Below are positions 1 through 64,000 of a DNA stretch of 64,000 nt, one piece after another. Made by a program: the position numbers and the translations under genes. Source of the DNA: Suillus spraguei (lineage: Eukaryota > Basidiomycota > Agaricomycetes > Boletales > Suillaceae). Under the pieces are notes generated by a model. It made no database searches and had not been told where the DNA came from. It saw only the letters and a program-made list of their open reading frames with translations. Numbering within the stretch: the stretch's first letter is position 1; each line of letters opens with the position of its first letter. The stretch lies in contig JABCPU010000037.1 of NCBI GenBank assembly GCA_016800925.1, positions 124,001 through 188,000 of the forward strand, in the 5' to 3' direction.

Positions 1-1031
1 TGGTGGTGGTTGGGGTGGTTGGAGGTTGGCCACACGGTCTCGACTTTGTTGGAGAACTGTGTCGACTTGGCGTTCGATTTCGACCTGTAGGACATCGTAC
101 CACTGTACGGCATGGCCCAGACCGCGACGAAAGGGTTCCTGCACAAGTTCACCCTGAAATAGTTTAGTAACATTAATACAAGACAAATAGATCTTACCCG
201 TGCGTCAGTGACTTGAAACCCTCGGCGTGAATAGTGGGTTTTGAGCGCGGATGCCAGAGCGTTGATTGCATCACAAGAACGCTCAAAGAGTGCTCGATAA
301 AACGACAGTAGATCCACTGAGACTGCCATACGAGGTTGTGAAGGTGAAGTAGGGAATAACCCATGATGAAGGAGGACCTGCGCAAGGCTGGAGCATTCGC
401 AGCTCAGTACGTCGATTGATACAAATCCTGTTGACATTGCACTCGTTAGATTAGGCAATAGGAAAAAATGTAAGTACTTGCTATCGAAGAATAAACACAA
501 CATATTCGTCCTTTTATGAGCGCATGTGTGAGTCCCGCATGCTGAGATCACATCGTGAGTTTTCTCCAAGGCTTGCCCAAGAGTTCGAGCATAATAACTC
601 AATTGCGGGTCAACGAGGGTGGGTATAAGCTTCTGCCAGTTGGCGTATAATGTATCTGTCGATTTATCGGGGAGAATGCGCCGCTTGCGTGGACTTGTCT
701 CTATGTCTGTGAGCCTATCAGAAGAGACTTCCTCCGACATTTGGTCTTCAGCGCCTGTGAAATCAAAATTGTGCGTGTTCATGTTGTCTGCTTCACCAGA
801 GGGACCACCCAGTGTGGTACGAGGAGAACACAATGTTTGGGATGATGTAGGATCCATGAGGCGTTGCATTTGAGCAAGTAGATGACGACGCTTGAGTTCC
901 GCGCCAGGCAATGCCACGAGTGTTTGCGTTTTCCTCTTGTCTCTGGCTTTCCTCGGACTTACAAAGTGTTGCCCGAGGCCAGAGCATACGAGTTGAGCTT
1001 TACGAGTGTTCCGGGAGTTAGTTAGAGTCAT
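1..1031 (-). CDS. KDZ transposase, N-terminal CxC1 part (runs off left edge)
   Basis: Coding exons read on the minus strand are 1031-198 and 153-1 (open at the window edge). The intron at 197-154 has a GTAAGA donor, a TACTAAAC-like branch site and a TTTCAG acceptor, and the frame is kept across it (834 nt in exon 1). The first ~130 residues are basic and low-complexity. The rest matches, from memory, the CxC1 cysteine-cluster domain fused to KDZ (Kyakuja-Dileera-Zisupton) transposases: a block with Cys-Gly-Thr-His-Thr-Cys, then a D-V-L-S-C-E-C block, an R-R-G-F block, and E-P-F-R-R-G-L-G-H-A-V-Q-W-Y-D after the intron. KDZ enzymes mobilise DNA transposons. The catalytic domain lies outside the window, so activity cannot be judged. 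The frame has no stop over ~330 codons, so this is either intact or young. The first ATG of the open frame was taken as the start. Confidence 0.85.
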   Translation of the reverse strand, partial: MTLTNSRNTRKAQLVCSGLGQHFVSPRKARDKRKTQTLVALPGAELKRRHLLAQMQRLMDPTSSQTLCSPRTTLGGPSGEADNMNTHNFDFTGAEDQMSEEVSSDRLTDIETSPRKRRILPDKSTDTLYANWQKLIPTLVDPQLSYYARTLGQALEKTHDVISACGTHTCAHKRTNMLCLFFDSKYLHFFLLPNLTSAMSTGFVSIDVLSCECSSLAQVLLHHGLFPTSPSQPRMAVSVDLLSFYRALFERSCDAINALASALKTHYSRRGFQVTDARVRSICLVLMLLNYFRVNLCRNPFVAVWAMPYSGTMSYRSKSNAKSTQFSNKVETVWPTSNHPNHH

Positions 1032-1431
1032 GGAGAGAAGATCTGCATGCGTACGATGCCTACAGAAAAACTTGTACTGAGTACATTAATTTGTATGCGA
1101 TACATAAATGGACACATACCAAGGATACCTCCAGAGCCTACTAGACGATCCTACCAGACTATTATCCATACCACGCGAGCCTACAAATGAACTGCCAGAG
1201 CCTACAAAACAAAGTGCGGGAGGCGCCGTAGGTACGCAGGAAGGGCAGGAGGCAAAATTACATGTAAGCTATTTTTAGATCGGAGGGTAGGTGGGTCTCG
1301 CAGATAGGTTTCCCACAACATAATAACCGGGTCTCAAAGACCCTTTATAGGCACCGAAAAGTGTTGCCTGAGGTGGAAAAGACACCCCCCGCACATAGTA
1401 TATTCATGCATCCAGCTACATATTGTACGTA
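1032..1431. other. Flank upstream of the KDZ gene, no gene seen
   Basis: This stretch lies between the KDZ start codon and a LINE tail. It contains short direct repeats of a GAGCCTAC motif (about 1134-1203) and a C-rich run, but no coding signal that I trust. It probably holds the KDZ promoter and one terminus of that transposon. I could not define the terminal repeat because the other end is outside the window. Confidence 0.4.
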
Positions 1432-1502
1432 TTGTCTACTATAGGGCCTCGCCCCAACGGACAATAAACAAGAACACAAAAAAAAAAAAAAAAAAAAAAA
1501 CT
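1432..1502 (+). mobile_element. LINE 3' tail fragment with poly(A)
   Basis: The segment reads GGGCCTCGCCCCAACGGACA, then ATAAACAAG and a run of about 22 A. Almost the same words, in reverse orientation and followed by poly(T), end the LINE at 15994-17914. It is therefore the 3' end of a severely 5'-truncated LINE copy inserted in plus orientation. The 5' boundary and target duplication could not be fixed. Confidence 0.75.
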
Positions 1503-2243
1503 AAGTGTACAGTTTGGCTCTATGTTAATTCTACACCTAGCATCAAGTCTAAATTTGAAGTCGTTCGAGTTGGCCTATGACCCGCAGAAAACGGGTGTTT
1601 TGCCCTTGCGCACCTGTCGTGCCAGTTGACAATCAAAGCCCCTTGAGCCCGAGTGACCATTGGCGCCGAGATGACCATATTGTGATTGCCCTAGTCTTCT
1701 TTCATGTGAAGCACCGTCCTGCAATGACTCCCAGTGATTCAGTATCGCACATACGAGTATTGATCGAGTCTTACTCACTTCTCACTGGAGATTCTGACTC
1801 ACTAACACAACGGCGGGCCATGAGTTTCACGGTGTAACTACAATCTGACTAGGTAGGGACTCTGGAGTTCTGGGGTGCTGCACAATGTGATCGGACGGCG
1901 TCGTCCTCAAGTTGCTAGTAAGTCTCCGCCATAGTTGAAGCACAGAACATCACCCCGATTCCATGACTATCCCTGCTCTTATCGTGATTGCACTTGCGGA
2001 GTGAACGCTTCTGAAAACCATGGCAACTTGAAGGTTCCAAAAATCCAGTGTGCGCCACAATTGAGCTTACTCCAGGTGCCGTAGAGTGATGACGGCGCGA
2101 TGAGGCAAGATGCTTACTGCTCTAGCGTTCTTCCTTGCCCCTCGGGATGTTTTAAAATTCGTCCTGAAACAATATGAAACAATATGATTTTTTGGTGGAT
2201 ACAAATGTCGAATCTTGGTATTGTTTTTCCTATACCAATCATC
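1503..2243. other. Intergenic stretch, nothing recognised
   Basis: Short open frames occur on both strands but overlap each other and lack any motif, intron structure or homology that I recognise. The stretch lies downstream of a LINE tail and downstream of the pyrroline-5-carboxylate dehydrogenase relic. Confidence 0.4.
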
Positions 2244-3440
2244 TCAAATTAAGTTCGATGGGTATTTAAAGGCATTCAGGCGCACAAAGATCTCATTTAT
2301 GCTTCTCGCCGAAACGAACCGATAGAAGATGCTAATAACTCCCAATTTTGTCGTTGGTCCCACTTGCTCGTGCTCTTTCGAAGGGTTGTCGACCCACAGC
2401 CGCGTCAGTACATGCCTCGTTGTAATAGACATTACCGGCAGCATTGCGTGGCTTGTCTGTATGGCAGTTATTCGGAAGGGTTTTGCGGTCTGCGGCGAAG
2501 TTGGAAAAGTACTTATTGGTCAACGCATGTTGCGGAGACCCTGCAACTGACATAGAGCTGGTCAGTGCATAAGGCGAGGTGCTGTTGATGAGTCCCAGAG
2601 TCTTCACGCCGCCGCACTCATAGACCTGAAAGGTTGTTAGTACATCTTTTTTGAACACAACCGTTACAATGATAGGACCAAATATTTCTTCTTTCATCGT
2701 GATTGAGTCAAGATCTTTAATTAGAATGATGGTAGGCTGTATGAAGTAGCGCTCCAAGTCATCACTTGTACGATCATGAGAAAAGTCACGGGTGGGTCAT
2801 GCTATCCACCTTAACGGTGCCTCGATAAGAACCCCCCTTCTGCATCCTTGGCTTTCTTGGCGAAGCCCATTATTTTGTCATAAGCGAGACGACCTCTGCG
2901 ATATAACTTGATGACCAGTACGCAGTTCGATGCATAGAAACGGAAACGCACATAATAAATCTCATATTCTGATGGTGACCCGACTTTGATCTTCACAACC
3001 TCAGACAGGGGTAGATGTTTCAATCCAAAGAACCAAAGAAGAAACATATAGCTGTGACAACACAGGATATTTGTCCTGTACACACGCCTGTCAATCTTGT
3101 GCGTTATTCGTGCACACGATATACGTACCTTGATACTCAGAGCCTCCTCGAATGCTTTGCAAAACTGCATTCCGGATCTCAGCTGATTTGTGGCTGACAT
3201 GAAGGCTCTTGCCTCCTGTGCCGTCGACGATTTTTGGATACCCTTGGTGCTTGTCTAGGTTTGTGTGAACGTCTTTCCATAGCTTCTAAGATGCTGCCTA
3301 CGAAGAGGAGTGCAGCAAAGCTGGGGTACGATATCGCCTATGCGACGACTCTTCTGCAGTGAAGGTAGCCTGCAAACGCACAGGATGACACCAGCTTGAA
3401 CACTGGTCTCCGCGAGAATCTGGTGGACCAAGTAGTTGGA
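2244..3440 (-). pseudogene. Delta-1-pyrroline-5-carboxylate dehydrogenase remnant
   Basis: Blocks in several frames on the minus strand match the C-terminal two thirds of mitochondrial P5C dehydrogenase, the aldehyde dehydrogenase that turns pyrroline-5-carboxylate into glutamate in proline catabolism. In order: S-N-Y-L-V-H-Q-I (about 3430), K-L-W-K-D with G-G-K (about 3260), S-E-V-V-K-I-K-V-G (about 2990), A-Y-D-K-I-M-G-F (about 2880), Y-F-I-Q-P-T and E-E-I-F-G-P (2750-2680), R-N-A-A-G-N-V-Y-Y-N-E (about 2430), A-R-A-S-G-T-N-D-K (about 2360), and the C-terminal F-Y-R-F-V-S-A-R-S-I block ending in a stop at 2244. Frameshifts separate the blocks, and the region of the catalytic Cys is scrambled. 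This is a clear pseudogene of a host enzyme. The N-terminal third is missing or unrecognisable. Confidence 0.8.
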
Positions 3441-3803
3441 ATATGTAGCCGCAGGTGAATGTGTTCATCAACTCTTTACAGGAACTAAGAAACGACTCGT
3501 TCAGAACGTAAACACCTGAGTGACACCATCTAGACTCACAACTAGGACGTAATGATCGAACTTATAAATAGATCTGCCCAGTAAGTTCGGGCTTATCCAG
3601 TACCAATAGATCCAATTCGACTAAATCATTCTTTAAAAAAAGAGAGTATCATACACTCCAGGATGAGTGTGCTACTGAAGTTGTAAGTGTTCGTAATGTG
3701 CTTAAGCTAAGCGTTAATTTCAGTGGTTTTGCACGGATGCAGTGGCTTCCTCTCCCAACAAGCCCTTTTTGATTTTCGTGATACGAACTTGTAACGACGG
3801 TCA
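3441..3803. other. No gene recognised
   Basis: This stretch separates the P5C dehydrogenase relic from the duplicated knottin segment. I see no coding signal, only an A-rich run near 3635. Confidence 0.35.
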
Positions 3804-4558
3804 ATGATGCGTCTCTACAATCTGCTTCCTAGTCTTATTATTGACTGCTACCCTTGTCTCTTCTCGTCCAAATACTTTTTATTTGACACATTCTTTTCGA
3901 ACGCTGTCAACTCTGTCGTACAAAACACAAAGCAGCTCCATTCCTTCACAATGCAACTCAACCTGCGACCCTGTCATCGATGAAGTGAACGCTGTAATCT
4001 GTATCCATTGTCCTGTCCGTGTCATATGCTAACTCTCGTCCAGGTATGTCCCATAACCGCATGCTGCAAGCCTGCACCCAGTCTTGAAACAAGCTACTAC
4101 AGCTGCCTCTTATGCGTCTGCACTGCATTGAATGTTACAGATCGTACACAGGTACAAGCCGATCTAAACCGTAAGCTCAGCTTCACATTAGTAAAACAAA
4201 TCCAGGTCAATTACCTGATCAACTTGAATATATACACTAGAACTCTGTCTCTTGCTATGATAACGGCTTCCTTTTCCTGGTCAAAACCCGTCCTGTACTC
4301 TCTCAACTTCCTCTCCTGCTGGAACTTCTACCACTACCGGCACTTCACCTGTGTCTGTATCGTCACCTATATCCATCTCAAAGACTACTATTTTCAAGCA
4401 TTTCGCCCACTGTCTCAGGGACGTCGACCTCTGCCAATGGTACTACGACTTCGTCCACATCTACACCTACAACACCAGGTGCTGCGCTGGGGCTAAGCGC
4501 AGGAGAAAGCGGAATCTGGGCTTTGGCTGCTGCTGTTATAGGACTGACCATGCTGTGA
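3804..4558 (+). pseudogene. GPI-anchored Ser/Thr- and Cys-rich secreted protein, frameshifted
   Basis: The reconstructed layout is that of a fungal cell-surface protein. It has a hydrophobic signal-like N-terminus at 3804, a Cys-containing block Q-C-N-S-T-C-D-P-V, and an intron of about 50 bp (GTAATC donor, TGCTAAC branch site, CCAG acceptor near 4041). A second Cys-rich block follows (about 4042-4170), then a Ser/Thr-rich linker, and a C-terminus with a small-residue G-A-A site followed by a hydrophobic tail A-L-A-A-A-V-I-G-L just before the stop at 4556-4558, the classic GPI signal. At least two single-base frame changes are needed (near 3840 and near 4390), so it is broken. The GPI tail recurs inverted at 7709-7912. 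Function unknown; surface location is inferred from the architecture only. Confidence 0.6.
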
Positions 4559-6140
4559 AATAGCTGATTGGAGAAGCTACTGTACAATTTTCCTGCGATT
4601 CATATATTATTGTTGCATACTAACATAATACAGGTTGCAACTTCAGGTCTATAACCACGTATCAGTATATTCCAAAAACCAACGTCATTTAACGTTTTGT
4701 TTCACCTTGTTGTATCATTTTGCCTTATGACTTCACTCAAGAAGTTTTTGGGCTAGAAGTGACTTCTGCTAACGTGTAAATCTCACTCGCGTTGTTACAT
4801 GTTCAACGAATGGATTTGTCAGCTGATCACGCCTCACTATCTTTAGCATACCCCAAAGATGCCAATACGTCCCAGTCAACGTTCGATAAATACAGGCAGC
4901 TCGACTACTCTCTTCGAGTAGATCCCGGCACACACAGCGCAGAGTGTCTCCATGTTATCTTTGAGATGCTCAGGACTCTGGTTGAGGGGACGCCTATTAA
5001 CGCCTATGGTACGTTGCACATTTTTGTAGAACTGAAGAGTTTAACTCTGATGGTTTTTGTGACAGCGTGCCTATTAGTTTTCATACTCTCTGGACAGATT
5101 GTCGTTTGTAGTGGCGATGGCCCGTCACTTGCCAGTCCCAGACTCCGCTTATTTGTTTATTCTTATCACGGCCTTCTACTTTCCACTTTCCTGTCATCTT
5201 ACCACGCAGTTTTGATCACCTCGTCTATCAGTTCTCTCCTCAACTTTATTCTCTTATTTTTCAATACGTCAACACACTAAATACACGTGACGACTGTGAC
5301 GCGGCAGAATGCCAACGGTCATTATATATATTGGTTGATGTTTGTTTCTTCTCTCCTCAGTCTGTTACACGCACGACTGAGGGTATGTTCCCATTTATCG
5401 TTATATCTTTTCTCGCTAATAATCTACCTACGATAGATCTAACTCTGTCTAGGTATATATGTTAATATCAGTCTGTTACACGCACGACTGAGGATCTAAC
5501 TCTGTCTAGTTTTCACAAGTTGACACCCTGGTACTAAAGCACTCCTGCGGATACACCAAGCACGAAACAGTTCAGTAAATAGCAAGAAGTCTGGAAAATC
5601 AGCATGTAGTAGGAGAGAGATACATGACGGGTGCTAATACGACATTGAATCTTGAGTAAAATGACACCTGTTACTGCTGATCTTACTAGGACCTCGAATT
5701 CGTGGCTTCAATCAATATCACGGCTATATATACAGGTGCTTGGAGGCCTAAGTTGAGGACGACGTGATTGAGAGTGAGTCTATTATAAGTGGTCCGTATA
5801 CAGTAATTACACATTACCTGTCCTATGGCTCTTTTAATGTCCTGAATATAGGTGGGGAACGTGGCGCCCATGTCCAGACAACGATCCTCACTTGGACGAC
5901 CAGGACCGGGTCTTCTTACCTACAGGGATCTTGTTCTTCTGTCTCACCATAAAATACTGGGAGTAGTCGAGTCAAATTCGAGGTCTGCTGGCATTAATTG
6001 CAAATAGCACCTGTTGAAGGTTAGAATAGTATTCAGGACAAAAAGCAAGCCGTTTTGCTACCATACCCATTCAAATTTATCTCCGATATTCCATATCATA
6101 TCTCACGAATAACGTGTCTCAGGTGGAAGCTTTAGTACAT

Positions 6141-6290
6141 GTGAGTACGAGTGGTTTTATCAAGGATTTATTGACTCACCGTCGGCGTGGTAGCCATCCT
6201 ACGTATATATATGCGTGAGATCAGATGAGCTACAGCGAGTAGCGTTTCTGCGTCCCATTGGTGCAACGCAGTTGATAGAACAACGCATGA
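6141..6290 (+). pseudogene. Decayed tandem paralogue of the knottin gene (intron and last exon)
   Basis: GTGAGTACGAGT followed by TTGACTCACCGTCGGCGTGG and a downstream GAGCTAC stretch parallels, base for base in long runs, the intron, last exon and 3' flank of the intact gene at 6613-6760. The first exon with the cysteines is no longer recognisable upstream. The same relic sits at the same place in the other copies (about 9300-9410, 47850-47890, 50520-50600), so a tandem duplication of the gene came before the spread of the segment. Confidence 0.65.
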
Positions 6291-6383
6291 ACAGTTTGTT
6301 ACGCGATGCGAAGGCTTGCGTCACAAATTTTCGTCAGCTATCTGCTGGCAGGGCAAATGTCGTCTGTCTGTTATAAGTTCTGG

Positions 6384-6390
6384 TATAAAA
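6384..6390 (+). promoter_or_regulatory. TATA box of knottin gene copy 1
   Basis: TATAAAA followed by GGACTCC lies 40 bp before the ATG at 6430. The same TATAAAAGGA words occur at the same distance upstream of the copies at 9117 and 50293; the copy at 44615 has CATAAAAGG instead. Conservation of this spot in all copies supports a real core promoter. Confidence 0.7.
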
Positions 6391-6429
6391 GGACTCCTTC
6401 CTACGGATTTATTTCTAAGAACACAAATA

Positions 6430-6714
6430 ATGCGTCCCTCCTTCCAAGTCGCCCTCTCTGTTATTGCTGCTTTGACAGTGTCTATGACTGTCAGTGCTGA
6501 CAGTCAATGCACTGCGCCTGGCGCCTATTGCACGATGGATAAAGATGAGTGCTGCTCTGGCTTTACATGCGTGCCAAAGTTGTCCATACCATTATATAAT
6601 GAAGGCCCAACGGTGAGTATGAGTAGTTTCATCCAGGATCTGTTGACTCACCGGCGTGGTAGACAGAAACCACCGTATATAAGTGTGATATCGAGATGGC
6701 ATGAGCTACGGTAA
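6430..6714 (+). CDS. Knottin-like small secreted protein, copy 1 (last Cys lost)
   Basis: The exons are 6430-6612 and 6667-6714. The intron of 54 bp has a GTGAGT donor, a TTGACTCAC branch-like site and a GACAG acceptor. The product is ~76 aa with a basic start, a hydrophobic signal peptide of ~23 residues ending in V-S-A, and a mature part with cysteines spaced C-x6-C-x6-C-C-x4-C. That is the order seen in inhibitor-cystine-knot (knottin) peptides. The sixth cysteine expected in exon 2 is a serine here (AGT where the sister copies have TGT), so the third disulfide could not form in this copy. A TATA box lies 40 bp upstream. Secretion and knot fold are inferred from the pattern. No function is known to me, and nothing shows that it is toxic or an effector. 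Confidence 0.7.
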   Translation: MRPSFQVALSVIAALTVSMTVSADSQCTAPGAYCTMDKDECCSGFTCVPKLSIPLYNEGPTVSMSSFIQDLLTHRRGRQKPPYISVISRWHELR

Positions 6715-7019
6715 GCTATGTTTCTGCTTTCTCGTTGGTGCAATGTGGTTAATGGCACCGCATGTAAATAGTTTGTGGTGGAACACTTGCTTCTGCCCAA
6801 ATTTTACTGGTGCTCGAGCAACAAAAATTTCAGGATAGAAAAAATTTAAAAACCGTGAATGTATGACTTGTGACTGAATAAAAGACCAAGAGTGGGCCTA
6901 ACTCTTGCATAGTTGGGTTGTGTCAGGCGCAAACATCCCGCCCGTTGAATCTGTCGAAAGACATAGAAGGAGCGGGCGAGCGGAGGGTTTGCATGCATTG
7001 GTCAGTTAGCGGGACAAAT

Positions 7020-7925
7020 TTTTAGTGTGTTGATGTGTTGAAAAATAAGAGAATAAATTTGAGGAGAAAACTGATAGACGAGGTGGCATGGATAATCAAA
7101 ACTGCATGGCAAGATGACAGGAAAGTGGAAGGAGAAGGCCGTGATAAGATAAGTGACGGGTCACTGCCACTACAAATGACAGTCTGTCCAGAGAGTATGA
7201 AAACTAATAGGCACACTGTCACAAAACCATCAGAGTTGAACTTTTCAGTTCGACAAAAATGCGCAACGTACCACAGGCGTTAATAGGCTTCCCCTCAACC
7301 AGAGTCCTGAGCATCTCAAAGATAATATGGAGACACTCTGCGCTGTATGCCTCGAGATCTACTAGAAGAGAGTGGTCGAGCTGCCTGTATTTGTCGAACG
7401 TTGACTAGGACTCATTGGCATCTTTGGGGTTAAGGCATGATCAGATAACGAATGCATTCGTTGAACATGTAACAATGCGAGTGAGATTTACACATTAGCA
7501 GAAGTCACTTTTAGCCTAAAATTTTCTTGAGTGATATCATAAGGCAAAGTGATATAACAAGGCGAGAGAAAATGTTAAACGATGTTGGTTTTTGGAATCC
7601 ACTGATATGATGTGGTTATAGATAGGTTGCGATCTGTCTTATGTTAGTAAGCAATGACAACATATGAATCGCAGAAAAATTGTACAGTAGCTTCTCCAAT
7701 CAGCTATTTCACAGCATGGTCAATCCTATAACAGCAGCAGCCAAAGCCCAGATTCCGCTTTCTCCTGCGCTTAGCCCCAGCGCAGCACCTGATGTTGTAG
7801 GTGTAGATGTGGACGAAGTCGTAGTACCATTGGCAGAGGTCGACGTCCCTGAGGCAGTGGGCGAAATGCTTGAAAATAGTAGTCTTTGAGATATAGGTGA
7901 CGATACAGACACAGGTGAAGTGCCG
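7020..7925 (-). repeat. Inverted partial copy of repeat Y (matches about 4375-5280)
   Basis: Read on the minus strand this stretch repeats, in order, the GPI tail, the exon-like segment with its GGTACGTTGC end and the hydrophobic spacer of 4375-5280. The two copies face each other around the knottin gene at 6430, giving a ~3.5-kb imperfect inverted repeat (4375-7925). Confidence 0.7.
7709..7912 (-). pseudogene. GPI-protein C-terminal fragment, second copy
   Basis: This 67-codon frame repeats the Ser/Thr-rich linker and the GPI-signal tail of the gene at 3804-4558, including the same hydrophobic end and stop. The upstream exons are absent. In this copy the linker and tail are in one frame, which shows that the break near 4390 in copy 1 is a real frameshift. 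Confidence 0.65.
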
Positions 7926-7989
7926 GTAACTAACTAATTCCTACAAACCCTCCGCTCGCCCGCTCCTTCTTTCGACAGATTCAACTGGC

Positions 7990-8560
7990 GGGATGTTTGT
8001 GCCTGAAACAACTCAACTGTGTTAGAGTTGGGGAATGACGGACTGTAGTGACTACCAATCGTCTACGGCCGGAAATAGCCGAAGTAACGCTTACCTTGAC
8101 CACCATCAGCCACCACCGCCTCAGCTCAGCACCGTCATCGTTCGCCGTCATCCCTTCATCGCATATAGGCCCTTAGTCCGTCTCTCGTCACCATCACCTT
8201 CTTAGCCGTCTAAAATGGTCAAAAACAACCTGCAGCTCTCGTTAACTCTCTGTCAAATACCATACCCCTTCCTGCGCCACTCACTCAGTTTTTCGCATTC
8301 TCTTTCATTCCCTCTCTACTCTACCCTGTCAGGCTCAGCGCCACCTCCTTCTGCCTCCGTCTTCACCTAATCGTTCGGCCTATCCATACCCGAGGACCCT
8401 TAGCGTTTCACAGTATAAAATAGCTCATGTACACTCGTTTCTACAGGCAATTAGATCAGTCTCACAGTCTCGTTATCGTCTCACACTCGTTATCCTCAGT
8501 ACCGTCAATATCTATCGTTTATCATCTCAGACTTATCATTCTACGTATCGCATAACTATC
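7990..8560. other. Repeat-derived spacer, no gene
   Basis: This is pyrimidine-rich sequence with no convincing frame. Part of it (about 8270-8450, with the word GAGGACCCTTA) recurs at about 10320-10480, so it belongs to another dispersed repeat or to a longer form of repeat Y. Confidence 0.4.
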
Positions 8561-9990
8561 GCTAACGATTGTCTAACTATTCAGCGCGCTTATACTTTAA
8601 ACAGGTCCCACACCCTACGAAACTCGCAGCCTGGAGCCTCAGTACTTCTTACATCACTCTCGATCTTTGGTTCAGTCACAAGTCATATATTCACTGCTGT
8701 TTTAAAATATTCATCTATCGCGAAATTTTCATCGCTCAAGCACCAGTACAATTTGTTCAGAAGCAAGTATTTCCGCAACAAACTATGCACATGCGGTGCC
8801 ATTAATCACATTGCACCAACGAGAAAGCAGAAATGTAACTTACCATAGCTCATTTGGGCTCACACAAATTTTCGATGGATTCTATCTACCACGCCGGTGA
8901 GTCAACAAATCCTGGATAAACTACTCATACTCACCACATTGCCTTCATCATCCCATTGTGAGACCAACTGTGGCACGCATTCATAGCCATGACAGCAATG
9001 ATTGTGAAAATCGCAAGCGATGTGAGCCTTATGGCATTGATGGTGAGCACCGACAACAGTCATAGACACTGTCAAAGCAGCAATAAAAGCGAGGACGACT
9101 CGGAAGGAGGGACGCATTATTTGTGTTCCTAGAAATAAATTGGTAGGAAGGAGTCCTTTTATACCATTCGGGGCAGAACTTATAATAGACAGGCGACATT
9201 TGCCCTGCCAGCAGATGTCTGAGGAATCTTGTGAAGTAAGCCTTCGCATCGTGTAACAAACTACTCATGTGTTGTTCTATCAACTGCGCTGCACCAATGG
9301 GGCGCAGAGGCGCTACTCACTGTAGCTCATCTGATCACACACACACACACATACGTAGAATAGCTACCACGCTGGCGGTGAGTCAATAAACCCTTCATAA
9401 AATCACTCATACTCACATGTACTCAACCTTCTACCTAAGACACGTTATTCGTGAGATATGATACGGAATATATTTGGACGCGCATGGTAGGAGGACGGCT
9501 TGCTTTTTGTCCTGAATAATATTACGAAATTTCCCTATTTGTAATTAATGCCAGCAGACCTCGAATTTGACTAGACTATTCCCGGTATTTTATGGTGAGA
9601 CAGAAGAACAAGACCACTGTAGGTAAGGAGGCCTGGTCCTGGTCATCCATGTGAGGATCGTTGTCATTGTCTGGACATGGGGATCACGCTCCCCCACCTA
9701 TATTCGGGGGTCCTAGAAAAGCCGTAGGACAGACAACGTGTATACGGACCATAATGATGGACTCACTTTCAATCACGCGGTCCTCAACTTCCTCCAAGCA
9801 CCTGTATATATAGTTGTAATATTGCTCGAAGCCACAACTTCGGCATCCTCGTAACACCAGCAGCAATAGTTGTGTCGATTTAACGTCGTATCAATACCCC
9901 GTCTTGAATCTCTCTAGGACTCACATGCTAATTTTCCAGACCTCTTGCTATTTACTGCATTTTTTCGCGCGTGGCGTATCCGCAGGACTG
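8560..9990 (-). repeat. Repeat Y, copy 2 (knottin and upstream block, inverted)
   Basis: The minus strand here repeats 5560-6900 of copy 1, including the block with GGACAAAAAGCAAGCC, the relic knottin exon, a (CA)n run inside that relic (about 9340-9352), and the knottin gene at 8840-9117. Confidence 0.7.
8840..9117 (-). CDS. Knottin-like small secreted protein, copy 2
   Basis: The exons on the minus strand are 9117-8935 and 8881-8840. The intron of 53 bp has a GTGAGT donor and a GATAG acceptor. The signal peptide is like copy 1. The mature region has all six cysteines, spaced C-x6-C-x5-C-C-x4-C-x19-C, the last one coming from exon 2. This copy is the most divergent in the loops (His-rich: several His between the cysteines) while the cysteines, intron position and C-terminal N-E-L are kept. 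That is the pattern expected if the fold is constrained and the loops are free. TATAAAAGG lies upstream on the minus strand. Function unknown. Confidence 0.75.
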
Positions 9991-9999
9991 CCTTAGTAC

Positions 10000-10689
10000 T
10001 GTAAGGACTCCATGTCCTCTGCGCCCAGCCCAACGCTTCAGATCAAACTCTGACGCTCGGATCTTACGACGCGTTCCAGACCGTCCACGTGACCTAGTGA
10101 TGCGAACAGTGTCACACTTCGGATCCGAAAGTCACGCGGATACACTTTTCTTTACTGCCGTCGTCAACACATATGCTCCTGGTCCCTATCCCTTACAACA
10201 ACTTCGTCATCTCTGTCAACTTTCAGTCCCTTTCTCTCGTTAATGTCACCCTACTCTCAATTCGCCGTCTCAAAACTAATATTCGACCCTCGCTATTCTA
10301 CCAAAACCATACTCATTATACCGCCACTCATTCAAAATTTCGTACTCTCGTTCCTCTCCATTCTACTCTACCCTATCAAGCGCGACGCCACTCTCTTCTG
10401 CCTCCGCTCTCACCTAATCGTCCAGCTCATCCATCGCCGAGGACCCTTAATCATTTTCCGTATATCTAGCTCATGTACACTCTGGTATCAACAGCGAATT
10501 CTATCCTAGATTCCCCGCTCAAAAAGCACCTTAGAAAGTCCTTAGAGTGTCTTGTCTGCTAACCTCTCTCGAAAGTATAGTCCTGTTTGCGTCCTAACTA
10601 CGTTGATTTGTCCCTCGCCGCTATCGCCTCTCACCTCTCTTATCTCTTTCTCGTTCTGTTCTGTTTTGCCCTTCAAACCACCGCAAGCC
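10000..10689. other. Dispersed repeat, no gene
   Basis: Open frames exist on both strands but carry no motif. The stretch 10320-10480 resembles 8270-8450. Confidence 0.35.
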
Positions 10690-11181
10690 TTACAGTACGT
10701 ACTAGGATATCGCCCAACAATTTGACATCACGCCCAGTCTTCTCATCGCTTTGTGGCTTCGCTTCTCCCATTCCTTCAATGTACCCTCGGTGCGCCCGAC
10801 ACCTATACATCGGCAGCGACAGCCGTTGCAGGACTCCATATTTGCAGGTTAACAACCACACACTCACGGTAGAGTATGTCTGCCTTGAGTAGTTCTTCTG
10901 GAGCACCTGTATCTTGGCAGGCATTGCTCTTGAAAGACATTCAGAGAGATGGGACGTGCAGCACAGGTTGCATGGCAGAGGCCGTGGATTTTGTGAGAAT
11001 GTGGTGAGATAGTTGGAGGAGCATGTACCTGAAGAATCTGACAGGACAATGACGATTGTAGACGAAGGTTGATTGATCTTTCCACGTACAGTGAGCTCTC
11101 AAAATCTGCATGAGAATACAACATGGTCACCGTGGCATCAATACAGATGCAAATGCCCATGTCATCAAATAAAACAGACAC
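10690..11181 (-). pseudogene. Possible short-chain dehydrogenase C-terminal remnant, copy 1
   Basis: On the minus strand, words such as H-A-T-C-A-A-R-P, L-L-K-A-D-I-L-Y and a final charged stretch occur in shifting frames. The parallel relic at 48555-49185 has the same words and ends in G-A-L-K-E-W-E-K. From memory these resemble the C-terminal part of a fungal Rossmann-fold short-chain dehydrogenase family. It is broken in several places and no catalytic motif survives, so the family call is weak. The duplication itself is clear. Confidence 0.35.
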
Positions 11182-11616
11182 AGAACGTGAGCAAGACTCA
11201 GCCTCATCGTAAACAAGACTTCATCAGGAAATCTTTTGGCCCATTTATCACCAGTTCCTGTAGCTATGATGCATCAGGTCTGCTAACTACAAGTTAAAGG
11301 TAATGCATCAAGTATGCTTATTAGCCTGGTTTCTGATGCATCAGATCATGCTAAGTACCAGACCTATAGTCCATAGTGATCCTCCCTCATATTTTGGTCA
11401 CGTGATGACCGCAAGTTTGGCCTCCAAAAGCGGAAATTCACCTATTTTGATCACCTCCTCATATTTAGGCCTCTCCACATTACAGCAGTTTTCAACAATA
11501 ATGAGATTGGTCAATTTTTGTGGGAGCAGCTAAATTCGGAAAAGTGCCTGTTTGAGAAATTGAGGCAGTGTCTGTATCACCGCTATCACAAACTTACCAC
11601 TAGTACTGTTACTACT

Positions 11617-13579
11617 ATGATGTCTTATGCACGAGGCATATCAGAAACACCTTCTGAAGGCTCAGATCTTGTTATGATGGAGTCCGATGATGAGCATGAT
11701 GAGCTCCTCTCTGACAGTCTTCAAACTGCTCCCAAGCATGGTAAGCTCTTGACAATATTGGTAGCACTAGGACTACTAGTATCATGCTGATGTGATATGA
11801 GTTCCTGGCACTGTACAGAAGTACAAATTTATCAACAAGTTTGCACCTGATGACCTGGAGGACCCCCAGGCCATTATCAAGAGTCCACGACCAACACAGA
11901 CTGTCAAAATGCCCCAGTGCCGAGGTGTAAGCGAAAGATTTCAGCCCTTTCACCTCTTAGTGAAGACTCAGACTCAAATGGTGGCTGGCACAAGTTTCAA
12001 ATGGTAAATCTAAGGGTGTGAAGGCAAAGAAAGTCAAGACCAGTCGGGAACACAGAACAAATTGGCTGTCTTCGAATCCGATGATGAAAATCAGCCACAG
12101 TCCTTGTCTGTACGAGCCTATCTCCACCTTGAAACCACCTCCCAGCAACCAGGTCATGGAAAAAAATCAGCAATGGTCACAGTTATGAAGAGCATTCAAT
12201 GTAATCCTTTTATCTTCACAGTCGAGAGCACATTCAAGGCCTTTGTTCGAGACGTTGCAAATGCTGCGAAGACTACAACAACAAACCTCACACTCTCATG
12301 CCTATGCTGGAAGTTCGAAACACCTGCCAGTCTACCTATGAAACTGCTAACCGATGAGGTTGGCTTTCAAGCAATGCTTGATGCAGTGCAGGAACGCACA
12401 AAGGGCCACACAATTTTCCTTTACCTTCCAAAGCCCATTGACCTTGAAGGGGTATGTTATATCTTTCCCTGAAATGTATACTTATTGTGTCAAAAAGCCA
12501 CCAGAGATGTCCAGCCATCGTAATACCATGTACTATGAGGATGATGAAGATTCAAGTATCCCGCCAGAATGGAAAACCATGTCTCACAAAGCTCAGATCG
12601 TGAGAGTGACTGATTATATGCACATCGACACTAACCAATTGCCTGCACATTTTAGAATGCTCTGCACCAAGAAAGTACAAAGGAAGTCATGGAGTTAGAG
12701 CGTCAATACCCCATCGGAAGCCATCCTTTGTTCCCAGACAAGCGCATATATGCAAAAAATGGTTTGTTTTGGGAGCTGACTTCTCTTCGCCTTGATGTAT
12801 GGGGTGCCGCAATTGTATGACATTATCATTTACATCTTACATCTTTGTTCTGAATCAATCAGCGTCAATCAACACAATCCAACCCTCGTGCCACATATGA
12901 TATGCCTCCAATGTCAAACCACTTCACAAAGGACAAGACTATCAAACCTGTTCGCCCACCACCTAATTCTTCAATGATAGTATTTGCAGCCTATGGTGCC
13001 TATGTCAAAGGCAAAGACTACACTTGTGATGGGACTCCGAATCATGGTGATACTCAAACAGCTCTCAACAACCACTCCAATCATGATTCCGGATGTTCTG
13101 CTGCCCTCATGGATTCTCAAAACGGCATTTCACCAAGGTCTAGGCCTGACCCTTTGTTCTTTGCGCACCACCCAGGCCTGCCACATCCATACCCACCACA
13201 TCCCTCATACTATCATCCACCATACTATCCTTATCAATACTCATACTATCCTCCTCCTCCAAACACTGTACATCCACCTGCAGCACCAGCACTGCCACCA
13301 GTTACAGCCCCAGTCACCAATGACTCATATCCATCACCAGGCATTAGCACAAAGCACTCTGTCACATTGGAGGCTTTTTGTGCTAAATTCCTTATATCTG
13401 GCTCTGATTCAGTAAAGCTTTCCAAGCTTGGGTACAATCCTGGCAACCACATTGTTGAAAGCCTAACAACAGATGATTGGCAGTCTGTCGGATTCACTAT
13501 CCTTAGCTGGCGTATGTTCCTTTCCTATCATCGCAAATTTTGCAATGCCATTATTGCAGGTACATGGATCTCAACTTAG
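11617..13579 (+). pseudogene. Companion gene of the mariner element, multi-exon, unrecognised family
   Basis: Coding segments lie in several frames on the plus strand: an acidic start (S-D-D-E-H-D-E, 11617-11730), S-P-L-S-E-D-S-D-S (about 11950), a 130-residue block at 12062-12470 (E-S-D-D-E-N, later V-E-S-T-F-K-A-F), a block at 12540-12695, and a 225-codon stretch at 12902-13579. The last has a Pro/Tyr-rich middle (P-H-P-Y-P-P-H-P) and an apparently helical end (V-K-L-S-K-L-G-Y, then R-M-F-L-S-Y-H). Introns such as GTAAGC...CTGTACAG at 11741-11820 explain some joins. Others may be frameshifts, so I do not give an exon list. The layout resembles proteins repeated in many mushroom genomes, but I cannot name it. 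A role as a transposition partner is inferred from location only. Confidence 0.5.
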
Positions 13580-13733
13580 ACATCACTGGTACCTATCATG
13601 ACTGCTATTTTGTGCCTTTCTTACTCGTCAATCGTTGCTATGATTTGCTGTTTGCTGGACCCATCCTTTCTCAAAATTGTTCAAACGTGTTTGTACCATT
13701 AGTTGCAGCAGTATCAATACTATGAAGTTACTA

Positions 13734-14875
13734 CTAATCAACAATACAACCAGCATGACAGAACCATCCTTTAGACATCTCCGGGGTGATACATGCGCAA
13801 GCCTCAATGAGTACACCAATTGGGTCATCATCATCACGAAGACGGTGAGCATATCGTCGGAGATATGCTTTAACTAGGCAATTATTAGCTTCAATGTCTG
13901 AGATACGTGTGAATGACATACGTGCACTGAAAGATTCTTCTATTGGATTCAAATCAGGAAAGTATGGTGGAAGGTATAGGAGGAGACAACCTTTGAGAAC
14001 ATAATCATGTCTCTGTAAGCTAGTATTCACAATGTTGCAAGATAACTCACCTGCGTCATGGACGAGATCATAGAGCTCTTCATTGTGGTGTATGCGGCAG
14101 TTATCAAGCACAAGTACAGATCTCTCTGCAGGGAAGGGATTCATATATGGAAGCTAGTAGCATAAATGAAATATGAAAGACAAGTAGAAAAGCAAGAAAG
14201 AACATGCACCACTTTTGTTGCAATAAACTCATAAAAGCTTTCACTATCAAACGAGCCCTCAACAGCATGAGCTGCCATGTAGCCTTCTGTTGTAATTGCT
14301 GCGACGAGTGAGTAGCGATCTCCATGGACAAAGACATCTGTCAATGCTGCATGTTGACCTGCCATTGCTCTTCCATACTGACGAGCCCACGTTATTTCAT
14401 TCTTGCTGACTTCATCTACAAAAACAAATTCTGAGCCATTACCAGTGAAGTTCATTTGCATTGACTCCTTCCATTCATGACGGCATTCCTCGTCCCTCTC
14501 TACAGCGAGTTTATGTAGTAATTTCCGTGTGAGTCCTGCTTCCTTGAGGTTGCAACAAAATGTAGAGATGGAAATACTGATGTCGTGTGTCAAAGCAAGC
14601 TACATCACAACTTTGTCAAGGTAGAGGTCGGACTCTTCAGCAAACAAGGCCTCACAGGCTGTCATGAGAGCACGGGTGAGGATACAAAGCTGCTGACCAC
14701 ATATTGGTGAAGGGGGACGGTTGACAGTGCCATACTTGGCAAAAATAGCTTCCCAGCAGTAAATGCTAGTGTGGGAGACTCCCAAAGCATTGTGAATATT
14801 GTCGATGTCCCAGCCTGCATTCCAGAGCTTTAGCGCACATTCTTTGAGATCCAAACTGATTTTATGATTGCCCAT
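13734..14875 (-). pseudogene. Tc1/mariner (IS630-type) DDE transposase, one nonsense codon
   Basis: The minus-strand exons are 14875-14210 and 14153-13734, with a 56-bp intron, giving 361 codons after the ATG at 14875. The N-terminus is a helix-turn-helix (L-K-L-W-N-A-G then S-H-T-S-I-Y-C-W-E). The catalytic core shows F-V-D-E-V-S (first Asp), V-L-D-N-C-R-I-H-H (second Asp) and P-D-L-N-P-I-E-E (acidic third residue), as in the Tc1/mariner superfamily. A TAG at 14600-14602 interrupts an otherwise clean frame where CAG would fit. With one stop in 361 codons the copy is recently dead, or it is active if the stop is read through or is a sequencing error. Confidence 0.85.
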
Positions 14876-15993
14876 GATGTTATTACAGGGAAGTTGGGAA
14901 CGGTGCAAGAACAAGGTATATTTCCTAATCCGATTAGGAATTCCGTGCCTCCGAAAAAAACAACCAATCTCATTATTCTTGGTAAGAGCTGTATTCCCAC
15001 ACTCCGCATTTTCGGGAAGTACCCCACAACACCAAAAACATCGTCCATTTTGGGAATCTCCTCAATATCAATTATTCCCACAGCCTCCCCACCTCACTGC
15101 AGCTTCACCACCACACCACAATAGGTCCCTGTTCTTATATAAGTAGTAGTTCAGTATATATATATATAATATAATATAATAGACCGCTTTTTTTTGTGTA
15201 TTTGTGTGACAGCTCCCCCTCCAGGACCCTTTCAAAATAGGGTAGGGTACAAAACACTTTCGCATTTTTGCCCTTTTGATAGAGAAGTATACCAGGCCAT
15301 TCAGAACATGTTTAGTGATATATTTAAAGAGATTCCCATTCTTATTTGACCTCCTGAAGCGTCCTACATCAATAGATATGGTATATGCAGGAAATCACAA
15401 AACATGTTCTCATTTTATTATTTACATGTGGATATACTTATAAAAATGGTTCCCAGTATCCATTTAATGATAGGAACAATGTATCAGGAACCCAGGACCA
15501 TAGGATAGTTCCATGTTGCACAATGTACCCCCCCTCTCCTGGTGGTTTACTGCCTGTGATTTTTTTTCCTGCAGGACTGGATCTCAATAAGGGTGAGGGG
15601 TCTATTCTCATGCATATTCAGAGTATATCTATCACATAGCTAGCCCAGTACACATGCAGGATCCTTCTACAGGAACGAAAGAATAGAAATTCGCATTTTT
15701 GATGTTTTTGATGTTTTCAGTATCTTACCCTTGTCTACATGGCAAACAAAGCTCATATATCATTAGTGGTATATGTATATGTGTGTCCTAAGCTAAGGAT
15801 CAGCTAGATATAGATCAGAAATGTGAAATCTGATGCCAAGGGGGAATTTCTGCTGATAAGGATTCTACATGATAACAAGGCCTGTAATAAGTGATCAGAG
15901 ACATAGGATACCTTTTATACATGTCTATAATAATAGCCTCAAAATCTTAGAAAGATCTATCAAGAATTGAATGCATGACAGGCAAAATGACAT

Positions 15994-17914
15994 TTTTTTT
16001 TTTTTTTTTGATCCTTGTTTATTGTCCGTTGGGGCTATGCCCTATGATGGACACTACCTACTGTACATCTAATCTATTCGTATATGCTTTGGTCCGTTTT
16101 TTGGTTGTCTATGCTATACAGTGGTCCTGGCTTGCGCGCGGACGTTAGGGCCTTCTTCAGGCTCTTGATATGATTTGTGCAACTTGTTGTCGCGTTTCCT
16201 CTATTCCTTCTCCTTTTCCGCTGGGGGGGTTACATCTCCGAAGGTTTGTTCCAATCTTCTCGTGCACGCGATGTACATCAACGTTGCTCTCATTCCCTTG
16301 CTTTCATTCAGCAGGTACTTGATTTTGCATTGTCTTGCTCCGACTTCTTTCCTCATTTGTTCTCTCTGGTTCACGTATGCTGGGCAGACTAGGATGAAGT
16401 GGTGTACCGTTTCGTCATGGTTTTCGCATGCTGGGCAATGCGCCGTTGGGGATTTCGCTATTCATTTGAGGTGTTTGTTGAGCACTATATGTCCCATGCG
16501 GAGTTGAAACATCAGTGAGCTGTGACGTCTCGATAGCTTCTCTATCTTCTTTGCAAACTTCTTTGATGGTGCTGACGTGTCGACTGATTTGAGCAGTGTG
16601 TAGCGCGGTGAGTTCTCCATGATGGTGGTGGCCTCTTTTTTGATCTTTGCGTAGAAGTGTTGTCTTAGTGCCGCTTTGCTCCTTGGTAGGATTCTGAGTT
16701 CTCCTTCCTCGGTTAGGAGCGACTTTGGCTGGGCTCGTGTGTCTGATGATTCGCCTCGTGCAGCGCGTTTCGCGTGAGTGTCTGCCTCTTCATTCCCTGG
16801 TATCCCTACATGGCCTGGCGTCCATCTGACTTTGAGTTTTCTTTCGTCGTGCTCAGGGATGAGTCTTCTAAGATCATCGTGGAATTGGTCCATGAGGTAG
16901 TGTCCTGGCTGTGAGCGGAAAGCTTCAGTTGCTCTTATCGCTGCCTGATTGTCGACACCTAGGGATATGGTGCCTCTTCTTCCTCCCGTCTCCTTCAGCA
17001 GTTGTACTGCTAATATCATCCCCACCAACTCTGCTTCATAGACCGTATGCTCGCGGTCGCTCCCCAAGTGAAACCTCTTGCTTCCTATCACTTCGTTGCC
17101 TCTCATGACCACTGCTGCTCCTCCAACTCCCCCATCCACCATTGACCCGTCTGAGTACGCCCTTAGGTTTTCATCGGCGAGTCCGTCTTCTATCTTTGCT
17201 GTCTCGGCCTTCTCCGCTATGTGGATGTCTACATCCGGCTCCCACTTGGGGTAGTGTCTGACTGGGTCTATCTTTTCCACCGTCGATGGGTTGATCCTGA
17301 ATTCATACATCAGCTTATGCAGTGGGGATGGATAGCGTTTTTTCCCCTTAAAATCTCTCTCTTTGCCGTAATCGTATGCGTTCTTGATTCCCTTGGCTAG
17401 TGGATGTTTCTGTGGGAGTGTCGCCATTCTAAGCGTGGCTCTGTAGCACGCTTTTCGAAGAGTCTGCTGAAAAGGTAGTACATTAGCGTGCGCGTCTAGC
17501 ATGTCTGTGGGACTTGATCTTAGTCCTCCTGCAATTGATATGGTTGCCATTCTCTGCACTCGCGCCATCTGCGAGGCAAAGCCTCTTGCTCCTCGCCCTT
17601 TCCCCCTTTTCCCCCTCCCCTTTTCTACTAGACCTGCGCACCACACATCTGCGGCGTACAACATCTTCGGGACGATTACTCCCTCATACAGTTTTTTCAT
17701 CAGTTTCCCGTGTATTCCCTTCGTCGGACGTATCATCCGGCTACATGCTAGCGCGTACTTCGTTCCTTTGGCCAGTGCATGGGCCGCCTGCTCCTTGAAG
17801 TTTAGATTTTTGTCGATGATGATTCCTAGAAATTTGTGCGACTTCGAAGGTTGGATTGTGTGATCGCGGATGGTGATGGGTACTCGTGGCGTAGGGACTG
17901 TCTTGTTGGGGTTT
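15994..17914 (-). mobile_element. 5'-truncated LINE (Tad-like) with 12-bp target duplication
   Basis: The element is read on the minus strand, with its poly(A) tail at the left (T run to about 16009). Flanking copies of GCAAAATGACAT at 15982-15993 and 17915-17926 are the target duplication. It starts inside the reverse transcriptase coding region, so it is a typical aborted target-primed insertion into repeat Z. Confidence 0.9.
16201..17914 (-). pseudogene. LINE ORF2 C-terminal part: RT thumb, RNase H, CCHC
   Basis: The frame runs from 17914 to a TAG at 16201-16203 with a single internal TGA at 16462-16464 (CGA expected). The beginning has S-K-S-H-K-F-L-G, and further on L-Y-A-A-D-V-W-C, both typical of Tad/I-type reverse transcriptase ends. 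The RNase H domain is complete, with all four acidic positions: Y-S-D-G-S, Y-E-A-E-L, G-V-D-N-Q and P-G-N-E-E-A-D. After the stop comes a C-P-A-C...H-H-F...C-P-A-Y zinc-knuckle-like end. The LINE at 51022-64000 belongs to the same family by its matching L-Y-E-G-V and L-D-A-H-A-N segments. Confidence 0.85.
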
Positions 17915-17926
17915 GCAAAATGACAT

Positions 17927-18225
17927 ATGTGTGAAAAGTGACAATTGACATTTTTTCACACCAAGTTACATTTATACATGATACAGGTTGAAGATATCAT
18001 TAAAAATATGTAAGGTCAATAATAAACTAAAAAAGGAACCCATGCTACCCATTGCCCTGAGAGGGTGGCTGGAAGGGATGTAGTGTATATATGAGTTGAC
18101 CCAGCATTAAAGTCCTACCACTGCTGAACTGGCCATTTTCGATGTTTTGGGTCTTTGAAGTTTCCCACACTCAATTTCTTATCTATTTCACTTCATCAGC
18201 ACTCGGTTCTTGTTAGATTGTTCTA
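17927..18225. other. Tail of repeat Z, no gene
   Basis: This is AT-rich sequence continuing repeat Z after the LINE. No frame or motif was recognised. Confidence 0.4.
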
Positions 18226-18680
18226 AGATAGACCTCACTCATACACCGGTTCATCACGTGATGTAGCATGACTTTTTAACAAAATTACATATAACTCATT
18301 GTATACAAAACATGAGCAAAATCTGTTCCATCATTATGTGTGGATAGTCTGTAGCAAGCCGAGCATGTATTTTTTATGATATAATGTAAGAAACTGAGAG
18401 ACGAGTAGGCTCTATATTGTCAAATGTCTTGAGTGCACCACCAGCCTGACAAGCATGTCACAAATGGGTCATAAAGGTAAATTTGCTACCAAAAAGCCTA
18501 CTCCTCTTTCAGTTGACTGAAAATAAAAATTCTGAGTAGACCATTTTGATATAGTAGTATGTATCTACAAAATCATGGAACAGATTTTGCTAATTCTAAT
18601 TTGAAGTAAAGTTATGAGCCGAAATCATACATTCTGGCCTCAAGTCACGTGATGAACTGGTGTATGAATGAGGTCTATCT
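18226..18680. mobile_element. Foldback MITE with TA target duplication
   Basis: AGATAGACCTCACTCATACA at 18226 is matched by its inverse ending at 18680; about 37 bp pair with two or three mismatches. TA stands outside each end. Inside, further inverted matches continue (GCAAAATCTGTTCCAT near 18315 against ATGGAACAGATTTTGC near 18576, and GAGTAGGCT near 18402 and its inverse), so almost the whole element can fold on itself. No coding region. It sits where copies 1 and 2 of repeat Z meet. Confidence 0.75.
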
Positions 18681-18682
18681 TA

Positions 18683-19027
18683 TATTTACATATATGATAC
18701 TGAATATATCAAAATGCACTCCAGGTTTCAGATTATTAAAATTCGCTGTTTTGATGGTATGGCTTCCTTATCAGTAGGAACTGCAAGTATATACACTGCC
18801 TCAACATTCCAGCCCACTTTAATCTGATCTTTAGCTCAGGATACATACATAACTGTACCACAAATGATATATGAGCTTTGTTGGCCATGTAGACAAGGGT
18901 AAGATACTGAAAAACATCAAAAACATCAAAAATGCGAATTTCTATTCCTGTAGAAGGATCCTGCATGTGTGCTGGGCTAGCTATGTGATAGATATACTCT
19001 GAATATGCATAGGAATAGACCCCTCAC
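18683..19027 (-). repeat. Repeat Z, copy 2, distal part
   Basis: The reverse complement matches about 15590-15790 (landmarks GATGTTTTTGATGTTTT and GGATCCTTCTACAGGAA). The rest of this copy continues beyond the hAT element at 27248. Confidence 0.65.
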
Positions 19028-19154
19028 TAGTGCTGTGGGCAGAACTATTTTGAAGTAGTTCTGCCAGCAGAACTGGCTGAACCTGGCAGATGGCAGAATC
19101 ATGTGATATTTTAAAGCTCGATAGCAGCATAGAATCAATATTCCATGTCCCATC

Positions 19155-19340
19155 TGTTGAATAGTCAAACATTACATGGACCTCAGACATTACTGGTAGT
19201 ATTAGATAAGCATGGACATACTTACAGCTGCTCTTTACTCTACCTACCTCAGTGACTTGCTAGTCTACTGAGGTGAGCATACGCTACTTACACATTCATT
19301 ACTTAGTACTGACTACTACTGCAGCTTACCTATTGCTGCA
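19155..19340 (+). repeat. Copia 5' LTR
   Basis: 186 bp, TG...CA ends, paired with 25091-25276. The differences cluster near the start (AACATTACATGGACCTCAG against AATGTTACATGGACCTTGG). Confidence 0.95.
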
Positions 19341-21162
19341 GGTTATGAGCCCTGCTTGACGCAGAAGAGCAAACCTTGAACGCTGAAGTTTTTGGGTTTC
19401 CTAATTAGGGAATTTGCGAAAAACAGTTCGCACAAAACAAACAACGCCAAATACAGCACCAGAGCCAGTGGATAGCAGCACCAGCACCATATTGCCTATT
19501 TTTGGAAGGCTGCTGCTGCTCTCAGTATTGAGCATCAAATATAATGTCCTTCACCACTAAACTAGGAGATGACTTTCTTCGGGTACCCAAATTGACTGCA
19601 GATGGAGAAAACTGGGTGACTTACAAGGAAAGACTGCTTTGGTCCATAGACGCTAAAGGTTTGGTTGGCCATTTGGACAGCACAACAACAAAACCGGTAG
19701 ACCCTGCAACATTGTCAGGAAGAGGCCAGTCATGGAGTCCAACAACTGCAGATGAGTTGAAGGAAGTGGTGGAATATCAGAAGGCTATGAAAGAATGGTG
19801 ACTTTGTGATGCTGTAGTCAAACAGCAGATTGCAGGTACAATCCCAGATACGCTCTTTACCAGAATCAAGTCTCTCTCCATAGCAGCAGAGATCTTTACC
19901 ACTTGGCCAACATGTTTCAGAAGTGCTCTAGAATAATTTCTGTTGAGCTACTCTGCAAGCTGCAGGACCTAAAGTGCCAGGAGAAAGGGAACGTCTGTGA
20001 CCACTTTGACAAAATGCTTGCCATCAGGGAGCAATTGTCCTCAATGGGTCAAGATCTGTCAGATGACAGTTTCACTGCAATAATTCTTGGTTCCCTGCCC
20101 ACATCCTATAACCCACACCTATCTGCATTGATGACATCAGCCAGAGTCACCAGACCTTACTCCAGATATCTTGATGGCCACCATCATTGATGAGTATGAC
20201 CGACACACCACAAAGGGGAAGAAATCCACACCTTCCAATGACGATGCCACCTACACTGCAAATTCCAATGGCAAGAAGCGCCGCTTCAAGGGCGAGTGTC
20301 ACAACTGCAGGAAGAAAGGTCATATGAAGGCGGACTGCTGGGCTGATGGTGGAGGAAAAGCTGGGGAGAAGCCAGGCTCTAGTAAGGCCAAAGGCAAGAA
20401 GTCTGAAACAGCTGCAGCTGCCAAGGATAAGGATGATGAGGATGAACCAGAGGGTGTTTGGTTAGCACATGGTTGGGATGATGAAGTGGATTGGCTCACA
20501 GAGGTAGATGAAGATGACATACCTTCAATTGACAACATCCTGGATGATGATGAAAAGGCCTACACCAAGACCTTTGACTATGCTATGCTCGCCAACTCTG
20601 GTAGAGAAGATAGCGACCGCACAGAGCTATATGACCTGGTGCCTCCCATCATATGTCATCATACCGAGACCATTTCCAGAATTTCGTGATGATCCCACCA
20701 AAGCCTATCACCACTGCCGATAAGCACACCTTCCAAGCCATAGGAAAAGGTGACCTACTGATTAGTCTACCTAATGGCAAGAGTTGCACCCGCATTCTCC
20801 TCAAAAATGTCCTATATGCACCTAAGATGGGCTTAACACTTGTCTCAATCAGCAAGCTAGCAGCTGGTGGGTATGCCACACTATTCTGTGAGACAACTTG
20901 CAAGATCTTTGATGCCAAGAAGAGGAAGCTAGGGGAGATTCCAGTCAATAAAGGACTATACTGTGTCAAAGCTCCAAGAAAGCTATTTGCAGGTGTTGCT
21001 AGTGCAAAGGAACCACTCACCATGGAGGAAGTTCATGTTAGGCTAGGGCACATCGCACCTGAAGCCATTAGAAAGATGCTGCACGATGGCACAATCACTG
21101 GAATCACTCTCGACCCTGCTCACACCACTATGGGAGCATGTGAATCTTGCAAAGTGTGAGAC

Positions 21163-21638
21163 TGTCACAAATTCCAAATACAAATCATTATTCTTTCCTC
21201 AATTTCCCTAAAGTATCTAAACCCAGCGCTAAGACAAACCCTAACCCTATTGAAATTCCCATATCCGCTTCTATAACTGAACTCCCTGATGAAGATGAAG
21301 AGATCTTCTATGATGCTATCAGATAAGATAAGATAAGATAGTATCACATGATCTTAGAATCTTCTAGAATATGATGTCATAACTATGTCACAACTATCAC
21401 ATCGTACGATTCTCACTTCTATTTTATGATTGGCTAGTAGTTTCAGACTCAGTTTATATCTCAGTTTCAATATGTGTATATAGTTAGCTAGTTTTGCTGT
21501 AGTAGTTCTTTAGTTCAAACCTCTTGTATCTACCAAGTGTAGCAACCAGACGTACCTGCTATTCTTTTCCTCTTGTGATAACCTCAGTTTGAGTCCTAGT
21601 CTCTGCCCCTGCCTTAATTGGTTATAAGGGTTGTAACA
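21163..21638 (+). mobile_element. Solo LTR, family A, inside the Copia integrase
   Basis: 476 bp, TGTCACAAATTCC...TTGTAACA, flanked by GAGAC at 21158-21162 and 21639-21643. It contains a (GATAA)n run (about 21322-21342). The second copy at 25887-26361 has the same ends. No internal region remains, so it formed by LTR-LTR recombination. Confidence 0.92.
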
Positions 21639-21880
21639 GAGACCCACCTAGATGTGAGAAGCTTGGTGATGAGGTCCATACCGACTTATGGGGACCATCG
21701 CCTGTCCAAACAATAGCAAAGAGTCAGTATTTCGCATCCTTCACAGATGATCACACTCGCTTCACCAACCTGTACCTATTGAAGACCAAGGATGAGACAT
21801 TCAGTGCTTACAAGAGCTATGAAGCTTGGATCAATATGCAGTTTGATACCAAGATCAAACATCTCTGGTCTGATAGCGGT

Positions 21881-22633
21881 TGTCATATACCATACTTCCA
21901 ATCAGATCCAATCAGATCTGATCGATCCTACTTCCGTCCGGTCCACAGATCCTGTCTGGATCACCCATCTGAAAGTCTCTCTCTCACACTCTAACTCCCT
22001 TGTGGACATCTGCGTCTACCTCCTTTCAGCAATCCTTCTGTCTCCAGTATTCTGACTGTGTATATTTCCTTCTGCTTATTGATTTGTTACCTGTGTCTCA
22101 TTTCTGACTCGTGCTTACTGATCCGCTGTGCATTAACTAATAGACTTCCATTATACATTGTACATAGCCCTCGGTCCCGGACTCGTTGATTATCCATGCT
22201 AGATACTTACAGTATATAAACCACTTGTAGATCTCCGTAGAACCTTAGTTCAAATATCATCTTAGATTCTGCTCATTCTGTTCCTCCAGACTTGAGTTAC
22301 TTCCAATTCTAGTTATCTTCTGAGACTAAGGATTGATTCCTATAAGTCTACATCTCCGACTCTACCCTCAGGTAGTATATCTCTGTTAGTTTCCAGTTAA
22401 GGACTCGTTCTGAGACTAGCCTTATTCCTCGTTCCATCTCCATGTTCCGGATAACCTTTGGACATGTCATATCCAAACCCTTCAGACATCCAGATCCGCT
22501 ATGCTACCACTTCCAGATCTTCAGACGTATATCCTCACTCTGAAATAAGGGGCATTACTCAGGAAAGGGGCACAGTGCACAAACTGAGGCCAAAGCCCTT
22601 CGGATCTCTTACCCTTTGAGTACAGTCTTCACA
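21881..22633 (+). mobile_element. Solo LTR, family B (Gypsy), inside the Copia integrase
   Basis: It starts TGTCATATACCATACTTCC and ends GTACAGTCTTCACA. The flanks GCGGT and GCAGG are one mutation each away from a shared GCGGG, and joining them gives the D-S-G-G-E-Y frame of the Copia integrase. Family B is tied to a Gypsy element by the gag next to the LTR at 38058. Confidence 0.88.
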
Positions 22634-23666
22634 GCAGGGGAGAATATCTCAGTAAAGAATTCACATGTCACCTTGCTAGTTGTGGAACAGAGTGGAAGCT
22701 CACTGTTCATGATACCCCAGAGCACAATGGTGTGCCAGAGCAACTGAATCACAGGCTACTTGAAAGAGTTTGAGCCATGCTACATGCAAGTGGACTGCCA
22801 AAATTCCTATGGAGCAAAGCCATTAGTCATGCTATATGGTTGAAGAACAGAAGTTTGACACGCTCACTTGATAACAAGACTCCCTTCAAGATGTTTTTCA
22901 AGAAGAAGCCAGACCTAGCCAACCTACCAGTATGGGGCTGCCGAGTCTGAGTGCATGACACATCAGGCTCAAAGCTAGACATGCGAGCAAAAGATGGCCA
23001 CTGGATGGGCTTTGACTGTGACAGTAATGGTCACCGGATCTATTGGGAGGATACCCACAGAGTAGGAATTGAGCGCAGTGTAAGGTTTGATGAAAGAGAA
23101 GTTCACATACCTGTTAGCACACTGCTTGCAGAGGAGCAGCAACCACCAGAGGATCAAGGCAATCAGCATGCTAACATCCCACGACTACCTCCAAAGCAAC
23201 ATGCACCAGCTCAAGACCACCTAGGACTGCAGTTTGAGATTCCCACTCCACAGCCTCGATGCTCAGGAAGAGTACGAATCAAATCAGAATATGTAAGATG
23301 CCTAAGAGATGGGGAAGGTACTCATGATGGTCAAGATAACTTACTGACACTGCCAACTGGAGTCCAAGCTCAAGTGAGACTGGCAATCTTGCGCAGGAGT
23401 TAGGCATGCTGGGAGATGATGGTCAGCTGGATGAGGACGACGAAGAAGTTTTTGCCATGGTTGCTGGAGCAGTGGGATGAACAAGGAGTTAAGAAGCCTG
23501 GAAGACGCCAAAACCTGGACAATAGTTGAGTGTCCTAAGGGTGCCAACATTGTTGGTTGCAAATGGGTCTATCGCATCAAGCAGAATGCTGATGGTGAAA
23601 TCGACAAGTACAAGGCACGTCTTGTTGCTAAAGGCTACTCACATGTTTATGGTGTCTACTACTATG

Positions 23667-23796
23667 ACACATACACCCCCATCGCACGCCTTGCATCACT
23701 GCGCACCATCCTTGCTATCGCAGCCAGGAATGACTGGGACAGCAATAGCAAGGATGGTGCACAGTGATGCAAGGCATGCGACGGGGGCGTATGTGT
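23667..23796. repeat. 52-bp-arm foldback insertion in the Copia reverse transcriptase
   Basis: The arm 23667-23718 (ACACATACACCCCCATCGCA...) is repeated inverted at 23745-23796 with only a few mismatches. The 26-bp loop is CAGCCAGGAATGACTGG-like and recurs in direct orientation just after the second arm (about 23797-23824). This is an internal, templated duplication of coding sequence, not a transposon end. Confidence 0.85.
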
Positions 23797-25090
23797 TTGC
23801 TATCACAGCCAGGAATGACTGAGATATCAATGTCTTTGACTTTCAGAGTGCTTACCTTAATGGAAAGCTAGATCCTGACGAGGTTATCTTCATGAAACTT
23901 CCACCTGGGTTACAGGTTAACGGCAAGTTCAAGAACCCAGTTGCATGCTTACATGTTGCACTGTATGGATCCAAGCAAGGCTCACTCAAGTGGTACAATG
24001 AGCTGCACAAAGCACTGGAACTACTTGGCTTTAGGTGAACTAAATGTGATTGGGGAGTGTTCTACCAGTATGTGGAGAATGAGATCTTCCTGCTTGCATC
24101 ACATGTCGATGACTGCACTGTTACTGGGAGCGACAAAAAGGAGATTCAGTTATTCAAGACTGAAATCGCTAACTGCTACAAGCTCACCGACCTTGGACCT
24201 ATTGCTTGGCTACTTGGGATGAAGGTTATACATGACTGCACAGCACGCACTATCTCACTATTGCAAGAATTCTATGTTGATGGGATACTCACCAAGTACA
24301 ACTTTGCTCACAACAAACCTGTCTCCATCCCAATGGACCCCAATATTCAGTTATCTCACAGCCAATCCCCAAAGACACCTACTGAAGTTGCAAAAATGAA
24401 GAATGTACCTTATTGCAAAGCTGTTGGCTCACTCATGCACTTAGCAGTTGATACACGCCCTGACATAGCATTTGCAGTATCAACAGTAGCACAATTCAGC
24501 GCAGAGCCAGGCATGGCGCATTGGGAAGCAGTGAAGAGAATCTACCACTATCTGGTAGGAACAAGGAAGCTAGGAAGCTAGGAAGCTAGCACTTACCTTT
24601 GGTCATGGGAAGCGTGAACTAGAAGGCTTTACAGATGCTGATGGAGCATCACAGGAGCATAGGCATGTCATCTCTGGATATGCTTTTCTACTTGATAGTG
24701 GCACAATATCTTGGGCTTTAAAGAAGCAAGAACTCGTCACTCTATCCACCACAGAAGTTGAGTATGTTGCTGCCACTCATGCTGCCAAAAAAGCTATGTG
24801 GCTCTGCCGTTTTGTCCAAGAGATCTTCCACCCACTCACTTATCCAACAACTCTTCATTGCGACAATCAGTCTGCAATCGCACTTGCCAAGGGTGGTACT
24901 TATCATGCTTGAATAAAGCACATCGACACTCACTACCACTACATTCATTTTATTGTTGAACAAGGTTCTCTCTGACTCATATATTGCCCCACTGATGACA
25001 TGGTTGCCAACACACTTACCAAAGCTTTGCCTAGTGTCAAGGCCAAACATTTTGCTGCTGCGCTAGGACTACGCACTATTTGAAGGGGAG

Positions 25091-25276
25091 TGTTGAATAG
25101 TCAAATGTTACATGGACCTTGGACATTACTGGTAGTATTAGATAAGCATGGACATACTTACAGCTGCTCTTTACTCTACCTACCTCAGTGACTTGCTAGT
25201 CTACTGAGGTGAGCATACGCTACTTACACATTCATTACTTAGTACTGACTACTACTGCAGCTTACCTATTGCTGCA
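25091..25276 (+). repeat. Copia 3' LTR
   Basis: 186 bp, preceded by the polypurine tract GAAGGGGAG and followed by the duplicated target CCATC. Confidence 0.95.
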
Positions 25277-25414
25277 CCATCTTCATTTGTATCATGATCC
25301 ATGACCATAATTTCATCCTCAATTGCTGCAGGCACCAATCCCTTGTCAACACGCTGCAGTTCTATGAAGTAAAATGCTCTCATCACAAAACTTCCTTCCC
25401 ATCCACATCCCAGT

Positions 25415-25782
25415 CTAAGGCAAACTCTGTGCCCATTGTTTCTTCCACATTATGAATAAATTCAAGTCGAGCAAACTCAGCATCAATATCATTAAGTGAG
25501 ATTGATTTGGGACCTTTGAGATTGTCACTGGAGACTGCTGAAAGTGGAGGAACAAATGCAAAGTCAATTTCGAGCTATTTGGCAACCTCTGTATCAATTC
25601 CTGGAAGTTCAGTTGTGGCATCCGTGAGGTGTTCAAAAAGGTTATTATTATGTCCATTGATGCAAGCATTACATTAGTTTCAATCCCACCAGTATCCGTT
25701 GGACTTGGCAGAAGTAGCATCCCCCTTTTTGAAGTTGTTTTTGATGAGGGTGTTCAAAGGCCAGCCTTCAGACTTGGTAGCC
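25415..25782 (-). pseudogene. hAT element coding remnant (N-terminal end)
   Basis: On the minus strand an ATG at 25782 opens a stretch starting M-A-T-K-S-E-G-W, then about 80 codons with in-frame stops, and later acidic words such as S-I-S-L-N-D-I-D. Its position at one side of the hAT element suggests the start of the original transposase gene, but no BED zinc finger or hAT dimerisation motif is readable. Weak call. Confidence 0.3.
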
Positions 25783-25886
25783 ATTGTAGAGAGTTTTAAA
25801 GTGCTTTGATTCATGCTATCATACACCAAAATGGTACATCAAACTATATAGTACATCCTCCCACAGTTTTAAAGCAGGTGTGGGAG

Positions 25887-26361
25887 TGTCACAAATTCCA
25901 AACACAAACCATTATTCTTTCCTCAATTTCCCTAAAGTGTCTAAACCCAGCGCTAAGACAAACCCTAACCTTACTGAAATTCCTACATCGCTTCTATAAC
26001 CAAACTCCCTGATGAAGATGAAGAGACCTTCTATGATGCTATCAGATAAGATAAGATAAGATAGTATCACATGATCTTAGAACCTTCTACAATATGATGC
26101 CATTACTATGTCACAATTATCACATCATATGATTCTTACTTCTATTTTATGATTGGCTAGTGGTTTCAGACTCAGTTTATATCTCAGTTTCAATATGTGT
26201 ATATAGTTAGCTAGTTTCACTGTAGTAGTTCTTTAGTTCAAACCTCTTGTATCTACATAGTAGCAATTCAAGATGTCCTTGCTCCTCTATTTCTCTTGTG
26301 ATAACCTGTTGTTTGAGTCCTAGTCTCTGCCCTTGCATTAATTTGTTTGTGGGTTGTGACA
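25887..26361 (+). mobile_element. Solo LTR, family A, second copy
   Basis: 475 bp, TGTCACAAATTCC...GGTTGTGACA, flanked by GGGAG at 25882-25886 and 26362-26366. It is closely similar to the copy at 21163, including the (GATAA)n run. Confidence 0.93.
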
Positions 26362-26375
26362 GGGAGTTCTGCCAC

Positions 26376-27144
26376 TGTCATATACCATACTTCTAATCCC
26401 AGATCAGACCATATCTGATCTGATCTGATCGATTCTATTTCTGTCCGGTCCACAGATCCTGTCTGGATCACCCATCCGAATGTGCCCACTTCTCGCACCT
26501 TAACTCCCTTGTGTATATCTGCATCTATCTCCTTTCATCATTCCTCCTGTTTCCGGTATTCCGGCTGTGTATATTTCTGTTCTGTGTCACTGATCCATTA
26601 CCTGTGTTCATTTCTGATTCATGCTTACTGATCCGCTGTGCATTAACTAATAGACTTCTGTTACACTTCGTACATAGCCCCCGGTCCTGAACTTGTTGAT
26701 TATCTGTATTAGATACTTACAGTATATAAACCACTTGTAGATCTCCATAGAACCTTAGTTTGAATATCATCTTAGATTCTGCTCATTCTGCTTCCTCCGG
26801 ACTTGAGTCACTTTCTGCTCTAAGTCATCTTCCGAGACTTGGGATTGATTCCTATAGTCTATATCTCCGACTCTATCTTTGGATAGTCTATCTCTGTTAG
26901 TTTCTAGTTAGGAACTTGTCCCAAAGCTAGTCTTAATCTTCGTTCTATTCCTACGTTCCGGATAACCTTTGGACGTATCATATCCGATACCTTTGGACAT
27001 CCGGATCTGTCACACAACTCCTTCCAGATCTTTGGACGTATACCTTCTCCCTGAAATAAGGGGCATTACTTGGGAAAGGGGCACAGTGTACGAACTGAGG
27101 CCAAGGCCCTTCAGATCTCTCTCCCTTTGAGTACGGTCTTAATA
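26376..27144 (+). mobile_element. Solo LTR, family B, second copy
   Basis: 769 bp, TGTCATATACC...GGTCTTAATA, with flanks GCCAC (26371-26375) and GCCAT (27145-27149), a 5-bp duplication with one change. It is inserted in the hAT element, right after family A copy 2. Confidence 0.9.
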
Positions 27145-27247
27145 GCCATATTCTGCCCAGGAGGTTCTGCCATCTGCCTGGCAGTGCCAGTTACTGCCCT
27201 GCCATATGGCAGAATGGCAGAGTTCTGCCCACAACACTACCCCTCAC

Positions 27248-28244
27248 CCTCATTGAGATCCGGTCCTGCAGGAAAAAAAATCACAGGCAGTCAACCACCA
27301 GGAGAGGGGGGGTATATTGTGCAACATGGAACTATCCTATGGTCCTGGGTTCCTGATACATTGTTCCTATCATTAAATGGATACTGGGAACCATTTTTAT
27401 AAGTATATCCACATGTAAATAATAAAATGAGAACATGTTTTGTGATTTCCTGCATATATACCATATCTATTGATGTAGGACGCTTCAGGAGGTCAAATAA
27501 GAATGGGAATCTCTTTAAATATATCCCTGAACATGTTCTGAATGGCCTGGTATACTTCTCTATCAAAAGGGCAAAAATGCGAGAGTGTTTTGTACCCTAC
27601 CCTATTTTGAAAGGGTCCTGGAGGGGCAGCTGTCACACAAATACACAAAAAAAAGCGGTCTATTATATTATATTATATATATATATACTGAACTACTACT
27701 TATATAAGAACAGGGACCTATTGTGGTGTGGTGGTGAAGCTGCAGTGAGGTGGGGAGGCTGTGGGAATAATTGATATTGAGGAGATTCCCAAAATGGACG
27801 ATGTTTTTGGTGTTGTGGGGTACTTCCCAAAAATGCGGAGTGTGGGAATAATGTGGAGAGGCCTAAATATGAGGAGGTGATCAAAATAGGTGAATTTCCG
27901 CTTTTGGAGGCCAAAATTGCGGTCATCACATGACCAAAATATGAGGATCACTATGCATCACTTTCCCAACTGGGATGAGGTTAATGCACCACTGCTCGCT
28001 AATATGGTTGATGCATCACCAAAATATGCTAGTTAGCCTGTTTTTATACATCATTATGACATCATAGCCATAGCCTGCACTTATTTACCAATTTTCATAC
28101 GACTTAGCGAGAAAAGCAGCGCAAAGTTAAAAAAGTTGGTTTAACTTTTTTCAGTAGATTCAAATTCATTCAATTACTCATATTTTACTTATTCTCCAGA
28201 CTCCTACCCATCGCATGGGGAGGTCAGTCTATATCCTAGAGTAG
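27248..28244 (-). repeat. Repeat Z, copy 2, proximal part
   Basis: The reverse complement matches 14994-15600 and 11264-11482 without the mariner element. It gives the empty-site sequence for that insertion (GGAATAATGTGGAGAGG near 27847). The last ~180 bp (28065-28244) are AT-rich and hold nothing recognisable. Confidence 0.65.
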
Positions 28245-28548
28245 CCACTTTGTCAATCAGCTGGATGCAGCAATGGGGCTGCCATTGGGTGAGCCCTTCC
28301 AAGGGCACACTGAATTGGTCAGCTCAGTCTCATTCTCCCCTAATGGCACTTGCATTGTGTCTGGTTCTTGTGGTTCCACTGTCTGGCTGTGGGATACAGT
28401 GACAGGGCTGCCATTGGGTGAGCCCTTCTGAGGGCATACTTTTGCAGTCAAGTCAGCCTCATTTTCCCCCAATGGCACTCGCATTGTGTCTGGTTCTTAT
28501 GATTCCACTGTCCAGCTGTGGGATGCAGCGATGGGGCTGCCATTGAGT
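28245..28548 (+). pseudogene. WD40 repeats of an NLR-type (NACHT-WD40) protein, fragment
   Basis: Two and a half WD40 units are readable in one frame. Each has G-H-T, then S-F-S-P-N-G-T, I-V-S-G-S, S-T-V-x-L-W-D and a linker G-L-P-L-G-E-P-F. The units are very alike and the linker is the one seen in fungal NACHT-WD40 (HET-E-like) STAND proteins, which act in self/non-self recognition. One in-frame TGA (after G-E-P-F) interrupts the array. The fragment is cut off at 28548 where the MULE-associated sequence begins. No NACHT domain is present in the window. Confidence 0.75.
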
Positions 28549-29177
28549 GGGAATTAGGACCCGATCCACCAAAGGCGGAGTTTGAAACACAAGACGCGCT
28601 GGTGGCAGAGAACGGAACACATCTATATACTGTAATAATGACTACTTTAAATCAATTCAAGGTATTCTGGGAGGCAGCCAAGGGTCGTGGCATCATTACC
28701 TCAGGCCCTGATATACCACCTCTCTGGCTTTTGGATCAGACAAAAAAACATGGGGTGCTGACAAAGCTTAAAGTTTCGCCAGATGCAAAGCAGCTCATGG
28801 AACAGCATATCGACACTGTAGGAATCGACCGAGAACATTTTGTCCATACCGTCGAAAGCCAAAGTGAGTTAATATTACTTTGTAAATCAAATCAAAACTA
28901 ATGTGACTGCTAGATCTAGCCTTTCAGCTTCTTGACTGTCTTCATGTGCATATACCCACTCTATTGCAGCATGATGTTCAATTGAAGCTAGCAATTCATA
29001 ACACAGACACGAAAGTCCTGAGCTCAAAAGGCCCTTGTGGAAAAATTCAGCCCAGTGCTTACTCTCATGTCACTCGCCTCTTGCAATGCTCATGTGGGAC
29101 TGATCACACTGCTGGGACCAATGGTTTGAAGTTGCGAGAGATTCCATGGAAGAATGTGGATTGTTTGGTTTGGTCAA

Positions 29178-30905
29178 TGTCATATACCATATTTCCAATC
29201 TCAGATCCGATCAGATCTGATCGACCCTACTTCTGTCCAGTCCACAGATCCTGTCCGGATCGCCCATCCGAATGTGCCCACTTCTCGCACTCTAACTCCC
29301 TTGTGTATATCTGCATCTATCTCCTTTCGTCATTCCTCCTGTTTCCAGTATCCCGGTGTAAAGATACAACCTAGCCTGGGCTGTAGATAAACCACTGCCT
29401 AAACTAGTATGTGAGTCTTGCGCTCCGTCTAGTCTGCTTCACTTGTGAGAACAAGAGTGTTCGACCCTAAAGGCGGATGCCTATTAGTATAGTCAAGTTT
29501 GAGTCTAACTTATGTGCGAAACAAGCGTCGAGGTCAGCGGTAAGTTGCCACAGTCAGTGATGATACCACCGGAACTAGTGTCGTGTGTAGCAGTGCTACC
29601 ATGGTCAGGATAAGGTCAGTAACAGTTGTGTGGAGCAAGTGATGTCGAGCAATGATATCAGCAGTAGCGGTAAGGTTGCGAGCGGTGCAAAGAAACAGTA
29701 AAGAAGTCCGTGGTACTTTCAGCAGTAAAGTAGCGGTGCATGAGAAGTTCAGTCGAAATAACAGTCAAAAGTCCAGCAGTATGCCAGCGGTAACAGAGAA
29801 CGAGCGTGATAGATTAACGAGCGATAAGGGAACTTTAAAGACTATGTCCACTACTGGGTAGATCCAGAGCTAGACAATAATCCTGACCTATAGTATGTGC
29901 AATGGTGTAAAATCAGGTGCTTCTATCGTGCGGGGTATGCGGTGCTTATATCCTAAATTGCATGTACTTGGAATACTCTAGGCGAGATCAGTAGCACTGG
30001 AGTGTAGTAACTGCCGTAAGTAAACATAGCGTGAGGCGCTGCGGCACGAGGCAACATGTAATAAGGCTTGCTGTGGAATCAGTGATAATGAACAGAAAAC
30101 AAATGATGCACCAAATGGAGCTATGCGGACACGGCAAGGACATGGAAGGACATCAGTACATGGAACATGGTGCGGCAGTTGGTATGGTGTGTGGTAAGTG
30201 TGGGATGCTGCCGGTACTGCTAAAGGGGTAAGACAGCCATGGACAAGTGGTAACTCCTGTAGATGTGAGACGAGTGTCAAAAGATGGGGTTTTAAGCCCA
30301 GCGCCAATATGTTCGTTACACCGGCTGTGTATACTTCCGTCCTGTGTCACTGATCCATTACCTGTGTTTCATTTCCAATTCGTGCTTACTGATCCGCTGT
30401 GCATTGACTAATAGACTTCCATTATACTTCGTACATAGCCCCCGGTCCCGGACTCGTTGATTATCCGTATTAGATACTTACAGTATATAAACCACTTGTA
30501 GATCTCCGTAGAACCTTAGTTCGAATATCATCTTAGATTCTGCTCATTCTACTTCCTCTGGACTTAAGTCACTTTCCGCTCTAAGTCATCTTCCAAGACT
30601 TGGGATTGATTCCTATAGTCTATATCTCTGACTCTATCTTCAGATAGTCTACCTCTGTTAGTTTCTAGTTAGGAACTTGTTCCGCAGCTAGCCTTAATCC
30701 TCGTTCCATCTCTATGCTCCGGATAACCTTTGGACGTATCATATCCAATACCTTCGGACGTCCAGATCCGCCACGCAACTCCTGCCGGATCTTCGGACGT
30801 ATACCTACTCCCTGAAATAAGGGGCATTACTCAGGAAAGGGGCACAGTGCACGAACTGAGGCCAAAGCCCTTCGGATCTTTCACCCTTTGAGTACAGTCT
30901 TAACA
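29178..30905 (+). mobile_element. Solo LTR, family B, third copy, split by LTR family C
   Basis: It begins TGTCATATACC at 29178 and ends GTCTTAACA at 30905, with the target duplication GTCAA at 29173-29177 and 30906-30910. It is interrupted at 29357-30320 by another solo LTR and itself interrupts the MULE gene, which gives a clear order of events: MULE, then B, then C. Confidence 0.92.
29357..30320 (+). mobile_element. Solo LTR, family C, nested in family B
   Basis: 964 bp, TGTAAAGATACAACC...TTCGTTACA, flanked by a 4-bp duplication CCGG. The intact family B LTR reads TTCCGGCTGTG here, which confirms the site. A second copy lies inverted at 34537-35489. Confidence 0.88.
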
Positions 30906-32857
30906 GTCAAGGTTATTGCAACACATTTCATGTCAGGTAATGATGAGTCTATTCAAGAATCAAGACTTGTGCAGTTAACATATCAATATATGCAGACAAT
31001 TCCCTGGCCATCATTGAAGAAGTCTCAGGTGTTTTTAATCACTCATTGGCATGTGAAGCTGAGCTAGAGATGGACCATGACCCTCGTATTCCCCTCCATC
31101 CTGAACTCCGAGAGTTTGCACTGGATCTACTATGCCTGAATACTCCTTTGACACAACTCCAGGAACAATGTCGCAGCTTTGCAAAACAGAAGTGGGGTGA
31201 TTTGGCTGGTGACACCCATGCACATTATATGCTTACAAGTCATGATTTGACATCTCTTTACCGAACAATTGCACGAGAGATTGGAATACCCCAACGATCA
31301 GCTGCAGAAGCAAATTTAGATTTGTGATTTCATACAAATGACCCACACCCACCTGACCATGCACTTTCCCACGCACTCATGTTTAATCAAGCCCATGTCG
31401 ATGGAGTCACCAACCAATGCATCCTCATCTTTTCTACACCTGAACAATGAGCTTTGGCATGGAAGCATGGCCACAACAATCAGGTTCTAATGGATGGCAC
31501 ATTTGGTGTGTGCACTGCACAAGTGCTCATTTTCATCCTTCTTGTAATCAATGACAATCATGTCGGCATCCCTGCTGCCTTCTTAATCTTTACTGCACAA
31601 AAAGAAGCAAAAGCTGTCCATGCTGACTATGATCATAAAATTCTCGAGGACGTACTTGACAAGTGGAAAGCAGCCATGGGCCTCAACAACACTGGTGAAC
31701 CATTCAATATTGCAGTTGGAAACATGGACAATGATATATGAGAACGCTATGCCCTCACGAAGCACTGGCCATCTATTCACCTTATTCTATGTCTTTTCCA
31801 CACATAGCAATCTTGGCGAAATGGTCTCAACAGATACCTAAAGCCTGCACTGAAAGGACCTGCACGCCAAGAAATTCGAGCTTGTCTTGGCCAACTTCTC
31901 ATGCGACTGCTCAAGGAGATTACCAAATATGAAGAGGCTGTGCATGTATACAATGAGGAGTTAGCTTTTTTTCAGGGACTCAGCAGGCAGAACAATGACA
32001 TATTGAGGAAAAAATCCAAAGCTGGTCTAGCCTTTTTAGCCTATCTCTTTGATTACCTCAAGCTTCGTTCCTTTTGGCTGTCCTGGTCTCCAGGTGGTGT
32101 TCTCATTGCTGCTGAATGTCTTGGAGTTCCTGTGCAAGAAGTTATCTGCACTAATAACCATCTTGAGTCCTTTAATTGCCGCCTGAAGAAGAAATTTTTT
32201 GCTCACTATATGCACTCTGGACAACTCCCATGTGTTGACTACTGGGTCCTCCTCATGATAACTTGTGTTATACCCAATTTTCTGATGGCGCAGGAAGACT
32301 GACAAAAACTCGCAGATTACTACTGAAATATGCATCAATTGTCAGATGAAAAGCCTGATATGGTACCCACAGAGCCAGCAAATGAGACTCCCCCTCCCTT
32401 TTTTGATGAAAAGATGCTTGATGATTTGGATAACGATGACAAGCTTGACAACGATGAGTCAGCACATGATGGCGAACCTGATGCTCAACCAGGACTTGAA
32501 GCTCTCTACACTGGTGGTTTGCACATTTCTGATGATGGAAACAGTCTGACTACATGCACATTTTCCTGTACTTGCAACCACATCCCACACACTCATTTCA
32601 ATGCTGAGACTCCACCAGAAACTGAATTTCACAACTCTGAGTCGAACTCTTTCTTCGATGATGGTTTTGCACTCGACTCAGATGCTATCATGTATGATAT
32701 TTCAGATGACATTGGTATTCCCCCTCCATCCTTTGACTCAGGCTCCAGTAGCGCAGGATTATCACTTCTACTCGACCCCGTCATTCTCACACCATGCATA
32801 GATCATGTTGACATTAATATTCCCACCATTCAAGTTTCTTCTCCTGGTCCAGCATGA

Positions 32858-33270
32858 GTTCCATGTACAACTCTCTCAAATGAGCAGGCCATCATCTACC
32901 AAGAATGCCTTGCACTTGAGGATGCAATGCTTGACTGTTTCCGCTGGCTGCTCACAGTCTCGTCTCACTCGGCACCCTTCGAACCACACATGAGTCCTGC
33001 AGTCTGTAGTAGGCTCACCAATACCCCACTATTACTACCAATTTCATTACCATCTTCACCATCAGCACTTCCTTCCACTTCACGAGACATCATTATTGGT
33101 TCAGCAGACAACCATACACCACACCTACAGCCTTTTGCACCACAAAAAAAGGAACAGCAAAAAGAATCCTGTGGTATTCATTAGTTATCACTCACTCACT
33201 CATTAGCACTTTAGCATCAGATTCATTGAACTTTGTAACTGTAATGTTGTACATGTGGACTCATGGAGGA
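32858..33270. other. Downstream of the MULE gene, no gene
   Basis: Short Ser/Pro-rich frames continue the low-complexity character of the MULE C-terminus, then AT-rich sequence. It may contain the MULE 3' end. Confidence 0.35.
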
Positions 33271-34039
33271 TGTTAAGACCGTACTCAAAGGTAGAGAGAT
33301 CCGAAGGGCTTTGGCCTCAGTTCGTGCACTGTGCCCCTTTCCTGAGTAATGCCCCTTATTTCAGGGAGAAGTTATACATCCAAAGATCCGGAAGGAGTTG
33401 CGTGACAGATCCGGATGTCCAAAGGTATCGGATATGATACGTCCAAAGGTTATCCAGAACGTAGGAATAGAACGAAGATTAAGACTAGCTTTGGAACAAG
33501 TTCCTAACTAGAAACTAAGAGAGATAGACTATCCAAAGATAGAGTCAGAGATATAGACTATAGGAATCAATCCCAAGTCTCGGAAGATGACTTAGAGTGG
33601 AAAGTGACTTAAGTCCAGAGGAAGCAGAATGAGCAGAATCTAAGATGATATTCGAACTAAGGTTCTACGGAGATCTACAAGTGGTTTATATACTGTAAGT
33701 ATCTAAGACAGATAATCAACAAGTCTGGGACCGAGGGCTATGTACGAAGTGTAACGGAAGTCTATTAGTTAATGCACAGCAGATCAGTAAGCATGAGTCG
33801 GAAATGAACACAGGTAACGGATCAGTGACACAGGACAGAAATATACACAGCCGGAATACCGGAAACAGGAGGAATGATGAAAGGAGATAGATGCAGATAT
33901 ACACAAGGGAGTTAAGGTGCGAGAAGTGGGCACATTCAGATGGGTGATCCGGACAGGATCTGTGGACCGGACGGAAATAGAATCGATCTGATCGGATCGG
34001 ATATGGTTGGATCTGGGATTAGAAGTATGGTATATGACA
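33271..34039 (-). mobile_element. Solo LTR, family B, fourth copy
   Basis: 769 bp in reverse orientation (TGTTAAGACCG...GGTATATGACA), flanked by GAGGA at 33266-33270 and 34040-34044. Confidence 0.93.
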
Positions 34040-34044
34040 GAGGA

Positions 34045-34536
34045 CTCAACCAGCCATAATATTGTGTACTAGTATGTACATCCGTGCAGTGCAATGCTCA
34101 CTGTTCAAATCACACTTTTGCCTCCATACTCTGTTTGCTCAAACTCCACTGTAGCGAACAAAGTCACGCTGACCATGAAAGTGCTGTTTTACACAAGTTT
34201 CTCATTACTGCCTACAGCGGCTACCGAGAAAACCCCTATAGTGAGCATTACCCCTTTTTGCTTCGCCAGTACCATTTTTGCTCTGTGGATCCTTGCCCCT
34301 TACCGAATCCTGCTACTGATGTCCTCCTGTCCATTCCATTTCCATCTAAGATCCATTGGTGCGTAGCATATTCATTTCCGCCATTACTAAAGCTATGGCA
34401 AGACTTACCTTACCTTCCATGACACCGCTTGCTCCCTGCGTGCCTCTTAGCTAAATATCTCTATCTCGCTAGTGTTCTCGCTATGTATTCCGGCCGTTCA
34501 CGGTACATGTTAAAAAGGACTCTTCGCACATTCCGG
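34045..34536. other. No gene recognised
   Basis: Open frames of up to 112 codons occur, but without motifs or support. It lies between two solo LTRs. Confidence 0.35.
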
Positions 34537-35489
34537 TGTAATGAACATATTGGCGCTGGGCTTGAAACCCCACCTTTTGACACTCATCTCACATCTACAG
34601 GAGTTACCACTTGTCCATGGCCGTCTTACCCCTTTAGCAGTACCGGCGACATCCCATGCTTACCGCACACCATACCGACTGCCGCACCACATTCCACGTA
34701 CCAATGTCCTTCCATGTCCTTGCCGCGTCCGCATAGCTCCATTTGGTGCGTCATTTGTTTTCTGTTCATTATCACTGATTCCACGGCAAGCCTTATTACA
34801 TGTTGCCTCGTGCCGCAGTGCCTCGCGTTATGTTTACTTATGGCAGTTACTACACTCCAGCGCTACTGATCTCGCCTAGAGTATTCCGAGTACATACAAT
34901 TTAGGATATAAGCACCACGTACCCCACACGATACAAGTACCTGATTTTACACCATTGCACGTACTATAGGTCAGGATTATTGTCTAGCTCTGGACCTACC
35001 CAGTAGTGGACTTAGTCTTTAAAGTTTCCTTATCTCTCGTTAATACATCATGCTCGTTCTCCATTACCACTGGACTTTTGACTGTTATTTTGACTGAACT
35101 TCTCACGCACCGCTACTTTACCGCTGAAAGTACTGCGGACTTCTTTACTGTTTCTTTGCACCACTCACAACCTTACCGCTACCGCAGGTACCATCGCCCA
35201 ACATCGCTCGCTCGATGCAACTGTTACTGACCATATCTCGACCATGGTAGCACCGCTACACACGACGCTAGTTCCGGCAGTATCATCGCTGACCGCAGCA
35301 ACTTACCGCTGACCTCGATGCTTGTTTCGCACATAAGTTAGACTCAAACTTGACCATACTAATAGGCATCTGCCTTTAGGGTCGAACGCTCTTGTTCTCA
35401 CAAGTGAAGCAGACTAGATGGAGCACAAGACTCACATACTAGTTTAGGCAGTGGTTTATCTACAGCCCAGGCTAGGTTGTATCTTTACA
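34537..35489 (-). mobile_element. Solo LTR, family C, second copy (inverted)
   Basis: About 953 bp. The reverse complement runs from TGTAAAGATACAACC to CATTACA and matches 29357-30320 over its length. It is followed by CCGG on the LTR-end side, but the other flank (ACAG) does not match, so one boundary was rearranged after insertion or this LTR is a leftover of a larger deleted element. Confidence 0.8.
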
Positions 35490-36129
35490 ACAGATTCAAC
35501 TCATTGCGAGCGACATGGTGAGTTGATGATGTTCAATGCTCCAAAATAACATAATCTCTGAGTCCTTTTGAATTAGATTGTGGAATATTGATTCCTTAAA
35601 GTCAATTTTGAGTCACTTGTCGACTGGCGAGTGTCCATGGACTACCTTCAATGCACTCTGATGTTTCATGGTGCACCACGATGTGACAGACAAACTCAGG
35701 CTGGGCTTGAAAAGGTAGTTTTTGCATGATGTCTCATACTGGGACTTTCCTTTCGCACTTTTGATGATTACATAAGCACCTTACCTTTCACTCTTTGCAC
35801 CACCAAGGATTCTACTTAGTTCCAGTACTGATAGCTACTCTTTTGATTGAGTTCTTGGGCAGCTTACCATAGCTCCTCACTCATTTGAGTTCTTGTGTAG
35901 CTTTTCTCTTTGTAGCTTTTCTAGTTTGGCAGCTTTCATAGCTCACTAGTTAGCTCCTGGATACCTAGTTTTCTGAAGTGAACACTATCACTGTCTTTGA
36001 CTGTTTCCTCTCTCCTTCCCTTAAGTTTTGGCTAGTTAGAAGCCCTTTGGGCTGAACACACTGCTCCCTGCTTCTTATACCTGCTCCCCAGGCAGGATTG
36101 TTTCTCTACAATGATATGATTGTGTCGTC
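35490..36129. other. No gene recognised
   Basis: The stretch contains a run of TAGCTTTTCT/AGCTTTC-type short repeats near 35885-35960. It is probably intron or upstream sequence of the following decayed gene. Confidence 0.35.
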
Positions 36130-36844
36130 TTGCAGACTGACACTGGTATCATCTTTGGCAAACTAATGTTGATTTTCACATGCACAGTAGGGGATATTCA
36201 ATATCCTGTCATGCTTGTTCTCCCATATGATCGACTGGTTGGCATTTGTCCACAAAAGGACAAAGACTTTCAGTTTTGGCATGTTAAGAGAAAGCCTAGG
36301 GCTTCTGCAGATTTTTTCTCAGTTCACTCAATTGTTTGGGGTTGTATGATAGCAGAGGATGTCAGCAGACCTGACGAGTTTTTAATTGTTGACACTATTG
36401 ATACAGATATGTTCCTTCGAATGCAGGACATCCGCAGCCAGTGACTCTTACTTCCGACCTCCTTATTATTTCCCTGCATCTGCCTTCGACTATTAGCAAT
36501 GTCGGTCCTCATTATTAGGATAATGTCATTCATTTCTTATCACTATTACAGTCTTCTTCTACCTTATGATGCACAGCGCCTATTACTGTTACTAACTCAT
36601 TGATTCAGATTCAGAGGGTTAATGGCCCGCCTCATGTCAGGTAATACTCAATATCTGTGCTCAAGATTCAGTCAAGGACCTGATGAACATTACCAGATCT
36701 TTAGTTGCATGCTCAAATTGAGCATCAAGAAGTGCCATTGTCGGCCCTTAGCACAAAACTCTTTGATATCAAAGAAGTCAAGTACAAGGAGAGGAGTGGT
36801 GGAGCAAGAAATATGCAGCACCCAGACCTGTGAAACAAGGTGCA
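36130..36844 (+). pseudogene. Decayed basidiomycete transposon-associated gene (unrecognised)
   Basis: A clean block at 36136-36444 begins Q-T-D-T-G-I and continues with V-M-L-V-L-P-Y-D, K-D-K-D-F-Q-F-W, K-P-R-A-S-A-D-F-F and D-T-I-D-T-D-M-F-L-R. I recognise this kind of block from repeated mushroom-genome proteins but have no family name. Coding-like sequence continues at 36600-36844, where a Gypsy element interrupts it, and resumes at 38834 (S-L-D-L-P-L-I-E-M). Function unknown. Confidence 0.4.
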
Positions 36845-38828
36845 TGTTAAGACCATACTCAAGGGGTGAAAGATCTGAAGGGCTTTGGCCTCAGTTCGTA
36901 CACTGTGCCCCTTGTCTGAGTAATGCCCCTTTATTTCAGAGAGGAGATATATGTCCGAAGATCCGGAAGGAGTTGCATATCAGATCTGGACGAGTTGGAG
37001 TTCGTCCGGTCGGATGTTGACTGCCTGGGAGGATTGGAAGAGGTGGTTTTACCCTCTCAGGTGACTTTGCCCCTCTGCTCCCAGTAACAGGCATCGATCG
37101 TCTGGGCGAGAGTCTTGAACTCTCAAAGGGTAGTAGGTTTACCCATACGACTAATCTCATCTTTGATTCGGGCCGGAAGTCCATTGTAGAATTGGCGTCG
37201 TAGGGCTCCGTCTCCCCATTTGCGTACTTGGGAGGCAAGTCACTGGAATTCTACAACGTACTTGTTGATGCGCTGTCTGTCACGCATGTGGAGTTGTTCT
37301 AACTGCATTTCTGCATCTCCGGAGGGATCGTGAGGTCCGAAGTTGGTTTGGAGCTCGAGCATGAACTCAGAGTAGTCATCCATCCAATCCGGACGGTTGC
37401 TATATCCGTCCGAAAGGAGATCTGGTTCAAACCACTCGAGAGCCATACCTTTAAGGTAGGATTGGGCGAAATTGACTTTAGCGTGTCTGGAACGGAAAGC
37501 ATTAGGTTTGCTCTGGAAGTTGAGCTCACATTGGACGAAGAATGCCCGGAGCTTGCGAGGTTCAGATCCATCAAAGGTATCCAGCTCACGGATTTTGACT
37601 TTGCTATCATCTGAGGTGGGGTACGACGGCTACTGCGAGCGAGGTGATTAATGGCTACGGATAGTTGGGCTAGGACCCGGTCCTGAGGGCTCACATGGAT
37701 TTTATCTTCTTCATCATCCGGGTCCTCATTGTCCGGATCATCACCTTCATCATCTGGTGGGTTACTGTGCAGCTCATCATCAAAATGAATGGTTGGGCGT
37801 GAATTGGAGTCTGGGTCATCCGGGTTCTGAGTTGGTGTTACCAGATCCGGTCTGGCTTGATGAGTGGAAATACTTTGACCTATGTCGCTCATGCTTGCAC
37901 AGTGTTGAGAGAAGCTGGTGAATGTTTGGACAATGGGTGTGGGATCTCGTTGGATCAGACCAAGTCCGGCTCCTCAGAGAGTGTTTTGAGTTTTGCGGGG
38001 AGGCATGATATGGAATGGTTTAGAAAGTTACTCGGAAAGGTTTGAGTTCGAATATACTGTTAAGACCGTACTCAAGGGGTGAAAGATCTGAAGGGCTTTG
38101 GCCTCAGTTCGTACACTGTGCCCCTTGTCTGAGTAATGCCCCTTTATTTCAGAGAGGAGATATATGTCCAAAGATCCGGAAGGAGTTGCGTAGCAGATCC
38201 AGATGTCTGAAGGTATCGGATATGGTACGTCCGAAGGTTATCCGGAGCGCGGGGATGGAAAGAGGACTAAGGCTAGCTTTGGAACGGATTCCTAACTAGA
38301 AACTGACAGAGGTAGGCTATCCGAAGATAGAGTCGGAGATATAGACTATAGGAATCAATCCCAAGTCTCGGAAGATGACTTTGAGTGGAAAGTGACTCAA
38401 GTCCGAAGGAAGCAGAATGAGCAGAATCTAAGATGATATTCGAACTAAGGTTCTATGGAGATCTACAAGTGGTTTATATATGGTAAGTATCTAAGATGGA
38501 TAATCAATAAGTCCGGGACCGAGGGCTATGTACGAAGTGTAACAGAAGTCTATTAGTTAATGCACAGCGGATCAGTAAACACGAATTGGAAATGAAACAC
38601 AGGTAATGGATCAGTGACACAGGAAGGAATTATACACAGCCAGAGTACCGGAAACAGGATGAGCGATGAAAGGAGATAGACGCAGATATACACAAGGGAG
38701 ATAGAGTGCAAGAAGTGCGCACATTCAGATGAGCGATCCGGACAGGATCTGTGGACCGGACGGAAATAGAATCGATCGGATCTAATTGGATATGGTCTGA
38801 TCTGAGATTAGAAGTATGGTATATGACA
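36845..38828 (-). mobile_element. Gypsy element, internally deleted (gag kept, pol lost)
   Basis: The minus-strand element has a full 5' LTR at 38058-38828 (771 bp, family B), gag at 37892 to about 37000, and then only the last ~143 bp of the 3' LTR (36845-36987). The 5-bp target duplication GTGCA is intact on both sides (36840-36844 and 38829-38833). One internal deletion removed all of pol and the U3 side of the 3' LTR after or during insertion. It identifies the family B solo LTRs as Gypsy. Confidence 0.9.
37000..37892 (-). pseudogene. Gypsy gag
   Basis: The start at 37892 is followed by an acidic N-terminus with D-D-E-G-D-D-P-D-N-E-D. After a frame change comes the retrotransposon Gag core: M-A-L-E-W-F, then W-M-D-D-Y-S-E-F, N-F-G-P-H-D, then (past an in-frame stop at 37240) L-A-S-Q-V-R-K-W and Q-F-Y-N-G-L-P. 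This is the capsid-like order seen in fungal Gypsy elements. No CCHC knuckle or protease follows because of the deletion. Several frame breaks. Confidence 0.8.
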
Positions 38829-38833
38829 GTGCA

Positions 38834-40779
38834 TCAACCAAGTCTTGACCTTCCTCTCATCGAGATGGGTGATCATGACACATTCAAGGGCGAAATCACC
38901 AGCAACCCTGGTCCTGTTTCTGGAGAACTTCATATCCTTCCCACCCCAGAGGCAGACAAAGCAGCCCTCCAATCCCAGCCCATCCTAGCCATGATTATGC
39001 TGTCAGACCATCTGCATGCTCACACAGAGCACGATCATGCTTACGCCTCCTAGTCCCTTGTTTGCGCAACCCGTTACACCAAACATCCCCACCAGTTCCT
39101 CTGAGAAGGAAAATTTTGGCGATATCAAGGAGCTTCTTCCTGAAGGGTCCGTCTTGCAGGTCTATCACCATCATGAAGCTGGATTACACCACCGTAACCA
39201 TCATGACATGAAGCACAAGAAAGCTGGATCTTTCCTCAGGTGTGTCCACTGCACCATCATGGCCCTTGGCCTATGAGAGGGTCTTCATGCTGCTCTGTTC
39301 ATTCTTGTGAGTGCTTACTTTGTTGTACTGTTGAAATTTCTCTGATGTCCTTGGTAAAGGTTGTGGAATCATGACACCCACAACCATGGAACAGGCTTCA
39401 TCTCTGCAGTCCTCTCTGTGGGGTACCACATTGGGTTGGAAGGCGGACTCAGAGCCAGGAGGTCACTACAACCCTGCAGCACTGCATGCAAAAGCTGCTG
39501 AGATTCACGCACAAATTCATACTGGCATCAGTCTCATGCTCAACACCCTCTCCATCAACCCCCATCAATTCAGCTTCCAGAGTCAATTGGTTTGGCGGTC
39601 ACACAGCAGTCCTCTCCTCACACTACTTCCACAAACAGAGTCAACAGAACTACCACAAATCCCTTCCTGCCACCTCCAGCCACTTTGGCACCTATGCCCA
39701 CATATGGCCATCATCATCCTTTGCCACCAAAGCCTGCTTTCCCTTCATACTACTTTGCTGGACCTGCCATCAGCCACACTTTATATTGCTCCAGCGACTC
39801 AAGGCACAATTTTCCACTGCTCAGGGTGAGTATTGTGGCACAGGGCATGTTCCAACTGCGCAAAATTAACCACATGGAGCGCGAGATGTGTCAGTATCTG
39901 GAGTGCAAGATGTGTAGTATGTATCTGGAGCGCAAGATGTCAGATTTGGAGCACAAGATGTGTCAGTATCTGGAGCGAGGACATGGTCAAGAAGGATTTC
40001 ATAAGTCAAGGACCTTACCCAACTTACATTCTTTCCTCCTCATCAAAGACAACCCCTCCTCCTACCAGGAATCCCTTCCCGCCTCCTCCAGCTGCTTTGG
40101 CACCTAATATTACTACTTACTGTTGGTGATGTGATCCCGGGGAATAGTTGCAGGTTTAGGCGCTGGAAATTCAGCTCAGATTTGAGCTAGCTCAAGGGTT
40201 ATTCTAATTTCATGTATTCTGAATTATGCACTGTCCCTATGCTAATATAAATACTGCTAATGTTCTGAAATTGATGTTCAGGTGTGTTTCGATGGATTGT
40301 CAATGTGATTATGTCAGCATTTGATTGCATTTCTCACTAAGTCTTTGGTTGCATTTACTGTTGTAACCAAGTTGCAACTTCTGAATCTTACTCTGAAGCC
40401 AATTGGGACCATGACTCAAGAACAATCCAATGGATGTCAAGCAAGTGCAGGTAAGTCATTGTTTAAATTGGATGCCTGGCTGCTGTCTAATCTTCTTTAT
40501 TATGTGAGAGCAGGTCTTGCTGACAACACTATTACCCAACACCTTTGCCATGAATCGGCTCCTCTGAGAACAAAACTGTTACACAGGTAAGTTAACTTGT
40601 GTCATATTGACATCACCCGCATGCTGATTTCAATTAGATGTCAAGGCTATTATTCATCACAATGCAATTTCCCTCATGTTTTCTTTCCTCATATTTGGTC
40701 CAAGTTGCACAGCCAAGATTGACTATAAATTTGTGGTGGGTCCATTGATATTTTTCGCACCGTGTTTTACTTGACCTTA
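38834..40779 (+). other. Decayed coding-like region, unrecognised
   Basis: Ser/Pro/His-rich frames on the plus strand (38834-39050, 39016-39276, 39371-39870, 40390-40590) read like exons of transposon companion genes. None has a motif that I can name. A tandem repeat of a unit like GAGCGCAAGATGTGTCAGTA with 21-27 bp spacing occupies 39877-39981. Confidence 0.35.
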
Positions 40780-42686
40780 CAACTTGTTGTGATGCTTCAG
40801 TGTCCCACTGTGCACCATGACTCAGAGTCCGAGTTAGAGTATGATGATGCATCTGAATTGGATGTACCATCATCTTATGTGGTTGGGACTGCATCAGCCA
40901 CCACTCAGTCATCAGCTTCTTTGCAGGGTGGAGACATGGAGGTAATGATGCCTTACTTTGCTTGCTATGATTTAGTACTAACTTTGTGCATCTCAAGATC
41001 ATTCGGCACCTGCAACTCAAATCCAGTCTCTCAACAATGATAATTGGATGCTGGGCGAGAAGAACAAAGTCTTGGCGTCCAATCAACGTAGATGTTCAAG
41101 CATGCAAGAAGTTCCTGATGAGCTGAAGGCCTTCGACATCAAGCTCTCAACCTTTGCTTGCAAATATGGTGTTATTGCTGAGATGTTCCACCTGAGCACT
41201 GCATTCTAAGATTGCAAGTGCCAAACCCTCTGCCTGTCATCATATCCCCTAGTCATTATGCAAGCAAGGGCGCCAAAGAACTTTGCCTTGTGACAGAGGT
41301 GTATTCACTTCTACTGGATCACCTCCATTGTTTTGTACCAACTTCTCACTTTCAATCATTGGTACATTAGTTTATTTGCTTCATCATCCCACCAAATACT
41401 AATTGATATCTAATTTAAATATTGCAGCTAGAGCAGCATCTCCAAGGTGGATGCTCTGGTGAGATCGGTACAATATGCTTGATGGCAGGGTGCATCTTTG
41501 GTCTGGATTCATCCTACTTTGACCTGATTTTCATGAAGCGGGATACCATTCCTGAGATCCAGAGGATGCTTGGACCAGGTACTGCTGGTGGCTGCTCCTC
41601 ACCAAAGTTTCCGCCTGTCCTCTTCACAAATCAAGATATGGACCCCACAATGTCCACAGTTTTTGGTCACTGGGAACCACTCATGAAGGTAATTTTTAAG
41701 CTTCACTCCATTCTTGTGCTAATTGATCTACATAGGCAATTAGGATTGTGATGTTCAGAAAGAATTCGCTTGACATTTCTGGCTGGCCACGCACTAAGTG
41801 CAATGCTTGAAAATTGGGCACAATGTCCTGTACTCCTGGCCTTCTTGCATGGGGTTGGGTCACAGTGAGTTCTATTTCTGCTATCATTGGTCCTCTGGAT
41901 CAGCTTCTAACTACTACTCTCTAGCTGATCTTCATCCTTTCTTCTGACACTTCATTCACGAAAGCTGGAGTTGGTGCGAAGTCTCAGCTACCATATGCTG
42001 CCATGTTTATGGCCTACAAGCAGCTATGGGTAACCCTCTGGGACCAGCCTCATATTTGCGCAATCCGCAAAAAGATTGATGCCTACGTCTAGCAATCATC
42101 CTTGACTTCCAATATCGCAATGTCTGACACTGAAGGTGAAGATTTTACCTCTGATATGATGTGTTTGGCCATTGCAAATGCAGGGCATAAGGAATCTAAT
42201 GACTTTCCTGGACCAATGACTACCGACAACAACCCAGTCAATGACATTCCTGGACCCATCATGCCTACTACACCCATGATTACTCCTTCAGCACTAGCTG
42301 TTGTCCCTTCAGCACCGGTTGTTGTCCCCTCAGCACCGGTTGTTGTCCCTTCAGCACTAGCCATCACAGTGCTTGTCCCTGCAAATGCTACTACCGCTCC
42401 CAATCCTGCAACCCTCTTGCCAGCTATTCCAGCCCCTGGACCACCTGTGGCATCTGAATCTGCAGGTGCGGCTGCTGCCACTGCAGCCTCTGAAGACTCT
42501 GGACCTTCAGCAATGGTTGTTAATTCAGAGGTTCCTGGAGTACCTGATGATGTACCCATGGTAGTGACGGCTCCATCTTCTGGTTGTCGGGGCCAAGGAA
42601 GGAAGGCAGGGATGCTGGCATCTGTATCTAGTGGACCAGCGAGTGAGCAGGCTGCAGGCTGGCCAAAGCAAACTCAGAAAAAGTAG
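40780..42686 (+). pseudogene. Decayed basidiomycete transposon companion gene (unnamed family)
   Basis: Blocks on the plus strand are: acidic E-S-E-L-E-Y-D-D (about 40830), V-P-D-E-L-K-A-F-D (about 41110), I-F-G-L-D-S-S-Y-F with P-E-I-Q-R-M-L-G (41490-41570), P-P-V-L-F-T (about 41610), A-G-V-G-A-K-S-Q-L-P-Y (about 41960), and a 194-codon C-terminal frame at 42102-42686 with four tandem 24-bp units (V-P-S-A-P-V-V type, about 42290-42365). The order matches a family that I know only as repeated hypothetical proteins in mushroom genomes. In-frame stops occur, for example near 41810. Function unknown. Confidence 0.5.
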
Positions 42687-42760
42687 GACCACTACCACTA
42701 CCTACAGACTGCTACTTACATCTAGGCATTATTTGATATGTTTTGTTGAGGATGGTGCCA

Positions 42761-43028
42761 CATCAGGAAATTCACACATTCCTTGACATGCCCTTATGCG
42801 GACTTATTTACACTTAACTGCCTTGGTGAAATTGAATCTACTTGTCCAAAATTTCAATGTGAATGTATTGAGAAAAAAAATGTTGAGATATATTAATTAA
42901 TATACATGTTTTATTGTATTTCGCACTCGAAAAATATAAGATATGCCAGGTGAATGATGTGAGAGAGAGCAAACAAGTTTTGAGATAAGTAACTTAAGTT
43001 CGTCAAGGAATGTGTGAATTTCCTGATG
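42761..43028. mobile_element. 268-bp MITE with Plavaka-like ends
   Basis: Perfect 27-bp terminal inverted repeats begin CATCAGGAAATTCACACATT (42761-42787 and inverse 43002-43028). CA flanks both ends (42759-42760 and 43029-43030), a 2-bp target duplication. The first ten bases CATCAGGAAA and the 2-bp duplication are those of the Plavaka element at 54887-62873. The AT-rich interior is non-coding. Confidence 0.85.
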
Positions 43029-43379
43029 CAGTTTGCAATTGAATTTACTTGCTTTCAATTATCTTTCAATTAGAATGAAACCTGCCTGTTTGTATTCCAA
43101 CGTCATTGAGACCCACTTAGGATATTTAGATAAGCCTTGGAATCTAGATCTCAAGGTAAGAAAAATCAACTTGGACAGTTGCAAGCCAATGGTCAATATC
43201 GCGAACTTGGTTGAAACCTGATTGGAATAACCGTTGTGACATAAACTCAATATTGTAACGTGAATTGTAACATAAATGTAATGTCACACTCTTTTATTGC
43301 AACCTATTGGGACCTCGACTTGTCATTGGATCATTGCAACACGTTACAAGGTGACGAAACCCGATTAGGAAATTTCTGA
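43029..43379. other. No gene recognised
   Basis: This is AT-rich sequence between the MITE and repeat Y copy 3. Short frames lack support. Confidence 0.35.
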
Positions 43380-44836
43380 CATATGACATAAGACAGATTG
43401 CAATCTCGGGATCTATGACCACATATATATGGATTCCAAAAACCAACATTGTTTAACATTTTTTTTGTCTCGCCTTGTTGTATTACTTTGCCTGATGATA
43501 TCACTGAAGAAATTTTTAGGCTTAAAGTGACTTCTGAAATGCGTTGTTACATGTTCAACGAACCCATTCGTCATCTGATCATGCCTTAACCCCAAAGATG
43601 CCAATAGGTCTTAGTCAACGTTCGACAAATACTGGCAGCTCGACCACTCTCTTCTAGTAGATCTCGAGACATACAGTGCAGAGTGTCTGCATGTTATCTC
43701 TGAGATGCTCAGGACTCTGGTTTATGGGAAGCCTATTAACGCCTGTGGTACGTTGCGCATTTGTGTCGAACTGAAAAATTTAACTCTGATGGTTTTGTGA
43801 CAGTGTGCCTATTATCTTTCATACTTTCTGTACAGACTGTTGTTTGTAGTCGCGGTGATCCGTCACTTGCCACAGACTTCGCTTATCTTATCATGGCCTT
43901 CTCCTTCCACTTTCCTGTCATCTTACCACGCAGTTTTGATCATCCATGCGGCACATGCCACTCCGTCTATCAGTTTTCTCCTCAAATTCTATTCTCTCAT
44001 TTTTCAACACATCAACACACTATTGAACAATTTGTCCCGCTAACTGACTAATGCATGCAAACCCTTCACTCGCTCGTTCCTTCTATGTCTTTCGACAGAT
44101 TCAACGGGCAGGATGTTTGCGCCTGACACAACCCAACTATGTAAGAGTTAGGCCCACTCTTGATCTTTGATTCAGTCACAAGTCATACATTCACGGTTTT
44201 TAAATATTCGTCTATCCTGAAATTTTTGTTGCTCGAGCACCAGTAAAATTTGGGCAGAAGCAAGTATTCCCGCCACAAACTATTTACATGCGGTGCCATA
44301 AACCACATTGCACTAACGAGAAAGCAGAAACATAGCTTACCGTAGCTCATGCTTCGATGTCACACACATATATGGTGCTTTCTGTCTACCACGCCGGTGA
44401 GTCAACAGATCCTGGATGAAACTACTCATACTCACCTCTTTGCCATCTTCAGTGTTTATGAACAACTCTGGCACGCAATGAAAGCCAGGGCAGCACTGAC
44501 GTTTACCCATCGTGCAATAGTCGCCAGGCGCAGTGCATTGACTGTCAGCACTGACAATCACAGACGCTGTCAAAGCAGCAATAACAGCGAGGACGACTCG
44601 GAAGGAGGGATGCATTATTTGTGTTCTTGGAAATAAATCGGTAGGAAGGTGTCCTTTTATGCCATTCTGGGCAGAACTTATAACAGACAGACGACATTTG
44701 CCCTGCCAGCAGATAGCTGACGAAAAATTGTGAAGCCTTCGCATCGCGTAACAAACTACTAATGCGTTGCTCTATCAACTGCGCTGCACCAATGGGACGC
44801 AGAAACGCTGCTCGCTGTAGCTCATCTGATCTCACG
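43380..44836. repeat. Repeat Y, copy 3, left part
   Basis: 43380-44090 repeats 4620-5280 in the same orientation (exon-like segment with its donor, hydrophobic spacer). 44090-44836 repeats 6100-7000 in reverse orientation, with the knottin gene. So copy 3 has the inverted arrangement of the 4375-9990 region without the first knottin gene. It continues at 47853 after a nested LINE. Confidence 0.65.
44337..44615 (-). CDS. Knottin-like small secreted protein, copy 3
   Basis: The minus-strand exons are 44615-44436 and 44381-44337. The intron of 54 bp has a GTGAGT donor and a GACAG acceptor. It has a signal peptide of ~23 residues. The cysteine spacing is C-x6-C-x6-C-C-x4-C-x18-C, all six present, the last from exon 2. 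Product ~74 aa. The box upstream is CATAAAAGG instead of TATAAAAGG, so expression may be weaker. The gene has a separate LINE insertion 222 bp upstream, between it and its usual upstream block. Confidence 0.75.
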   Translation of the reverse strand: MHPSFRVVLAVIAALTASVIVSADSQCTAPGDYCTMGKRQCCPGFHCVPELFINTEDGKEVSMSSFIQDLLTHRRGRQKAPYMCVTSKHELR

Positions 44837-45229
44837 CATTTTTTTTTTTAAAAAAAATCCTCATTTATTGACCAGTGGGGCAGGGCCTTAGTCACATGGG
44901 TGGGATACATTTTATCTAAACTCCATTTCTATGTACGAGAACCCCCCCAACCAGCGGCCAATGGCTGCGTACCCCGGAAAAGGTCCATAGTGAGAAAGTA
45001 CTCAGAAACTCATCTTTTTACGCATTTAAGGTTGTACATGCCACCCTACATTCATAACTTGCCATCAAATTTCCCCCGAGATGGTGTTAATGGATGACTT
45101 TCCGTAGGCTGAAATATTCTGATTAGAATATACCGGAGTCTCAAAAATTTACCAAACATCGCTGATATGTTAATCTATACTGGAATAATCCCCCGTACGC
45201 TCATTCAATTAAATTTAGTCTGGTCCTTG

Positions 45230-46662
45230 ATGGATGATAGCTTTGCAGTCCAGCAGCTGCTTCTCGACAAAGACGAGGCTGAACATTTCGATGACGATGA
45301 GAGACTTATGGTGCTTGCTGCTGCTATCATTGCCGGGAGTGAGGTATCACGACAAGAGCGCATTGACACTCGGCACCCACATCGTTTGTACCTTTGCCGA
45401 CCCCAACTACTTCCAAATCCTCGTATCAACACCCCATGGAAGGTGCTATACGATAGTCAACATGATAGAGTCTTCATCACTACAATGGGCGTTGATGTGC
45501 CCACCTTCTCCTCACTACTTACTGCAGGCTTTGCGCAAGCCTGGTATGAGACACCAATACCTCGTGAGGATGTCTCTGCGCACGGAACTCCAAGGATAGA
45601 TAAACGCTCCCTTGATGCTGCAGGGGCACTTGGGCTTGCGCTACATTATCTCAACTCTACTATGCATGCCATTAGCCTCCAGCAGATCTTCGCTATCATC
45701 CCCAGTACTGTCACGCGATATCTTCACTTCGGTCTTGGTCTTCTCTTACACACCCTTCGCACTCTACCTGAAGCCAAAATTCAATGGCCTGGAGGCCTGG
45801 ATTTTGAGCGCTGTAGCGCACTTGTTGTGGCGCGTCACCCCAGACTTGGAGGGGCATTCGGTAGTATTGACGACCTTAAACTACCTGTTCAAACCTCCGA
45901 GGATGTTGACATTGAGAATGCCACCTTTAATGGGTGGCTCTCCGAGCACTTTAGCAGTTCTGTGTTAGCTTTTTCAGCTGAAGGTAAGTTCAATCTCGTC
46001 ACTCTAGCCCTGATTAACGACATTACAGGCGTCATTATTGCTGCAAGGTTGAATGCCCCGGGTAGTTGGCACGACTCACGTCTCGCTCATCAGATCTACG
46101 CCTCACTTCGAAACAATACCCCCCCCCAGGCTACTATATCGTCGCTGCCACAGCGTTCCCTCGGGGCAGCAATGACATACAGGGCCGAATCCGCGCACCT
46201 CTTAAACAAGGTCAACGGATTCAAGGCTCACTCGCTGAGATTGACGAGCGGTTAGCATTAAATCGTGAGCTCCTGTCCTACCGGCAGACAGCTGAATGGG
46301 GGATGTGTGGACTTCAAGGTGCTTTTGGAAGATTGCGTGTACCGCTCGAAATCGCTAACAAAGACTCACGGGGGGATCTTATTGAAATTTGTATTCGTTT
46401 GCACAATCTGCGTGCAATTCACGTCGGCATCAATCAAATACGTACGGCGTACCTCAAACAATGGCAGGATACGGTTGATGACATTGCAGTGTGGCAAGAT
46501 TTTGAGAACATGTTGTTTTCAGAGCAGAGGCAGAAAGATCGCGTTACAAGATTCCATGTCATGCTAGAGTACGAGTGGCTTAAGACTTTGATTACAGAAC
46601 TGAACTATGACAAAAATGACATCTATTTCTATCTATATAAGCTGCGCGAGTGCCGTGAGTGA
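45230..46662 (+). pseudogene. PIF/Harbinger transposase, frameshifted and with catalytic Asp replaced
   Basis: Exon 1 is 45230-45983 and exon 2 is 46029-46662, with a 45-bp intron (GTAAGT...TTACAG). The DDE nuclease shows G-S-I-D-D-L-K-L-P-V (first Asp), N-G-W-L, L-N-A-P-G-S-W-H-D-S-R, and R-Q-T-A-E-W-G-M (Glu). Two defects: a run of nine C at 46119-46127 puts the second half in another frame (seven or ten C would restore it), and the segment that I expect to read A-D-T-A-F-P, holding the second catalytic Asp, reads A-A-T-A-F-P. Everything else is open, including a ~180-residue C-terminus ending at 46662. So this is a recently inactivated copy, or partly a sequencing artefact at the C run. 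Confidence 0.85.
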
Positions 46663-46679
46663 GAGAGCACCGGCAGTGG

Positions 46680-46806
46680 AATAGAGGAGAGCAGTTGGGC
46701 CAGGGAATAGAGGAGAGCAGTTGGGCCGAGGAATAGAGGAGAATAGTTAGGCCGAGGAATAGAGGAGAGCAGTTGTGCCGTGGTATAGAGGAGAGCAGTT
46801 GGGCCG
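46680..46806 (+). repeat. 26-bp minisatellite, about five units
   Basis: The units are close to AATAGAGGAGAGCAGTTGGG followed by CCGAGG, directly behind the transposase stop inside the Harbinger element. The third and fourth units have point changes. Confidence 0.85.
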
Positions 46807-47818
46807 GACTCATAGGGTTAGTTAGGGTGGAGGTGCAAAACAACTACTATTCAAGCTGCACAGGTACATTGAAACATAATACTTATCTAAGCTGCTCGAG
46901 TACAAGAACGACAAAGTCTTACCTCATACGCCTGAGAACCTTCAGACTGCTGCACGCGAGTGACACTCTGTGCGATCCCTGGGTGGGCCCGCCACTTTCC
47001 TAAGTCATCACACATATATGCATTCCCTGCGCCATCATAGCGCAACTCGGGAATCGCCTGGCTATGAGATTGGGAGAGAATAGTAGTATCAGACATTGAA
47101 CGGACTCTGAGTGTTTGAGTTACTTACCTTGTGGCTACCGGTACACGACCTTTATATGCTAGAAGTGTATGTTGAGCCGTCGGATGCAAGGGGTGGGCAT
47201 ATTCATAGTAAAAAAATAGTCATGGACCCTGCACTAGTAACAGTGCAACGGGAGCGCGCAAAGCCAAAAGGAAGAGAATACAATGGTGCCGGCTTGATTT
47301 TGACTGTTCAAGAGGAAATTTTCACAGATAGAACGTAAGAAGTGACGGGAAATCGATACTACTAGGTTGCATTGGGCGAGATTGGAGGCACCGGTGGCAT
47401 ACAGGTCAGGTAGGCACTCCATTAGTGGGCACAGAGAACTGGGGATGTCGTGCTGGGCACTTAGAATCACCTAGATAGTGGCGGGAGAGAAATACTTTAG
47501 CGTACTTGACGAAAAGTTGAAACGTACCTCAGTATTACTGCGCGAGGTGCCGCATTGTGTGACATGCATCTCAAGCAAGGCTGATTATGTCAGCGGATAT
47601 CGCTGGCGTTAGTGGCCTAAAACGGATGTAAGTCGTCTGTAAAGTCTATTGGGGGGGGGGTACCCCCCCAATAGAATTAAGGTTTATTGGGGGGTAGATG
47701 ACACATGGTTACGAACTGACTGTAAATGAACACCGGCATCGCGGCACACCTGCCTAATAAGGGTAAATATATGATATGATATTCTAATCAGAATATTTCA
47801 GCCTACGGAAAGTCATCC
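46807..47818. other. Right part of the Harbinger element, no gene recognised
   Basis: Frames of up to 78 codons occur on both strands without motifs. A plus-strand frame at 47111-47338 (V-E-P-S-D-A-R-G-G-H) is the most protein-like but has no support. A lost Myb-like accessory gene would be expected here. Confidence 0.35.
47645..47674. repeat. Poly-G/poly-C perfect palindrome
   Basis: CTATTGGGGGGG is mirrored by CCCCCCCAATAG around GGGTAC. A direct partial repeat, TATTGGGGGG, follows at 47685. It lies in the non-coding right part of the Harbinger element. Confidence 0.8.
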
Positions 47819-47852
47819 AATAACGGGGTTAACCCCTTCCATTCCAGTGACG

Positions 47853-48480
47853 CATATATATACGTAGGATGGTTACCACGACGGTGAGTCAATAAATCCA
47901 GCTTCTATCTGAGACACGTGATTCGTGAGATATGATATGGAATATCGGAAATAAATCTGAGTGGGTATGGTAGCAGGACGGCTTGCTTTTTGTCCTGAAT
48001 ACTATTCTAACCTTCAACAGGTGCTATTTGCAATTAATGCCAGCAGACCTCGAATTTGACTCGACTACTCCCAGTATTTTATGGTGAGACAGAATAACAA
48101 GATCCCTGTAGGTAAGGTGGCCTGGCCCTGGTCAAGTGAGGATGATCGTTGTCTGGACATGGGCACCACGTGTCCCTACCTATATTCAGGGATATTTGAA
48201 GAGCCATATGACAGGTAATGCTTAATTACTGTATACGGACCACTTATAATAGACTCACTCTCAATCGCGCCGTCCTCAACTTAAACCTCCAAGCACCCGT
48301 CCATATAGCCGTGATATTCATCGAAGCCACGACTTCGAGATCCTCGTAAGATCAGCAGTATTACGTGTCATTTTATTCAAGATTTAATGTCGTATTAGCA
48401 CCCGTCATGAATCCCTCTCCTACATGCTAATTTTCCAGACCTCTTGCTATTTACTGAACTGTTTCGTGCTTGGTGTATCC
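47853..48480 (-). repeat. Repeat Y, copy 3, right part
   Basis: This stretch repeats 5590-6210 of copy 1 in reverse orientation, starting exactly at the duplicated ACGCAT target of the LINE. It includes the relic knottin exon. Confidence 0.7.
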
Positions 48481-48554
48481 GCAGGAGTGCTTTGATAATA
48501 GGGTGTCAACTAACAGTTTATTGTTATGCCCAGCCTTCTCATCGCCTTGCGAGT

Positions 48555-49185
48555 TCACTTCTCCCACTCCTTTAATGCACCCTCACATCCGATACTTATA
48601 CGTCGGCAGTGACAGCCATTGCAAGGCTCGGTTAACAACTGCACACTCGCGGTAGAGTACGTCTGCCTTGAGAAGTTCTTCTGGAGCATCTGTACTTTGG
48701 CGGGCATTGCTCTTGAAAAGCGTTGAGAGAAAGGGACGTGCAGCATAGGTTGCATGGCATATGTCATGAATTTCGTGAGAATATGGAGATAGTCGAAGGA
48801 GGATGTACCTGAAGAATCGTTAGTATCTAGGTATTGAAATGAAGCGAGGAATCCTACAGAACAACGACGATCGTAGACGAACGTTGATCGATTCCATCCA
48901 TGAGCTGTATTTAACAGCAGTGCGATGGCATCTGATCTATAGAGTCCGGGACACACAGATACGGCGACGATGTTGAACTTTTGCACCTTGCTGCTGGACA
49001 GTGGAGTCGTCTGTCTTTGGAATTTGCCCACCTGATGGCAGTGCATCGAGGACACGCTGGAGGTGGCAGGTGAAAGCGACTATTTGAAGGGAATGACAGC
49101 CTCCTTGGTGAAAAGTGTAGCCTAGCTGTTGATACTTGTGTGCGAATATGACAGTATTCAGTCTCGTCTCCTTTGCTATGAACAA
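48555..49185 (-). pseudogene. Possible short-chain dehydrogenase C-terminal remnant, copy 2
   Basis: This is the better kept counterpart of 10690-11181. The minus-strand words are V-S-V-C-P-G-L-Y-R-S-D-A-I-A, T-Y-A-M-Q-P-M-L-H, L-L-K-A-D-V-L-Y and a final A-L-K-E-W-E-K. The order resembles, from memory, the C-terminal region of fungal Rossmann-fold dehydrogenases (the P-G-x-x-R-S-D step after the active site). Several frame changes, no catalytic Tyr-Lys visible. Family call tentative. Confidence 0.35.
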
Positions 49186-49828
49186 GCGGGAGCAGAAAGA
49201 ATAGACGGAAGCAGCAGATGTCGGACTGCATTTGTCTGCATTTGCAGGCCCTCATAATAGCACTGTACTTTCTAGTGCACGTCAGGCTGATGAATTTGAT
49301 GAATAAAAGAATGCCAAACATACAGTATGATATACAAAACTCAGTTGTTCCTACAGAGTTGAGGAGAATACGTTGTTTGTGACCCATGCTAGAACGAACA
49401 TCCATAAAACTAGCAGTTGTCAATAGACATGGTGAGCGAGGCTAGCGTATGACTTTTGATGGGAACGGTGTGATAATCAACGAGGGCGCTTGTTGAACCG
49501 CAAGATAAGGATTGACTCCACAGAGACTTGGAATGGAACGGCTGCGCGATAACAGAGAAAGCGACAGAACACGCTACAGTGTTGGTACGGTCAGCTCTCA
49601 AAATCTGCACGAGAATACAACATGGTCACTGCGGCATTGGTATAGATGCAAATTCCTATGCCACCAAATAAAACAGACGCAGAATGTGCGCAAGAGGCTC
49701 ATCGAAAACAAGACTTGCTGTGAAATGGAGAGCAGACTGTAATGAGAAACAGTCTCAGAAGCCTGCACAAGTCAAAAATACGCCTGAATGACACTCCGGA
49801 TGGTATAAGTATAAGTAATGGATCATAA
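49186..49828. other. Degenerate repeat, no gene
   Basis: Part of this (about 49560-49700) repeats 11090-11230 (AGCTCTCAAAATCTGCA words), so it belongs to the same duplicated block as the dehydrogenase relics. Confidence 0.4.
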
Positions 49829-49829
49829 A

Positions 49830-49950
49830 TAGTGCTGTGGGCAGAACTATTGGCAGATGGCAGAATCACGTGATGTCTTACAGATGTAAGACTACTAAAG
49901 TTGAGCTCTGTGTTCGGGATTTTGCGAACACCTCTACTGTATTCCCGCCA
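49830..49950 (+). mobile_element. hAT terminal fragment
   Basis: TAGTGCTGTGGGCAGAACT at 49830 is identical to the left end of the hAT element at 19028, followed by the shared GGCAGATGGCAGAATCA words with a shorter spacer. The other end is absent. It is a relic of a second hAT copy in repeat Y copy 4. Confidence 0.7.
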
Positions 49951-51021
49951 CAAACTATTACTATTTACATGTGGTGCCATTAACCACATTGCACCAACGA
50001 GAAAGCAGAAACATAGCTTACCGTAGCTCATACGGTGTCACACATATATACGGTGCCTTTTGTCTGCCACGCCGGTGAGTCAACAGATCCTGGATGAAAC
50101 TACTCATACTCACCACTGTGCCGTCATTATCTGTTATGGACAACTCTGGCACGCATTTAAAGCCAGAGCAGCACTGATCTTTATCCATCGTGCAATAGTC
50201 GCCAGGCGCAGTGCATTGACTGTCAGCACTGACAATCATAGACACTGTCAAAGCAGCAATAACAGCAAAGACGACTCGGAAGGAGGGACGCATTATTTGT
50301 GTTCTTAGAAACAAATCGGTAGGAAGGAGTCCTTTTATATCATTCTGGGCAGAACTTATAACAGATGACATTTGCCCTGCCAGCAGATAGCTGACGAAAA
50401 TGTGTAAAGTAAGCCTTCGCATCGTGTAACAAGCTACTCATGCGTTGTTCTATCAACTGCGCTGCACCAATGGGACGCAGAAACACTACTCAATGTGGCT
50501 CATCTGATCTCACGCATATATATACGTAGGATGGCTACCACGCCAACGGTGAGTCAATAAATCCTTGATAAAACTACTCGTATTCACATGTACTAAAGCT
50601 TCCACCTGAGACACGTTATTCGTGAGATATGATATGAATATCGGAAATAAATTTGAATGGCTATGGTAGCAGGGCGGCTTGCCTTTTGTGCTGAATACTA
50701 TTCTAGCCTTCAACAGGTGCTATTTGCAATTAATGCCAGCAGACCTCAAATTTGACTCGACTACTCCCAAAATTTTATGGTACGACGGAAGAACAAGATC
50801 CCTGTAGGTAAGGAGGCCTGGTCCTGGTCATCCAAGTGAGGATCGTTGTCTGGACATGGGTGCCACGTTCCCCCACCTATATTAAGGGATATTAGAAGAG
50901 CCATAGGACAGTCAATGCGTAATTACTGTATACGGACCACTTATAATAGACTCACTCTCAATCACGCCGTCCTCAACTTAGGCCTCCAAACACCCGTATA
51001 TATAGCCGTGATATTGATCGA
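49950..51021 (-). repeat. Repeat Y, copy 4 (cut by the LINE at 51022)
   Basis: The minus strand repeats 5690-6800 of copy 1: knottin gene, relic exon (50520-50600) and upstream block. The match stops at 51021 in the middle of GATATTGATCGAAG; the other copies continue with CCACGA. That is the insertion point of the long LINE. Confidence 0.7.
50018..50293 (-). CDS. Knottin-like small secreted protein, copy 4
   Basis: The minus-strand exons are 50293-50114 and 50056-50018, with a 57-bp intron with a GTGAGT donor. The usual GACAG acceptor is mutated to GACAA here, but the next AG, three bases on, keeps the frame and only removes one residue. All six cysteines are present (C-x6-C-x6-C-C-x4-C, then one from exon 2). 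Signal peptide and TATAAAAGG box are as in copy 1. Product ~72 aa. This copy is closest to copy 3 in the mature part. Confidence 0.75.
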   Translation of the reverse strand: MRPSFRVVFAVIAALTVSMIVSADSQCTAPGDYCTMDKDQCCSGFKCVPELSITDNDGTVVSMSSFIQDLLTHRRGRQKAPYICVTPYELR

Positions 51022-51268
51022 AGGCCGTCTGGCGTCTACACAACACAATCGCCGTGAGCGTTGATGTCGAACGCTTCTTGGTCCCTTACCAAGTGGCACC
51101 CCTTCAAGGACCCCGGAAAACATCAACCAACTTTGCGCCCAACGGCGTCAAAGGCGTCAACAACGCCTACCCCGTCCCCTTTCTGCTACCTTTTCCTATT
51201 ACTAGTCTATACACACATAAAGAACGTACTACAAAAACCAAAAAAACAACGAAAATATCGAAAAAACC

Positions 51269-52966
51269 ATGGCTCCAACGCCACCCAAGACTCTCCAAGC
51301 TACCAACCAGTCTGTAATAGCAACTGTAACACCGACCACTAGAGGACGGAAGACTACCGCGAGCAAACCTTTGCTATCCAAAAGTAAAGAAATAGAAAAT
51401 CACTTAACTGACCTAGACATCAGATCCGAAATCAAAAACAGCATTTCCGCTAAAAAACTGCTACTGTCTCATGGACTAGACCTCCCCATCACCTGTAATG
51501 CTATCAAGCAGATAGCACACGCCCTGCTGGAATACAGCATCACAGCGGAAGTGGGAGCTACACACGTCGACATACTCCAATCAATGGCTATACTACTCAT
51601 CGAAGCCGAAAAGAACTTAGACGCTGCAAACCTGATAGAAAAATTCACAAACCTAATACAAGGACCAATCGCGCAACTAGAAGAGAAAGCTACGAGAATC
51701 GAAGAAGCAACAGCAACTCACAAAGAAGCCCTGGAGAATGCGGCGAAAGAGCTGCATGGCACTTTAACTAACTCGTCAGAAAACATTGAGAAAGCAATCC
51801 TAAATGTGACCAAGGCGTCGCAAAACATGCCAAAAGTCACGCAACCTGAAGGGATGCAATCATACGTGAACGCAGTCAAAACTAATGCTCCTCCCCCACT
51901 GACCAAACTCCTAGCTCGCGGAGAAGCACAGGCAAGACAAATACTCCTGGATAGACGCTCGTATGGTGAAATAGACACCTTGCGAGGACTAACTGAAGCG
52001 GAACTCGTCGCCAAAGCGAAACTAACCTTAGAACTTATAGAAAAAGATGGCCTCACCATCCACCAAGGCCTAACGTTTCAATCAGCACGAAGACTCCCTC
52101 ACGGCGGTATCCTATATGAACTCGACTCATCAGAATCAGCAAAATGGCTCAGCATCCCATCCCACAGAGCAAAATTCGCCGTCAACTTCAGGTCAAACAC
52201 CACAATCAAGGACCGGTCATACAATGTTCTGGTCAAGAACGTCCCTACATCCTATGACCCCAGCTCAATACGCACCAACACGGACATCGAAACAAATGGC
52301 GGACTCAAGCCAGGCACCATCACTAAGGCAAAATGGATTAAACCGGTAACCAGACGCAAAGCGAATCAAAGGACAGCACACGTGATCATCACTCTCAAGA
52401 CCAAGGAGAGCGCCAACCAAATCCTCCACTTCGGCATATCGATAGAGGGAAAGAAAGTATTCGGACGCAAACTCCTCCCAGAACCAACGCGATGCCTCAA
52501 ATGCCAATCATATGATGGATCGCACATTGCAGCAGAATGCACTCAAGACCATGATACGTGCGGAACATGCAGTGCACATCATCGCACAGCAACTTGCAAA
52601 GTAGATGATCCTAACTACTACCAATGCGCTAACTGTGATTGCCAGGGTCACGCCTCATGGAGCAGAGATTGCCCATCCTTCATCGACAAGTGGGAAAGCT
52701 TCAAAAACTGATCAGAAGACTCAAAGTACTGCTACTTCCCCACTGAAGACCCTCTCACATGGGAAAAGACAGAACACCACGCCGAGCAATGGACTGAGCC
52801 ACCAAGACAACCAACATGGACCCAACCGGCAACAGACACCAACACCCATGGCAACTATGGACGCCTCCTCACGAAGATACCTCAACCTCAACCTCACCCG
52901 CAACCTCAACCTCCAACTCGACAAACCAATCCGCTTCAAGAACAGCCAAAGCGACGCCAACCATGA
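51269..52966 (+). pseudogene. LINE ORF1 (Gag-like, three zinc knuckles), one premature stop
   Basis: The start ATG has a good context (ACCATGG). A helical, Glu/Lys/Ala-rich middle (residues ~110-190) can form a coiled coil. Three zinc knuckles follow near residues 410-475: C-L-K-C...H...C, C-G-T-C...H...C and C-A-N-C...H...C. A TGA at 52709-52711 ends the frame at 480 codons. Beyond it the same frame continues with Y-F-P-T-E-D-P-L-T-W-E, the usual C-terminal motif of this ORF1 family, to a TGA at 52964. The first stop is therefore a nonsense mutation (CGA expected). The protein would bind the LINE RNA. Confidence 0.85.
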
Positions 52967-53178
52967 GCAAACCCAAACAAGCTCCCAATAGGACTCAACT
53001 CTCAAGCACGCCTTATGGACAACTGGCTCAACTCACAACCAACCAACGAAAACAACCCGGACCTGCACGCGCAATCAAACTCACCTCAGATCTCCTCCGC
53101 CAACACCACACCCTTGTGGTTCCCTTCCTCAACCCCAGACATCAACATCGGTAGCCCCTCACCATCCGACTTTGCATA

Positions 53179-54886
53179 ATGCAGGACAACAGTAACGAAC
53201 ACCCTCTTCACCTTGACTTTAAAATCTGGCAACAAAACTTACGAAAATCTTCTAGCGCCTGGGAGCACATGCTCCGAAACCTTAACCCTGAAAAGTACGA
53301 CCTCGCCTGCATTCAAGAACCATTCCTCAATGCAGTGGGACTCGCGAACGCCTCAAACCTCAGACGATTCTGGGACGTAATATACCCCACCAACCATCAC
53401 TCAAACCCCGAAAGGTCGCAAACCATCCTGCTCGTCAACAAGAAGTTATCCAAGAACAACTGGCACATCATCCCACTTGACACACCCAACATCACGGCCA
53501 TCGAGATTCACGGAGACTTCAGAAAAGTACGTATCTACAATATCTATAACGCCTGCGATCACTCGAGAACACTCCAATTCCTGGAGAAACATATAATCTT
53601 AGAAGAGGCTGCCTCCCGCAACCTCCCCCGCACTAACACTAGAAACAAGAATGACAGAGATAATGCCCACATGATATGGATGGGCGACTTCAACCGTCAC
53701 CATCCCATGTGGGAAATGACCAGCAACTCTCATCTATTCACCGCGGCAAACTTAGACACCACGGGTATACTAATTAATCTCCTCGCAGAATACAACCTCA
53801 TTCAAGCTCTTCCCCCTGGCATCGCTACCCTCGAAGCCTCAAACACGAAAAACCATACCCGACCAGACAACGTCTTCTGCTCAGCCAAAATCGAACAAAT
53901 GTTCACCAAATGTTCTGTAGAGTATCAATTACGCCCTGTTATTACTGACCACTTCCCTATAATAAGCACCCTAGATCTACAGCCAGAACGCATCATCACG
54001 GCCCAGTGGCCGAACTTCAGAGAAGTAGAATGGGACGAGTTCAGAGAAGCCCTTTCATCACACCTTGACACACACCCTCCACCTGCTAATATTCAATCCA
54101 TAGAAGAATTCAAAGTAGCCTTCGCTCACCTCACCCAATCCATCGCCAAAACAGTGGAGGATCACGTCCCGAAGGCCAAGCAGTCACCTTACGCCAAACG
54201 ATGGTGGTCAAATGATCTCGACATTGAATGCAAACAGGTACATAAACTAGGTAAGAAAGCAAGAAAACTACTGGCTTGACGACAAGACCCAATCCATGAC
54301 GAGTTCCGCCTTGCCCACAACCGATTCTCAGAGAGCATCAAGACAGCAAAGAAAGAACACTGGGAGGAATGGCTCGAGGCAATCACACCCAGCAACATAT
54401 GGGATTTCCACTGCTACGCAGCCAGTGACCCGTCAGAACAGATCCATACAAGAATCAAAACGCTAAAAGACCCGAGGGACCCCAATGAAACGAACACCAT
54501 GCAGGACAACGCGAGGAAAAGCGAACTCCTCTACGATGTATTCTTTCGACAACCACCCAAGAATGAACATGTTGAGCCCAATTTCACTTACAATCCTCCT
54601 ATCTGCGAATTCGCTCCAATCACTAACGACCAAATATTCCGCGCCATAGAGAAACTCTCCCCGTACAAAGCCCCAGGACCGAACGGAATCTGTAATTGTG
54701 TATATAAGAAATGTACTGACCTCCTAGTGCCATACATGGGACCCATCTTTCGTGCAACATTCGCACTTGAACACTACCCCGAAGACTGGAAATTGTCGTC
54801 AACGGTAGTCCTACGAAAACCAGGAAGACTGGACTATAGTCTACCGAAAGCTTACCGACCAATAACCCTGCTCGACACCATGGGTA
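53179..54886 (+). pseudogene. LINE ORF2, 5' part: endonuclease and start of reverse transcriptase
   Basis: The AP-endonuclease-like domain has W-Q-Q-N-L-R-K-S, C-I-Q-E-P-F, W-M-G-D-F-N-R-H-H, R-P-D-N-V-F and T-D-H-F-P-I, so all expected active-site words are present. A TGA at 54277-54279 (CGA expected) is the only stop before the transposon. The reverse transcriptase begins with A-P-G-P-N-G-I and A-Y-R-P-I-T-L-L-D-T-M-G and is cut in the following Gly codon by the Plavaka element. It resumes at 62876. Confidence 0.9.
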
Positions 54887-54910
54887 CATCAGGAAAACAT
54901 CGAGTTCCTT
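54887..54910 (+). repeat. Plavaka left terminal inverted repeat
   Basis: 24 bp, an exact inverse of 62850-62873. Subterminal words TTCCTT, CCTTAG and TAAGG are repeated at least ten times between 54905 and 55045, as expected for transposase binding sites. Confidence 0.95.
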
Positions 54911-55374
54911 TTCGGTCCTTAGCTTACTTAAAGTTCCTTAAATTTAATTCTAAGGCTGCTAAGGAGAATAAGGAACTAGTGTGTTCCTTAGCGAAATGTA
55001 TTTTAAGGAGTGAAGTCATTTCAAGGCGGTTAAGGCATCAAAGGCAGTTGTATTTTTGAAAGTAAAATAAGTAAAATAAGGCGCCTGCTGAGCGCCAAAA
55101 AAAAACATGTTATGTATTATGTTAGTGCTTACTTCAATAAGCACTGATAGACGCGCAACACGCCGACAACAACTCGCTCGTCATCTACACATCAATCACA
55201 GAAATCTACAAAATCTAAGAAAAAAACATCATAGTAAGTTTTAATTGATAATCGTCGTGTCAAACATTGCTTACCAGGTGCTAGTGAATCAGATGGCTCC
55301 AAGATCTCGCGTGCAACTGCAATGAAAGACATGCAAGTGGGGAGATGTGGCTGTCCGGGCGGAGGCTGCAATCA

Positions 55375-55441
55375 GAGCTGAGGCGAGGGCAGAAGAAGCG
55401 GAGGCGAGAGCAGAAGAAGCAGAGGCGAGAGCAAACGAGAT
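55375..55441 (+). repeat. 21-bp tandem repeat, three units
   Basis: Units close to GAGGCGAGAGCAGAAGAAGC. On the minus strand they encode an Ala/Ser-rich S-A-L-A-S-A-S tract at the end of the chimeric frame that starts in the RPB1 fragment. Confidence 0.75.
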
Positions 55442-55639
55442 GAAGGCGAGAGTGGGAGAGGGATTATTGTGCTTCAAGTTCTTGAAGAGGGCGGGGGCCG
55501 TTTTTGAAGGAATCGAAACAGAGCGCGTTGCTCGAGCCTCGAGTGACTGTAGACCATGGTGAGTGCGAGTACATCTCAAATTTGATGAGAACTTACCTAT
55601 CATTTGAGCAGGAATCGAGACAGAACGTGTGGCTTGAGC

Positions 55640-56400
55640 GTAGAGTGAGTTTTGTATGAGTGTATAATAGTGAGGATTAAGGCCGTCTGCCTGGGGAAAT
55701 ATGAATTGTCGTAGAAGACGGCGGTCGTTCAAAAGCTCGTTGTATTCTTCGTCCAACTTCATCTGCAGCTCCAGAGAGCTATCATCAACGCCAATCTGGA
55801 GGGTATTAGGCAAGAATCCGTGACATCAACGCGATAGTTGTGCTCAAAGGCTTCATTGTCAAGGCCAAACGTCTCAATCTTCTGACGTTTGATGAACGCA
55901 CCGTCCATACCATCTTCACCATACACGAACTGGATGAGGTCTCCAAGCGAGTTGCGAACAGTGCCATCATAGTGTACCATCACGTCCTCCAATGCCTTGA
56001 CAAGACGACCTGTCCAAGAAGATGCATTTCATGTGAAATCACGCAATTGCAACGCTTTACCTGTTTTTGAATCTCGCATAATGATACCAGTCTCTGCCTT
56101 CTTGATGGCCATATCAATAAGACCTTCTCTTCCAGCCATGGCATGGAAGAAAAACTCCTGTGGCGTCAACCCTCGTAGATATGAGTTCTTGACAAAGCCA
56201 CATGCCTCCAGGCTGAAGTCGTCCTTGGTGAAATGGGGAAGAGTATGATGACGGAACCTGAATGGGATTCGACGATTTTCAACACTTTGCTGCCCAACAC
56301 AGATAGACATTTGCGAGATGTTGATGTATGAACCCTTGGAACCAGCTGTGACCATCTGCTTCACGTTGTACCCAACAGCGAGGTTGAAGGCGGCAGGCCA
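55640..56400 (-). pseudogene. RPB1: Captured fragment of RNA polymerase II largest subunit gene (RPB1)
   Basis: The minus-strand frame from about 56378 reads [28 protein letters not shown], then [17 protein letters not shown]. These are the funnel and bridge-helix segments of RPB1. Exon A ends at 56061, and an intron (56060-56010, GTAAAG...GGACAG) joins it in frame to [13 protein letters not shown] and Y-G-E-D-G-M-D follow. A small frameshift near 55815 precedes [12 protein letters not shown] and L-D-E-E-Y. About 215 of the ~1700 codons of a full RPB1 are present. Retention of the intron means capture at DNA level. It lies inside the transposon, same strand as the transposase. The frame then runs into a non-RPB1, Ala/Ser-rich stretch. 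Confidence 0.9.
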
Positions 56401-56442
56401 GGAAAGCCGCACAACCCATATGAAGATGATATGGTCTTGGAG

Positions 56443-56530
56443 CCTACCTGCGTGGGGAAATGTGGGTTGTTGTAGGGGCGGCGGTTGTCGAGCATTGCAT
56501 TGTATTCTGTCATCTAGATGGGTCTGTAGG
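56443..56530 (-). pseudogene. Second, older RPB1-derived piece
   Basis: The minus strand here aligns to the RPB1 segment at 55685-55770 (the L-D-E-E-Y to F-I-F-P exon end) with roughly two of three bases identical, but it lies upstream of the bridge-helix part, out of order. It implies either two captures or an internal duplication followed by decay. Confidence 0.6.
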
Positions 56531-56581
56531 GTATTTAATTAGCAAAAGGACGACAAAATGAGAGGCAAGGATGTACCACAA

Positions 56582-59500
56582 TCACGCTATTTCAAAAGCG
56601 TGGTGATCGGCATATCTGTTGACATAGTAGGAGTTGAACATGTCGTATGAGTCGTGTGGACTTATTTTTGGGATAAAGTCCGGGCCATAGACTGGAATGA
56701 GATGGGCAGCGCGAAAGATACAATCGATGTGAATAATTGAGACGTCTGGGACATCGTCACCAGTTGTCGTCGGCACGACGACATACATGCCTGTGTCGGG
56801 ATCGCGTTCTTCGTGAACATAAGAATACCAATGAACTATGGCGCAGGGATAGTATGAGGTCCGATAGTTAAATGAGAAAAAGCAAAGGACTCGCGCAACT
56901 GCGAGTCCATTCATGGGAGAGTCGAAGTCAACACCCATGTTGATGAAGATACAGTCATGCCTTGGTTCGCCAGTGCGCCACGATGGTGTTGCCCTGATGT
57001 GCTCGCGACGCATACCTCCCGTACCACTCAGATCACTGGGTGCATGGAACGAGGCTGCAGCAGAATTAAAGAGGGTGAGTTTCCCTAGGAATACTTGCGC
57101 TGTTGCCGGATCAAACTCAGGAGGGTTGGGATCGTCTGAATAGTGTTGATCATGTATGAATTCCTGAATCATAAACGGGAGGCGTGGAAGGTCGAGTTCG
57201 AGGCTGAGTGCATGAACATTTCGTGCACAACCTATTCATTGTCAGAAAGGGTCCAGGAGCAAAACGTTTAACATACGAGGAGTTAATGCAAGCTCAACAT
57301 GGGACTCTACAGTCGGTCCATCAATAATCTCACCAGCATCCACTTCAATGGATTGATTTTGAGGCTCGTGGATACGCAGTCGCCCATGATGGCCTTCTTG
57401 CGCCATATTAGCCTCCGCGTCGTCATCTGGTTCTAAGTCGTCGTCTGCAGGAATATTCTGACCTATTGGGGATATGAGAAGGGCTACATCGTCAGCGAAA
57501 GATCACGTACGTCTCCTGAGTTCTCCCAAAGCATTGGACAGACAAGAGCCACGAAGCATACCACGTGCCTCAAAATCTACGTGAGCGGCTGCAAGTTTGT
57601 CGAGGCGTTGATTTGTTAGTAGCATTTGTCCGAGTGCGTTAAACCTGCTAGATCGGCGCCAAGGTTCTTTAACTGCCTTGATGTGCTTGGACTCAGTAAT
57701 TGAAGAGCAAAGGCCGTTGGGTGCGCTGAAAAGTCGAATCAGTACTATGTAGTGGCACAGGGAGTGTTGACGTGGAAGGGAGAATGTCGAGACCACACCG
57801 GTTGTCTTGAAGATCTCCCGATATTGGTGAAAGCGGTCGAGGGCATCTTGTAGTTTTACGAGGTCATCTTCAGTGAGAGCCTCACGCCTCACAATGTAGC
57901 AAAATTCTAGAAATGCACTGAATGTGCGCACCACATCTTGAGGAACATGACCTTCAATTGCAGCTAGATAGACCTAAATACAAGTCAGCTCACATGTTGT
58001 TTGGAACGGAATACACAGCATACCTTCATTAATGCCTTTGAGTCGTCACCCGTCCACTGCCGAAAACCTCGCCCATCAGGAAAGCGTCGCAACCCAGCGA
58101 ATGGGGCAACTGCTGCTATCCTGTATGTTATTAGTAGTTATCAGCAAAACATCATAGATTTGCGTACCTGCGGTCAATGTCATCCATTATCTCAGCCGCA
58201 TGACGGGTACCGTGTGTGACCAGAAGATACTCTCCCACCCAATCAACCAGATGATCCTTGAAAGTTCCCTTGATTATTTGATGCAAGATATCCGGAGATA
58301 GGAGCTCGTGGATGTCCGCTCGAGGAAAGTCATTTGTAAATGGCTAGAAAAGCAAAAAGGTGAGATTGGACCTAGCGAGTTTCAGCGAGCAACTTACAAC
58401 AAGATCGGCAATGATGCCATACTGTTCCCAAGCCTGTTTGTATGTGAGTTGTTCGACGAGCAACTCGGTATGTGCTTTGCGTCGATGGAGACATGGTTGA
58501 GCGCCGTCAAGGTCCTTCCTATTTCCTAGACACCTATTTTGATAATAAATAAGTCGTTAAAAAGCAAAACAAAGTTTGATGATGCACCGTGGACACCAGT
58601 TCTGCACGACTCCAGAGAGAAGTATCTGTTCTGGATAGTCCGCTATGTAAGGGCCCAAGCTGTACACCGTTCGTCGATAGTGGCCATCCGGAAAGCGTGT
58701 GACATCGAAATTTTCCATGAAAGGTTTCACAGACTCGAAAATCTTCGCAAGGGAGCGCTGGAATAGCTGCTGTCGAAAATTTCTGTATTTGATGTCGTCA
58801 TTATGTTCCTTCGTAGCTAGACAAATGAAGGTTATGATACAGTGATCCATTGAGAATAACAAGCACCTACATTTCGGTATCGCAAGAAATACAATGAGCA
58901 CAACACCATTGCGATGTGCCCGTTGTACGCTATTGTGAATGTTCCCGATTGAGAGATAGAGTGGGTGGTATTCGGTCTGACCAGTAGCGACAGAAACAAC
59001 AGTCTTATCACTGCCGATAATCAATGGTACAAATGTCGAACCATGATTCTCCTCATTTTGAGCGATAACATCCTTGAGATGATTGTTAGTATGCCAAAAA
59101 TGTAAATATGAAAGAGACGTACTGCCTGATTCCACGCCCAGTCACCAGACATAAAGTTCTTCCAATATCGTTTGTCCTCGGTAGTATAATCGCGGTAGGG
59201 TGAATACTCGATTACTCCATCGAAATCACAGTTTGCCAAAATGCCACGCGTCATCTCCAATGGATCTCTATACCAGACATCATATTGTCCATCCATCCAC
59301 GGCGGTACATCTTGTTCGGGTTTGGCTCCGTTGTAGCACAACGTAAAGCTCTTCCAAGGGGTATCGCCGAGTGGTGTTGCATCAATTGTAGCGTACATGT
59401 CCCTATGGTTTGCAAATGGGGGGGCGTCATTGTGCTTTATGAGAGTTGCGGCCCACAAGTCGAGAAGTGTATCAATCTGCCTTGCAGACATTTGATTGCG

Positions 59501-59991
59501 CGTGAATAAGAATTCCGCCGTCTCAAATTCAACACGATTGTCATAAGGCGTCCAATCGGTTGGGGGGGCATCCGTGTGAGGTGGCGGGGGTGCATCCTGG
59601 TCAATAAATGCCCCATTAGCATCGCATTTGAGTCCTAAGACAAAAAATGAGTAACAGTAATATGAACTCCTTAAAAACGCCCACCTGTGAGGTGCGGATG
59701 GAAAGTACGCAATAAGCGCCCCATATCCGCCCAAGTACCTTCCTCAGGTACAAAACCCTGGTCACCAGCCGGGTCATCATAAATATTGTCATCGATAACA
59801 CCTGCCGGAGTGGGAGAATGACTCCGTGGAGGTATAAATCCGGGACCTGCGAGCGGAGCTGTGCGATTGAGGTTTTGTATTTGTGGGGTACCATGCTTCA
59901 CATGTGTGTGCTGAGTGAGGCCAGACTTGTTTTTGAAGACCCGATTGCAGTTTGGAAACCGACAAACAAGCCTGGTGACAGCTGGAGCCAT
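56582..59991 (-). CDS. Plavaka transposase, intact, 10 exons, 985 aa
   Basis: The minus-strand exons are 59991-59685, 59634-59123, 59072-58871, 58816-58588, 58533-58398, 58343-58168, 58120-58024, 57973-57511, 57462-57277 and 57231-56582, 2958 nt in total. All introns are about 44-54 bp with GT-AG ends, and every phase fits. The N-terminus is a C2H2 zinc finger (C-x4-C-x12-H-x4-H). The core has R-D-P-L-E, S-P-Y-R-D-Y, G-D-W-A-W-N-Q, G-S-D-K-T, L-S-I-G-N-I, P-D-G-H-Y-R-R, A-D-Y-P-E-Q, P-F-T-N-D-F-P-R-A-D and T-E-S-K-H-I-K-A-V-K-E-P-W-R-R, the hallmark blocks of the Plavaka family as I remember it. A Glu/Asp-rich insert (exon 9) precedes a C-terminal domain. No stop or frameshift was found, so the protein may be functional. 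I did not assign the catalytic triad. Confidence 0.93.
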
Positions 59992-60206
59992 GTTGGACAG
60001 TGGGTAGTCGCAGTGAGATGGATACCAGGGAGCAGAATACGTAGAATGCAGACTAGACTAATACTAAGTGTGTGAATCAGAAATTATGACATGCTCAATC
60101 GAAAAAAATATAACTTCACCCTTTCATTGCCACCTTTTGCTAGCATCCATATTCTTTCAACACCTTGCTACCAGCATTCCTCCAACAGCTTGTCCTAGAT
60201 CTCACC
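59992..60206. promoter_or_regulatory. Shared promoter region of the Plavaka genes
   Basis: 215 bp lie between the divergent start codons. The sequence contains AAAAAATATAACTTCACC (about 60104-60121) as a possible TATA-like element for the plus-strand gene and pyrimidine-rich stretches before the 60207 ATG. Divergent expression from one short spacer would keep both products in step. Confidence 0.5.
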
Positions 60207-62527
60207 ATGGCTCGACCTGCAACGCGCCCAGGGAATGCTAACAAACATCCTGGACAGATAGTTCTTGAAGCGAGTTGCGTAGCACGTCCAAAGGATGTAC
60301 TTGCAGCTGAAAGAAAAAAGGCGTCAGCAGAGAAATCAGCCAAGGCAACCGCCTTAGAAGATGCTCAAAAGAAGGTCGCTGCAACGGAAGATGCTATGGC
60401 TGTTGAGCAGACGGCTCAACGTGCTGGCCCAGGACGCCTTGTCAGACCAAAGCCTAAGCCGTGCCCAGTGACCAAGGCAGTGCCAACTGCAAACCCCAAC
60501 AATACGCGTAAGCCTTACGCAATACAATGCTGTTGCAAGACTTACCAGTTCTTTGACATTGATACAGCTGTTGGGGCAAAACCAGTGTCCAAAAGCACTG
60601 ATGCCCCGAAGAAGAAATATCCAGGCTTGAAACTCACCTTCAAGGATGGTGTCAACGCCAATCGAAAGGTGTCCAACAATGGTACATCATCTACAACGTG
60701 CGTTGTACTAAGCGTGGGCAGGGGCAGTGACAGTGGGAAAAATCGAAGGTCGTTGTAAGTTCATCTTAACTGCGATGTTACTCTTATCAGAGCTGACTCT
60801 TTATTACTTCGACATATTTCACTCACTGCAATGTAGGGGATCTGAACACGCCATATCGACAGAGGAGGTGGAAGTGGGGAAGTGGGCTAAAAGCATGGCA
60901 TCGAAGTCCCAACGGAAGCCATCTGCGCCACCAAGTGCACGTGCCAGTGGTAGGTTCAGTTTCATGTCTGCACACATTGCTAACAGTTTTTAGTGATTGC
61001 AAGCAGGGATGCGGACATATCCGAAGACGAAAACCTACCTGAAGATCATGATGAGAGCATAACTGTGAGTCGGGGTAGTCAGGTGAGTGACTTCATGATT
61101 GTGAATGGGGAATGCTAAAATCAATGCAGGGTGTCGTGCGTATGATTGAGACTATTGATGATGCCACGAGGGGACGGAAGCGTACCTTGTCCACGACCTC
61201 GTTGGATGACCTCGAACCCGAAGAGCCGCGTGAAATGGAAGAAGACGATGCCGACGAATATATTCCGGACAAGGATGAGGGTGCGGCTGAGGATGAGGAT
61301 GAGGATGTTGAGATGACGGATCAGCAGGGCGACATTATTGAGGTAAGTACTGGTGGGTCCTGTGAGATAGATGAATCGCTCACCACTATCATGGATTTAT
61401 AGGTCTCAAGCAGTCGACTCACAAGCTCTGTATGGAGAATTTGCTCAGGTCGCCTGACAACGCTGACAAATTCCTATGCAGATGTCAGTTAGCGTCATGG
61501 ATACCACGATGGATGGTCCAACATCCAAGTTCATCAAAACTGGAAATGGACGTGCGCCACGTACGATACTCAATCTGAAGAAAGAAAAGCCAAAGAATTC
61601 TCACTTGCCCAGCGCTGTTCAGAATCTCAGCTTTCGTTCCATATTTATTCCAACGGTCATGTACTGGGTCGGCAACAACAGCTATCCATGGACCATCCCC
61701 GATGAGAAACTCTCAGACGTTCTCGAGGATATATTCATGGCGGTGTGTAAGCAGCCTGGAGACTTTAGGAATGATGATGGCTGTAATCTCGCCTTCAACG
61801 TCGTAAGTAAATTGTATTCTGGTACTTCTAGCTGACAACTATGTTGGCAGGTATGCCAAAGGATCTCTAAATGGAGAGGCAACTTCGGTTCCACTGCTAT
61901 CACAATTCTCATGGCGTTTTTCGCCTCCACGGACGAATTCAAGACCAAGGAGGCACGCAAAGACTATGCCGAGTATCAACTTGAAGATTCACGCTTTGTA
62001 TATGAAGATCCAGATAACGAAGACTCACCTGGAGCTTTTTTATCGGAATTCATCTTGCGCATCTTCGCTGTTCAACTCAATGCCACCCAAGGACGCCAGA
62101 TAATTGACTTGCTCGACTTCGGCTTACCTGGATATCAAACGGCCCTTGCACTGACCACTGCAGCCGTGAGTTTTGCAGCGCCTTTACAAAACTTGCTAAC
62201 TTTCATTTGCAGGCCGAGCGTGCACTTATTTTAGCTCGTGACAACCTGATTGTGGAAGATACTTCGGACCACAGGAAACACAAGATCGCGTTGACTCTCA
62301 ATCAGTCTACAAACAAAATGAGTAACACAGGCACTGCTTTTTCTGCGGGTAATTGGGAGACTGATACACTCGCGTACATGGAACGAATCGAGGAGCTGCC
62401 CTTCGACCGCATCAAAGAAATTGTGGAACGATCTCAGGCGTACATGAAGCGTGCTCGCCGCAAGGACGAGTCTACTATTCTCGATGGAGAAACCCCCGTG
62501 AATCCACATACACGTATCCGTATCTGA
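60207..62527 (+). CDS. Plavaka companion protein, about 637 aa, unnamed family
   Basis: My exon model is 60207-60754, 60837-60949, 60994-61082, 61130-61342, 61482-61802, 61851-62165 and 62213-62527; phases are consistent. The intron 61343-61481 is unusually long (139 bp) and might hide a small exon. The N-terminus, R-P-G-N-A-N-K-H-P-G-Q, is followed by an Ala/Lys/Glu-rich coiled-coil-like part with A-E-R-K-K and A-T-E-D-A. The middle is acidic (D-E-D-E-D-V-E-M), and the C-terminal half is globular with F-I-P-T-V-M-Y-W-V-G, F-G-S-T-A-I, F-I-L-R-I-F-A and A-E-R-A-L. I recognise the family as very common in mushroom genomes but know no function. DNA binding or transposase partnering is inference from position. 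Confidence 0.8.
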
Positions 62528-62849
62528 AAGCCTCGTATCGTTTCACTTCAATCTCTGCTCTCGTCGATTGCTGTCCTACACCGTTTTTAATATTTTTTTG
62601 TCATTTTCATAGCACGCCTTGAACGCCTTGACCGCCTTGAACTCGTTGACGTCCTTATTTTTGCCTTAGCGTACTTGGATTATTCTGTGTCTATTGAAAT
62701 AATAACATGCCTTGACCGCCTTATCCGCTCCTTATCCTCCTTATTTCCTTAGTTTAAGGAAATGGATCTCCTTAGTCTCCTTAATTTAAGGACGAAAAAC
62801 GGCCTTAAAAGTTCCTTATTGAGCAAATTAAGGCAAATAAGGAGCGTTT
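62528..62849. repeat. Plavaka right subterminal region
   Basis: Non-coding. Words CCTTGA, CCTTAT, CCTTAG and AAGG recur about every 10-20 bp (CGCCTTGAACGCCTTGACCG near 62616 is an example), mirroring the left subterminal region. Confidence 0.75.
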
Positions 62850-62873
62850 AAGGAACTCGATGTTTTCCTGATG
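62850..62873 (-). repeat. Plavaka right terminal inverted repeat
   Basis: 24 bp, an exact inverse of 54887-54910, followed by the duplicated TA. Confidence 0.95.
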
Positions 62874-62875
62874 TA

Positions 62876-64000
62876 AAATTCTGTCCTCCTGCGTAGCTAA
62901 TGACCTAGTCTATATAGCGGAATGTCACAACCTTCTACCCCCGACACATTTCGGTGGACGACCAGGGAAATCGACAGTAGACTCCCTGCACTTGCTGACA
63001 AAATTCACAACAGATGCATGGGCCTCAGCGGAACCCTTCGTCTCAATACTATTCCTAGACGTCAAGGCAGCCTTCCCGTCTGTAGTAGTCAATCGCATGC
63101 TACACAACATGAGACACGTGGGAATCCCACTGGAATATATCAACTGGTACAGCAATCGACTCAGCAACAGAAAAACAACTCTGCATTTCGACGACTACAG
63201 ATCCGATCTCTTCAATGTCTCAAATGGTGTCGACCAAGGATGTCCCTTGTCGGTTATAGGAACTGGCAGCGCGAGGTAAAGATTACGACGAAGCAAACGG
63301 AAAGCTTAAGAATATGATGGAGAAACAAGGGGGCGCGCTGGATTGGAGCAGAGAACACAATGCTGACTTCGAACTAGATAAGATGGCCCTCCTTTGCGTC
63401 TCAAGGAAACGAATCACCGACCCCAACCAGAGGAACAAGACTCTCCCAGTTCCCCGCCCATCCGTCTCCATCCGCAACCACATTATCGAACCCTCCAAAT
63501 CCCACAAATTTTTGGGAGTTATAGTAGACAACGAACTCACCTTCAAGGAACACGCCACGTATGCGCTGGCAAAGGGAACACGATATGTAATGGCATGCCA
63601 AAGAATGACACGAGCAGCAAAGGGAGTCCATGGACGACTGTTGAAGAAACTGTACGAAGGTGTAGTGATTCCTAAGATGCTCTATGCCGCCGATGTATGG
63701 TGTTCAGGACTGATTGCGAAAGGAAGAGGGAAGAAAAACGCAGGAAGAGGAGCACGAGGCTTCGCCTCGAAGATGGAACGAGTACAAAGAATGGCAACGA
63801 CGATGATCACGGGCGGGATGAGAACCACCGCCACAGATGTCCTTGATGCGCACGCTAACATACTCCCCTTCCAACAGTTATTGCGCAAAGTATGCCACAG
63901 AGCTACTCTACGCATGGTAACACTAGACAAGACCCACCCCCTCCACAAGGGCATCCGCGCAGCATACAACTCATGTACCAGAAGGAACTTCGAAAGTTGC
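62876..64000 (+). pseudogene. LINE ORF2, 3' part: reverse transcriptase with catalytic loop deleted
   Basis: The frame resumes with K-I-L-S-S-C-V-A-N-D, L-L-P-P-T-H-F-G-G and D-V-K-A-A-F-P-S-V (first catalytic Asp), then Q-G-C-P-L-S. Right after this, at about 63255-63285, the reading jumps to D-Y-D-E-A-N-G-K-L-K. The piece that normally carries the F/Y-x-D-D box is missing, so the enzyme is dead regardless of the transposon. The frame then continues open to the window edge with S-K-S-H-K-F-L-G and L-Y-A-A-D-V-W-C. Confidence 0.85.

Follow-up and report, generated by a model that had tools for sequence, protein, structure and literature searches.

A PlavakaB-type DNA transposon of 7,987 bases in Suillus spraguei carries, just inside one of its ends, a piece of the gene for RPB1 of RNA polymerase II. 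The element lies in the window, a stretch of 64,000 nucleotides that is part of contig C558, and the S. spraguei genome (86.2 Mb) was searched with it. The most probable reading, to which we give a probability of about 0.78, is that RPB1 of another lineage was captured by a PlavakaB element, that the chimera entered S. spraguei and multiplied there, and that the piece is now a non-coding, decaying passenger.

The ends of the element were located at window positions 54887 and 62873 by comparison of seven copies in unrelated surroundings. Perfect terminal inverted repeats of 24 bases (54887-54910 on the plus strand, beginning CATCAGG, and 62850-62873 on the minus strand) are flanked by a TA target site duplication at 54885-54886 and 62874-62875, and the element is thus complete at both ends, as an earlier note on this DNA had claimed. 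An exact 22-mer of the terminal repeat is present at both ends of all seven copies, each with the termini CATCAGG..CCTGATG. The two-base target duplication matches in five of the seven copies (TA, GA, TC, CC and TA) and is absent at the C394 and C354 copies; the chance of at least five matches in seven is 1.8e-5. Both the termini and the duplication agree with the description of PlavakaB in the available sections of PMC12730594, that is, termini 5'-CATCA..TGATG-3', a target duplication of 2 or 3 bp and a Plavaka transposase domain. The copies differ by a 774-base insertion in that on C354, near window position 58502, and a 534-base deletion in that on C442, near 59683. Further exact 22-base end sequences at C333:317, C739:318 and C220:9052, two of them close to contig starts, are perhaps parts of more elements. 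The window copy was inserted into a LINE-type retrotransposon on the plus strand, left of the insertion at 51221-54886 (Pfam Exo_endo_phos_2 within 53155-54279) and right of it at 62876-64000, since the LINE reading frame is continuous once the flanks are joined minus one TA.

The transposase gene, with several exons, occupies 56582-59991 on the minus strand, as judged from Pfam matches, reading frames and predicted S. spraguei proteins, two of which are among its best matches. It holds the Plavaka transposase domain PF18759 (E 3.1e-56 and 5.3e-30) and shows a weak C2H2 match near the N terminus; its stop codon is at 56582-56584. The domain places the element in Plavaka (CMCT group), for which the available sections of PMC12730594 give catalytic residues with C(2)C and H(3-4)H motifs. 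Among the reading frames in the right-hand part of the element, one at 61836-62234, on the plus strand opposite the transposase, matches DUF6532 (Pfam PF20149, E 3.7e-7) and the rest match no Pfam family. The TET/JBP dioxygenase family was not found among the 12 element frames scanned with Pfam.

The captured sequence covers RPB1 domains 4, 5 and 6 on the minus strand (Pfam E 7.9e-21, 2e-11 and 3.9e-6), so that RPB1 domains, a transposase domain and exact ends are combined in a single element, as proposed in the earlier note. The upstream part, 56081-56369 on the minus strand, contains domain 4 and the start of domain 5 and is 91% identical to native L009:4851-5139, and the downstream part, 55667-56009 on the same strand, contains domains 5 and 6 and is 88% identical to native L009:4490-4845. 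Together, 211 whole codons align to the resident RPB1 (contig C1224, locus L009), against about 215 claimed before. A frame-shifting deletion of 13 bases lies near 55820 in the downstream part of all seven copies. The piece lies some 780 bases inside the left end, in the same orientation as the transposase and downstream of its stop, which bears out the position near the left end, the sense orientation and the closeness to the transposase 3' end first described. Next to it are a second, degraded copy of L009:4510-4591 at 56448-56529 on the minus strand (69% identity, E about 3e-5) and a short scrap at 56371-56440, on the plus strand opposite RPB1, resembling a host gene frame on C300 (80-81% over 70-75 bases), a frame for which no Pfam family was matched. 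The insert is therefore a composite of the RPB1 piece, a second degraded RPB1 copy and a C300-like scrap. The range 55289-56530 previously assigned to RPB1 holds in part: RPB1 sequence is present at 56369-56081, 56009-55667 and 56448-56529, but the left part, 55289-55647, is Plavaka left subterminal sequence similar to an RPB1-free element on C224, the resemblance lying in 55289-55425 and 55609-55647.

Between the two halves of the piece, 71 extra bases (56010-56080, minus strand) are absent from the native gene. They are intron-like, with formal GT..AG introns at 56060-56010 (51 nt) or 56087-56010 (78 nt), and to this extent the spliceable intron of the earlier note has a formal counterpart. 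The resident RPB1 reading frame, however, runs straight through the matching site, and an 85-base stretch around the extra bases was found by genome search in the seven element copies only. Inheritance of an intron from the host gene is therefore rejected, and the idea of an intron-containing piece of that gene finds no support for this host: in the proposed alignment to the resident locus the codons found their counterpart and the intron did not. The predicted protein of S. lakei skips the intron-like stretch in its gene model.

A search of the genome for further Plavaka copies with the same insert, as had been suggested, gave seven full element copies, all with the RPB1 insert between the same ends, and pairwise 98.2-98.8% alike. 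Relatives without RPB1 exist as well. The one on C224 shares all 24 bases of the inverted repeat and is similar over 54887-55425 (60%) and 55609-55647 (82%), and the one on C401 resembles the end of the transposase gene (56577-56803); no RPB1 match was present in the stretches read of C224, C303 and C401, both strands being searched. A nuclear gene fragment thus lies between the transposon ends, is absent from related elements and has moved to several loci, as in transduplication, and capture by Plavaka, the central claim made earlier, is upheld.

For comparison at the protein level, 14 proteins were examined, taken from the best 120 of 383 matches. The S. lakei protein P0165 contains the same RPB1 piece, joined to Plavaka sequence at the same point; it has five of the replaced residues in common with the window copy and lacks the 13-base deletion. 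A metagenome protein, P0121, has the other junction of the chimera together with the intron-like stretch. In the model of S. subalutaceus P0252, the end of a Plavaka transposase (72% alike to P0241) leads into another part of RPB1, at about residues 590-706 of the native frame; this was the only significant RPB1 match among the best 120 of 2,268 Plavaka proteins. On S. spraguei contig C473 (L064, C473:60900-62100), an RPB1 part overlapping that of P0252 is present in two overlapping tandem copies and adjoins a stretch that resembles Plavaka subterminal sequence (83% over 58 bases, then 61%). The RPB1 parts of P0252 and C473 may be separate captures or the remains of one larger capture. In Suillus genomes, as P0165 and P0252 show, RPB1 scraps in transposons have entered the annotation as genes or been merged with transposase models.

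RPB1 scraps are not confined to this element. With the resident RPB1 frame (1,144 residues) as query, at least 43 matches were detected in the genome, one in the native gene, five on C298, one on C480, 16 in the seven Plavaka copies and 20 elsewhere. Those on C298 and C480 were taken for polymerase I/III paralogues. The 20 others lie at 15 or more places on 14 contigs, C473 included, and several have equal scores, as expected of repeats. All counts of the genome searches are lower bounds, the best 40 of 65 candidates having been scored, and the C473 stretch was missed by one search and found by another. In the S. spraguei assembly, the search with the resident frame revealed no full-length RPB1 besides the native gene. 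No clear scraps were detected for four control genes: RPB2 domain 6 matched three loci, taken for native genes; 478 residues of the C480 paralogue gave no scraps of their own; the PROCN domain of PRP8 matched one locus without scraps; and HSP90 matched one locus and gave, within 2 kb on C358, a second group of matches, taken for a paralogue. RPB1 domain 5, searched in the same manner as the Pfam controls, was found on C322, C357 and C858 besides the native gene, the paralogues and the seven Plavaka copies. Since one control was searched as a protein and three as Pfam families, the four cannot prove RPB1 to be special.

On the contigs carrying the other scraps, no site within 3 mismatches of the element's inverted repeat was found, and six Plavaka proteins tried showed no similarity in L022-L025. 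L022 (C202) consists at 4101-4554 of head-to-tail repeats of a short RPB1 stretch (native L009:4429-4582), and no Plavaka similarity was found there. L023 and L024 (C322) and L025 (C532) contain RPB1 pieces in native order with internal deletions, likewise with no Plavaka similarity found; a stretch common to these three is repeated sequence.

Based on the codon differences, we can also predict the source of the piece. Between the captured piece and the resident gene there are 40 silent changes and 11 replaced codons (dS 0.36, dN 0.023), two of the replaced codons being at the edge of the 71 extra bases. Without CpG transitions and these two codons, 28 silent and 3 replacing changes are left, whereas a local neutral capture predicts about 64% replacing (P 7e-10). 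The mostly silent differences point to a working RPB1 from another Suillus lineage as the probable donor, and not to the resident gene, an argument in which silent divergence comes from one pairwise comparison, captured against resident; most of the divergence, we conclude from these counts, would have arisen between two working genes, before the capture. The RPB1 scraps on C322 (L023), which look locally decayed, served as a yardstick with 16 silent and 34 replacing changes, in contrast to the captured piece (Fisher P 3e-6); the pattern also differs from that accumulated after the burst of the element (P 3e-8). The C473 scraps gave 12 silent to 19 replacing and 13 to 14, and the short C202 scraps were more silent-rich (7/5, 3/3 and 5/2). 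For ten of the 11 replacing differences, the native residue is kept by 117 to 120 of the 120 homologues compared, and the captured residue at these ten sites, two of which adjoin the extra bases, was seen in none of them. The eleventh, E433Q, is the residue of S. luteus P0004 and of P0005, but site 433 varies widely (Q in 7 of the 120 homologues) and the hint at a species is therefore weak. A second hint, the N in VTDGKNG, was seen in the S. lakei copy only and is shared by most of the Suillus examined. The captured residues are of Suillus type; over 351 residues, the resident RPB1 is 99% identical to that of S. placidus, 99% to S. decipiens, 98% to S. luteus and 93% to S. paluster.

An origin of the piece in an ancestral form of the resident RPB1, followed by drift within this lineage (the capture from the host of the earlier note), would agree with the Suillus type of the captured protein, with the single full-length RPB1 found in the assembly and with the upstream half of the window copy taken by itself (14 silent and 10 replacing changes, against 28 and 2 downstream). 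The excess of silent differences, together with the contrasts to the C322 scraps and to the post-burst changes, makes this origin quite improbable, and plain drift from the resident gene is disfavoured. The same silent-site pattern would be left by a second RPB1, a paralogue or an introgressed gene, once present in the S. spraguei line, captured there and later lost. The many RPB1 scraps in the genome might be read in that sense, but no second full-length gene was found, and the junctions common to the S. lakei and environmental copies fit movement of the element, so that we regard a lost second gene as unlikely. The preferred origin is capture from a different Suillus lineage, followed by entry of the chimera.

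Within S. spraguei, the piece has behaved as the rest of the element. Changes of single copies from the majority in the RPB1 codons comprise 9 silent and 34 replacing ones, the latter including 4 stops, a ratio of 1.05, and the RPB1 piece has thus drifted neutrally since the burst. Over the whole element, 404 of 432 changes among the seven copies are C-to-T or G-to-A, and 383 are at CpG on either strand, corresponding to a mutation rate of 6.3% per CpG against 0.1% elsewhere, about 60 times that of other cytosines. This excess of CpG-to-TpG changes suggests methylation-linked mutation, by a methylation-like or RIP-like mark. CpG sites were hit in 42 of 504 cells in the RPB1 piece (8.3%) and in 157 of 2800 in the transposase part (5.6%), the RPB1 piece being the higher (Fisher P 0.025). 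Each copy shares 63 to 95 exact 21-mers with native RPB1, the longest run being 44 nt, which makes targeting of the native gene by small RNA possible. The matched part of native RPB1, however, has a CpG observed/expected ratio of 1.12, the highest of five parts of the exon.

These observations bear on whether the piece serves the element. It might be kept through silencing RNA, either by making silencing of the element costly to the host or by shielding it from methylation. The sense orientation 3' of the transposase, the shared 21-mers, the other RPB1 part that adjoins Plavaka sequence on C473 and appears in the S. subalutaceus transposase model, and the recurrence of RPB1 scraps with none clear for the controls would all accord with such a role. 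CpG loss in the piece is not below that of the transposase part and gives no sign of shielding, and the native gene without CpG depletion in the matched part bears no trace of an effect in trans; with the neutral decay of the piece, retention by silencing is a slim prospect. Shielding, as put forward before, is accordingly left without support, and so is the silencing of native RPB1 proposed with it, while a recent small-RNA effect on the native gene is possible from the shared 21-mers. A broader version, in which Suillus Plavaka elements repeatedly and preferentially gain RPB1 parts at the transposase 3' flank, RPB1-homologous RNA gives a transmission advantage (e.g. by making silencing costly to the host) and the chimeras cross species, also appears improbable to us. 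Translation of the piece and selection on it as part of a transposon protein would agree with the low ratio of replacing to silent differences from the native gene and with the gene models in S. lakei and S. subalutaceus. The neutral drift and the undiminished CpG loss speak against a protein role, as do the frame-shifting deletion in all seven copies and the changes at residues nearly fixed in homologues, and we consider such a role hardly credible.

In the reading that we prefer, a PlavakaB element would have taken up the RPB1 piece and a short scrap of another gene at the DNA level, most likely through an error of gap repair or a switch of template in the subterminal region. The donor would have been RPB1 of a Suillus lineage other than the present host, as the silent-site pattern suggests, and the chimera may have reached S. 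spraguei by transfer or hybridisation. It recently multiplied there to at least seven copies, in which the piece lies 3' of the transposase gene as a non-coding passenger and, like the rest of the element, decays chiefly through CpG-to-TpG change. Such a piece is a datable and species-tagged passenger, and can show the origin of a mushroom transposon. RPB1 is a common marker gene in fungal phylogeny, and transposon-borne scraps of it can therefore lead phylogenies and gene models astray. What stays interesting in the case is that parts of RPB1 recur; if their recurrence in different repeats is non-random, it would allow one to test whether transposons gain from pieces of the transcription machinery.

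Capture of gene fragments by DNA transposons is a known kind of event, and the unexpected feature here is the donor. In plants, Pack-MULEs and CACTA/Tgm-Express elements enclose fragments of two or more host genes between their ends and multiply them with the element, and a Pack-type element is non-autonomous, with gene fragments in place of the transposase. The present element likewise contains fragments of more than one gene, but it retains a transposase gene of its own and its RPB1 fragment seems to come from the lineage of another species. No description of an RPB1-carrying Plavaka was found in the open PMC papers searched. The termini, two-base target duplication and transposase domain are those of PlavakaB as given in the available sections of PMC12730594. 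Some PlavakaB elements carry a TET/JBP dioxygenase as cargo, according to the same sections (Biology 2025;14:1741, PMC12730594), whereas the cargo here is a non-coding RPB1 piece, with no TET/JBP among the 12 frames scanned. The main text of a paper on Helitrons of Pleurotus ostreatus (PMC4289320) contains neither 'RNA polymerase' nor 'RPB1'. As described in its available part, the gene-like sequence captured by those Helitrons lies downstream of the element's enzyme gene, and the S. spraguei element, although of another superfamily, is similarly a mushroom transposon with captured sequence 3' of its own enzyme gene (PMC4289320).
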